Shown: piece after piece, positions 1 to 42,448 of the stretch
Layout: each line of letters begins with the position of its first letter
Position numbering within the stretch: the first letter of the stretch is position 1
NCBI GenBank assembly: GCA_030692375.1
Contig: JAUYCD010000062.1
Location: 1 to 42,448 of the forward strand
Origin: Candidatus Latescibacter sp.
Lineage (GTDB): Bacteria > Latescibacterota > Latescibacteria > Latescibacterales > Latescibacteraceae
Length of the DNA stretch: 42,448 nt
Direction: 5' to 3'
Translations under genes and position numbers: made by a program
Notes under the pieces: generated by a model
The model's input: only the letters and a program-made list of their open reading frames with translations
What the model was told of the DNA's origin: nothing
The model's database searches: none

Positions 1-25
1 TTGCAAAAGTCGAGATTGTTGGAAG

Positions 26-205
26 CAGCCCCCTTCAATCCACCCCGCACGTACTTCGTACGAGCGGGGACCCCGTGTCCTTTGGACATCCTTCCCCCGG
101 AGGGGGCAGGACACGGCTTCATCGTGCCTGCGAAGCAGCAACGACTGTGGAACAACGCCTTCCCTTGCCCCCTTCTGGGGAAAGGGACCGAGGGATAGGG
201 GGCTG
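26..205. repeat. Nested-palindrome dispersed element
   Basis: The ends are inverted copies of CAGCCCCCT (26-34 and 197-205). Inside are three further stems: 43-54 with 57-69 (12 bp, one mismatch), 73-81 with 108-116 (9 bp), and a C5/G5 stem at 94-98 with 102-106. Positions 113-140 hold a diverged copy, in reverse orientation, of the 28 bp unit found at 5677, 8280 and 38838. An open frame crosses the element (1-198) but has no ribosome site and its peptide is only the translation of the repeat, so I do not call a gene. This is probably a non-autonomous mobile or structured repeat; I know no named family for it. Confidence 0.55.
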
Positions 206-377
206 TAGTGTACAACTTACCTTTTTTTTACGTATAAAAAAACGACTTTAACAAAAGACTTCTATATTTTACGAACTTTTCAAAAGATTATCCTTTTCTT
301 CTTCTCCCTTTATCTTTTATCTTTGTACCTTTATTCTGTCTTCTGAATTCTGTCATTTTAAAGGGAGCAGTATCGAA
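206..377 (+). other. trpB leader, pyrimidine-rich
   Basis: The non-coding leader before trpB is AT-rich to about 290 and then strongly C/T-rich on the + strand to about 360. No clear leader peptide with tandem Trp codons, T-box or attenuator is visible, so regulation of trpBA cannot be read from it. The ribosome site AGGGAG lies at 362-367. Confidence 0.3.
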
Positions 378-1574
378 GTGAAAACGTACAAAAACTATCC
401 CGATCCGGCCGGGTATTTCGAGCTCTACGGTGGCCGTTTTGTACCGGAGACGCTCATGCCGGTTCTTGTAGAGATGGAACAGGCCTACCTCGCCGCGAAA
501 AACGACGCCGCTTTCAAGGCGGAACTGAGCGCCCTGCTTCGCGATTATGTGGGAAGACCGACCCCTCTCACCTTTGCGAAACGCCTGACCGGGCGCCTGG
601 GTGGAGCGAAAATATACCTTAAACGAGAGGACCTTACCCATACCGGGGCGCATAAGATCAACAACGCCATCGGTCAGGCTCTGCTGGCGCGGAATATGGG
701 GAAAACACGGATAATTGCGGAAACCGGCGCCGGCCAGCATGGAGTCGCCACTGCCACTTCTGCGGCCCTGTTCGGCCTCGCCTGCGAGATTTTCATGGGA
801 TCCGAGGATATGCGCCGTCAATCACTGAACGTGTTCCGCATGAAGCTTCTCGGCGCAAAGGTCACCGAAGTTAACGCCGGCTCACGGACGCTGAAAGATG
901 CCATCAACGAGGCAATGCGGAACTGGGCGCTCACCTGCCGCGATACTTTCTACGTATTCGGAACCGTGCTGGGGCCGCATCCGTTTCCCATGATGGTCCG
1001 TGATTTCCAGAGCGTGATCGGCCGTGAGGCGCGGGCGCAGATCCTGGAAAAGGAGGGGAAGCTCCCCGACCTGCTCATCGCCTGTGTGGGCGGCGGCTCC
1101 AACGCCATGGGGCTTTTCAATGAGTTTCTCGATGACCCTCAGGTGCGGATGATCGGGGTGGAAGCCGGCGGCCGCGGCAAGGGATACGGCGAACATGCGG
1201 CGCGGTTTCTGACCGGAAGGCCCGGCGTGCTGCACGGCACTTATTCCTGGGTTCTCCAGGATGAAAACGGCCAGATCAGTCCGACACATTCGGTATCGGC
1301 GGGGCTGGATTATCCGTCGGTGGGGCCGGAGCACTCCATGCTCCGCGCTCTCAACCGGGCGGAATACACCTATGCCACCGATGAAGAGTGTCTTGGAGCA
1401 TTCCGATTACTCTCCGAGACGGAAGGAATAATCCCTGCCCTGGAAAGCGCCCATGCAGTTGCTCATGCCCTCAAAGAAGCGCCGGGAATGAGTTCGGAGC
1501 AGGTGATCATTATTAATCTCAGCGGCCGCGGCGACAAGGATGTCAATACCGCCATAGAAAACATCAGGTTCTGA
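378..1574 (+). CDS. trpB: Tryptophan synthase beta subunit
   Basis: TrpB condenses indole with serine using PLP as the beta subunit of the cytoplasmic alpha2beta2 tryptophan synthase. The 398-residue product is full length for the short TrpB1 class. The PLP lysine is K93 in AHKINN, the catalytic glutamate is E115 in AETGAGQHG, and the phosphate-binding loop is GGGSNAMG at 238-245. Translation starts at a GTG with AGGGAG ten bases upstream; no ATG gives the conserved N-terminus. trpA follows 16 bases downstream, so the pair is almost certainly co-transcribed. The other trp genes are not in the window. Confidence 0.98.
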
Positions 1575-1590
1575 TATAAAGGTTTCTTCC

Positions 1591-2394
1591 ATGAACAGGC
1601 TGGAAAAAAAATTTGCAGAGTTAAAAAGGCTTGAACACAAAGCTTTTATTGCCTACATTACCGCCGGCGACCCATCCCTCGATTCCACCGTGAGGCTGGT
1701 GAGGGAATTCGAGAAGCAGGGAGTGGATTGTGTCGAGTTGGGAGTTCCGTTTTCCGATCCGATCGCCGATGGCCCGGTCAACCAGGAAGCCGCCATGCGC
1801 GCGCTCCGAAATCCCATAGGGGTAAGGCAGATTCTCGATGCAGTGAGAGAAATTCGCCGGGATTCGGAAATACCGATCATATTCTTTGCCTATTACAATT
1901 CCATCCTCTCTTACGGCCTGGAACGGTTTGTCCGGGATGCTTGCGAGAGCGGTCTGGACGGGGCGCTCCTGCTTGATCTGCCTCCCGAAGAAGCCGGTGA
2001 ATACAAGCGTCTCATGGATACAAAAGGTCTCTCGACCATATTTCTCGTTTCTCCGGTAACGCCGGATGACCGTCTGAAACTGATCACCGCTTATGCCACC
2101 GGATTCATTTACTATGTTTCCCAGATGGGAGTGACCGGGGAGCGGGACCGGATCGGTGAAAGCATCCCTGCCATGGTAGAAAGAATTCGTAAACTGACCT
2201 CTACGCCTGTGGCGGTTGGATTCGGAATATCACGGCCGGAACATGTAGCGGAGATTGCCCGGTATGCCGACGGGGTCATTGTGGGCAGCTCCATCGTACG
2301 GCGCATAGGGGAGAATGGAGAAAAACCCGGATTCGAAAAAGAGATAGGGTGTTTTGTCGGCACTCTGGCGAGACCTTTGAAAGAAAAAGTATAA
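1591..2394 (+). CDS. trpA: Tryptophan synthase alpha subunit
   Basis: TrpA cleaves indole-3-glycerol phosphate to indole and glyceraldehyde 3-phosphate and channels indole to TrpB. The 267 residues form a complete TIM barrel. The catalytic acids match the canonical positions, E49 in VELGVPFSDP and D60 in IADGP. The C-terminal phosphate-binding region is present (VGFGISRPEH, then DGVIVGSSIVRRI). The Shine-Dalgarno is weak, so translation may be coupled to trpB just upstream. A 9 bp hairpin (2397-2405 with 2418-2426) follows the stop codon and may end or stabilise the transcript. Confidence 0.98.
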   Translation: MNRLEKKFAELKRLEHKAFIAYITAGDPSLDSTVRLVREFEKQGVDCVELGVPFSDPIADGPVNQEAAMRALRNPIGVRQILDAVREIRRDSEIPIIFFAYYNSILSYGLERFVRDACESGLDGALLLDLPPEEAGEYKRLMDTKGLSTIFLVSPVTPDDRLKLITAYATGFIYYVSQMGVTGERDRIGESIPAMVERIRKLTSTPVAVGFGISRPEHVAEIARYADGVIVGSSIVRRIGENGEKPGFEKEIGCFVGTLARPLKEKV

Positions 2395-2396
2395 GG

Positions 2397-2426
2397 ATTT
2401 TCTCTATGGAGTAAATGAGAGAAAAT
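2397..2426 (+). terminator. Hairpin after trpA
   Basis: ATTTTCTCT at 2397-2405 pairs perfectly with AGAGAAAAT at 2418-2426 across a 12-base loop, three bases after the trpA stop. There is no long T tract, so it may be a weak or factor-assisted terminator or a 3' stabiliser. Confidence 0.35.
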
Positions 2427-2618
2427 GAGTGCTCCTGTGTCTTTTAAGATCCCCCCTGCCCCCCTTATTAAGGGGGGAATTTAGGGAGAGGGTTCTGTCA
2501 AAACATAATAAATGTTTACATAGTACCAGGAACAATTTTCTTTTTCCCCCCTTAATAAGGGGGGTAGGGGGGATTAACCTTTCGGATGATCACCTTAGCT
2601 TACTTAACGGCATACCCG
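2412..2618 (+). repeat. MITE-like family 2, copy 1 (left end lost)
   Basis: About 205 bases closely match, in inverted orientation, the element at 37523-37767. The core has two blocks in which CCCCCCTTA pairs with TAAGGGGGG, so the RNA or single strand would fold strongly. The right terminal repeat (2602-2618) matches the ends of the other copy, but the corresponding left terminus is absent next to trpA, so this copy looks truncated. After it come short direct repeats of an AATCCTGTA-like nonamer (2627-2656). No gene is present. Confidence 0.7.
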
Positions 2619-2730
2619 TTAAAGTATTATCCTGTTAATCTTGTAAATCCTGTCAAAATAAAGGCCTCAGAATTATTTTAAAAATTCGAATACAAATGCT
2701 GCGCATATTTTTTTATAGAGGAGTTTTATA

Positions 2731-2997
2731 ATGGATGAAATCGAAGGCTGGCGTAAACGAATAGATGAGATCGATACCCAGCTCATGGAACTGCTGAATG
2801 AACGCGCCAAATGCGCTATGGCCATAGGAAAAATAAAGATGGCAAAGGGCCTGAAACTCTACAGCCCCGAACGTGAGAAGGCGGTGCTCGAGCATATCAA
2901 GGAACAGAACAAAGGGCCCCTGGAGAATTCCGCGGTGGAGCGGATATTCGAGCATATTATCGAGGAAAGCAGGAGGATTGAAATAATAGCCGTCTGA
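2731..2997 (+). CDS. Chorismate mutase, AroQ class
   Basis: Converts chorismate to prephenate, the branch point to phenylalanine and tyrosine. The 88 residues are a single all-helical AroQ domain with nothing fused to it. Residues matching the E. coli P-protein active site are R8, R25, K36 and the R48-E49 pair in SPERE. The start is supported by GAGGAG at 2717-2722. It lies after trpBA but 336 bases away across a repeat, so it may have its own promoter. Stand-alone domains of this kind can be monofunctional enzymes or regulatory partners of a DAHP synthase. Confidence 0.92.
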   Translation: MDEIEGWRKRIDEIDTQLMELLNERAKCAMAIGKIKMAKGLKLYSPEREKAVLEHIKEQNKGPLENSAVERIFEHIIEESRRIEIIAV

Positions 2998-3094
2998 AAA
3001 AACCTTCTTTTTCCCCTTGCTTTTTGCCGTCATCCCATGTAAATTTTCAAACCTTTTCACCATTCAAACCTGTACCATTAATCAAGGAGTAATC

Positions 3095-3265
3095 ATGCCT
3101 CACGTTATATCCGATGAGTGCATCGCGTGCGGCACCTGCTCCGGCACCTGCCCTAACGAGGCGATTTCCGAGGGTGACGGGAAATTTGCCATTAACGCCG
3201 ATGTCTGTAGCGACTGCGGAACCTGTGTGGATGATTGCCCGGTAAGCGCAATTTCCGCTCAGTAA
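3095..3265 (+). CDS. 2[4Fe-4S] ferredoxin
   Basis: A 56-residue cytoplasmic electron carrier with two clostridial-type cluster motifs: C9-x2-C12-x2-C15-x3-C19-P and C38-x2-C41-x2-C44-x3-C48-P. I chose the ATG at 3095 because AAGGAG (3084-3089) is well spaced and the protein then begins right at the first cluster. A longer frame from 3017 adds 26 non-conserved residues without a ribosome site. The partner enzyme is not shown; the UroD-like methyltransferase 41 bases downstream may share the transcript. Confidence 0.93.
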   Translation: MPHVISDECIACGTCSGTCPNEAISEGDGKFAINADVCSDCGTCVDDCPVSAISAQ

Positions 3266-3306
3266 GGTTTTCTGAATAGCTTCTCATCACTTCTTTAAGA
3301 AGACGG

Positions 3307-4617
3307 ATGACTTCACGCGAACGAGTAAAAGCCGCTCTGAATCATCGGCAGCCTGACCGTGTCCCGGTGGATTTCGGTTCCACTATCGTGACCGGAATGC
3401 ATGTCAGCATGGTTTCCCGCCTGCGAAAAGCTTTCGGATTGGGAGGCGCCGAGGATCGGGTCAAGGTTATCGAGCCTTTTCAGATGCTCGGTGAAATAGA
3501 CGATGCGCTTCGGGAAAAACTGCGCGTTGACTTTGCGCCGCTCTTTCACCGGAAAACAGTGTTCGGTTTCGAGAACAAGGATTGGAAGGAATGGGAGCTT
3601 TTCGACGGCGCCAGGGTTCTTGTTCCGGGGCTTTTCAATACTGATACGGATGAAAACGGCGATATTCTCCTGTACCCGGAAGGCGACCGTACTGCACCTC
3701 CCAGCGCCCGCATGCCACGGGACGGGATGTATTTTGATTCAATCCTGCGCCAGGAGCGCCTGGATGACAGTTCTCTCGATCCCCTCGACAATGTCCAGGA
3801 ATACGGTCTGATTTCCCAGGAGGAGATCGAGAGTCTGGGAAGGGAGTCCGAACGGCTCTATACCCGGACAGATTATGCGCTGGTATACAGTTTACCGGGG
3901 ACATCATTGGGAGATATCAGCGATATTCCCGGTCCCGGTTTGAAACACCCCAAAGGCATTCGCGGTGAGGAAGAATGGTATGTCTCTACCATTACCCGGC
4001 GTGATTATGTGTACGATGCGCTGAATCTTCAGTGCGAGATCGGCCTGGAGAATCTTGCCCGGGTCAGAGACGCACTGGGAGACCGTATCGAGGTGATCAA
4101 AGTGAGCGGGGCTGATTTCGGTTCCCAGAGAGGGCCGCTGTATTCCCCCGATCTCTACCGCGACCTCTTTAAACCTTTCCATGCCAGGATATGCCACTGG
4201 GTTCACCGCCATACTCCCTGGAAAGTGTTCATACATACCTGCGGGGGAATTCGACCGCTTCTTCCCGATATCCTCGATGCCGGCTTCGATATCCTGAATC
4301 CCGTTCAAACATCGGCGGAAGGGATGGAGGCAGGGCAGTTGAAACACGATTTCGGAGACCGGATCGTATTCTGGGGAGGAGGTGTGGACACCCAGAAAAC
4401 ACTTCCCTTCGGAACTCCGGAAGAGGTATACGGCGAAGTCAGGCGGAATATTCAAGTTTTCAACCGGGGCGGCGGGTATGTTTTCAATGCGATCCATAAC
4501 ATTCAGCCGGGAACTCCGCTGGAGAATATCACGGCGATGCTGGAAGCGGTAAGAGATTCCGCATTTCTCTATGCAAACTTTATAATTGACAGGGGTTCTT
4601 ATGATCAAGATATTTAA
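3307..4617 (+). CDS. UroD/MtaA-like methyltransferase family protein
   Basis: A 436-residue TIM-barrel protein of the uroporphyrinogen decarboxylase superfamily (COG0407). The N-terminus MTSRERVKAALNHRQPDRVP is the family hallmark. A HTCGG motif near residue 315 resembles the zinc site of corrinoid methyltransferases such as MtaA and CmuA. True HemE is about 340-350 residues and has a different N-terminal arginine motif, so heme synthesis is unlikely. These divergent members are abundant in some FCB and Planctomycete-like phyla and most have unknown substrates. The 3' end overlaps the start of the following PTS IIA gene by 17 bases, suggesting translational coupling. Confidence 0.85.
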   Translation: MTSRERVKAALNHRQPDRVPVDFGSTIVTGMHVSMVSRLRKAFGLGGAEDRVKVIEPFQMLGEIDDALREKLRVDFAPLFHRKTVFGFENKDWKEWELFDGARVLVPGLFNTDTDENGDILLYPEGDRTAPPSARMPRDGMYFDSILRQERLDDSSLDPLDNVQEYGLISQEEIESLGRESERLYTRTDYALVYSLPGTSLGDISDIPGPGLKHPKGIRGEEEWYVSTITRRDYVYDALNLQCEIGLENLARVRDALGDRIEVIKVSGADFGSQRGPLYSPDLYRDLFKPFHARICHWVHRHTPWKVFIHTCGGIRPLLPDILDAGFDILNPVQTSAEGMEAGQLKHDFGDRIVFWGGGVDTQKTLPFGTPEEVYGEVRRNIQVFNRGGGYVFNAIHNIQPGTPLENITAMLEAVRDSAFLYANFIIDRGSYDQDI

Positions 4618-5050
4618 ACTTTTATCTTTGGATCGTATCAAAATTCTTAAGACCGGGCCGAAAAGTGAAACTCTTCATGAGCTTTGCAGGGTGATTTCAA
4701 CCTCCGATGCGATCAAAGACCCTGGGGAACTGGGAATGGCTGTCTTCGAGCGTGAAAAGATCATGAGCACCAGCATCGGGTTGGGAATAGCCATACCGCA
4801 TGTACGGTTGAAGAGCGTCACCGAGATGACCATGGCGGTGGGGGTGATCAAAGAGGGCATCGATTATGAAGCGTTCGATGATATGCCGGTGCATATCATC
4901 ATCATGATCGCTGCGCCGGAAGGCTCACACCGTGAATACCTGAGTGTCCTTGCCCGGATAGCGCTGCTGTTAAAGAATTCCACCATTCGGAACAATATTT
5001 TGAAAGCCGAGAGCGCAGAAGAAATTTACGAACTATTGAAAGGTCACTGA
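4601..5050 (+). CDS. Stand-alone PTS IIA (PtsN-like) protein, first copy
   Basis: A 149-residue PTS_EIIA type-2 domain. The phospho-accepting histidine is H67 in LGIAIPHVR. No IIB or IIC domain is attached and no sugar PTS genes are nearby, so it is more likely a regulatory phosphoprotein like PtsN than a transporter part. I start it at ATG 4601, preceded by AGGGG; an in-frame TTG at 4586 lies further inside the upstream gene. It overlaps the UroD-like gene by 17 bases and is followed by a paralogous gene. The phosphate donors EI and HPr are not in this window. Confidence 0.85.
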   Translation: MIKIFKLLSLDRIKILKTGPKSETLHELCRVISTSDAIKDPGELGMAVFEREKIMSTSIGLGIAIPHVRLKSVTEMTMAVGVIKEGIDYEAFDDMPVHIIIMIAAPEGSHREYLSVLARIALLLKNSTIRNNILKAESAEEIYELLKGH

Positions 5051-5087
5051 AAAAAGTGAGCGAAAAAGTGGTTTTCTTATCATTTAG

Positions 5088-5120
5088 ACCCTGGAATGAG
5101 TTCAGGGTGGCCGCGTCATG
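5088..5120 (+). repeat. Degenerate family 3 hairpin before second PTS IIA gene
   Basis: ACCCTG and CAGGGT (5088-5108) form the stem of a decayed family 3 hairpin, followed by the GTCATG end typical of the repeat. The ATG at 5118 is part of this repeat, which is one reason to prefer the downstream start of the next gene. Confidence 0.45.
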
Positions 5121-5141
5121 ATAAAAGAAAAAGGTGTGGGT

Positions 5142-5597
5142 ATGTTCAATAATCTGAAAAAAGAAGCGATAATCATCACCAATGAACGCATGGATAAAGA
5201 AGAAGTGCTGAACCGAATCATCATGACCGCCTGTAAGGCTTTTTCTATAAACGAGTGCGATTCCATCCTTTCCGCCATAATAGACCGTGAGAGCAAACTC
5301 TCCACCGGTATCGGTCTGGGTATCGCAGTGCCGCATTGCCGCAGCGACAAGGTGCAGCAAATCGCTATTGCGGTAATGCTCCTCAAGGAAGGTATTGAAT
5401 ACAATTCGGTGGATGGTCAGCCGGTCAGGCTCATCTTTCTCATCATCTCGCCGCTTCATGATGTCCAGGGCCATATTGCAGCGCTTTCCACAATTTCTCA
5501 CGCTGTTTCCGACGAGGAGGCGAGATTGCGGCTGCTGAACTCGAAGAATGATGAAGAACTCTATAAAAACCTTACAGAAATTCGCTCGTGGGAGTGA
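5142..5597 (+). CDS. Stand-alone PTS IIA (PtsN-like) protein, second copy
   Basis: A second PTS_EIIA type-2 domain, 151 residues from ATG 5142, with the active histidine H65 in LGIAVPHCR. It is clearly related to its upstream neighbour but well diverged. The frame also opens at ATG 5118, but that codon comes from a dispersed repeat, while 5142 has an AAAGG-like site before it. Tandem IIA genes without IIB or IIC suggest a phosphorelay that senses PEP or nitrogen status. The neighbouring UroD-like gene is the only other candidate partner. Confidence 0.83.
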   Translation: MFNNLKKEAIIITNERMDKEEVLNRIIMTACKAFSINECDSILSAIIDRESKLSTGIGLGIAVPHCRSDKVQQIAIAVMLLKEGIEYNSVDGQPVRLIFLIISPLHDVQGHIAALSTISHAVSDEEARLRLLNSKNDEELYKNLTEIRSWE

Positions 5598-5634
5598 TAG
5601 TGGATTAGAAAATCTGAAGGATGAATTTACGGGT

Positions 5635-5799
5635 AGATCCTGAAACGAGTTCAGGATGACGTCATGCCGAACTTGTTGCCGCTTTGCGGGAACGATAAAA
5701 CCGTTGCCGTTTCACGGGAACGATGAAACCGTTGCCGCTTTGCGGGAACGATAAAACCGTTGCCGCTTTGCGGGAACGATAAAACCGTTTCGGCATCCA
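5635..5799 (+). repeat. Family 3 double-hairpin repeat with four-unit insert
   Basis: Hairpin B (TCCTGAA/TTCAGGA) is followed by hairpin A (ATGCCGAA/TTCGGCAT). The loop of hairpin A is interrupted by the tandem array at 5677-5788. Outside the repeat, ATGAATT (5621-5627) and AATTCAT (5803-5809) are inverted copies; the second overlaps the stop codon of the hydrolase on the - strand. Confidence 0.8.
5677..5788 (+). repeat. Tandem array, 4 x 28 bp
   Basis: Four head-to-tail 28 bp units at 5677-5704, 5705-5732, 5733-5760 and 5761-5788. Units 1, 3 and 4 are identical and unit 2 differs at a few bases. Each unit starts TGCCGC and ends AAAACCGT. The array sits between GAACTTGT and TTCGGC of a family 3 hairpin. 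Single copies occupy the same site at 8280-8307 and, inverted, at 38838-38865. Confidence 0.92.
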
Positions 5800-5805
5800 T
5801 TCAAT

Positions 5806-6345
5806 TCATTTGACCAGCCTGATTATCTTCCTGAATTCTTCACCCTCTCCAATTCCCAGCAGTTCGAACAAGGCTGTTTCCACACTTGTCCTGTGGCCCC
5901 CGGCGCGGATAATTTTTTTCAGGCCGATGCGCTTATTCTGCAAGGTGCGTGAAGAGACGGCGTCTTCCGGAATATGGGTCTCTATCCCCATGGTCAGAAG
6001 GTCCATTGCGGTCTGGTAAATGCAGACATGGGTCTCGATCCCTGCCAGGATGACCTGGGATCGATTGAAGTCCTCGAAAGCTTTGAGAATGAAAGGGTCG
6101 CGGAGCGAGGAAAAGGTTTTTTTAGGGATGGGTACAAGGCCCTCGAGGTGTGCTGCAACCTCCTGGACAGTAGGGCCAAGTCCCTGCGGATACTGTTCTA
6201 CCCAGAGAATGGGCAGGCCCAGAACTTTCGCTCCCTCGATCAATATCCCGACCGAGCGGTAGAGTTCATCACGTTCAAACATCAGGCTGGCCAGCCTCCC
6301 CTGGATATCGGTTACGATGAGCATGGATGTATTTCGGGCGAGCAT
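5806..6345 (-). CDS. Isochorismatase-fold cysteine hydrolase
   Basis: A 179-residue cytoplasmic alpha/beta hydrolase of the isochorismatase/nicotinamidase superfamily (YcaC-like size). The expected catalytic triad is visible: D13 in VTDIQGR, K76 in PKKTFSS and C108 in GIETHVCIY. The cis-peptide region ILAGIETHVC is typical. AGGGAG about ten bases upstream supports the ATG at 6345. The substrate cannot be told from sequence; nicotinamide, isochorismate and other amides or ethers are all possible in this fold. It is transcribed away from the DUF362 gene and towards the PTS IIA genes. Confidence 0.9.
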   Translation of the reverse strand: MLARNTSMLIVTDIQGRLASLMFERDELYRSVGILIEGAKVLGLPILWVEQYPQGLGPTVQEVAAHLEGLVPIPKKTFSSLRDPFILKAFEDFNRSQVILAGIETHVCIYQTAMDLLTMGIETHIPEDAVSSRTLQNKRIGLKKIIRAGGHRTSVETALFELLGIGEGEEFRKIIRLVK

Positions 6346-6400
6346 GATATTCGACTCCCTTGTATTGATACTGTTTCTGTCTCAACTGATGATGAGGCAT

Positions 6401-6673
6401 TCAGGCCGTAGGTTCACCGGTCGGTGATTCAGGCGGTTCCGGTTTGTTCGATTTTCGAGTATATTTATGCTTCATCTGTTCGGCTTTTTCAAATACGCCC
6501 GGATATTTCAGGCGGAACCGGGCAAGAAGCTGCCGAATTCTTTTACTCTCCGGCGCCAGAACGAGGAGGCCGATTATGATGAAAAGTATTCCCTGAAGGA
6601 TCGGAAAGAAAAGACCGATCACACCTAAGATCAGACAAAAAATGCCGATAACAATTCTGAAAAAACGTTTCAT
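6401..6673 (-). CDS. Small two-helix membrane protein (PGPGW-like)
   Basis: A 90-residue protein. The first 42 residues hold two hydrophobic helices separated by a short turn around FFPILQG, followed by a basic cytosolic tail and a Pro/Glu-rich C-terminus. The pattern, with a glycine- and proline-containing turn between helices and then arginines, resembles the PGPGW family of putative transmembrane proteins, although the exact PGPGW motif is replaced. Function unknown. It lies 55 bases upstream of the isochorismatase-fold gene on the same strand and may be co-transcribed with it. Confidence 0.65.
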   Translation of the reverse strand: MKRFFRIVIGIFCLILGVIGLFFPILQGILFIIIGLLVLAPESKRIRQLLARFRLKYPGVFEKAEQMKHKYTRKSNKPEPPESPTGEPTA

Positions 6674-6692
6674 GGGGAATTGATTCCTGTAA

Positions 6693-6756
6693 TAGATGCC
6701 GAAACTAGTTCGGCATGACAGGGGTACTCGTCATCCTGAACTTGTTTCAGGATCTA
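6693..6756 (+). repeat. Family 3 double-hairpin repeat
   Basis: Hairpin A (ATGCCGAA/TTCGGCAT) followed by hairpin B (ATCCTGAA/TTCAGGAT), with the usual CATGAC and GTCATC edges. It lies between divergently transcribed genes, in the 5' region of both. Confidence 0.75.
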
Positions 6757-7025
6757 ATAACTCTTCCATGCGCAATTGGTTATGTCGTCACTTAAAAAAT
6801 TCGTGATGTTAAGAAATAATCTATATAATATAATCTCTTTTTTCGGGGGAAATGAACGTCTAATTGAATTTTATTTTTAGGAGAAAAAGTATTTTGATAA
6901 TATTATATCCTTTTGGGACAGAACTCAGAACTTGAAAAGAATTTTGGAATCCCGGAAGGTTTTTAAGAGTTATACCACATAAGACAGGTGTTTGAAAAAG
7001 GTATAAGGAGCAGTATGGAGTTGGT
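6757..7025. other. AT-rich intergenic region before the DUF362 gene
   Basis: No ORF or structured element is recognised. It should hold the promoters for the divergent small membrane protein and DUF362 genes, and there are TATAAT-like stretches near 6823-6832 and 6900-6908, but I cannot single out a promoter. A six-codon reading frame (7015-7035) overlaps the DUF362 start. Confidence 0.3.
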
Positions 7026-8123
7026 ATGGGAATGAAACAGTCAAAAGTGGCGGTTCTGAAAACCACGCCGGAAACGGTGTTGGAGGATTACTTCCGTCTC
7101 TGCAAGCTGGCAGGCCTCGAGGAGGCTTTGGACCGGTCGGCGTCGACCATTATCAAAGACAACATCAGCTGGCACCTGCTCTTTCCCTCATCCAACACAA
7201 CGCCCTGGCAGCTTGAGGGAACCATCCTTGCTCTCAAAAGGATGGGATTCTCCGATCTGGTAAATGTTCACAATAAAACAGTGGTTACCATCGCAGACCT
7301 GGGGGACCGATACAACCGGTTCGGTCCGATCCTTAAAAAATACGGTATCCCGGTTAAATACAATTTCAAATCTGAAGATATGAAATGGGTGCGGTACAAT
7401 CCCAAAGCGAAAATGCTGGTTCTCGACAAGATATTTCCCGAGGGAATCCATATCCCGGATTTCTTTATGGGCAAGAATATTGTCCATCTGCCGACAGTAA
7501 AAACTCACTCCTACACGGTGACCACCGGCGCCATGAAAAACGCATTCGGCGGACTCCTCAATGTTCACCGTCACTATACGCATACCTGGATTCATGACAC
7601 CCTTGTTGATCTTTTAGCCATCCAAAAAGAAATCCACACAGGCATTTTTTGCACCATGGACGGCACCACCGCAGGCAGCGGACCGGGCCCCCGTACCCTG
7701 ACTCCGTACGGTAAAAATGTGATCCTTGCTTCGTCCGACCAGGTGGCCATCGATGCTGTATCCGCGCAGATGATGGGATTCAATCCCCTGAAAATCCGCT
7801 ATATTGCACGGGCGTCAGAGCGTGGCCTGGGGCAGGGTGATCCACGGAATATCGAGATAGTAGGCATGCCGGAGGCGGCGGACGAGCGCTGGAATTTCAA
7901 AGTGGGGGTCAATCTCGGCACCGGAACCGGAATGCTTTTATGGCGGTCGCCTCTCAGGGTATTTCAGAAACTGCTGTTCCACACCCCCCTTGTGAATATC
8001 TTCATTTTTGCGAGCGAGTACTATCATGACCATTTCTGGTATCCGCTCCGGGGAAAAGCCATTGTGGAAAACTGGCTCCGGGAAAATCCCTGGGGCCGGT
8101 TGTTTCAACAGTACCCTGAGTAG
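7026..8123 (+). CDS. DUF362 family protein
   Basis: A 365-residue protein of the DUF362 family (COG2006). Recognisable segments are the HLPTVKTHSYTVTTGAMKN stretch around residues 158-176, the following AFGGLLN, and the C-terminal DAVSAQMMGF segment near 250. Many family members carry a ferredoxin-like 4Fe-4S domain; none is present here because the CxxCxxC motifs are missing. A role is not established, although the family is often near redox or corrinoid genes. The start is supported by GGAG at 7017-7020; ATG 7032 is an alternative. Confidence 0.82.
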   Translation: MGMKQSKVAVLKTTPETVLEDYFRLCKLAGLEEALDRSASTIIKDNISWHLLFPSSNTTPWQLEGTILALKRMGFSDLVNVHNKTVVTIADLGDRYNRFGPILKKYGIPVKYNFKSEDMKWVRYNPKAKMLVLDKIFPEGIHIPDFFMGKNIVHLPTVKTHSYTVTTGAMKNAFGGLLNVHRHYTHTWIHDTLVDLLAIQKEIHTGIFCTMDGTTAGSGPGPRTLTPYGKNVILASSDQVAIDAVSAQMMGFNPLKIRYIARASERGLGQGDPRNIEIVGMPEAADERWNFKVGVNLGTGTGMLLWRSPLRVFQKLLFHTPLVNIFIFASEYYHDHFWYPLRGKAIVENWLRENPWGRLFQQYPE

Positions 8124-8235
8124 GCGGGTGTGAATACCAATTGTTTTTTGCAGAGGAATAATGTATTATAAACAGTTACAAAAGGATTTATAGGCAATTT
8201 TATACGAAGTACCTACTGAGCAAGGAAGTAGTAAA

Positions 8236-8390
8236 ATAGATCCTGAAACGAGTTCAGGATGACGTCATGCCGAACTTGTTGCCGCTTCGCGGGAACGATA
8301 AAACCGTTTCGGCATCTATTACAATTCATGACGTCATGCCGAATGGGTTCCCTGCTTTTGTATAAAAAAAGTAGGGCATCGGCATCTATT
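8236..8390 (+). repeat. Family 3 repeat, two interrupted hairpin A copies
   Basis: Hairpin B is followed by a hairpin A interrupted by one 28 bp unit (8280-8307), then by a second hairpin A (8335-8386) whose loop is replaced by about 35 bases of different sequence that themselves form a stem (CCCTGCTTTT with AAAAAGTAGGG, 8350-8376). The rest of the 8124-8457 gap is AT-rich and shows no gene. Confidence 0.78.
8280..8307 (+). repeat. Single 28 bp loop-insert unit
   Basis: One copy of the 28 bp unit, one base different from the main unit at 5677 (T to C giving GCTTCGCGG, which completes a CCGC-TTC-GCGG mini-hairpin). It lies between GAACTTGT and TTCGGC of hairpin A. Confidence 0.88.
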
Positions 8391-8457
8391 CCATAATTTT
8401 GCACATTAAAATCTGTCGTTGTGAACAACATAACCCCGATAACCTAAAGGTGGAAGC

Positions 8458-10011
8458 ATGAAGAGATTTACTGTATGTATAGGTATTGCAGCAGCGGGGC
8501 TGATCGTCTCCGGCGCCCCGTCTTCAGCTCTTGAATATTCCGGCAGGATTATTAATGATATCGGAAGGCCGGCCGCCAACGCCAGGATTTCTCTTGAAAA
8601 GGTTTCCGAGCCGGGAAAAGCGGTAAGTGTAGTAACCGACACTACAGGAACATTCTCTTTCGTCGTGAGCGAAGCAACTAAACCGAGGCAGCCGATTCCG
8701 TTCAACCTGTATGGGAATTATCCCAATCCGTTCAATCCTCAGACCCGTATATCCTACAGCATCGACCAGTCTTCCGAGGTGGCTGTCACGATATATAATG
8801 TGCTGGGGCAGCTCGTCCGTACTCTGAAAGAAGGCCAGCGCGCCCCCGGATTTTACACGGTGGCCTGGGACGGCAGGAATGATGGGGGTGCAGGGTGCTC
8901 GGCAGGGGTATACCTCTATCGGATCGCTGCCGGAAACCGTTCTATTTCGTCCAAAATGCTCATGGTTGATTCTGCTACCGGGTCCTGGATAAAAAACAGC
9001 GCCGTTCCTCTCGCATCATACAAGGGAAACGAGGATACCTTATACTTGGTCACAGTGACCAATCCGGATGCTGAAACCCTGGTTGTCGGGCCTATTACCG
9101 TATCGAATTCCCAGGGTAATGTGCTCACCATCAATCGCATCATGGACAAAATGCAGCTTATTTCCCATAACACTTACATGCGCGGCTCGGAATGGTATCA
9201 TTATGCCAAGCCGATTCACAAGGTGGTTATCACTCACGATTACATGATGGATAGATACGAGGTAACCGCCGGCCTGTTCAGCCGTGTAATGAACCATGCT
9301 CTCCAGAGGGGGGTGATCATGGTGGATACCCTTACGGTAAAAAACACCATCGGCAAGAAGCAGTCCCTCGTTCGTTTCGGTTCACCTGAACAACCGACCA
9401 ATATTTGCATTGAATATAAGGACGGCGCAATTGTTCCAAAGAAAGGTCTGGAGAAATATCCCATTACCAATGTAAGCTGGTATGGCGCGATGTTTTTCTG
9501 TTTTGAACGCAGTCTGATCGAGGGTTTTCCGCAGGCTATCGACCTCGATACCTGGACCTGCGATTTCAAATCCGCCGGGTACCGGCTTCCTACTGACGCC
9601 GAATGGGAACTCGCCGCCGCCTGGACCGACCGTCGCGAGTATGCGTTCGGTCCCGATCCCGGCGAATACCGTCCCATGAATACCCAGCTTAATGCGGATG
9701 GATTCGAAGACTGTCTCTCCCCGGTGGGATGGTTTTCTCCGCAGGGAGATTCGCATGACGGTCTCAGCGATATGAGCGGCAATGTCTATGAATGGACAAC
9801 GGACTGGATGGAATACTATCACGAGTCCTGGGCCGATTCCACACTGGTCGATCCGATAGGGCCACTGAAGAGCACAGAGCTCAAAACCTGCCGCGGCGGA
9901 TCGGCGTACGGCTGTTTCCGCGCCGGAAGGACCGGCGATAAAGCGAATGTTTGGCCATACTATTTGACCAGTGAGATCGGATTCAGATCGATCCGCGTAG
10001 TCAAAAAGTGA
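8458..10011 (+). CDS. Secreted FGE-sulfatase-fold protein with internal FlgD-like Ig domain
   Basis: A 517-residue exported protein. Residues 1-25 are a signal peptide (MKRFTVCIGIAAAGLIVSG then a PSSA cleavage region). Residues 27-72 resemble a carboxypeptidase-regulatory fold. Residues 82-170 are a FlgD/sorting-like Ig domain with NYPNPFNPQTRISYSI and a VYLYRI ending. Residues about 225-517 are an FGE-sulfatase domain (YRLPTDAEWELAAAW, DMSGNVYEWTTDW, CRGGSAYGCFRAGR, IGFRSIRVV). Such Ig domains normally end a protein as a sorting tail; here it is internal. The paired active-site cysteines of formylglycine-generating enzyme are not both evident, so a binding or other role is likelier than sulfatase activation. 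AAAGGTGG precedes the ATG. Confidence 0.85.
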   Translation: MKRFTVCIGIAAAGLIVSGAPSSALEYSGRIINDIGRPAANARISLEKVSEPGKAVSVVTDTTGTFSFVVSEATKPRQPIPFNLYGNYPNPFNPQTRISYSIDQSSEVAVTIYNVLGQLVRTLKEGQRAPGFYTVAWDGRNDGGAGCSAGVYLYRIAAGNRSISSKMLMVDSATGSWIKNSAVPLASYKGNEDTLYLVTVTNPDAETLVVGPITVSNSQGNVLTINRIMDKMQLISHNTYMRGSEWYHYAKPIHKVVITHDYMMDRYEVTAGLFSRVMNHALQRGVIMVDTLTVKNTIGKKQSLVRFGSPEQPTNICIEYKDGAIVPKKGLEKYPITNVSWYGAMFFCFERSLIEGFPQAIDLDTWTCDFKSAGYRLPTDAEWELAAAWTDRREYAFGPDPGEYRPMNTQLNADGFEDCLSPVGWFSPQGDSHDGLSDMSGNVYEWTTDWMEYYHESWADSTLVDPIGPLKSTELKTCRGGSAYGCFRAGRTGDKANVWPYYLTSEIGFRSIRVVKK

Positions 10012-10062
10012 TGGATTCTGTGTTCTGAAGGCTTTTTTTACTTTTTGAGCGACAGGGAATAT

Positions 10063-11532
10063 ATGCTTTCCTCCTTAACGGGTATGGAAGTTGGGGTGTT
10101 CAACACCAGAAAAATATTTTTTCTCCTGCTTTTTCTGGAGCTTGTTTTACTCGGTATAATCCTTTTCGGCGATTACCAGAAGTTTGCACTGTATGCGGGC
10201 ATTCTCTGCGCCCCCATTTTAATATTCCTGGATCCGACCATTGGCCTGGCGCTCATGGTTATTACCACAAGCCTTGATATTATCGGCTATATCACCAGTG
10301 GAACCGAGGGATTTAAATATTTAAACATTACCTATTTCCACTTTGCCTTGACGCTTACCTTTTTGAGCACAATATCCAGTGTCCTGAAGCGTCAAAAAAT
10401 GCATATTCCTTCAGCCAATATCTGGCCTCCTCTTCTTGCTTTTCTGTTTCTTTATTCGATCTCTCTGATCTGGACACCCGATATCAAGGAAGCTTCTATC
10501 TTTATTTTACGGATTATCGTCCTCAGCCTGACCGTCCTCATGATCTTGATGAATATTGACCGGATATGGAAATTTAGTTTTTTTGTGGGGATACTCATCG
10601 CGGTGCCGCTGGTTGTAGCGATCATTACCCTCTATCAGTTCTTTTCTGAAGGTAGTATTTTCGCACCGATCGTGATGAAGATGGCGAATGCACTCGGGCT
10701 TCCCGTTTACCGTTCCACCGGAACCTTTTCCAACCCGAACACTTTGGCCTGTTTTCTCATGGCGGGAGCCACTCTTGCATTCGGCTTGCTTTTCGCTAAA
10801 GGAATACCCTCTATCTTCCGGGTGGCGCTCCTCGCCACGTTTATAACAATAATTCTGGGACTGATTTCTTCATTTTCACGGGGGGGGTGGGTTTCTACCA
10901 TGGGTGCGATATGCCTGGTAGTGGTGTTTCATAAAAAATGGTCCTATTTCGGATATTTTGCCATTTTTTTGATATTTTGTCTTTTTATTATATCCATAAA
11001 AACGCCTCAAATGTATGCAGTGGTTTTCGACCGCATCGGAACAATTGTAAACGCCGGGGAAGATGCCTCATCCTCTGCCAGAATATCGCTGATAAAATCC
11101 AGTATCGCCATGTGGCTCGATCACCCCATCTTAGGGGTAGGTTTGCGAGGATTCCCTGTTGAATTTTCCACTTACATCGATCCCGGCATGCCTCGTATTC
11201 TCAGGGAGATCAATGAGGCGCATACCATTCAATTCGAGATTCTGGCGGAAACCGGTATTATCGGATTGACCATCTCCACCTGGCTTATGATGACCGTGCT
11301 GTTCCATGGCCTTCGTACGATGAGGAGCCTCAAAAACCAGACCCTCCGCTGCCTGCAAATAGGATTTTTGGCTCTCTTTATAGGGTATATAATCAATTTT
11401 ACCTTTGCCACAGATCTGCTCAATAATATCTTCTGGATGGTTATTGGAATGATATATACCATACCTCTGCTTGACAATAAAATTTCATTACGACAAGTTT
11501 CTTTTGAATCGCCCCAAACAACTCCCGGATGA
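10063..11532 (+). CDS. O-antigen ligase / polymerase-like membrane protein
   Basis: A 489-residue inner-membrane protein with about a dozen hydrophobic segments and a Wzy_C-type (O-antigen ligase, PF04932) core: SSFSRGGWVS near residue 275, the periplasmic loop with WLDHPILGVGLRGFP, and EAHTIQFEILAETGIIGL. The family joins or polymerises polysaccharides on undecaprenyl carriers; ligase and polymerase cannot be told apart by sequence. I use ATG 10063 with AGGGA at 10053-10057; an upstream in-frame TTG at 10045 has no ribosome site. It begins the stretch of polysaccharide-style genes to 15.4 kb, though no glycosyltransferase is in the window. Confidence 0.87.
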   Translation: MLSSLTGMEVGVFNTRKIFFLLLFLELVLLGIILFGDYQKFALYAGILCAPILIFLDPTIGLALMVITTSLDIIGYITSGTEGFKYLNITYFHFALTLTFLSTISSVLKRQKMHIPSANIWPPLLAFLFLYSISLIWTPDIKEASIFILRIIVLSLTVLMILMNIDRIWKFSFFVGILIAVPLVVAIITLYQFFSEGSIFAPIVMKMANALGLPVYRSTGTFSNPNTLACFLMAGATLAFGLLFAKGIPSIFRVALLATFITIILGLISSFSRGGWVSTMGAICLVVVFHKKWSYFGYFAIFLIFCLFIISIKTPQMYAVVFDRIGTIVNAGEDASSSARISLIKSSIAMWLDHPILGVGLRGFPVEFSTYIDPGMPRILREINEAHTIQFEILAETGIIGLTISTWLMMTVLFHGLRTMRSLKNQTLRCLQIGFLALFIGYIINFTFATDLLNNIFWMVIGMIYTIPLLDNKISLRQVSFESPQTTPG

Positions 11533-11601
11533 AAAAAAACATAATGCTTGTTGAATTATTGCTCCGGTAATAAAATATACGAACTCATCGTTGTAAATAA
11601 A

Positions 11602-11623
11602 TCCCGAAACACATTCGGCATGG
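11602..11623 (+). repeat. Degenerate family 3 half repeat
   Basis: CCGAA and TTCGG with the usual loop remain from hairpin A, directly upstream of the radical SAM gene. The ribosome site of that gene is not obvious, possibly because this repeat lies there. Confidence 0.4.
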
Positions 11624-11633
11624 CGTAGTCCAA

Positions 11634-13124
11634 ATGAAGAAAAAAATTCTACTGATACAGCCTCCGTTTTACCGACTGTTCAAGAGCACCTATTCGCTGG
11701 ATCGATACCCACTCTCTCTTGGGTATATCGGAGGAACAATCAAGAGGGACACTTCATGGGATGTGACAGCATGGAACACCGATTTCAGTAAAAAGAGCGA
11801 GCGTGTGCATCTCAGCTATTTCGGTGGGATTGGCCATAAGCACTACCTGGAAAGTCTCACGGATGCAACGGTGGAAATCTGGAGTGATATTCAAACATAT
11901 CTGGAAAAGCATCGCCCTTCGGTGGTGGGTATCACCTCTAAATCGCAGAATTTCAGATCAGTGACGATGATAGCGAAAATCGCCAAGGAGGTTGATCGGC
12001 GCACGATTATCATCGTGGGTGGTCCCCATCCAAGTATTGTCGGAAAGGATACATTGAACTGCCCCGATATAGATATTGCGGTCAAAGGGGAAGGAGAGCG
12101 TACTATTATCGAACTGCTTGACGCCTTCGATAACGATCGAGATATCGGCGCAATAAAAGGCATAGTCTACCGAAAAGACGGACAAGCAGTGGAGAATCAC
12201 CCCCGCGAGCTCATTGAAGACATTGATTCACTCTGCTTTCCACACGAATACGCACCGGAAATTCTGAAGGATTTCAGGGATTACCCTTTGGGGTGCTTCC
12301 AGAACATTTTCGCAGTGCGAGGCTGTCCCCACAACTGCTCATTCTGCGGCTCACGATGGATATGGACACGAAAACCGAGATTCCGCTCCCCGGGAAACGT
12401 TGTCCGGCAGGTGCAAAGTCTCATGAAAATGGGGCTGCGGCGTGTTGTTTTCGAAGATGATACTTTCGGCGTAACTTCTCAGTATATTCGCAGCCTTTGC
12501 ACTGCACTCGGCGAACACTGTCCTGGTATTAATTGGAGGTGTGAAATACATGTAAACCTCGTTAATAATGAAAATATTTCTCTCATGAAAAAGGCTGGCT
12601 GCAATGAGATATTCCTTGGAGTCGAGTCGGGTAACAATCAAATTTTGAAGGCCATGAAAAAAGGTATCACCATTGAACAGGCCATTTCGGCTGCTGATAT
12701 CATCCGCAGTCACCATATCCAATTCAGTACGTTCATCATGGCCGGTTATGTGGGAGAAACGAAAGAAACGCTGAATGATACTCTGAATGCCTTGAAAAGG
12801 ATGAGACCAGATTTCATTATCTTCAGCATCTTTATGCCTTACTTGAATACCGAGGTCTACGAACTCTGTAGGGGAAAGGGATTAATTGATAAGAACTATG
12901 ATGTGTCACTTCATAACCACCAGTCTCTGGTTAATAATTTCAGCGATATTACACCGAAAGAGACTTACAGTATTCTGATCCGCAATATGGCGAAAAACAT
13001 AGACCGATATAATTATCTGAATTGGATAAAATTGACCTTCTCCTGGAATTCACTGAGGAAAGTAAAGGAAGTCGGGATTGTGAATGCTCTGAAAAAGGCG
13101 TGGAACATCATTCGGGGGAAATAA
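11634..13124 (+). CDS. B12-binding radical SAM protein
   Basis: A 496-residue enzyme with the BchE/HpnP-like layout. Residues 1-185 are a cobalamin-binding domain (DRYPLSLGYIGG, then VGITSKS and IIIVGGPHPS). Residues 225-430 are a radical SAM barrel with the cluster motif C231-x3-C235-x2-C238 in RGCPHNCSFCGS. A C-terminal extension of about 65 residues follows. Such enzymes usually methylate unactivated carbons or rearrange rings using SAM and a corrinoid. Context between an O-antigen ligase-like gene and two methyltransferases suggests modification of a surface glycan or lipid; this is inference. No good Shine-Dalgarno precedes ATG 11634. Confidence 0.9.
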   Translation: MKKKILLIQPPFYRLFKSTYSLDRYPLSLGYIGGTIKRDTSWDVTAWNTDFSKKSERVHLSYFGGIGHKHYLESLTDATVEIWSDIQTYLEKHRPSVVGITSKSQNFRSVTMIAKIAKEVDRRTIIIVGGPHPSIVGKDTLNCPDIDIAVKGEGERTIIELLDAFDNDRDIGAIKGIVYRKDGQAVENHPRELIEDIDSLCFPHEYAPEILKDFRDYPLGCFQNIFAVRGCPHNCSFCGSRWIWTRKPRFRSPGNVVRQVQSLMKMGLRRVVFEDDTFGVTSQYIRSLCTALGEHCPGINWRCEIHVNLVNNENISLMKKAGCNEIFLGVESGNNQILKAMKKGITIEQAISAADIIRSHHIQFSTFIMAGYVGETKETLNDTLNALKRMRPDFIIFSIFMPYLNTEVYELCRGKGLIDKNYDVSLHNHQSLVNNFSDITPKETYSILIRNMAKNIDRYNYLNWIKLTFSWNSLRKVKEVGIVNALKKAWNIIRGK

Positions 13125-13167
13125 CCCGGTCAGTTTTATCTCAATTAGTTCTGTTATCGCTTCAATT

Positions 13168-13192
13168 CGAAGATATGAATTCGAAATCTTCG
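13168..13192 (+). terminator. Hairpin after radical SAM gene
   Basis: CGAAGAT (13168-13174) pairs with ATCTTCG (13186-13192) across an 11-base loop, 43 bases after the radical SAM stop. There is no T tract, so a terminator role is tentative. Confidence 0.3.
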
Positions 13193-13220
13193 GTGGATCC
13201 TCGTCGCTTCTTTATCTACT

Positions 13221-13243
13221 CGCTCCGTAACCTTTGCGGAGCG
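13221..13243 (+). promoter_or_regulatory. Stem overlapping a methyltransferase start
   Basis: CGCTCCG (13221-13227) is the exact reverse complement of CGGAGCG (13237-13243). The TTG start proposed for the next gene (13234) lies in the loop and the purine-rich CGGAG is in the stem. This could limit initiation at the next gene or could simply be a repeat-like stem. Confidence 0.25.
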
Positions 13244-14148
13244 AAATCAATACACTGAATTGGAATAATACCTTGCCATCCCCGTCTTGTCCGCTTTGCA
13301 AATCAATAGATTCTGATGCCCGCTTTTCGGAAAGAGGGTATCGGGTGTTTTCCTGCCGGGTCTGCGGCCTTTTTTTTATCCATCCCTATCCCTCCGAAAG
13401 CGAACAATTTCGTGGCTCAGTCATCGACAATTCTTTCGATGAAATCGAAACCCCCGATTCACGGAGGCATTATCGCACCGAAATCAATTTCTACAACCGA
13501 TATTTCCCGATTATCGAGCAGGACATAAGGGATGCACGGTCTCTCCTCGATATCGGCTGCGGAACCGGCCGGCTTTTGGAACTTCTTGGCAAATATCCGG
13601 ATCTCTACCGTACCGGAATCGAATTGAATGCCGACCGTGCGGCTGTAGCAAGAAAAAAATCCGGTTGTGAAATACATCAGAATCCGATAGAAAACTTCTC
13701 CAGTGAAAAAAAATTTGACGTGATCACGCTTATTAACGTTTTTTCGCATATTCCCTGGTTCGACCGTCTGTTTCACTCTATCCGTTCGCTGGTATCGGAA
13801 AACGGCAAAATTATCATAAAAACGGGAGAATTGGCCAAGGAAACCGTGAAGAGTGACATGTTCGACTGGTCGATCCCCGTGCATGTGCATTTTCTCGGCT
13901 TGGGCACTATGGATTTTCTATGCCGCGCTTATGGCTTCACCAAACTCAGGCACGACCGTATCTCCATTGCAGAGGAGCTGTTTTCGCCCGAAACCTGGAA
14001 ATCCCCCGGTCGCAGCGCCGCGCGGAATATTCTCAAACAAGCCATCGCCAATACTCCGCTGGCCCTGCCTTTTCTGAAGCGGCTCTATACCCGGAAACAT
14101 GGCGGGCGTATTTACTCTTCCTATATCGTCCTATCCCCCCGGACTTAA
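13234..14148 (+). CDS. SAM-dependent methyltransferase with N-terminal zinc ribbon
   Basis: A protein of up to 304 residues. Two CxxC pairs near residues 19-44 (CPLC and CRVC) form a likely zinc ribbon, followed by a class I Rossmann methyltransferase with motif I LLDIGCGTGRLLELL near residue 105. The architecture is common in polysaccharide and natural-product gene clusters. The start is uncertain: I use the first TTG, but TTG 13273 also keeps the zinc ribbon, and neither has a strong ribosome site. The TAA stop lies in the TTAA that abuts the MITE at 14149, and the next gene converges from the other side. Confidence 0.85.
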   Translation: MRSEINTLNWNNTLPSPSCPLCKSIDSDARFSERGYRVFSCRVCGLFFIHPYPSESEQFRGSVIDNSFDEIETPDSRRHYRTEINFYNRYFPIIEQDIRDARSLLDIGCGTGRLLELLGKYPDLYRTGIELNADRAAVARKKSGCEIHQNPIENFSSEKKFDVITLINVFSHIPWFDRLFHSIRSLVSENGKIIIKTGELAKETVKSDMFDWSIPVHVHFLGLGTMDFLCRAYGFTKLRHDRISIAEELFSPETWKSPGRSAARNILKQAIANTPLALPFLKRLYTRKHGGRIYSSYIVLSPRT

Positions 14149-14353
14149 AAGATGATCCGGTAAAAAGTATTAAAAAGCTCTCTGAATTGACGAAAACCTC
14201 ACCCGGCCTTCGGCCACCCTCTCCTATCCAGGAGAGGGTAACAACATAGCCAGTAATGAGTTACCCCCTCTCCTGACTAGGAGAGGGGGATAGGGGGTGA
14301 GGTTTAAAAACACCAGAAAACAATGTAAAAATTACTTTTTGCCGGATCGTCTT
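14149..14353 (+). mobile_element. MITE-like family 1, copy A
   Basis: A 205 bp element bounded by imperfect 23 bp terminal inverted repeats (AAGATGATCCGG start; CCGGATCGTCTT end) and flanked on both sides by TTAA (14145-14148 and 14354-14357). Inside, CCTCACCC pairs with GGGTGAGG around two stem-loops of the type CCCTCTCCT-NNNN-AGGAGAGGG. It encodes nothing. The two TTAA flanks supply the stop codons of the convergent methyltransferase genes, so the element fills the whole intergenic space. It is inverted relative to copies B and C. Confidence 0.82.
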
Positions 14354-15367
14354 TTAATTTAACACGAAAAGATAATGATACGTGGGATTTATCGCATATT
14401 TCTGTACGAGCGGATCTCGATATTTCGGCTCTTTGGCTGCCAATGTATAGCCATGTTTTTCAATAATCTTTTGAAAATCAAAACCATCTTCGTTCTGCAA
14501 AAGAGCGCCGCCTTCATTGTAAGAGTTCGGCGCAATCATCAGGTATCTAATCCTGTTCTTCTGCAAAAGCGACAACCACCATTCTATGGCTGCAATTCTG
14601 CATTCAGAAAAACTATGAATATTAACGGCGATATCAATGTGCTGAGTTTCCAAAGTGCTCTCGATCTCATCGAGAGGAATAACTTTTGCTTTTTCCCCCA
14701 AATCACGGAAGCGAAGATAATATTCGGAAATAAATGTGGAAGGAGCAACGGCATCCGTACAAAGGTAGGTATCGATGTTCGACAGTGCCTGTATCATGCG
14801 ATGCGCCAGCCTGCCGTACCCCGCGCCGATATCGAGAATTCTGAGGCTTTGCAGGGATGATATATTCAGGTGCTTTTCCAGAAAATATATCTCGATAATG
14901 GAATCCAATAAATCACGGGACATTATCGTATTGTCAATACGAAAAGTGATATTTCCAAAATAGTCATCTTCCGGCAATGTATCTAAAAGAGAAAGAGTAT
15001 CGATTGATTTAACATAGTAGGCCGTCAAAACGTAACCTGCAATGGTCATGTTTTGTCCTCTCAACTGCCAGACATAGGCATTATCACCCCGGAAATAGGT
15101 AATATCATGGGGACTGACATGCACATCGGTCCATATTGAGGGAGCAGTTATATTTTTGCTGCATAGAGCATATCTCTCCTGCAGCTCTTTCAATCTTGGA
15201 TTAGCAGGATTTAGATACTGTTCCGCCTCTTCGGGCAGCTTCGATTGCGTGAAGGTTTGCAGTTTGCGGAAAGATTTCTTCCAACTGTACAATAGGGAAC
15301 CTATTTCATGACCAAAAGGTTTCAATAAGGAATTTAAAAGCTTTTTAACATGACTCCTGAATTTCAT
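14354..15367 (-). CDS. Putative sugar O-methyltransferase
   Basis: A 337-residue protein that resembles the putative sugar O-methyltransferase family found in polysaccharide loci. A class I SAM-binding motif, ILDIGAGYGRLAHRM, lies near residues 180-195 and is followed by an acidic strand end around YLCTDAV. The N-terminal 170 residues are family specific and contain YFRGDNAYVWQLRG. AAAGGAG six bases upstream fixes the ATG at 15367. It converges on the preceding methyltransferase. Function in glycan decoration is inferred from family and context only. Confidence 0.75.
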   Translation of the reverse strand: MKFRSHVKKLLNSLLKPFGHEIGSLLYSWKKSFRKLQTFTQSKLPEEAEQYLNPANPRLKELQERYALCSKNITAPSIWTDVHVSPHDITYFRGDNAYVWQLRGQNMTIAGYVLTAYYVKSIDTLSLLDTLPEDDYFGNITFRIDNTIMSRDLLDSIIEIYFLEKHLNISSLQSLRILDIGAGYGRLAHRMIQALSNIDTYLCTDAVAPSTFISEYYLRFRDLGEKAKVIPLDEIESTLETQHIDIAVNIHSFSECRIAAIEWWLSLLQKNRIRYLMIAPNSYNEGGALLQNEDGFDFQKIIEKHGYTLAAKEPKYRDPLVQKYAINPTYHYLFVLN

Positions 15368-15510
15368 TCACTACTCCTTTGGCCTGGTGGTATTCCTGCC
15401 TGATGATGAAGTTCCAATGTAGCAACACTCTCCCGGAAATACAACCAAAAAGTCAGTTGAAAAAGTCGAATCCGGGACTGCCATTTAGATAAGGTTCGTG
15501 ATCGTATATA

Positions 15511-15568
15511 TAGATGCCGAAACAAGTTCGGCATGACACGTGTCATCCTGAACTCGTTTCAGGATCTA
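15511..15568 (+). repeat. Family 3 double-hairpin repeat
   Basis: Intact hairpin A then hairpin B joined by ATGACACGTGTCAT, which is itself a palindrome. TGATCGT (15499-15505) and ACGATCA (15569-15575) form an extra inverted pair just outside. The rest of the 15368-15673 gap, between divergent genes, shows no ORF. Confidence 0.78.
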
Positions 15569-15673
15569 ACGATCAGCCAACACTGTTATTTTTCGTGTTG
15601 ATAAAACCGGCGTGACGTATTACCTTTGGAGGCAATTCGTTTTTTATCGTGCAGATATTCAGAAAGGATTTTC

Positions 15674-18277
15674 ATGCCGATACTTCTTGCCGTTTTTTTC
15701 CTTTCGGGCGCATCCGCTCTCGCCTATCAGATCATCTGGATTCGTCTTTTCGGCCTGGTTTTCGGAGGCACGGTGGTTTCCATGTCCGTGGTGGTGGCGG
15801 CTTTCATGGGCGGCCTTGCCCTGGGGAGCAGGTTTATCGGGCGGTATGCCGAAAGGGTCGGAAACCGGGTGCGCCTCTATGGCTTTTTGGAGATAACCCT
15901 CGGTATTCTCAGCCTGATTGTGTTTTTCTGTATCCCGTACTTGTCACGGCTGATTTATGCCCTGCCTTTCGGCACCAACGCCAATTCGGCGGGCGGCGTC
16001 CTTGTTCGGCTCGTTCTGTCCGGTATGATCCTGATCGTTCCCACCATGATCATGGGCGGAACTTTGCCGGTACTCGTTCGGGCGGTTACCAGCGATAAGA
16101 AGAACATTATCGGCAACACCAGTTTTCTCTATGCTTTCAATACCCTGGGAGCCATGACCGGTGCATTTCTGGTCGGGTTTGTTCTGATCCGGTTCCTTGG
16201 CATGACCTGGTCGAATCTGCTTGCAGTTCTTGTGAACCTGAGCCTGGGAATAATCGCCCTGGCGGTCAGCCGTCAGTTTGAATCCACACCGGATACTTCG
16301 CCGGAGCCTCTGCCTGCCCGGAAGCAGCCCACTAAACAACCTGCGGCGGTCGAAAAGGGCACACGGTTCATTATCGCCCTGACCGTCACCGGTTTCGTGA
16401 GCCTGGCGCTGGAGATGATATGGATGCGGATGCTTCTCCTGACCATCAACAACACTATTTATCTCTATACCATTGTCATTGTCTCGATACTATTCGGTCT
16501 GGGCCTGGGAGGGCTTCTGCTCCCTTCCCTGATTCCCCCGAGAGCCCGTAATGAAAGAACATTCGGCCTGATTCTGGCCGCAATGGGACTGACCATTCTC
16601 CTCGGTTTTATTCTCTTTCCCCTGACCACTTCCATCGGGTTTGGCGCCCATGCATTCTATGCCACCTGGATAAGGCTCTCCGTTCTCACCGCCATCCTGG
16701 TCTTTTTCCTGGGTTTTGCGCCGGTTTTTCTCATGGGACTCTCTCTGCCCATCGGGGTGGGTCTGTATGCCCGTGAAGTGCAGGGTCTTTCACGACGGGT
16801 CGGGGTGATCTATGCCTTCAACACGGCTGGCTCTCTGGCCGGTTCTCTTGCAGCGGTTTTTATTCTCATTCCGCTCATCGGCATGAAATGGGCCTTGATT
16901 CTTTCTTCTCTCACGGTAATGGTTCCGGCATTCTATTTTCTCGGAAAAGATAAAAAAGACCGCCGCCGGCTCGGAAAAGAGTACAGAACAAGCGCGCTGC
17001 ATCTCTCCGCCGGGATTTTGTACCTCCTTTTGTTTATCATTGCGGCATCGATCGATATACCGAGGTCCATTCTGGAACGTATTCTGCTCCCGGGCGAAAC
17101 CATGGAATACCTGAAACAGGGTTCCTCCTCTACCGTCTGGATATCCGACAAGGATAATTACCTGCGGAAAATCTGGATCGATAATCTCTGGGTTTCGAGC
17201 ACTTCACGGGAAGGTACTCATAATCTTCTCGGCCATTATCCCATTCTCTTCTGGAACAAACCGAGCGAGCCGCGTCTCTACCCTAAAAAGGTGGCCGGGA
17301 TCGCTTTCGGAACCGGCCAGACATTCGGCGCCTGTCTTCTCTATCCCATCGAAAAGATTGACTGCGTGGAGATCGATCCCGAGATCATCAGGGCCTGCAA
17401 GGGGAGATTTAACGCTGAAAACTATGGGGTGCTGGAAGACTCACGCACCAGAGTGATCATCGATGACGGGCGGTTCTATCTGGCCGGGACCCGTGAAAAA
17501 TATGACATTATTACCGTAGAGCCGCTTCAGCCTTATACACGCGGCACTGTGAATCTCTATTCCCGCGAGTTCTATGACGCATGCAGGCGAACCCTGCTCC
17601 CCGGAGGCGTGGTTGCCCAATGGCTGCCAATCTATAACAGCGGGGTCATGGATACCTGGAGCATGATAAGGACTTTTGCCGAATCATTTACCCATGTCCT
17701 TTTTTTCCTCAATACAAGCGACGGGATTCTGCTTGGCTCCGATAGCGAAATGCATCTCGATCCTTCCCGCCCATTTCCTGAAGGAGCGCAAAAGGACCTG
17801 GACAGAATCGAGGATTTATCTGTCTATGCGCTGGCCGGGAATTATATCTGCTCACGGGAAAAACTGCTCCAAGTCAGCAAAAACTATCCCCTCATCACAG
17901 ATGACAAACCCACCCTGGAGTTCAATGCTCCCATTTCCCACTGGAACGAGGATGTCACCGGGCCTATTGAAATGCGCCGTCAGTTCCTGAATCTGATGGA
18001 GCCGGTGGAACCGCTTTTGACCGGGAACGTAAATTGGGACCTGGCCCGTAAATTTCATGAGAGCAGGAAATTGATGTATGAAGGATCGAACCTGGAAAGC
18101 ATGAATAACATCGATAGTGCGCAGCAGCTCTATCTGGCGGCGTATAACGCCAATCATCAGGATCTCAAAGCTATAAAGGCCCTGTTCATGCTTCTGCGAA
18201 AGAACAATCGTCTGCATATGCTGCCCCCCGAACTCCAATTCCTGGCAAAGCCGCCATCCGCGGCGCCGACCAGATGA
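15674..18277 (+). CDS. Membrane-embedded spermidine-synthase-like protein 1
   Basis: An 867-residue fusion. Roughly the first 490 residues are hydrophobic with 12-14 predicted membrane helices in an MFS-like arrangement (FLSGASALAYQIIWIRLFG start). The remainder carries a class I methyltransferase/spermidine synthase fold (AFGTGQTFGA, CVEIDPEIIRACKG, RVIIDDGRFYL, YDIITVEPLQPYTRG) and a C-terminal tail. The acidic residue usual in the SpeE polyamine motif (DxxDP) is replaced around VEPLQP, so true spermidine synthase activity is doubtful. GAAAGGA supports ATG 15674; the frame is open further upstream. It lies 287 bases before amrS on the same strand and has a shorter relative at 21459-23657. 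Confidence 0.83.
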   Translation: MPILLAVFFLSGASALAYQIIWIRLFGLVFGGTVVSMSVVVAAFMGGLALGSRFIGRYAERVGNRVRLYGFLEITLGILSLIVFFCIPYLSRLIYALPFGTNANSAGGVLVRLVLSGMILIVPTMIMGGTLPVLVRAVTSDKKNIIGNTSFLYAFNTLGAMTGAFLVGFVLIRFLGMTWSNLLAVLVNLSLGIIALAVSRQFESTPDTSPEPLPARKQPTKQPAAVEKGTRFIIALTVTGFVSLALEMIWMRMLLLTINNTIYLYTIVIVSILFGLGLGGLLLPSLIPPRARNERTFGLILAAMGLTILLGFILFPLTTSIGFGAHAFYATWIRLSVLTAILVFFLGFAPVFLMGLSLPIGVGLYAREVQGLSRRVGVIYAFNTAGSLAGSLAAVFILIPLIGMKWALILSSLTVMVPAFYFLGKDKKDRRRLGKEYRTSALHLSAGILYLLLFIIAASIDIPRSILERILLPGETMEYLKQGSSSTVWISDKDNYLRKIWIDNLWVSSTSREGTHNLLGHYPILFWNKPSEPRLYPKKVAGIAFGTGQTFGACLLYPIEKIDCVEIDPEIIRACKGRFNAENYGVLEDSRTRVIIDDGRFYLAGTREKYDIITVEPLQPYTRGTVNLYSREFYDACRRTLLPGGVVAQWLPIYNSGVMDTWSMIRTFAESFTHVLFFLNTSDGILLGSDSEMHLDPSRPFPEGAQKDLDRIEDLSVYALAGNYICSREKLLQVSKNYPLITDDKPTLEFNAPISHWNEDVTGPIEMRRQFLNLMEPVEPLLTGNVNWDLARKFHESRKLMYEGSNLESMNNIDSAQQLYLAAYNANHQDLKAIKALFMLLRKNNRLHMLPPELQFLAKPPSAAPTR

Positions 18278-18362
18278 AGCGGTGAACTCTCCTTGACAGA
18301 TGATTCTCCAGGCGCTTTATTATATAAACGACGTCATAGATAATTGTGCAAGGAAAAGTAAT

Positions 18363-18428
18363 TAGATCCTCAAACGAGTTCAGGATGAAGATTACACCGC
18401 GTCATGCCGAACTTGTTTCGGCATCTAT
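18363..18428 (+). repeat. Family 3 double-hairpin repeat
   Basis: Order is hairpin B then hairpin A, with an extra 10-base spacer. It lies in the leader region between the membrane spermidine-synthase-like gene and amrS. Confidence 0.72.
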
Positions 18429-18564
18429 AAAAAAAAGCGCAAAACAATGTGCCGCCATGTTTAGAAAACCGGGAACTTTACTTGTAATTCACTGTGTATA
18501 CGATGATGGGAGATTATTGACGGCATAAATTTTTTTCGCAATTCCTGCATGTATTGGAGTTATA

Positions 18565-19725
18565 ATGGATTCTCGTATCAAGGTTGTTAAGGAAAATAGG
18601 AGCGGGGTTTCGCGCCGTCAGTTCATGACAGGCGGTGTGTGCGCCTGTGCTGCGCTCTGTCTGGGCAGGGACGCCGCGTATGGCCGTGAAGGTATACTGG
18701 CGGATTATCCTTCCGGTCCGAAGGAAGCCCGTTTTTATGACAAGCTCAAGAATGGAACGGTGCAGTGCCGTGTTTGCCCACGGCAGTGTGTCATAAAAGA
18801 AGGGGGGCGCGGCTTCTGCAGCACCCGTGAGAACCACGGCGGGAAGCTCTATTCCCTTGTTTACGGCAATGTGGCAGCCCGGCAGACTGACCCAATCGAG
18901 AAAAAGCCGTTCTTCCACTTCCTGCCCGGATCGATGGCCTATTCCATTGCGACCGTGGGATGCAACATGACCTGCAAATTCTGCCAGAACTTTGAGATAT
19001 CCCAGGCCAAATCCGGGGAATTACCCACGGAATTCATGCCTCCGGAGCGAGCGGCATCCAACACCATGGCCGCCGGTGCTCAATCCATTGCTTTTACCTA
19101 TAACGAGCCGACCGTTTTCACCGAATATGTCTATGACTGCTCCGCCGCGGCACGTAAAAGCGGCATACGCAGCGTGGTGATTTCAAACGGCTTCATCAAC
19201 CCGGCGCCGGTGGAGCGTCTCAGCGAGGTGATCTCCGCATATAAAGTCGATTTCAAGGCATTCTCGCAATCATTTTACCGCGAAGTGACCGGGGGTAACC
19301 GTGAGCCGGTACTGAACACCATCAAGCTGCTCAAAAAACTTGGGGTATGGATGGAGCTCGTCCATCTCACCATTCCTACGCTGAACGACAGCGAAAGCGA
19401 TTTCAAGGCCATGGGGGACTGGCTCATGGGCGAAGTAGGTCCCGATGTTCCCGTGCATTTCACCCGGTTTCATCCGATGTATAAACTGACCAATCTTCCG
19501 GTCACACCGGTTTCGATCCTGGAAAAAGCACGCGATATCCTCCGGGGGAGGGGCATGCACTTTGTTTATATCGGGAATGTACCCGGTCATCCGGCTGAAT
19601 CCACGAACTGTCCGAATTGCGGAAAGGTAATTATCGAGCGAACCGGGTACAGCATACGGCAGATAAAGATGAAAAAAGGCGCCTGCGGCTGGTGCGGAAC
19701 ATCGATACCCGGAGTATGGGCATAG
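18565..19725 (+). CDS. amrS: AmmeMemoRadiSam system radical SAM enzyme
   Basis: A 386-residue radical SAM protein of the AmmeMemoRadiSam system. A twin-arginine signal (SRRQFMTGG at 16-24 plus a hydrophobic stretch) suggests export of the folded, cluster-bearing protein. C68, C71, C75 and C85 form an N-terminal cysteine set; the radical SAM cluster motif is C133-x3-C137-x2-C140 in CNMTCKFCQNF; the C-terminus has a CPNC and CGWC zinc-ribbon-like pair. Overall it resembles PflA-type activases. GGAG precedes the ATG. The Memo-AMMECR1 fusion begins 12 bases after its stop. The reaction catalysed is not known to me. Confidence 0.92.
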   Translation: MDSRIKVVKENRSGVSRRQFMTGGVCACAALCLGRDAAYGREGILADYPSGPKEARFYDKLKNGTVQCRVCPRQCVIKEGGRGFCSTRENHGGKLYSLVYGNVAARQTDPIEKKPFFHFLPGSMAYSIATVGCNMTCKFCQNFEISQAKSGELPTEFMPPERAASNTMAAGAQSIAFTYNEPTVFTEYVYDCSAAARKSGIRSVVISNGFINPAPVERLSEVISAYKVDFKAFSQSFYREVTGGNREPVLNTIKLLKKLGVWMELVHLTIPTLNDSESDFKAMGDWLMGEVGPDVPVHFTRFHPMYKLTNLPVTPVSILEKARDILRGRGMHFVYIGNVPGHPAESTNCPNCGKVIIERTGYSIRQIKMKKGACGWCGTSIPGVWA

Positions 19726-19737
19726 AAAGGGGCGACT

Positions 19738-21300
19738 ATGGTTCGATTCTTTTCATTCATGGGGTTGCTGTTCCCGCTCGCCATGTTGTATGGGAGTATC
19801 GGGTATACCCAAATAAAACAGGAGCCGAAAAAGATGGATACCTATCAGTCGGATGCACGCCGTTCGGCGTTTGCCGGTACCTGGTACCCGGCGGACCCGG
19901 GCGGGCTTAGAACCACAATCGCTCAGTATCTGAAACAAGCCAAAACGACACAGGCTTCGGGTGAAATTGTCGGTCTCATATCCCCCCACGCCGGATACCA
20001 GTATTCAGGCCCTGTCGCCGCTTACGCCTACAAACAAATAATGGGCAAAACCTTTGATACCATCATAGTGGTTGCTCCCAATCATGCCACTCCCGGTCTC
20101 GGTTTCAGCTCGGTTCTCACCCACGGTTCTTATGAGACGCCGCTGGGAAGAATTCCGGTTGACAGGGACCTGGCCGCTGCCATTGCCGGATTCGATTCGA
20201 AAGGCGCAATCAAAGCCTCCGATCTGGGGCACCTGGGTTCTTATGGCGGCCAGCCGGAGCATGCGGTGGAAATTCAGCTCCCCTTTCTTCAGGCGGCGGT
20301 GGGAAAATTCTCCCTTGTGCCAATTGTCATGGGGGATGACAGCCGGGTGTCCTGCGAGATTCTCGGCAAAGCCATTTCCTCGGCGGTCAAAGCTGACAGG
20401 GGAAAGAAAATTCTCCTTGTCGCTTCTTCCGATATGTCCCACTTTTTCGAATCCGCTACCGCCCGTCAGTTGGACAGCCGGGTAAAAAAATATGTGGAAG
20501 CCTATGATCCTGAAGGGCTTATAGACAGCCGTGAGATAAATCAGAGCGGGGTGTGCGGAAGGGCCCCCATAACTGCGGTCATGATGGCTTCCCGTCAGCT
20601 CGGGGCGACCAAAGCCACTGTCCTTCGTATGGCCAACTCAGGAGATGAGGCCGGCGATATGCACAGCGTGGTGGGTTATCTCGCAGCGGCTTTAACGGTT
20701 CCGGCAAAAACCGGGGAGGTGAAAGTGTCCACTGCTGCCGAAACGAAAGTGGGAGTCGATCTCGGCCTCACCGAGAAAGAGAAGGACACATTGCGCAATG
20801 TTGTGAAGAAGACGCTCCAGACGGTGGTAAACGGAGGCAGGGTGCCGACCTTTACCGATTTCAGCGGCAAGCTCGGTGAAAAATGGGGCGCTTTTGTCAC
20901 CCTGAACAAACAGGGCAATCTGCGCGGCTGCATCGGAAACATTGTGAGTACTCAGGCGCTGATCCTGACAGTTGCCGATATGACCAGAGCCGCCGCGCTG
21001 GAAGACTCACGTTTCAACCGGGTTCAGCCCTCGGAGCTTTCCGATATTACATTCGAGATCAGCGTTCTCACCCCGATTCACAAGCTTTTGAATATTAACG
21101 ACATCGTAATCGGCCGTGACGGCCTTATCATCACCCGCGGCAACAGCCGGGGGCTTCTCCTTCCCCAGGTAGCCACCGATTACGGCTGGGATCGCACCAC
21201 GTTTCTCGAGCAGACCTGCCGGAAAGCCTCTCTTCCCACAGACGCCTGGAAGGATAAGAATACCCTGATCGAGGTATTCAGCGCGGAGGTTTTTCATTAA
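19738..21300 (+). CDS. Secreted Memo-AMMECR1 fusion (AmmeMemoRadiSam proteins B and A)
   Basis: A 520-residue fusion. Residues 1-25 are a hydrophobic signal peptide or anchor. Residues about 40-320 are a Memo domain of the class III extradiol-dioxygenase fold; H84 in SPHAGYQYSG, H116 in APNHA, H235 in SDMSHF and C273 in GVCGRAP match the metal-site positions of the MEMO1 family. Residues about 340-520 are an AMMECR1 domain with LRGCIG at 395-400. AAAGGGG precedes the ATG and the gene follows amrS by 12 bases. Both partners carry export signals, so the module probably works outside the cytoplasm. Its 3' end lies in an inverted repeat shared with the convergent gene. Confidence 0.93.
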   Translation: MVRFFSFMGLLFPLAMLYGSIGYTQIKQEPKKMDTYQSDARRSAFAGTWYPADPGGLRTTIAQYLKQAKTTQASGEIVGLISPHAGYQYSGPVAAYAYKQIMGKTFDTIIVVAPNHATPGLGFSSVLTHGSYETPLGRIPVDRDLAAAIAGFDSKGAIKASDLGHLGSYGGQPEHAVEIQLPFLQAAVGKFSLVPIVMGDDSRVSCEILGKAISSAVKADRGKKILLVASSDMSHFFESATARQLDSRVKKYVEAYDPEGLIDSREINQSGVCGRAPITAVMMASRQLGATKATVLRMANSGDEAGDMHSVVGYLAAALTVPAKTGEVKVSTAAETKVGVDLGLTEKEKDTLRNVVKKTLQTVVNGGRVPTFTDFSGKLGEKWGAFVTLNKQGNLRGCIGNIVSTQALILTVADMTRAAALEDSRFNRVQPSELSDITFEISVLTPIHKLLNINDIVIGRDGLIITRGNSRGLLLPQVATDYGWDRTTFLEQTCRKASLPTDAWKDKNTLIEVFSAEVFH

Positions 21301-21304
21301 GAGA

Positions 21305-21462
21305 GTGACAAAGTGACAAAGTGACAGAGTAATTACAAATGACGATAAATTTATTGGGTTTCTTTTTCAAAATAGATGCCGAAACAAGTTCGGCATGACA
21401 CGTGTCATCCTGAACTTGTTTCAGTATCTATTTTTTACTTTGTCACTTTGTCACTTTGTCAC
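21305..21462. terminator. Convergent inverted repeat around a family 3 repeat
   Basis: A perfect 22 bp inverted repeat built from tandem GTGACAAA nonamer-like units occupies 21305-21326 and 21441-21462. It directly follows the Memo-AMMECR1 stop and includes the stop codon of the opposing gene. The space between contains a family 3 repeat (21373-21430) and a T-rich tract, so the whole can fold as one long stem with inner hairpins and may end transcription from both sides. Confidence 0.55.
21373..21430 (+). repeat. Family 3 double-hairpin repeat
   Basis: Hairpin A then hairpin B with the palindromic ATGACACGTGTCAT linker, identical in layout to the copy at 15511. One arm of hairpin B has a mismatch (CAGTATC). 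Confidence 0.78.
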
Positions 21463-23657
21463 TTTCTTTTAATCAACATCGCCGCTCCGGTCAGGGCGTT
21501 CAATGCGGTCAGGTAAACCAGCATCGGATACATTCCCAGAACGGGGATTATGAGAGAAATAGTGACCAGCGCTCCCACCGCTGCTCCGGTCAGGTCCAGT
21601 CCATACACGATTCCCGGACCGGAATCCCGTGAAATTCCCGTCATTCTGTACAATGCATCGGCAAGTGGGAAAAGCAATCCCCCAAGAAATCCGGCAAGAG
21701 CGGTAAACCCATAGAAGCCTGTTTCAAGGAACATTGTCTCGCGGGTATCCAGAGATAAAAGAATAGCCCATAAGAGAGATAGAGCGGCATTCCCAAGCTG
21801 CAGCACCGCCAGATGGTACACCGAAGCCCTCCCGCTGAGCGCTGTCGAGGTCCCTCTCAGTCCGCCGAGAGCCATTCCCGCCATGTACGAGCCGGTGAGC
21901 AGGGCAATTCTCCCGTAAAGAAAGCCGAATTTCGACTGGTAAGCCAGAATGGCCAGCACCTGGAGAGATATTCCGGTGAAACCGGAAGCAAGCACAGCGA
22001 CAGCGATGCTCCGCCGGGTTGCTGTCCGGCCGGGAATGATATAACTGGCGCCGATAAGCAGGGCGATCACAACCAGAAACAAGGAGAGATAGAAAGGTTT
22101 GGCGATTCGGGCCAAAAAGTGGGTTACGCGTGAAGCGTCAAGGTTCCCCTGCAGGATAGTCCGGTTGAAATAACAGGATGGCCTGGTGTCGGAGTTTATC
22201 GACAGCGACAGAGCCAGGTCGAGCGCGTCCCGGAGGAATCGTACCCGCTCCGGCGACATGGTGTAACGCAGGAAATAATCTCGAACATAGTCGGTTTGGA
22301 TTCCGAGACTTGCCCGGTTAGCGTCCAACTGTTCCCAGGTGAGAGTATCGACCAGCCCCGGAGTGTTGGAAGCGAGAAAGCGGCATTCCAATCCCGGTAG
22401 CACGGTCACGGAAGGAAATGCCTGGGCCAGGGTGGCGCGAATGGAAGCGAGAAAACGGGCCAGGTCCGCCGGAATAAAATCCTCTGCGCCGGTGAGAGAA
22501 AATCCGAAAATCCCCTTCGAGGAAAGATGGGACGCCGCGAGACGGAAAAATTCCTCGGTGTAGTAACGGTTTGCAGTTCCGGACAGCGGCGCCGGCATCG
22601 ACATGATAATGACATCATACATTTCTTTCGTCCGCGCCAGGAACGCTCTACCGTCAGCGGACATCGTTTCCACCCGGGGATCGCCTACCCAGCGCTCACG
22701 GAGGTGCGCAGCCGCCAGTACGAAGAGGCCGGGGTCCAGCTCGATGCAGGTTGCCTTTTCCACCGTTCGATACTTCAGAACCTCATCGATCACTCCGCCG
22801 AGGCCGCCTCCCAGGATCAGGACACGGCGACGTTCAGGTGCGGCGAGCATGGGTACATGGGCGATGTACTCGCTGGTTTCCGGGTCGGGTGCGCTGAACA
22901 GCGTTGCAGCGTCGGAATAAAAAGTGGTCTGCTCCCGGCTTTTGGTCACCCGGATGCGACTATACCTTGTTTCTTTCTGAGCGATGAGCCGCTGGCCCTT
23001 GTAATTGTAGCCTGAAGCTATAGAGGAGAGCCAGATCGCCGGTATGAGAAGAATAAGGGATACTACCGGCAGGATGAGGGCATTACCTTTTAGGAATCGC
23101 GAACCACGGGAAAGGGAAAATAAAGCTGCAAGAATGGGGCAGGCCAGAGTAATTGCATGGTTGGTGAAAATGCTGACCAGAAAAATGCTGAAGATGAATC
23201 CCGCGAATGCAGCCCCGAACGCCTCCCAGGTAAACGCAGTCCCGGCTGTCGGAGATTTTCCCCGTTCGAGCGATTTTGCGCCGAAAACAAACAGGATTCC
23301 GCCCAGGATGTTAAACGGGGCCAGCATAGCCGCTACAGCGAAGCATTGAAGGTCATAGGGCACCAGCTCGCCCGGCGTCAGCTTGAAAAGGAACGGCACA
23401 TTCCCGGTGAGAGCCACTCCCAGGTATCCGAGTACACCGTACAGGGGCAGGAGAGAATGGAACCACCACTCCGGACGGGAAAGCCGTGCGGCAAGGCGTC
23501 CCAGGATGCCGCTCCCGAATGCCGTCCAGATAAGCCAGAAAAGGAGAGCCGCCCCGATGGTCAGCTCGCCTCCCCGGAATGTGGCGAGGACTTCACGGAG
23601 AAACGCCGCCTGGATGGTCATTCCCAGCGCACCGAGGATGAAGAGCGAAAAACGCAT
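21459..23657 (-). CDS. Membrane-embedded spermidine-synthase-like protein 2
   Basis: A 732-residue protein with hydrophobic N-terminal (about 1-230) and C-terminal (about 510-732) membrane blocks and a class I methyltransferase/spermidine synthase domain between them (VLILGGGLGGVIDEVLKY, CIELDPGLF, YDVIIMSMPAPLSGTANRYY, then EEFFRLA). The acidic catalytic residue of spermidine synthase is replaced in the MSMPAP segment. I start at ATG 23657, eight bases after the feoB stop, with AAGG upstream; the frame is open 96 bases further into feoB but those residues are not membrane-like. The spacing makes it the third gene of the iron operon. Substrate unknown. Confidence 0.8.
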   Translation of the reverse strand: MRFSLFILGALGMTIQAAFLREVLATFRGGELTIGAALLFWLIWTAFGSGILGRLAARLSRPEWWFHSLLPLYGVLGYLGVALTGNVPFLFKLTPGELVPYDLQCFAVAAMLAPFNILGGILFVFGAKSLERGKSPTAGTAFTWEAFGAAFAGFIFSIFLVSIFTNHAITLACPILAALFSLSRGSRFLKGNALILPVVSLILLIPAIWLSSIASGYNYKGQRLIAQKETRYSRIRVTKSREQTTFYSDAATLFSAPDPETSEYIAHVPMLAAPERRRVLILGGGLGGVIDEVLKYRTVEKATCIELDPGLFVLAAAHLRERWVGDPRVETMSADGRAFLARTKEMYDVIIMSMPAPLSGTANRYYTEEFFRLAASHLSSKGIFGFSLTGAEDFIPADLARFLASIRATLAQAFPSVTVLPGLECRFLASNTPGLVDTLTWEQLDANRASLGIQTDYVRDYFLRYTMSPERVRFLRDALDLALSLSINSDTRPSCYFNRTILQGNLDASRVTHFLARIAKPFYLSLFLVVIALLIGASYIIPGRTATRRSIAVAVLASGFTGISLQVLAILAYQSKFGFLYGRIALLTGSYMAGMALGGLRGTSTALSGRASVYHLAVLQLGNAALSLLWAILLSLDTRETMFLETGFYGFTALAGFLGGLLFPLADALYRMTGISRDSGPGIVYGLDLTGAAVGALVTISLIIPVLGMYPMLVYLTALNALTGAAMLIKRK

Positions 23658-23665
23658 AGGCAGCC

Positions 23666-25720
23666 TTAGAGAAAAAGCTCCGCACCCCGAATAAACATGA
23701 AACTGATCAGCCATGCCAGGGCAGTAGTGTAAAAAGCCATGAAGGCAGGCCATTGCCAGCCGCCGGTCTCACGTTTCAGGATGCTCAGTGTCGCAATACA
23801 GGGTACGTAAATGAGAATGAACAGCATCAGCCCGTACGCCTTGACCGGGGTGAACATCGGATCGCTCCGGAGGGCGTTTTGAATAGTCACCTCGGCATTG
23901 CCCTTATTTTTCCCGCCGATGGAATACACGGTGCCGAGGGTGGATACGATCACCTCTTTGGCGGCAAACCCGGCAGTAAGCGCGACGCCGATGCGCCAGT
24001 CGAGTCCCAGTGGCCGGAGTGCAGGCTCGATGAACTGCCCCAGCTTGCCCGCATACGTGTTTTCCAGAGCCGTGTTTGCCGGGCCGGGCGCATTGCCGGG
24101 CAGAGTGGAATCTTGACGGGGATAAGACATCAAGAGCCAGACCAGTACGGAGAGTAACATGATGAGGGTTCCCGCCTTGCGCAGGTAGAGGTAAGCCCGC
24201 TCCCAGATATGGATCACAACGCTCCGCAGGGTGGGGACACGGTAGGGGGGAAGCTCCATGACAAACGGGGTGGACGATCCACGCAGGGTGGCGATACGGG
24301 CGATGCTCAGGGAGAGAATAATTCCTACAATATAAAGTGAAAAAATAACATTTCCTGCATTTTTCGGACTGAAAAAAGCCCCGGCCAGGAGAATATACAC
24401 CGGGAGACGCGCTCCGCAGCTCATAAACGGCAGGATGAGCATGGTAATGGTTCGGTCTCTTTTGTTCTCCAGGATTCTGGTGGCCATGATGGCCGGGACA
24501 GTGCAGCCGAAGCCAACGATCATGGGGATGAAAGATTTACCGTGCAGGCCGAAAATATGCATGACACGGTCCATGATGAATGCCGCGCGGGCCATGTAAC
24601 CGGAGTCTTCCAGGATTGAAATGAAGAAGAAAAGAATCATGATGTTGGGGATGAATATGAGCACCCCTCCCACACCGGCGATGATTCCGTCCACCGCGAG
24701 CGAACGCAGGAAACCTTCCGGGAGTATGACATTCAACAACGCTCCTAGTGAAGCGAAGGCCTGTCCGATCCACAAGGTAGGATAGCTCCCCAGGCGGAAT
24801 GTCACCTGAAACATGCACCACAGGATTATGAGGAACAAAGGAAATCCGAGCAGCCGGTTGGTCATCAACGAATCAATTCTTTCCGAGCGGGATTGATATC
24901 TGTGCTCACGGGTTTTGAGGCACTCCGCCACTGCCCCGGAGGCATACCCGTACCGTCCGGCGGTTACCAGGCTCCCGATTCCGATTCCCTCAAGTTCTTC
25001 CAGGCGGCGGCGGACTATCTCGATCGTGCTGTAATCATCTTCAGTGAGATCGATTGAAAAAGAATCTGCAGCCGTCGGCGGTCCGAACATGAGAAGGTTG
25101 ATCGCTACCCATCGCTCATTCAGGGTAGTTTTTCCCCACACCAGCCTGGCCACTCTCTCGATGGCATGCTCCATTTCATGGCTGTAGAGCGGCGGTTTGC
25201 CGATTGCGGGAATTTCAGCGCGGGCAGCCTTGAGCGCGGCGGACATGAGATCGAATACTCCCTTTCCATGTTTGCCCACCGTTTTAACGCAGGGAACGCC
25301 GAGAAGGCGGGAGAGCTGCTCAATATTCAGAACGCTCCCCGTACGCTCAAACTCATCGAACATGTTCAGGGCAATTACGCAGGGTTTGCCCGTCTCTATA
25401 ATCTGCGCGGCCAGATAGAGATTTCTCTCCAGATTGGTGGTGTTCACGACAATGATAATGGCCGACACTTCGCCGGAGATTATCTCATTTCTGGCCACCA
25501 GTTCGTCCGGGGAATGGGGAGTCAGGCTGTATGTTCCCGGAAGGTCGATGAAAGTGACCGGAACATCATCAACCTGCGCAAAGCCTTCTTTTTTCTCCAC
25601 GGTAACACCCGGATAATTGCCGACATGCTGCCGTGAGCCGGTCATGAAATTGAAAAGGCTCGTTTTACCGCTGTTCGGATTTCCGGCCATGGCGATAATG
25701 ATGGGTGGCGCCGCAGGCAT
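23666..25720 (-). CDS. feoB: Ferrous iron transport protein B
   Basis: FeoB is the GTPase-linked inner-membrane Fe(II) importer. The 684-residue product has the N-terminal G domain (G1 GNPNSGKTS at 13-21, G3 DLPGTYSL, G4 NMFDE near 120), a short cytosolic helical region, and a C-terminal membrane domain with the gate motif GFGCTVPAIMATR. It is slightly shorter than E. coli FeoB and lacks FeoC. GAGGAAG is well placed before the ATG. Its first 56 bases overlap the 3' end of the DtxR-FeoA gene, indicating translational coupling. Confidence 0.97.
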   Translation of the reverse strand: MPAAPPIIIAMAGNPNSGKTSLFNFMTGSRQHVGNYPGVTVEKKEGFAQVDDVPVTFIDLPGTYSLTPHSPDELVARNEIISGEVSAIIIVVNTTNLERNLYLAAQIIETGKPCVIALNMFDEFERTGSVLNIEQLSRLLGVPCVKTVGKHGKGVFDLMSAALKAARAEIPAIGKPPLYSHEMEHAIERVARLVWGKTTLNERWVAINLLMFGPPTAADSFSIDLTEDDYSTIEIVRRRLEELEGIGIGSLVTAGRYGYASGAVAECLKTREHRYQSRSERIDSLMTNRLLGFPLFLIILWCMFQVTFRLGSYPTLWIGQAFASLGALLNVILPEGFLRSLAVDGIIAGVGGVLIFIPNIMILFFFISILEDSGYMARAAFIMDRVMHIFGLHGKSFIPMIVGFGCTVPAIMATRILENKRDRTITMLILPFMSCGARLPVYILLAGAFFSPKNAGNVIFSLYIVGIILSLSIARIATLRGSSTPFVMELPPYRVPTLRSVVIHIWERAYLYLRKAGTLIMLLSVLVWLLMSYPRQDSTLPGNAPGPANTALENTYAGKLGQFIEPALRPLGLDWRIGVALTAGFAAKEVIVSTLGTVYSIGGKNKGNAEVTIQNALRSDPMFTPVKAYGLMLFILIYVPCIATLSILKRETGGWQWPAFMAFYTTALAWLISFMFIRGAELFL

Positions 25721-26345
25721 TAATATCTTCCTCGATTATCAGGGTTCTGGCTTCACTCCTCCTGATCGCCAGGGAGGCGCCCCGCACATTGATCTGTATG
25801 GGATCGCCTAAAGGGGCGGAACGAATCATTTCCACCCGGGTACCCTCGATCAAACCCAGGTCCATGAGACGCTGACGCATGGAGTCGGAAGCCTTTATTT
25901 CAGAAATAATACCGTGTGCTCCCGGGGTAAGGTCATTCACTGTTTTTTTGTGAGTGGAATGCGGGAGCGGACGTTTCAAACTCTGCTCCATATATTCCGT
26001 TAATTTTGCTGTGGTGCCAAGACTGAGGACATGCTCGATACGGCAGGCTTCCTCTTCGGCGGTTTTCTCGTCAACGCCGATGATTTCTCGTAAAAAGAGC
26101 TGGATAACCCGGTGACGGGAGGCGATTCTGGCGGCCTGAAGGCTTCCCTCCGGGGTAAGCTCGATGTATTCGTATCTGGCATGGCGAATAAGACCCAATG
26201 ATTCAAGGTTCTTGAGCGCGCCGTTGACGCTGGGCATGGTCACCCCGAGTCTTTTGGCCACATCACGGACCCGTACCGCTGCAGTTGTTTTCTCGATCTC
26301 GAAAATGGCTTCGAGATAATCTTCCATGCTTGAAGAGAGAGCCAT
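25665..26345 (-). CDS. DtxR/MntR-type regulator fused to FeoA
   Basis: A 226-residue metal-responsive repressor with a FeoA/SH3 tail. Residues 1-62 are a winged helix (SMEDYLEAIFEIE, then RDVAKRLGVTMPSVNGALKN); about 65-135 are the metal-binding and dimerisation region (SRHRVIQLFLREIIG, then RIEHVLS). Residues about 140-213 form a FeoA domain (LTPGAHGIISEIKA, RQRLMDLGLIEGTRVEMI, INVRGASLAIRRSEA). It likely senses iron or manganese and controls the operon it heads, while the FeoA part may also interact with FeoB. No free-standing feoA is visible. The Shine-Dalgarno is modest (AGG). Confidence 0.95.
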   Translation of the reverse strand: MALSSSMEDYLEAIFEIEKTTAAVRVRDVAKRLGVTMPSVNGALKNLESLGLIRHARYEYIELTPEGSLQAARIASRHRVIQLFLREIIGVDEKTAEEEACRIEHVLSLGTTAKLTEYMEQSLKRPLPHSTHKKTVNDLTPGAHGIISEIKASDSMRQRLMDLGLIEGTRVEMIRSAPLGDPIQINVRGASLAIRRSEARTLIIEEDINACGATHHYRHGRKSEQR

Positions 26346-26370
26346 ATTTTACCTGTTTTTATATGAGATA

Positions 26371-26430
26371 TAGATGCGGCAACGAGTTCAGGATGACACG
26401 TGTCATGCCGAACTCGTTTCGGCATCTATT
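26371..26430 (+). repeat. Family 3 repeat, chimeric hairpins
   Basis: The first half mixes hairpin A and B sequences (GATGCGGCAACGAGTTCAGG) and the second half is a clean hairpin A; the palindromic linker is intact. It lies in the upstream region of the iron operon, where an operator for the DtxR-like protein would be expected, but no classic DtxR box is recognisable. Confidence 0.68.
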
Positions 26431-26552
26431 TTTTGAATCCATATTTTTATTCACCGCAGCAATAAATCCGGTTAGTCATGCACAACAATGTTATAAAGCC
26501 CTAACATTAATAGAATAAACAAATAGTTTCGAAAAAGCAAGAGAAATTCTTT

Positions 26553-27953
26553 TTATGATTCATGTTTCGCCGGTGCTGCGGGGATGCGGACGGTAAACAC
26601 ACTGCCTTCACCTTCGATGCTGTTCGCACTGATGGTGCCGCCATGATTTTCGACAATGAAGCGGGTGATGGGAAGGCCGAGGCCGGTGCCGGAGGCGGTG
26701 AACTTGCGGGCGTTGCTGGCGCGGAAGAATTCGGTGAATAGTCTGGGGATTTCCTTTTCCGGTACTCCGATGCCGGTATCGGCGACCGTGAGAATCACAT
26801 CCTTTTCGTCATGGTTCACCTTGACCGTTACCGAACCGTTCTCCGGTGTGTAGCGTATGGCATTGGAGATAAGGTTGCCTACCATGCGTTCGAGGTATTC
26901 GCCGCTGCCGATTATAAGAGGGATTTTCGGTTCCGCCTGCACTGTCATCCTGATCTTCTTTTCCAGCGCCTCGTCCATATACATTTCCACTGTTGAGGTC
27001 ACGATGGGAAGGAAATTGATATGTTTGAAATGGGTTTTAATCTCATTCAAATTGCGAAGCTGGGAGAAACTGAGGAGATTCTGAATAAACCGGCTTAGTT
27101 CCCGGGTGCGTTTTGGTATGCGCTCGATGGTTTCTTTCATGCCCTGATTCATTTCATGGCCATAGGCATCCAGCGCCGAGATAGCTGTGGATTCGATGGC
27201 CGCCAGCGGGCTCCGGATATCGTGAGCTACCACTTCGAGGAAATGGGATTTCTCCATCACCAGGCGGTCGCGTTCCCGAAGTGAGTTTTCCAGCCATACC
27301 TGGTGGATGCGCAACCGATCCATGGCAGTGGCTGTGAGATATACGCTCATGAACAGCGAAAATGTAAAAACAGAAAGCAGCCCGGCCAGAAACAGGGGAT
27401 CGGAGTAAAATGAGAAGGGAAAGAGTTTGTAATGATGGATCACACCTGCTGCTTCAAGAACAGCTATTCCGATAAATAGCACCGCGGCAAAGAACGCTTC
27501 AAAATAGGTGTACTTTTTTGAAAGCAGGATGGAACCGATGATAATGTGGAAGAAATAAAAAATGAAAAAGGGGTTGGCCGCCCCCCCGCTGAAATGGATG
27601 AGAAGGGTTAATATCACCAGATCGGCATTGATCTGTATCAGGGTGAACCGCAGGAATCGTCGTTTCAGTAAAGAAATGTCCAGGGTCAGATTAAGGCTGC
27701 CCGAGCGGTAGTAGAGAAAGTAGAATACATTGGTCAGGAAGAGGATGACGGTGATAAACCACAGCCAGGAATAATTGATGGTTTTGATATCCAAAACGAA
27801 CCGGGTGAAAAGGAGCACCATCGCCGCGCCGGTCGTCGCGATAAACCGCATCGTCACAAACCATCCGGGACGCCAGAGAGACCCTTCGGAGGGAGGAGTC
27901 ACGGTCTCGGACAAAGCCTGTGCGCCAGTATTACCGTTCTTTGGAGATACCAT
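26553..27953 (-). CDS. Orphan membrane sensor histidine kinase
   Basis: A 466-residue kinase. About six membrane helices fill residues 35-210, with only short loops and no large periplasmic sensor. After a short linker, the HisKA dimerisation domain carries the phospho-acceptor H244 in VVAHDIRSPL. The ATPase domain has the N box NLISNAIRYTPENG, G1 DTGIGVP and G2 GTGLGLPI. There is no response regulator on either side, so its partner must be elsewhere. The upstream hairpin at 28006-28037 separates it from the barrel gene. The signal is probably sensed in or at the membrane. Confidence 0.93.
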   Translation of the reverse strand: MVSPKNGNTGAQALSETVTPPSEGSLWRPGWFVTMRFIATTGAAMVLLFTRFVLDIKTINYSWLWFITVILFLTNVFYFLYYRSGSLNLTLDISLLKRRFLRFTLIQINADLVILTLLIHFSGGAANPFFIFYFFHIIIGSILLSKKYTYFEAFFAAVLFIGIAVLEAAGVIHHYKLFPFSFYSDPLFLAGLLSVFTFSLFMSVYLTATAMDRLRIHQVWLENSLRERDRLVMEKSHFLEVVAHDIRSPLAAIESTAISALDAYGHEMNQGMKETIERIPKRTRELSRFIQNLLSFSQLRNLNEIKTHFKHINFLPIVTSTVEMYMDEALEKKIRMTVQAEPKIPLIIGSGEYLERMVGNLISNAIRYTPENGSVTVKVNHDEKDVILTVADTGIGVPEKEIPRLFTEFFRASNARKFTASGTGLGLPITRFIVENHGGTISANSIEGEGSVFTVRIPAAPAKHES

Positions 27954-28005
27954 TCAGGTGGTCCATCTTCAAATCAAAAACCGTAAAGGTGTTTCCTGAC
28001 TTGCC

Positions 28006-28037
28006 ATAAGGGATGCGGTAATAACCGCATCCCTTAT
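28006..28037 (-). terminator. 14 bp perfect stem between barrel and kinase genes
   Basis: ATAAGGGATGCGGT (28006-28019) pairs perfectly with 28024-28037 around a four-base loop. It lies 19 bases beyond the stop of the barrel gene and about 50 bases before the kinase start. No U tract follows on the - strand, so it may be a factor-dependent terminator or mRNA stabiliser. Confidence 0.55.
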
Positions 28038-28055
28038 AATTTACATCATAAAGGC

Positions 28056-29207
28056 TTACAAGGCAAACAGTGTTTCAAAAAAGAAGACGTCATTTTTAAC
28101 TTTATTCCATTTCTTGGCTGCATCCTCTTTCTCGCCGTTAATGAGACCTTCAAGGCGGAGATGGATAGTTGGGCGAATCTTGTAAACCGCCGAAAGCATG
28201 ATCTGATTGAGATCCAGGAACTTGTTATCATAAGTCAACATGCTGTAGCGGGCATAAAGGCCGTATTTCGGTTGTTCATAACCAACGAGAACTTCACCTC
28301 CATTATGGTTGAGTGCGGTCTCGTTTATTTTATCGGTTTTACCCTCTACTCCTAATGAATCCAAATCTACAGGAGTCTGTGCCAGAGTGAACTGTGCCTG
28401 ACCCATAAAACCAGCGTCCGTTTTGAATTCGGCATCCAGACCATAGCGATTAACCGCATTCTTCATTTTTACACCAGCGGGAGTCTTGTCATGTCCATTT
28501 TGAGATGCATAAAGAGAAGCCCCAACATTTAACATACCCAATACCGGTACTTTATCCTTGTATCCAAGCCTTCCTGACAATGCAACACGCTGTACGATAG
28601 CCCCGATATCATTGTCACGGTCGCAAATGGGAATGGGAATGGAAAGACCGAGAGGGAAATCCGGAACTGGCCTGGAAAGAGGATTAGCCGCGGTTCCGTC
28701 GCTTGTTCTGTATGGATTGATCAGTGCAACAGCCAGTTGAACTTTATTGTCGACGAAATTCGAGAAGGTCTGGAACCCCAATACTCTGAGCTTAGTAAAA
28801 GCCTCGCTGTAAAGGGCATAATCCGATGTTCTCCTGCTGCTGTAAGAAGGAGTAATGCCGTAGGTATAATTCCGGCCCTTACCGATTCTAAGAGTGAAGT
28901 CCCAGGGCATTTTGCTGGACATATGCCAGTTTAAAAAGGCGCTCTCCATATAGAGCCGCGAAGGGGCATCTGTTTCAGAGGGATGAAAATATGTTTCAAC
29001 CAGCCAGTCAAACTCATCATCAAGTTTTTGGGAAAACTGAAATCCGAACCGGTGAATACGTTCAGAATAATTGGTGTTTGCAACAATAGTGCGGGCCTGC
29101 AAAAAACCGTGAACCTGCACCGGATCGGCTGAAGCCGTGATTGGCGCGGAACTGAATACTACGGCTGTAAAAGCAACGGCAGTTACGAGTTTCTTTAACA
29201 CTGGCAT
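28056..29207 (-). CDS. Outer-membrane beta-barrel (porin-like) protein
   Basis: A roughly 383-residue exported protein. The N-terminus is a signal peptide (LKKLVTAVAFTAVVFSS, then ASA cleavage). The rest alternates polar and hydrophobic residues in beta-strand style, with strand-like segments such as VHGFLQARTIV, FDWLVETYF and PWDFTLRIGKG, and ends in an aromatic-rich FFFETLFAL, all typical of a porin or phosphate-selective porin-like barrel. The start is uncertain: I use ATG 29207; GTG 29201 has GGGGAG at ideal spacing and may be the true start, and ATG 29231 is also open. No transporter partner is adjacent. Confidence 0.75.
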   Translation of the reverse strand: MPVLKKLVTAVAFTAVVFSSAPITASADPVQVHGFLQARTIVANTNYSERIHRFGFQFSQKLDDEFDWLVETYFHPSETDAPSRLYMESAFLNWHMSSKMPWDFTLRIGKGRNYTYGITPSYSSRRTSDYALYSEAFTKLRVLGFQTFSNFVDNKVQLAVALINPYRTSDGTAANPLSRPVPDFPLGLSIPIPICDRDNDIGAIVQRVALSGRLGYKDKVPVLGMLNVGASLYASQNGHDKTPAGVKMKNAVNRYGLDAEFKTDAGFMGQAQFTLAQTPVDLDSLGVEGKTDKINETALNHNGGEVLVGYEQPKYGLYARYSMLTYDNKFLDLNQIMLSAVYKIRPTIHLRLEGLINGEKEDAAKKWNKVKNDVFFFETLFAL

Positions 29208-29332
29208 CTCCCCATTGAGTTCTTCATTCATGTAAAGAAATTTATTCCGGAACCAACCTTTCGATACATCGTGTCCACCTGGTTTTTTTTACTCCCTGTA
29301 AATCCCTCCGTAATAGGGTGAAAAGAAACATT

Positions 29333-29467
29333 TCAGATCCTTGTTATCCTTCCATGGTCAAGGATGGTCACATTGCCTGCTTTGAGGGCTTTCACCGCCT
29401 TATCAATATCCTCGATTCTAAAAATCATAACCGCATTTTCGGAAGATTTCTCCATGAAGGCATACAT
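29333..29467 (-). pseudogene. C-terminal remnant of an ACT-domain protein
   Basis: A 44-residue frame (MYAFMEKSSENAVMIFRIED, then IDKAVKALKAGNVTIL) matches my memory of the C-terminal part of tandem ACT-domain proteins, where MYAFVEK-SGENAV-IFR is characteristic. The upstream frame continues about 22 codons to a TAA without the first ACT domain, so the gene is 5' truncated. No ribosome site precedes the ATG. It is therefore most likely a decayed fragment, although expression as a micro-protein cannot be excluded. It lies upstream of the barrel gene. Confidence 0.6.
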
Positions 29468-29636
29468 GCACACCGGTATAATTCCACATAAACCACTGTA
29501 ATAATGGGAGTATAAAGTTTTAAAATATACTTAAGGCAGGTACTCCAAGTCAAGCATAATTTGATTTGAAGTAACTATAACAATACCATCATTATATAGT
29601 TAATTATTCACCGATTTGAAGAGTAGGCAGGGTAGT
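29468..29636. other. AT-rich gap after glgC
   Basis: No ORF, strong hairpin or repeat family was seen between the ACT remnant and the end of glgC. The stretch is A/T-rich and probably carries decayed sequence and the promoter region of the downstream barrel gene. Confidence 0.3.
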
Positions 29637-30890
29637 TTAGAACATCGTTCCGGAGGGTATAATGGCATTCTTGTAAACTACGATGATTCCGTCATGCACC
29701 TCGAAAGTATCATAGACCCCTTCCATGACATGGTTTTCATTGACCAGCCTGACCCGGTCGCCGATGCGGGCATTCTTGTCGATGATTGCGTTTTCTATGA
29801 CCGTATCGTTTCCGGTTCCCACCATGGGAGAGCCCGCCATACGGTCAAGGTCGATTTCCTCGAGGGTTTCAAAGGCATCTGCTCCCATCATCACCACGTT
29901 TTTCAGCCTGGAACCGGGCGAGAGCTTGGAACGTATCCCGATGATGGATCGTTCGATCTCACATTTATCGAGAATACAGCCCTCGCAGATGATCGATTGT
30001 TGTATAGTACAGCCGTCCACCTTGCTCGCCGGAAGATAGCGGGGCCGTGTATAGATGGGCTTCTCACGCCGGTAGAGGTCGAAAGCGGGAAACGGATCGG
30101 TAAGGGCAAGATTGGCGCGGAAAAAGGTTTTGATGGTTCCTATGTCTTCCCAGTAACCGTGAAACTTGTAAGCTTTTACGTTGAGGTGCTTGATGGCGTA
30201 GGGAATGATGTGCCTTCCGAAATCATCTTTCTTTTCTCCTGTAAGGAGGCGGACGAGAAGACCGCGGTTGAAGACATAAATTCCCATGGAAGCCAGGAAA
30301 GGTTTTTCTGGTTCGCCGGTATCCGAAATGAGGCTTTCCACCTCGTTTTCATTTGGCTTTTCTTGAAAATCGATAATGCGGTTGTTGTAATCGGTTTTCA
30401 GGATTCCGAATTCACCGGTCTGTTCCCGCAAAACCGGTTTAACCGCTACAGTGAGATCCGCGCCCGTTTCACGGTGGAAGTCGACGAATTGTGAGTAGTC
30501 CATCTGGTACAGGTGGTCTCCGGCAAGAATTAAGACATGGTCCATATTCTGGGCGCGGAGATGGGGAAGCTGCTGACGGACAGCGTCGGCGGTTCCCTGG
30601 TACCACTGGTCGCTTGAAAGAGTCTGCTGGGCGGCGAGAACTTCGACGAAACCTGTGGAAAAGGAATCGAATTTGTAAGTCTGATAGATATGCCGGTGCA
30701 GGGAAACATGGTTGAACTGGGTCAGGACATAGATATGTTTTATACCTGAATTGATGCAGTTCGAGATAGGAATATCTATGAGCCGGAATTTCCCTGCAAT
30801 GGGAACCGCAGGTTTTGCCCTGAGCTTGGTAAGAGGTTGAAGGCGGATTCCCCTTCCGCCGCCGAGAATTACCGCAAGTACTCTATTCAT
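29637..30890 (-). CDS. glgC: Glucose-1-phosphate adenylyltransferase
   Basis: Makes ADP-glucose from ATP and glucose 1-phosphate, the committed step to bacterial glycogen. The 417 residues have an N-terminal nucleotidyltransferase (KLRAKPAVPIAGKFRLIDIP, SNCINSGI, WYQGTADAVRQ, ILAGDHLYQMDY, FQEKPNE) and a C-terminal left-handed beta-helix (GCILDKCEIERSIIGIRS). The usual GGxGTRL nucleotide loop reads GGGRGIRL, with I15 where Thr is normal. No other glg genes are in the window. A MITE begins about 20 bases upstream of the ATG, so its promoter must be inside or beyond that element. Confidence 0.95.
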   Translation of the reverse strand: MNRVLAVILGGGRGIRLQPLTKLRAKPAVPIAGKFRLIDIPISNCINSGIKHIYVLTQFNHVSLHRHIYQTYKFDSFSTGFVEVLAAQQTLSSDQWYQGTADAVRQQLPHLRAQNMDHVLILAGDHLYQMDYSQFVDFHRETGADLTVAVKPVLREQTGEFGILKTDYNNRIIDFQEKPNENEVESLISDTGEPEKPFLASMGIYVFNRGLLVRLLTGEKKDDFGRHIIPYAIKHLNVKAYKFHGYWEDIGTIKTFFRANLALTDPFPAFDLYRREKPIYTRPRYLPASKVDGCTIQQSIICEGCILDKCEIERSIIGIRSKLSPGSRLKNVVMMGADAFETLEEIDLDRMAGSPMVGTGNDTVIENAIIDKNARIGDRVRLVNENHVMEGVYDTFEVHDGIIVVYKNAIIPSGTMF

Positions 30891-30910
30891 TATTTTTTTC
30901 CGGGATATTT

Positions 30911-31115
30911 ATGATGATCCGGCAAAAAGTATTTTTTACATTATTTTCTGGTGTTTTTAAACCTCACCCCCTGCCCCCCTCTCCTAGTCAGGAGAGGGGG
31001 TAACTCATTGCTAGCTATGTCCTTACCCTCTCCTAATTAGGAGAGGGTGGCTGAAGGCCGGGTGAGGTTTTCGTCAATTCAGAGAGCTTTTTAATACTTT
31101 TTGCCGGATCATCAT
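30911..31115 (+). mobile_element. MITE-like family 1, copy B
   Basis: A 205 bp element with ends ATGATGATCCGG and CCGGATCATCAT; the terminal repeats pair over more than 20 bases. The interior has the same CCTCACCC/GGGTGAGG outer stem and two AGGAGAGGG hairpins with loops AGTC and AATT. It lies upstream of glgC and downstream of the ABC permease gene. The flanks are AT-rich but show no clean TTAA duplication. Outside it, the 30891-31203 gap holds nothing else. Confidence 0.8.
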
Positions 31116-31203
31116 TAATGGGAGATTGATAATTGTCATTGCCACATATAATATACATAATATTCATCCCCGAGTAAATGGTTCTTTACCTTTTTTGCAC
31201 CTC

Positions 31204-32520
31204 TTACCCTCGTATTGCCCAGCGGAGGATGTCCAAGAGTTTGGGAGGCTTGCCCTGCATCAGGATGCCGATCCGGAAGATTCTGCCTCCGGCCCATACT
31301 GAGAATAGAGTAAAGAGCAGAACTCCCGCAATTCCGACAATCGGCTGCCAGACAGGGACGCCGGCCGGGGTGCTCAATCTGAGCATCATCAGCATCGGTG
31401 TAAAAGGAGGAAACAGTGAAAGCCAGGTCGAAAAGGCGCTCAACGGCTCCCTGAGCACCGGCGTCATGATAAACATGGGTATCATCATCGGCAGCATTGC
31501 CGGCAGAGCCAGGGATTGCACGTCTTTTAAATCGTTGCAGGCCGACCCCAGAGCGGCAAGCATCGATCCGAACAAGAATACGGCCAGGATCATGAAAGCA
31601 AAAAACCACGGGAGCAAATGATAGGGAATATAAGCGCTAAGCCCCATATACTTTCCGGCCGTGATTCCACCGATGACATATACCATAGAAGCGGTCAGCG
31701 ACACACCCACACCGCCGATGATTTTTCCCATCATGAATTCGAAAGGCTGTATCGAGCCGAGAAGCACCTCGGCGATGCGCTGGGTTTTTTCCTCCATTAC
31801 TGAGGTCAGGAGCGGATTTGCCCCAAGCATGATCATAAAGAACATCAGCATGATCATGATCATGGGAATGCCTATCGCAACTCCTTCATTGCTGCGTTCG
31901 GCGTCTTTGAACTTGCCGGTTCCCTCGTTCAGCGAGGCCAGACCCAGGCCATCGATATTTACCCATAAAAACAGGTCCCTGATTTTTGATTCATCAATAC
32001 CCGCATCGGCAAGCCGCAGGCTTCGAAGCTGGTTGTTGACCGGCCACGACAGCCATCTCCGGAGATCGTCCAATACCGCGTTCTTGGAGTGATAGGCAAT
32101 GCGCGATCTCTCGGGATTGCCTGCAGGATGAACGACATCGGCGCCGATTTCCACGAAAGCGTACAGCTTTTTCGCGCGAATAAGGTTCGAAAGCTCCAAC
32201 CGCTGCTTCGCAGGGTTTTCCCTGTTCGGGTCAATGACCTCGAAAAGGTATGCCGGCCTGACTTTTTTGCCTTTTTTAGTATCGTACAATTCGGTTTCGT
32301 TTCTTGTTTTTGCAGCCAGCACAATGGAATCGGCAATCTTCCCCGACCAGTCGATGACTGCAATTTTTTTATCGGAAGTGTCGATATGACTTTCTGACAG
32401 CTTCATGGCTATAAAACCGCCGCTCATAAAGATCGGCATCAGAACGAGGCCGATTATGAACCCTTTTGTCCTGACTGCGGCCTTGTATTCCCGCCAGGCT
32501 AGAGTCATTATCTTACGCAT
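31204..32520 (-). CDS. ABC-2 type (NatB-like) permease
   Basis: A 438-residue inner-membrane permease. One N-terminal helix (GFIIGLVLMPIFMSGGFIAM) is followed by a large extracytoplasmic domain of about 170 residues and then five to six C-terminal helices. MEEKTQRIAEVLLGS is the conserved NatB/ABC-2 cytosolic loop. It should pair with the ATPase encoded just upstream, overlapping it by eight bases. The family includes Na+ and drug exporters; the substrate is not evident. Confidence 0.9.
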   Translation of the reverse strand: MRKIMTLAWREYKAAVRTKGFIIGLVLMPIFMSGGFIAMKLSESHIDTSDKKIAVIDWSGKIADSIVLAAKTRNETELYDTKKGKKVRPAYLFEVIDPNRENPAKQRLELSNLIRAKKLYAFVEIGADVVHPAGNPERSRIAYHSKNAVLDDLRRWLSWPVNNQLRSLRLADAGIDESKIRDLFLWVNIDGLGLASLNEGTGKFKDAERSNEGVAIGIPMIMIMLMFFMIMLGANPLLTSVMEEKTQRIAEVLLGSIQPFEFMMGKIIGGVGVSLTASMVYVIGGITAGKYMGLSAYIPYHLLPWFFAFMILAVFLFGSMLAALGSACNDLKDVQSLALPAMLPMMIPMFIMTPVLREPLSAFSTWLSLFPPFTPMLMMLRLSTPAGVPVWQPIVGIAGVLLFTLFSVWAGGRIFRIGILMQGKPPKLLDILRWAIRG

Positions 32521-33424
32521 GTTTCACCTCCCTCGCCTCGGGCCCGGCAATCCTTATAAAAATGTCATGGAGCGATGGTTTTGCTATTTCAAAGCTCAAT
32601 ATGGATGTCCTAGCAAGGATAGTCTTCAGAACGTTCCGGGGATCGCAGTTCGGCGACATACGAAGCTCCTGCATTCTTCCGAAATCGTTTATGCTTTCAA
32701 CGCCGTCCAGTTCCTGCAATGCCGGGAGACCGCTGCCGGTCTTGATACGGATCGTATCGGTGCCATAGGTATCCTGAATGGATGACAGGGTGCCGTCAAG
32801 CACTTTTCCCCCCCGGAAAATCATGAAAATGAAATCGCACATATTTTCGGCCATGTTCATATCATGGGTGCTGAATATCACCGTTGCGCCCTTTTCCCGA
32901 AGTTCAAGCAGAGCATTCTTAAGACTCTCCGTGTTGACCGGATCGAGACCGCTGAACGGTTCATCGAGTATGATCAATTCCGGTTCGGTGACCACTGTCG
33001 CCAGGAACTGTACTTTCTGGCTCATTCCCTTGCTGAGCGCCCCCACTTTTTTAGCGGCGCAATCGGACAGATCGAGTTTCGTAAGCCACCGGTCGACTTC
33101 TCCGGTTACATCTTTACCGCACTTGAGTTTCCCGTAAAACTGGAGTATCTCGCGCACCTTCATGTTCTTGTAGAGGCCCCGCTCTTCGGGGAGGTAGCCT
33201 ATTCGATCAGTGCAGGCGCCCCTGGACTTCTCACCGAACAGGAGTATCTTTCCGCTGTCAGGATAAAAGATGTTCATGATCATTCGCAGTGTCGTTGTTT
33301 TGCCTGACCCATTTGGTCCGATAAAACCATAAATGCTGCCCTGAGGAACCGAAAGAGAAATATCGTCAACCGCGATTGTTTTGCCGAATGTTTTGGTTAC
33401 ATTCTGTAATTCGACTGTGTTCAC
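32513..33424 (-). CDS. ABC transporter ATP-binding protein (NatA-like)
   Basis: A 303-residue ATPase. Walker A is GPNGSGKTT at 36-44, the signature LSKGMSQ at 130-136, and Walker B IILDEPFSGLDP with the catalytic E155. A C-terminal 80-residue extension (about 220-303) is typical of the DUF4162-bearing NatA/CcmA-like group. Translation starts at GTG 33424 with AAAGG upstream. The last codons overlap the permease start, so the two are translationally coupled. Confidence 0.93.
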   Translation of the reverse strand: MNTVELQNVTKTFGKTIAVDDISLSVPQGSIYGFIGPNGSGKTTTLRMIMNIFYPDSGKILLFGEKSRGACTDRIGYLPEERGLYKNMKVREILQFYGKLKCGKDVTGEVDRWLTKLDLSDCAAKKVGALSKGMSQKVQFLATVVTEPELIILDEPFSGLDPVNTESLKNALLELREKGATVIFSTHDMNMAENMCDFIFMIFRGGKVLDGTLSSIQDTYGTDTIRIKTGSGLPALQELDGVESINDFGRMQELRMSPNCDPRNVLKTILARTSILSFEIAKPSLHDIFIRIAGPEAREVKHA

Positions 33425-33546
33425 AGGAGACCTTTCCTGCTGTTATTTTTTTTTGACAGGATTATATGTTTTTTTTTCTAATCTGAATTATACATAAACC
33501 CTGAATATTCCCGCAATTAAAATAAATAACTTATAGTTTTATTTAA

Positions 33547-33748
33547 CAGATGATCCGGCAAAAAGTAATTTTTACATTATTTTCTGGTGTTTTAAACCTC
33601 ACCCCCAGTCCCCCTCTCCTAGTCAGGAGAGGGGGTAACTCATTGCTGGCTATGTTTTTGCCCTCTCCTAATTAGGAGAGAGTGGCCGAAGGCCGGGTGA
33701 GGTTTTCGTCAGTTTAGAGAGCTTTTTAATATTTTTTACCGGATCATC
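33547..33748 (+). mobile_element. MITE-like family 1, copy C
   Basis: About 202 bp in the same orientation as copy B and very similar in sequence, with ends GATGATCCGG and CCGGATCATC. TTAACA occurs directly outside the GATGATCC end (33543-33548) and the GGATCATC end (33749-33754), which could be a target duplication. It lies upstream of the ABC ATPase gene. Confidence 0.82.
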
Positions 33749-33752
33749 TTAA

Positions 33753-34127
33753 CAGTTATTTGAAATAATTGTTTGATAATTGTTGTAAGTTATTGTAAAT
33801 ATTAGACGCGATTTTTTGGTGTTCTCAAAAGGTAGTGCCCCAGGAATAAGAAATAATTGTAGACACGAGTTATGTTCAGGTTTTAATGTCTCCACTGTTC
33901 CCGCGTTTCTCCCCTATTTCCATCGTAATTGGGGAGATCGCGGACATAATGTATTTTTGGTTGACTCATGGAGCAATATTGAATAAATTGATTTGATTCA
34001 ACTATTCGATTTCCCATAAGGATTGCAGGAGCAGGAGAAAAGCTTCTTTTTTCTATAAGCAGAGATGGAGAAGTGAGTGATAGATAAAAGGAATTTGAAC
34101 GCATTATAGATTACGAAAGGATAAAAA
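33753..34127. other. Intergenic region with one doubtful ORF
   Basis: A - strand frame at 33883-34104 (73 residues, ending NYDGNRGETREQWRH) has no recognised family and no clear ribosome site. The stretch 33830-33880 contains TAGTGCCCCAGG and TTGTAGACACG, which have the feel of an insertion-sequence edge. I could not confirm an IS. GAAAGGA at 34115-34121 belongs to the aminotransferase gene. Confidence 0.25.
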
Positions 34128-35348
34128 GTGCCGCATTTTCGCTATTCTTCTTGGGCTGCCGGGCTTCGTTCATCCGATATTTCAGAGATACTCTGGATGG
34201 CCAGACAGCCCGGGATGCTGACCCTGGCGCCGGGAGTTCCTTACCCCGGCTCCTATCCTACTGAAAAAGTAGCGGAAATCATCGAATCGCTGATAACCCG
34301 TGAGCCGGAAACCATCTTTCCCTATCCGTTCCTGCAAGGGACTCTCCGCAGCCGTGAGGCGGTAGTGTACCGCATGGCCAAACGCGGTGTGAAGGGACTC
34401 AGCCCGGAGCGGGTAGTGATGACCGCCGGATCCCAGGCGGCGATGGACATGGCCACCCGGATAATCATGGACCCTGGAGATACCATGATCATCGAGGCGC
34501 CGACTTTTATGGGCACTTTGGATTCGATCAAGAACGCCGGATTCGATCTGGTCGAGATACCCATCGATGCGGACGGTATCAGGACGGATATTCTGCGGGA
34601 CACACTCGCCCGTCTCTCGAAGCAGGGTATCTATCCTAAGATGATCTATCTCATGTCCAATTACCACAATCCGGCAGGTATCATGCTCTCCCAGGAGCGA
34701 AGAAAAGAACTCCCCCTGATAGCGGAAGAATACAACTGCTTTATCGCTGAGGATGATGCATACAGCGAGCTCCTCTACGACGACCTGGACCAGACAGCGG
34801 TAAAAGCGTATGATACGACCGATTCGGTGATTTACCTGGGAAGCTTCTCAAAGCTGGTTTCTCCGGGATTCCGGGTCGGCTGGGCGGTGGTGCCAGAAGA
34901 GATGACTGCAACATGGAATACCTGCCGTCCCATGCTCGAGGTCGGCGCCCCCGCCCTTAATCAGGAAATCATCGCCGAACTGCACGTTGACAACTGGCTG
35001 GACGGCCATATCGAGAAAATCAGGAAGGGATACCGGAGCCGCCGTGACGCCATGCTTCGCGCCCTGGAAACGTATATGCCCGAAGGATGCACCTGGACTC
35101 CTGCCCACGGTGGATTCTATGTCTGGGTCACCACGCCGGACTCTATCGATAACGACCAGCTTCTCCTGACCGCGGTTAAAAACAAGGTCATCTATTTCAC
35201 CGGCAAGTTCTTTTACCTCGATCACCAGAATCACGGGCATTTCCGCCTGTGTTTCTCACGGCCGGATGAAGATACCATTACCGAAGGGGTTAAGAGAGTA
35301 GCTACAGCAATCAAGGAAGAGATGGCCAAGAAGAGACATGTATACTAA
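34128..35348 (+). CDS. PLP-dependent aminotransferase, class I/II (2-aminoadipate/MocR-like)
   Basis: A 406-residue fold-type I aminotransferase without the MocR DNA-binding domain. The PLP lysine is K242 in SFSKLVSPGFRVGW, N181 lies in NYHNPAG, and the D-x-Y pair is D210-Y212 in EDDAYSE. The N-terminus around LAPGVPYPGSYP matches 2-aminoadipate/valine-pyruvate type enzymes (LysN, AvtA-like). The amino donor and acceptor cannot be assigned. It starts at GTG 34128 with AAAGGA six bases upstream. It overlaps the next gene by 11 bases. Confidence 0.92.
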   Translation: MPHFRYSSWAAGLRSSDISEILWMARQPGMLTLAPGVPYPGSYPTEKVAEIIESLITREPETIFPYPFLQGTLRSREAVVYRMAKRGVKGLSPERVVMTAGSQAAMDMATRIIMDPGDTMIIEAPTFMGTLDSIKNAGFDLVEIPIDADGIRTDILRDTLARLSKQGIYPKMIYLMSNYHNPAGIMLSQERRKELPLIAEEYNCFIAEDDAYSELLYDDLDQTAVKAYDTTDSVIYLGSFSKLVSPGFRVGWAVVPEEMTATWNTCRPMLEVGAPALNQEIIAELHVDNWLDGHIEKIRKGYRSRRDAMLRALETYMPEGCTWTPAHGGFYVWVTTPDSIDNDQLLLTAVKNKVIYFTGKFFYLDHQNHGHFRLCFSRPDEDTITEGVKRVATAIKEEMAKKRHVY

Positions 35349-36012
35349 TTTGCCGCTGTTTTTCTCCCTTTTTCTCATCCTTGTTTCTGTATCGGAGGCT
35401 TTTGCCGCCGATATCACCTGGAAAATATATCTCGAACAGTACCAGACCGAGCCCCTGAATCCCCCAAAGGCGACACGGGAGGGAGAAGAGTTCTCCATAC
35501 CGTCGATTTCTCTTCCTTCGTATGCATCGGGCGCACAAAAACTGATCTATGCTTTGGAAAGAACACGATTCCTTATTCAGCAGACACCTGGATCACGGCC
35601 TATAGAAATTCACATCATCCTTAATAATCAGGGAGACGCTTTTGAAAAGGCCAGGCCGGATGTTCCGGTATTCATCAACATCACAATAGATGTCTATGTG
35701 GATGGCCGTAAGGATAGCAGTTTCCGGTTTCTCTCCAATTCTCCACTGGTCATGACCATACCATCCTCCGGAGTCGATGCTCTGCTCAGGTTATGTGACG
35801 GCGATTTGAAAAGGGGAGAGGATCTTGTGCTGGCTTTTGATCTCGGAACACGATTTTCGAACGAAGGTATCACCATGAGCAATACTACTTCGGGAATATC
35901 TGCGGGTATCTCCCATCCTTCCACCATTGTGGGAAGCAGGTACGATCTTCTCAAGCTGCAGCCGCCTGTCAAAATCAACACCTGGGGAAAAATAAAACTT
36001 CTCTTTCAATGA
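35338..36012 (+). CDS. Secreted protein of unknown function
   Basis: A 224-residue protein with a clear signal peptide (MYTNLPLFFSLFLILVSVSE, then AFAAD as the likely cleavage site). The mature part is mostly beta-strand-like, without cysteines in a pattern, lipobox or repeats, and I recognise no domain. It overlaps the aminotransferase gene by 11 bases and has AAGAGA upstream, so the two are probably co-translated. Being exported, it is an odd operon partner for a cytosolic aminotransferase. Confidence 0.7.
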   Translation: MYTNLPLFFSLFLILVSVSEAFAADITWKIYLEQYQTEPLNPPKATREGEEFSIPSISLPSYASGAQKLIYALERTRFLIQQTPGSRPIEIHIILNNQGDAFEKARPDVPVFINITIDVYVDGRKDSSFRFLSNSPLVMTIPSSGVDALLRLCDGDLKRGEDLVLAFDLGTRFSNEGITMSNTTSGISAGISHPSTIVGSRYDLLKLQPPVKINTWGKIKLLFQ

Positions 36013-36056
36013 CTGATTCTATAAGACTTGTGAAAAATCCTGTCTAGTCTATATGA

Positions 36057-36113
36057 TAGATGCCGAAACAAGTTCGGCATGACGCGGTCACCCTGAACTC
36101 GTTTCAGGGTCTA
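36057..36113 (+). repeat. Family 3 double-hairpin repeat
   Basis: Hairpin A then hairpin B, with GACGCGGTC as the linker. Perfect 12 bp inverted repeats (AAGACTTGTGAA at 36023-36034 and its complement at 36135-36146) surround it, so the whole 36023-36146 region can form a stem with inner hairpins after the secreted-protein gene. Confidence 0.75.
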
Positions 36114-36274
36114 CATGATAACAAAACCAACATATTCACAAGTCTTCTATATCACTCTGGTCAATTCCCTGAGCGCGGGATAGTGAACCACCAGACACTG
36201 GGAGCAAAGCTTTTCGGTGCCGTCTTTACCTGATATCGGGAAATATTTGCCGGACTATGCAGAAATAGGAAATA

Positions 36275-36303
36275 AATGCCGGTCTATGGCAGGCCGGCAT
36301 TTT
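36275..36303. terminator. Convergent hairpin terminator
   Basis: AAATGCCGG pairs with CCGGCATTT around a short loop, with A's before and T's after (GGCATTTTTA). It lies between the convergent secreted-protein and symporter genes and has the form of an intrinsic bidirectional terminator. Confidence 0.7.
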
Positions 36304-36328
36304 TAAAGTTATGTGTGCGAGTGAGTTA

Positions 36329-37498
36329 TCACGTATCTTTGGGTATGATTTTCTCTTCAACCATCGCTTCTTTTTCCGCTTCTGCGGAAGGAATTACCCT
36401 GTCCTTTGCTGGATGGGCATGCCACCAGTTGGCCAGGATGGAGCCGGAGATGTTCATCCAGGGGCCGAAAATAGCAGGCGCCAGGGCCGCCGCAGGGCTT
36501 TTCAGCACGTTGATGGCTAAGGCGGAGGCCATGCCGCCGTTCTGCAGGCCGACTTCTATAGCTACTGTCCGGCAGGATTTTTCATCCAGCCCGCAGAGAC
36601 GGCTTCCCCAGTAACCGCCCAGATATCCCATCGTATTATGGATCATCTCGGCGCCGAGGAGCATCAGCCCCACTGCGAGCAGATTGTCCCTTCCGGCGGA
36701 AGTGATAACAACGATAATGAAAACAATGCCGCCCATGGAAAGGATCGGAAGGGAGCGGTCGAGCCAGTTTACCTTGCCGTGCATAAATTTGTTGAAAATC
36801 AGACCGGCAGAGACAGGGATGATGGTTATCTTGAAAACACCCCACATCATCAGGAGGAAGTCGATCGGCACAAACTGCCCGGCCAGAAATTTCATCCACA
36901 ACGGGGTCATGATGGGGGCGGCCAGGGTTGCGCATGCGGTGATGGTGACCGAAAGCGCAAGGTTCGATCCGGCGATATAGTTCATCACATTGGAAGCGAG
37001 TCCGGAGGGGACGCATCCGATGAGGATCACTCCTGCCGCTATTTCCGGCGGGAATCCGAAGGTTTTGGCAAGGGTGAATCCAACAAGCGGCATCACGGTG
37101 AACTGCAGGGTCATGCCAACCAGAACCCCCTTGGGCATGAGGAGCACCTGGGTGAAATCCCTCACGCTCATTGCGGTTCCCATGCCAAACATGATGATCA
37201 TCATCAATGGTTCAATCAGCCTGGTAAGCTTGTAACTGCCCCATTGCTGGAAAAGGTAGGGGTAGAACATGGAAACCGAAACTGCGGCGAAAATCCAGAT
37301 GGTGAAAGCAAACCCTTTCAGCGCGTCATTTCCCCGTGAATACATGGCAAAAAAAGCGAACAACCCGACAAAGAGAGGACCTGCCTCAGCCAGCCTTCCC
37401 ATGGCGATCATGGCGATGATCCCGACAAGGCAGGCAACAGTCGCAACAAGGAAAACCGTATATATTTTTTTACCCATTGTGTTTGATGAACCCTCCAT
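36329..37498 (-). CDS. Bile acid:Na+ symporter family (BASS/SBF) transporter
   Basis: A 389-residue inner-membrane protein with about ten hydrophobic helices. The SBF core is recognisable at MMIIMFGMGTAMS, then GVILIGCVPSGLASNVMNY near residue 160 and, in the second inverted half, EVGLQNGGMASALA near 330. Bacterial members import organic anions such as pantoate or other carboxylates with Na+ rather than bile acids. The start is ATG 37498, with AAGGAG five bases upstream. Family 2 MITE copy 2 sits immediately upstream, so the promoter may be in or beyond it. Confidence 0.92.
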   Translation of the reverse strand: MEGSSNTMGKKIYTVFLVATVACLVGIIAMIAMGRLAEAGPLFVGLFAFFAMYSRGNDALKGFAFTIWIFAAVSVSMFYPYLFQQWGSYKLTRLIEPLMMIIMFGMGTAMSVRDFTQVLLMPKGVLVGMTLQFTVMPLVGFTLAKTFGFPPEIAAGVILIGCVPSGLASNVMNYIAGSNLALSVTITACATLAAPIMTPLWMKFLAGQFVPIDFLLMMWGVFKITIIPVSAGLIFNKFMHGKVNWLDRSLPILSMGGIVFIIVVITSAGRDNLLAVGLMLLGAEMIHNTMGYLGGYWGSRLCGLDEKSCRTVAIEVGLQNGGMASALAINVLKSPAAALAPAIFGPWMNISGSILANWWHAHPAKDRVIPSAEAEKEAMVEEKIIPKDT

Positions 37499-37522
37499 TG
37501 CATCTCCTTGCATTAAAGTTTA

Positions 37523-37767
37523 CGGTTATGTCGTTAAGTAAGCTAAAGTGATCATCCGAAAGGTTAATCCCCCCTACCCCCCTTATTAAGGGGGGAAAAA
37601 GAAAATTGTTCCTAGTAATATGTAAAGATTTATTAGGATTTGACAGAACCCTCTCCCTAAATTCCCCCCTTAATAAGGGGGGATGCCGTAGGCAGGGGGG
37701 ATTTTAAAGACACAGGAGCACTCAATTTCTCTTATTTACTTATATTGCCGACTTAACGCCATAACCG
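37523..37767 (-). mobile_element. MITE-like family 2, copy 2 (complete)
   Basis: A 245 bp element with 17 bp terminal inverted repeats (CGGTTATG-N-CGTTAAGT) at 37523-37539 and 37751-37767. TTAAAGTT lies two bases outside each end (37513-37520 and 37770-37777) and may be a target duplication. The interior has two CCCCCCTTA/TAAGGGGGG stem-loops and closely matches, in inverse orientation, the copy at 2412-2618. It does not encode a protein and fills most of the gap upstream of the symporter gene and downstream of the bicupin gene. Confidence 0.82.
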
Positions 37768-37844
37768 AATTAAAGTTATCCTCTTATTCTTTCGAATATC
37801 TATAATAATTGAGTGGAAGGCAAGGGAAAACGGAAGAATTCGGG

Positions 37845-38753
37845 TTATCTGGTGCTCAGATCATCGCCAAGGTCTTTTTCGTTCCGCTTGCCCTTTTCAA
37901 GTGCGGCCGAGACTACGACAAGCTCGATCTCCCCGTTCGAGTTGTTATAGAGGCCATGCGAGTCATAGATGGTGCAGGGAATGGCGTCCCCCGCTTTCAC
38001 CTCCCAGGTGACATTGTTCACTGTAACCTTCCCGCTTCCCGAAACCAGGTAGTAGACCTCTTCGATCATGTTGTGCTGGTGGTAGCCGATAGAGGTTCCC
38101 GGAGGCAGGATGCAGTGGTCAATGAACTCCCAGTTGGTCGCGAAGGAATTTTTGTCGAAACAGCGCCGGAAGAGAATGGTTCCCTTGCCGCCGTGGGCGT
38201 TCGTGGCAGATTTGAGCAAGCGGCGGTCGAGAAGCGTCCACTGGAACGGCGGCGGTGACTCTAGTGTCTTCTGCGAGAGATCATCCACGAAATCGATGGA
38301 ATCCCACTTGTTCTTCACCATGCTCACCGCAAAATAGAGCCAGTCAAGCGATACATCGCTGTTGGGATTGTAGATGCCATGTGAAGAGCCTTTCTGGCAG
38401 ACCACCATAGCCCTTGGCGGAAGCTCGGCGGTGTGGCCGTTCACAGTGAACTGTGCGTTGGCGTTCAGAATGATGAATATCTCCTCAATGCCGCGGTGGA
38501 CATGCTCGCCGATGCTGCACTGCGGGGGAATCTCGCCGCGTGAGATCGCACGTAGGTTGGTTGCGAAATCAGGGGTGCCGTAAATGGGCGACAGCTTCAC
38601 CGTTCCCGCGCCGCTGTGACACTTGGGTGTGTCCTTGTATGTCGAGGGAACCAGGCTCCAGTAAATGGGCTTGCCTTTCTGCTCGGCGAGGGAGGGGGAG
38701 GGCCAGAACATCCATAGAATGAGCATTGTGAGCGGGAGAAAAATACGTTTCAT
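37845..38753 (-). CDS. Secreted bicupin protein
   Basis: A 302-residue protein with a signal peptide (MKRIFLPLTMLILWMFW, then a PSPSLAEQ cleavage region). Two cupin domains follow: one around GEHVHRGIEEIFIILNANAQ (about 80-125) and one around GTSIGYHQHNMIEEVYYLV (about 220-275), each with the metal-binding His-x-His...E...H style. The start at ATG 38753 is supported by AAAGGA eight bases upstream; the frame opens 69 bases earlier but those residues precede the signal peptide. Possible roles are an exported dioxygenase, isomerase or sugar-binding protein; nothing nearby decides this. Confidence 0.83.
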   Translation of the reverse strand: MKRIFLPLTMLILWMFWPSPSLAEQKGKPIYWSLVPSTYKDTPKCHSGAGTVKLSPIYGTPDFATNLRAISRGEIPPQCSIGEHVHRGIEEIFIILNANAQFTVNGHTAELPPRAMVVCQKGSSHGIYNPNSDVSLDWLYFAVSMVKNKWDSIDFVDDLSQKTLESPPPFQWTLLDRRLLKSATNAHGGKGTILFRRCFDKNSFATNWEFIDHCILPPGTSIGYHQHNMIEEVYYLVSGSGKVTVNNVTWEVKAGDAIPCTIYDSHGLYNNSNGEIELVVVSAALEKGKRNEKDLGDDLSTR

Positions 38754-38828
38754 GGGAGCGTCCTTTGTGAAATTTTTAAGTATTGAACGATGGCAGTCAG
38801 GTGAAAAAGTCGGTTTACACACTCCTCA

Positions 38829-38919
38829 GACCCTGAAACGGTTTTATCGTTCCCGCGAAGCGGCAACAAGTTCAGGGTGACACGGTTTCTGGTCATGCCG
38901 AACTTGTTTCGGCATCTAT
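38829..38919 (-). repeat. Family 3 repeat with 28 bp insert, overlapping a CDS end
   Basis: Hairpin B is interrupted by one inverted 28 bp unit at 38838-38865; hairpin A (38893-38918) is intact. The last nine codons of the oxidoreductase gene (IDAETSSA and the stop) are read from hairpin A, so the repeat supplies the protein's C-terminus. Confidence 0.8.
38838..38865 (-). repeat. Single 28 bp loop-insert unit, inverted
   Basis: Reverse complement of the unit at 8280-8307, apparently identical to it. Here it interrupts hairpin B (CCCTGAA/TTCAGGG) instead of hairpin A, but at the same GAACTTGT^TTC point when read on the - strand. Confidence 0.9.
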
Positions 38920-39852
38920 CTTTTGACAGGATTCCTCCAGCGGCCGGTACGCCTTCGGGATATGCGCCTTGACTACATCTTTTTCAAGGAATTGCTTGTA
39001 TGTGGCGTTAGTCCAGAATTTGGCCACCAGCGATAGCTCTATTGCTGAGGTGCGGCGGTCGTGTGCGGCGTAATGATCGAGCGCGGCTTTCAGGTGAGTG
39101 CAGGTCTTTTCGAGAAGGCCGCGCGCTTCCGGGTCGGTGAAGTCGCCGCTACGGAGCGCCCGGGCGGGAACGGACGTTTCGTAGGCAAACGTGCCGTCGG
39201 TGATATTTTCCAGGTAGCCGTCCACGATGTCCCAGGGGGTTCCCATATACATGAGGAAAATCTCTTCGTCGGTCAGCTTGTGACGGCCGTTGCGCTCGTC
39301 CTCGAGGGCGGCCTCGGCGATGCGGAAGCCCAGCTCGACCGCTTTTGGGCGGGCCTCACGGATATAGGCCACATGCACCGGCAGACCTCCGATGTAGCGG
39401 AATCCGCTCCCGGCGGCGAGTTTGCAGAGCTCTGCGGTTGCGCGGGTCTGGAAGCCCTGGTTTGAGGCGCAGGAAATGGAGGCGAACGGGAGGCCGTAGG
39501 GAATTCCCTCCCAGAAGGTAGGGTAGATGCGCTCGAGGAACAGCCGCGCCTGTGCGGACATCCCCCAGCCGTGGACGGGATCGACCACCAGGAGGCCGTT
39601 CGCGCGGATAAACCCCTGGAAAAGCTCGCCCTTTCGCTTCCTGCCCCAGTCGTCATCGAGGACGCAGCCCGAACCCACATTCCGGATGCAGTGGAAACAG
39701 CTTTTGCAGGGGCCGTAGGTATAGTCGTGCAGGTGGTAGACCTCGACATCGAGTCCTTTCACCCCTTCCAGGTTCTGGACCACATTCTCCATGAGCGAGG
39801 AGGTAAATCCTTTTTTCCTGCCGCTTCCCTGAACCACCATGAGACACGCCAT
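38893..39852 (-). CDS. Flavodoxin-fold NAD(P)H-dependent oxidoreductase
   Basis: A 319-residue protein of the NADPH-dependent FMN reductase/flavodoxin superfamily. The N-terminal strand and phosphate loop are MVVQGSGRKKGFTSSLM; C49, C52, C55 and C63 (CKSCFHC then C) match iron-sulfur-flavoprotein-like members that carry a compact cysteine motif. The C-terminal 130 residues are an extra helical region. AGGAGAG supports ATG 39852. The final residues IDAETSSA and the stop codon come from a dispersed family 3 repeat, implying that the original C-terminus was replaced. Its redox partner is unknown. Confidence 0.85.
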   Translation of the reverse strand: MACLMVVQGSGRKKGFTSSLMENVVQNLEGVKGLDVEVYHLHDYTYGPCKSCFHCIRNVGSGCVLDDDWGRKRKGELFQGFIRANGLLVVDPVHGWGMSAQARLFLERIYPTFWEGIPYGLPFASISCASNQGFQTRATAELCKLAAGSGFRYIGGLPVHVAYIREARPKAVELGFRIAEAALEDERNGRHKLTDEEIFLMYMGTPWDIVDGYLENITDGTFAYETSVPARALRSGDFTDPEARGLLEKTCTHLKAALDHYAAHDRRTSAIELSLVAKFWTNATYKQFLEKDVVKAHIPKAYRPLEESCQKIDAETSSA

Positions 39853-40218
39853 TCGTTTCTCTCCTCTATCTTAACTGAGTTTTTTCCCCGATTCGATTCC
39901 GGCCTCTCGAATGTATTATACTACACCTGAAGGGTTGATCGTGAACCGGCCTAAGAGAATTAATCAAAATTCTGGAATTGATGTCAAGGGGATTCGGGTA
40001 TTACATCCGATAATAATCAATATTGAAAAAGATAATAAGAATTTTTGTATTTTCTTTTTTGGGATTTTCTATATATACTTTGTGAGGGTTGACAGGGAGG
40101 ACGTCCGACCGATTGAATATTCAAGAAAAAATCCCTTCTCGCATTGTTCTCTGACGGTAAAAATTGCTCAATTATTAGTTGTATACGTATCTTGAACTCT
40201 TACTCACGGAGGTCTGCC
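39853..40218. other. Divergent promoter region
   Basis: This AT-rich gap separates the - strand oxidoreductase and the + strand lipoprotein gene. TTGACA at 40089-40094 is a possible -35 box for the lipoprotein gene but no convincing -10 follows; GGACGTCC (40099-40106) is a short palindrome beside it. No ORF or repeat family was seen. Confidence 0.3.
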
Positions 40219-42378
40219 ATGAATCTTTCACGGATTACCTATCCTGTGCTGCTCCTGGTTCTCTCGTTTCTGGTGATGGCCGGATGCTCGAAGAGCAGTA
40301 AAAACCCTCTTTCACCAGATACGAACCAGAAGGAATTTACAACCGGTAATCCCGCTGTTTACACCGTTTCCGGACCGGCGGGAACCGCACTGAAAGACTC
40401 CATTACCGGCGCGACATTCCAATTTCCCGAAGGGGCGAGCGGAACTCTTTCTATCGCTTCGGTAACCTCCGGTCCTTCCCTTTCGATTCAGGCAAAGAAA
40501 TTTTCTGTGGATTACACCGGTTCGGAATCCATTCAACTCGCCGTGCCCCATAAAACCGGAGAACAGGTGGTTCTTTTCTCATACGGCTCAATCGGCAAGG
40601 CTGCCATCGACGGTTGCGGCCTTATAGGCTGGTGGGGTATTCCGGCTATAGCAGATTCAAGCGGATATGTGGTTTTTAACGTTCTTTCACCTGTTAAACT
40701 GTCTGCATTAAAAATCGCTGGTCTTTCTCAAACACAACAGAAAGAGTATTATGCTATCTCGACAATTTCCGGGGGAACGGATGTAGCTGCGAATATTGAA
40801 GCGATTCGAACAACGACAAAACAGGTTGTGGATCAATGGCTGGATAATCTCCCTTCATCGCTCTATACAAGCGCCCGGAATCGGGTTAACGGGTCTCTTC
40901 AGTACACCTTTGCATTTAAAGATGATGGAAACGCCTATACGGGCAACAACAGCATGATATGGTCAAATGCTGTGTTTGAGTTCAACCCTTATCCCGGAGA
41001 GAAAAAAGCCGACCTGGCGACAATCGCGCATGAAGTGGGGCACTATATGACCCATGTGCTTACCGGATATCCCCGTTTCGCCGAAATCCTTAACAGAATA
41101 ACGGACTGGAATGCTTACGCTAATCACGGTCTTGCAGAATATAGTGAGGGCCGTAAGGTTCTCCTCGAGGAATATGCCTATTTCTCAACCTATATGATAA
41201 CCGGAGAGCTGAACGGCACCGATCTGAAAAGAGTGAATTTTCGAACGTTTTTCCAAAGCCGGGCTCCTGACAGTTACGACTATCCGAGCCAGGAAGGTTA
41301 TGGCGCAGCACTTCTCGGCGCTCTCATGAAAACCGAAGGTGAAATAATATCCTTTGATAAGACTACTCCAAAGGTAAAGGCGCCGCTGGTCGGAGCATCC
41401 GTCAGCGATATTCTCGGCATCCTTGCAAGAGGCCCGCGTGATGTAAACGAGTTGCGCTCGTTCATCCAGGATTATCTCGACGGGAGGGGAGGCGATGACC
41501 GGTTCAAACTCCCCGCGCTCTTCGAACCGATGGGATGGTCCTACAACGGGACGGGGGTGGTGGTCGATAGCCAGAACAAGCCAGTGGCTGGGGCGCACCT
41601 TCAATGCATCTCCCAGTCCGCCGGGACCGAATACCGCACATTCATGAGCACTCGCACAGGAGCGGACGGTAAGTTTTATCTGCCCCGTATTTTCCCGGGT
41701 GAAAATATTATAAGGTTATTTTACAACGCCGACAAAGATTCTGTTGATTTTCCTCTCTCTGTGGAATGGACGAAACCTACTAATGTTCAAATTGATCTCA
41801 AAGAGTATGTTATCGAGGCCAAAAAGAAGACTGTCGATCTCAAACTTCCGAAGGCGAATTATGTGCTCACTCCGGGTATCCGGGCGCAGAATCCTCTCAC
41901 GGTGTCCGCGACCGGCACCCTGACCGGCCCCGACGGCATGATCGCAGTGCCGACAATAATTACGGATTATTCCGGGGGAAATGCGAAGATCGATATCCAG
42001 TCATCCGTGAATTTGAACGAAGAGGTGACGCTCACTCTCACCGCGACCTATTCCCTGTTTCGGGGCGAAACCTGGACAACCGGTCTCTATCAGGGTGATT
42101 ATAAAAGCGCCTCAGAATCGGTGACCAAGCTTTCCGGTGTCCGGTTCAAAATATCTTCCCAGCGTGGAGGAGAAACTCTGGTATCATCCACACAGAGCAC
42201 CCCGAATCTTAATATCAGGATCGCTCCGGCGGACAAGTCCGGCTATTATTATCGGGCTGATGTCCGGCTGGAATGGGATTACAACGTGACCTACTACAAC
42301 GCCAAGGGCGATGTGGAGGGCACCGAGACAGGCACAACCGGAGCTTATATTCTTCATATCTATCAGGGTACCATGTAG
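40219..42378 (+). CDS. Lipoprotein with HEVGH zinc-protease motif and carboxypeptidase-regulatory domain
   Basis: A 719-residue envelope lipoprotein. The lipobox VMAGC ends at C23 after a hydrophobic signal. Residues 271-275 are HEVGH, a zincin metal and catalytic motif, with more His just after (HEVGHYMTH) and glutamates at about 317-318 (LLEEYAYF) that could be the third ligand. Residues about 445-505 resemble a carboxypeptidase-regulatory Ig fold (GVVVDSQNKPVAGA, then ADGKFYLPRIFPGE). The C-terminal 200 residues are beta-rich. I recognise no specific peptidase family. CGGAGGT fixes ATG 40219. Copy D of MITE family 1 starts directly after its TAG. Confidence 0.75.
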   Translation: MNLSRITYPVLLLVLSFLVMAGCSKSSKNPLSPDTNQKEFTTGNPAVYTVSGPAGTALKDSITGATFQFPEGASGTLSIASVTSGPSLSIQAKKFSVDYTGSESIQLAVPHKTGEQVVLFSYGSIGKAAIDGCGLIGWWGIPAIADSSGYVVFNVLSPVKLSALKIAGLSQTQQKEYYAISTISGGTDVAANIEAIRTTTKQVVDQWLDNLPSSLYTSARNRVNGSLQYTFAFKDDGNAYTGNNSMIWSNAVFEFNPYPGEKKADLATIAHEVGHYMTHVLTGYPRFAEILNRITDWNAYANHGLAEYSEGRKVLLEEYAYFSTYMITGELNGTDLKRVNFRTFFQSRAPDSYDYPSQEGYGAALLGALMKTEGEIISFDKTTPKVKAPLVGASVSDILGILARGPRDVNELRSFIQDYLDGRGGDDRFKLPALFEPMGWSYNGTGVVVDSQNKPVAGAHLQCISQSAGTEYRTFMSTRTGADGKFYLPRIFPGENIIRLFYNADKDSVDFPLSVEWTKPTNVQIDLKEYVIEAKKKTVDLKLPKANYVLTPGIRAQNPLTVSATGTLTGPDGMIAVPTIITDYSGGNAKIDIQSSVNLNEEVTLTLTATYSLFRGETWTTGLYQGDYKSASESVTKLSGVRFKISSQRGGETLVSSTQSTPNLNIRIAPADKSGYYYRADVRLEWDYNVTYYNAKGDVEGTETGTTGAYILHIYQGTM

Positions 42379-42448
42379 GATGATACGGCAATAAAGTCAA
42401 TTGTACATTATTTTCTTGTATTTCTTTACCTCACCCCCTGTCCCCCTC
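42379..42448 (+). mobile_element. MITE-like family 1, copy D (cut by window end)
   Basis: GATGATACGG, the T/A-rich spacer and the CCTCACCCCCTG block follow the lipoprotein stop codon without a gap. It has the orientation of copies B and C but is more diverged. The other end is outside the window. Confidence 0.65.

Follow-up and report, generated by a model that had tools for sequence, protein, structure and literature searches.

At positions 5677-5788 of a 42,448-nucleotide contig from Candidatus Latescibacter sp. (JAUYCD010000062.1; "the window" below means this whole stretch of DNA), a small palindrome is interrupted in its loop by four tandem copies of a 28-bp sequence. The locus raises the question of whether so short a sequence has moved as a unit in its own right, and into what target, or whether its copies have merely been multiplied together with the palindromes that hold them.

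The unit and its host hairpins

Six 28-bp units had been described in the window by the first-pass annotation, and their coordinates were all borne out, each unit being flanked by GAACTTGT and TTC. Uninterrupted hairpins carrying the same site in its empty form, which were part of that description, were likewise observed at the locations given in Table 1 and at others. The six-unit inventory had missed a diverged copy and a decayed remnant, both of which are included in the table. Tandem Repeats Finder (TRF) reported the array as period 28, with 4.1 copies and 90% matches, and copy 2 is of another subtype (CCGTTTCACGG, ATGAAACC) than copies 1, 3 and 4. Also, an 8-bp tandem repeat, ACTTTGTC (3.6 copies), adjoins a REP dimer at window positions 21437-21465.

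Table 1. Units, host hairpins and non-REP sites, with window coordinates or locus handle and position
Location	Strand	Feature
113..140	-	Diverged unit TGCTGCTTCGCAGGCACGATGAAGCCGT, with compensated stem CTGC/GCAG, within another GC-rich repeat
5639..5655	+	Empty A-type REP hairpin CCTGAA-ACGAG-TTCAGG; its partner is the array-filled B hairpin
5666..5796	+	B-type REP hairpin, arms GCCGAA..TTCGGC, split by the four-unit array
5677..5788	+	Four-unit 28-bp tandem array in B-type REP hairpin (5677-5704, 5705-5732, 5733-5760, 5761-5788); copy 2 of another subtype
8242..8258	+	Empty A-type hairpin; partner of the filled B hairpin at 8280
8280..8307	+	One 28-bp unit within B-type REP hairpin
15517..15563	-	Empty A-B dimer; target site visible in both hairpins
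18368..18421	+	Empty A-B dimer (includes empty hairpin 18407-18421)
26376..26392	+	Probable decayed remnant of a filled A hairpin (GCGGCAACGAGTTCAGG), followed by empty B partner
36063..36108	-	Empty A-B dimer
38838..38865	-	One 28-bp unit within A-type REP hairpin (CCCTGAA..TTCAGGG)
38898..38912	+	Empty B-type hairpin; partner of the filled A hairpin at 38838
L051 12546		Unit at start codon; an overlapping ATG restores the frame
L066 4819		Unit mid-gene, CheW-domain protein
L071 6690		Intergenic unit
L075 7772		Unit upstream of pilT-like gene (gene named from sequence only)
L088 4729		Unit at second codon, secreted FGE-domain protein
L088 10638		Unit at N-terminus of PF09720 antitoxin
L150 16028		Unit at start of secreted protein

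The host sequences are head-to-head REP dimers of the form TAGAT-CCTGAA-ACGAG-TTCAGG-ATGAC ... GTCAT-GCCGAA-CTTGT-TTCGGC-ATCTA, the two hairpins of which we designate A and B. Folded as DNA, the empty A hairpin has an 8-bp stem and a loop of 5 nt, and the unit enters exactly at the 5' edge of this loop. The host hairpins fit the superfamily of the CGTC-tagged REPs, with which the Rickettsia repeats RPE-4 and RPE-6 are grouped here (PMC3733652): they agree in the stem of about 8 bp starting with AT, the 5-nt loop, the CGTC/TGTC tag and the head-to-head dimers, and the superfamily has intragenic copies and is reported to be without linked transposase genes. The 28-bp unit is distinct from these repeats, being an additional element inside them that carries neither a CGTC or GTAG tag nor long palindromic arms. 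Whereas a REP is a single palindrome with a terminal GTAG or CGTC tag, a description that fits the host hairpins, the unit consists of two small hairpins and is tagless. Many of the REP dimers form the middle of a larger repeat of MITE-like character, whose inverted ends are ATACATGACGACATA ... TATGTCGTCATGTAT (L033, L134, L162 and others), and the flanks of the dimers fall into at least three families.

Taken on the strand that gives its target as GAA^A, the unit reads ACGGTTTYATCGTTCCCGCGAAGCGGCA and contains two mini-hairpins, AACG..CGTT and CCGC..GCGG. At least two forms of the unit (CTGC/GCAG and CCGT/ACGG) have compensatory changes that keep the first of these paired, but its innermost pair is broken in other forms. 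The second varies in the length of its loop, which is partly missing in a 24-bp unit and longer in a 49-bp unit; the latter form, which carries a 21-bp stretch inside the second mini-hairpin, was seen at 13 loci (for example L059 3177, L101 13070 and L156 2680). In isolation the unit shows no folding advantage over its shuffled versions (z -0.42), and the structural case for the unit is suggestive only.

Gain of the unit in this lineage at a fixed target motif

The 3.91-Mb genome (273 contigs) holds 325 copies of the unit at up to 3 mismatches with a form that allows both Y variants, and 290 matches to a single form, while the unit read backwards, as a control, gave 0 matches in 3.9 Mb; the abundance is far beyond chance. 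We found no unit in the 63 other genomes of the phylum that were searched, 0 matches in a 30-base scan of a collection of genome contigs and in two viral scans, and none in viral and plasmid collections, where one Sphingobium plasmid matched the hairpin arms only. A search of Rfam also gave no match. The locus-level counts that follow come from a full reading of 1.74 Mb of the 3.91-Mb genome (44%), in which sliding comparison gave 208 units in 179 arrays. These lie in A hairpins, in B hairpins, in a GC-rich repeat (repeat C), in a repeat of the form CTTTGCGAACTTTGCGAGAA and at seven unique loci, and diverged units in a CAGGAC context amount to about 8 copies. The unit sits mostly at the tips of repetitive hairpins, and also inside genes.

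A genome of the same family (G002) has 111 empty B hairpins and 0 units, and 0 of its B hairpins carry any insert of 10-40 nt at the unit's insertion point. Since this relative shows the empty state only and the 63 genomes are without the unit, we take the empty hairpin to be ancestral and the unit to be a gain, so that of the two directions allowed by the first-pass annotation, exact insertion or exact loss, the former stands and the latter does not. Besides its gain by this lineage, the data show that the unit went into many unrelated places, always with identical ends and at one motif.

The hairpin loop had at first been taken as the target. The exactness of the insertion point was upheld, but the target is GAA^A and not the loop as such, because eight unrelated non-REP sites in the 1.74 Mb carry the unit at that motif (8/8), and five of the eight lie in genes. 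The eight sites comprise the seven unique loci of Table 1 and the CTTTGCGAACTTTGCGAGAA-form repeat, counted once; at a GAAA frequency of 0.0086 per position, the chance of 8/8 is about 3e-17. Base-exact empty sites come from REP A, REP B and a TTTGCGAGAA repeat only, genic empty states being deduced from homologues or reading frame. In the TTTGCGAGAA repeat, which is the repeat of CTTTGCGAACTTTGCGAGAA form, the empty copy at L126 reads TTTGCGAGAA^ACAGTATTTCAAA, with the junction GCGAGAA^ACAGTATTTCAAA, as against TTTGCGAGAA, 28 bp and then ACAGTATTTCAAA at L053; L045 is filled with exactly 28 bp at the same point as L053. REP-derived sites with another left flank, among them L062 1504, L036 1408 and L126 2680, still have the right-hand REP arm and resemble hairpins that have been truncated. 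REP sites are filled at about 25%, compared with 0.03% of all GAAA sites, a ratio that is inflated by copying and selection.

In repeat C one extra base adjoins the unit, so that not every insertion event was clean. A GC-rich repeat (CCCCCT..TCCCT / CCCCC..GGGGG) was seen in 8 filled copies, at L036, L041, L043, L044, L046, L065, L079 and L082, which probably go back to one common event, since they have one extra base beside the unit in common.

Within genes, a comparison is provided by the CheW-domain protein of L066, whose homologues in G002 and G003 are without the stretch that holds the nine residues AASGNDKTV. The N-terminal part of this protein (L066 4551-6305, minus strand) also matches a TOTE-type primase domain (PF22548, E 1e-8), so that the fusion is an unusual one. 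Three units that lie in frame within genes measure 27 bp, a length found in 5 of the 205 other units (Fisher test, 4e-5), and the loop of the CCGC-GAA-GCGG mini-hairpin is altered in a different way in each of the three, which is the pattern expected of frame-keeping selection. Four of the eight unrelated sites are at or near start codons (L051, L088 twice and L150), as is expected from the presence of GAAA in ATGAAA, and the rest are mid-gene or intergenic.

Spread of the filled sites and rival explanations

We consider it fairly probable that the unit is a 28-bp non-autonomous mobile element of MIRU/REP-like character, which would insert exactly at GAA^A by means of an enzyme acting in trans and would then be multiplied by REP copying and tandem duplication. 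Two features of the filled sites bear on the later steps. The first is tandem expansion, as claimed in the first-pass annotation: 18 of the 179 arrays hold 2-4 units, so that the arrays themselves are confirmed, but they look like the product of ordinary local duplication, because private mutations are shared within an array (L046, L131 and L047). Arrays that mix subtypes, including the one in the window, either are older or received a unit a second time. The second feature is the distribution of units within dimers. Among 131 parsed A-B dimers, 50 were empty, 36 were filled in A, 43 in B and 1 in both, and 1 had another insert; the single doubly filled dimer compares with about 12 expected (Fisher test, 3e-7). 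Two inverted units in one dimer would form a long, unstable palindrome, which is probably sufficient reason for the rarity of double filling, such dimers probably being removed.

Gene conversion or ectopic recombination between REPs, supplemented by rare microhomology-mediated template switching at other sites, is an alternative that we regard as unlikely. The REP arms would supply the homology; also, the target GAAA matches the sequence that enters the unit in a filled REP (TGAAACGG), and TGAAACGG is found again in the targets at L051 and L075. Most of the other non-REP sites, however, share just four or five entry bases with it, and template switching predicts variable exits, whereas all non-REP copies stop at one and the same base, where AA is all that is shared.

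It is more unlikely still that one filled REP was duplicated often inside a larger mobile repeat and that the 28-bp unit never moved alone. About half of the dimers do share flanks past the REP, including the MITE-like repeat with ends ATACATGACGACATA, and the unit variants sort by hairpin type, with T in 44 of 48 typed A loops and C in 53 of 68 typed B loops. From this sorting we conclude that many filled REPs are copies and not fresh insertions, and copying or conversion of filled REPs has probably added to the numbers. Yet the first-pass annotation had named flanks common to all filled sites as the outcome that would speak for simple duplication, and the flanks are not of that kind: 40 filled dimers have a singleton 5' flank, and filled and empty states are mixed within each flank family (the largest 5' flank cluster has 14 B-filled, 12 empty and 10 A-filled dimers and 1 filled in both), so that duplication of one filled repeat is insufficient. 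Units in genes and in a non-REP repeat without REP arms contradict it as a complete account, although it is likely to explain part of the copy number.

That the unit is a joined-ends remnant or scar of a larger element targeting REP loops, for example of IS110 type, seems to us very improbable. Whole IS elements (ISPpu9, ISPsy8 and others) are known to insert specifically into REPs (PMC1525189), but these, unlike the unit, are complete elements that bring a transposase of their own. The flanks would be compatible with a 2-bp AA target repeat; on the other side, the unit is uniform in size (27-28 bp), no longer, autonomous element with its ends was seen in 1.74 of the 3.91 Mb, and the genome gave no match to an IS110 transposase (PF01548), on which ground the IS110 scar was rejected. 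Finally, we give hardly any credence to the idea that the unit is the ancestral loop and the empty hairpins exact losses between terminal AAC repeats, for although AAC stands on both sides of the unit in REPs (GAAACGG..GGCAAC), so that slippage could delete it exactly, and a partial remnant exists at window 26376, this account is opposed by the exclusively empty hairpins of the same-family genome, by GAA^AT or GAA^AA sites that have no second AAC, and by the CheW homologues without the stretch.

Candidate enzymes and comparison with known systems

For the mobile-element reading that we prefer, a putative enzyme supplied in trans would cut the target behind GAA and the end of the unit behind GCAA; the latter resembles the target GAA. 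Movement would most plausibly proceed on single-stranded DNA, as judged from the two mini-hairpins in the unit and from the favoured target at the 5' edge of REP loops, and REP hairpins can fold out of DNA that becomes single-stranded as it is replicated. Following the initial insertions, filled REPs probably spread among REPs by copying or gene conversion as well, and the arrays of 2-4 units would have arisen mainly by ordinary tandem duplication. A bolder proposal, which we offer tentatively and with more doubt than belief, is that an enzyme system mobilizes a structured single strand of 28 nt, by itself a complete transposable unit, into GAA^A, with REP loops preferred, which would place the unit among the smallest transposons.

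The first-pass annotation had proposed a search for a RAYT/TnpA_REP-type gene, and no RAYT was found in the genome (a draft, 97% complete), where the single Y1_Tnp is a 160-aa protein of IS200 type that is not flanked by units. This TnpA and the lone reverse transcriptase of the UG19 class are candidate enzymes by their presence alone. The reverse transcriptase (699 aa; L217 235-2334, minus strand), whose best PADLOC match is RT_UG19 (E 1e-141), is a candidate defence RT. The IS200/IS605-type TnpA element (L049 3078-3640) and five short relatives (L142 33, L152 3291, L038 128, L116 15784 and L157 5067) have ends AATGAA..GAGATTAAA, unlike those of the unit, and carry two CCCCGCCGCAAGCAGCGGGG-like hairpins, forming a small PATE-like family. 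These elements begin ATGAA^A, and a target shared between the TnpA and the unit was entertained and rejected, since alignment places ATGAA within the element's own end. A CRISPR origin, suggested by a faint likeness to a type I-E repeat, was also rejected, as Cas1 was not found in the genome and the arrays run head to tail without spacers.

IS200/IS605 elements and the non-autonomous PATEs have subterminal hairpins and insert in a fixed orientation 3' of a short fixed motif, with little or no target duplication. The unit is like them in each of these respects, with GAA^A at 8/8 non-REP sites, REP A and REP B and at most an ambiguous AA as target duplication, but it has no ends in common with a TnpA-bearing element, and the PATEs known to us are all far longer. 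By analogy, an HUH transposase is a possible mover: both the hairpins of the unit and its preference for hairpin loops are what a system of that kind, working on single strands, would show. MITEs, with terminal inverted repeats, target duplication and lengths of 70-300 bp, differ from this 28-bp sequence, the ends of which (ACGG..GGCA) are not inverted. The GTAG-14 REPs of Bradyrhizobium have loops enlarged by up to 27 bp that are self-complementary and have GCGG/CCGC ends (PMC3733652), but in the excerpted account these are loop variants of one REP family, with no reported pairs of empty and filled sites outside REPs, whereas the unit has such a pair.

In the open-access literature we found no report of a unit below 30 bp with empty and filled sites both in and outside REPs, and the sequence described here looks like one of the shortest that is mobile. 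REPs, RPEs and MIRUs are thought to be mobile, but individual events have seldom left direct traces. Here the movement of sequences below 30 bp is directly testable, because the genome offers empty and filled sites that are exact to the base, one fixed target, subfamilies that differ in age and genic variants that keep the frame, and because there is a relative with empty sites only.

MIRUs, for which we know of no transposase, are by analogy the known repeats that work most like the unit, although we do not claim membership for it. They are mycobacterial repeats of 53 and 77 bp (PMC4213456) which, in the part of PMC12548453 that cites Supply 1997, are described as short, apparently mobile, placed at start codons with survival of the gene, and tandem. 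Tandem arrays of 2-4 copies are a property of the unit as well; it differs from the longer MIRUs in its 28-bp length, its GAA^A target, its two mini-hairpins and its location mostly in REP loops, and it presents a nested case, in which the loops of one tiny element have been colonised by another.
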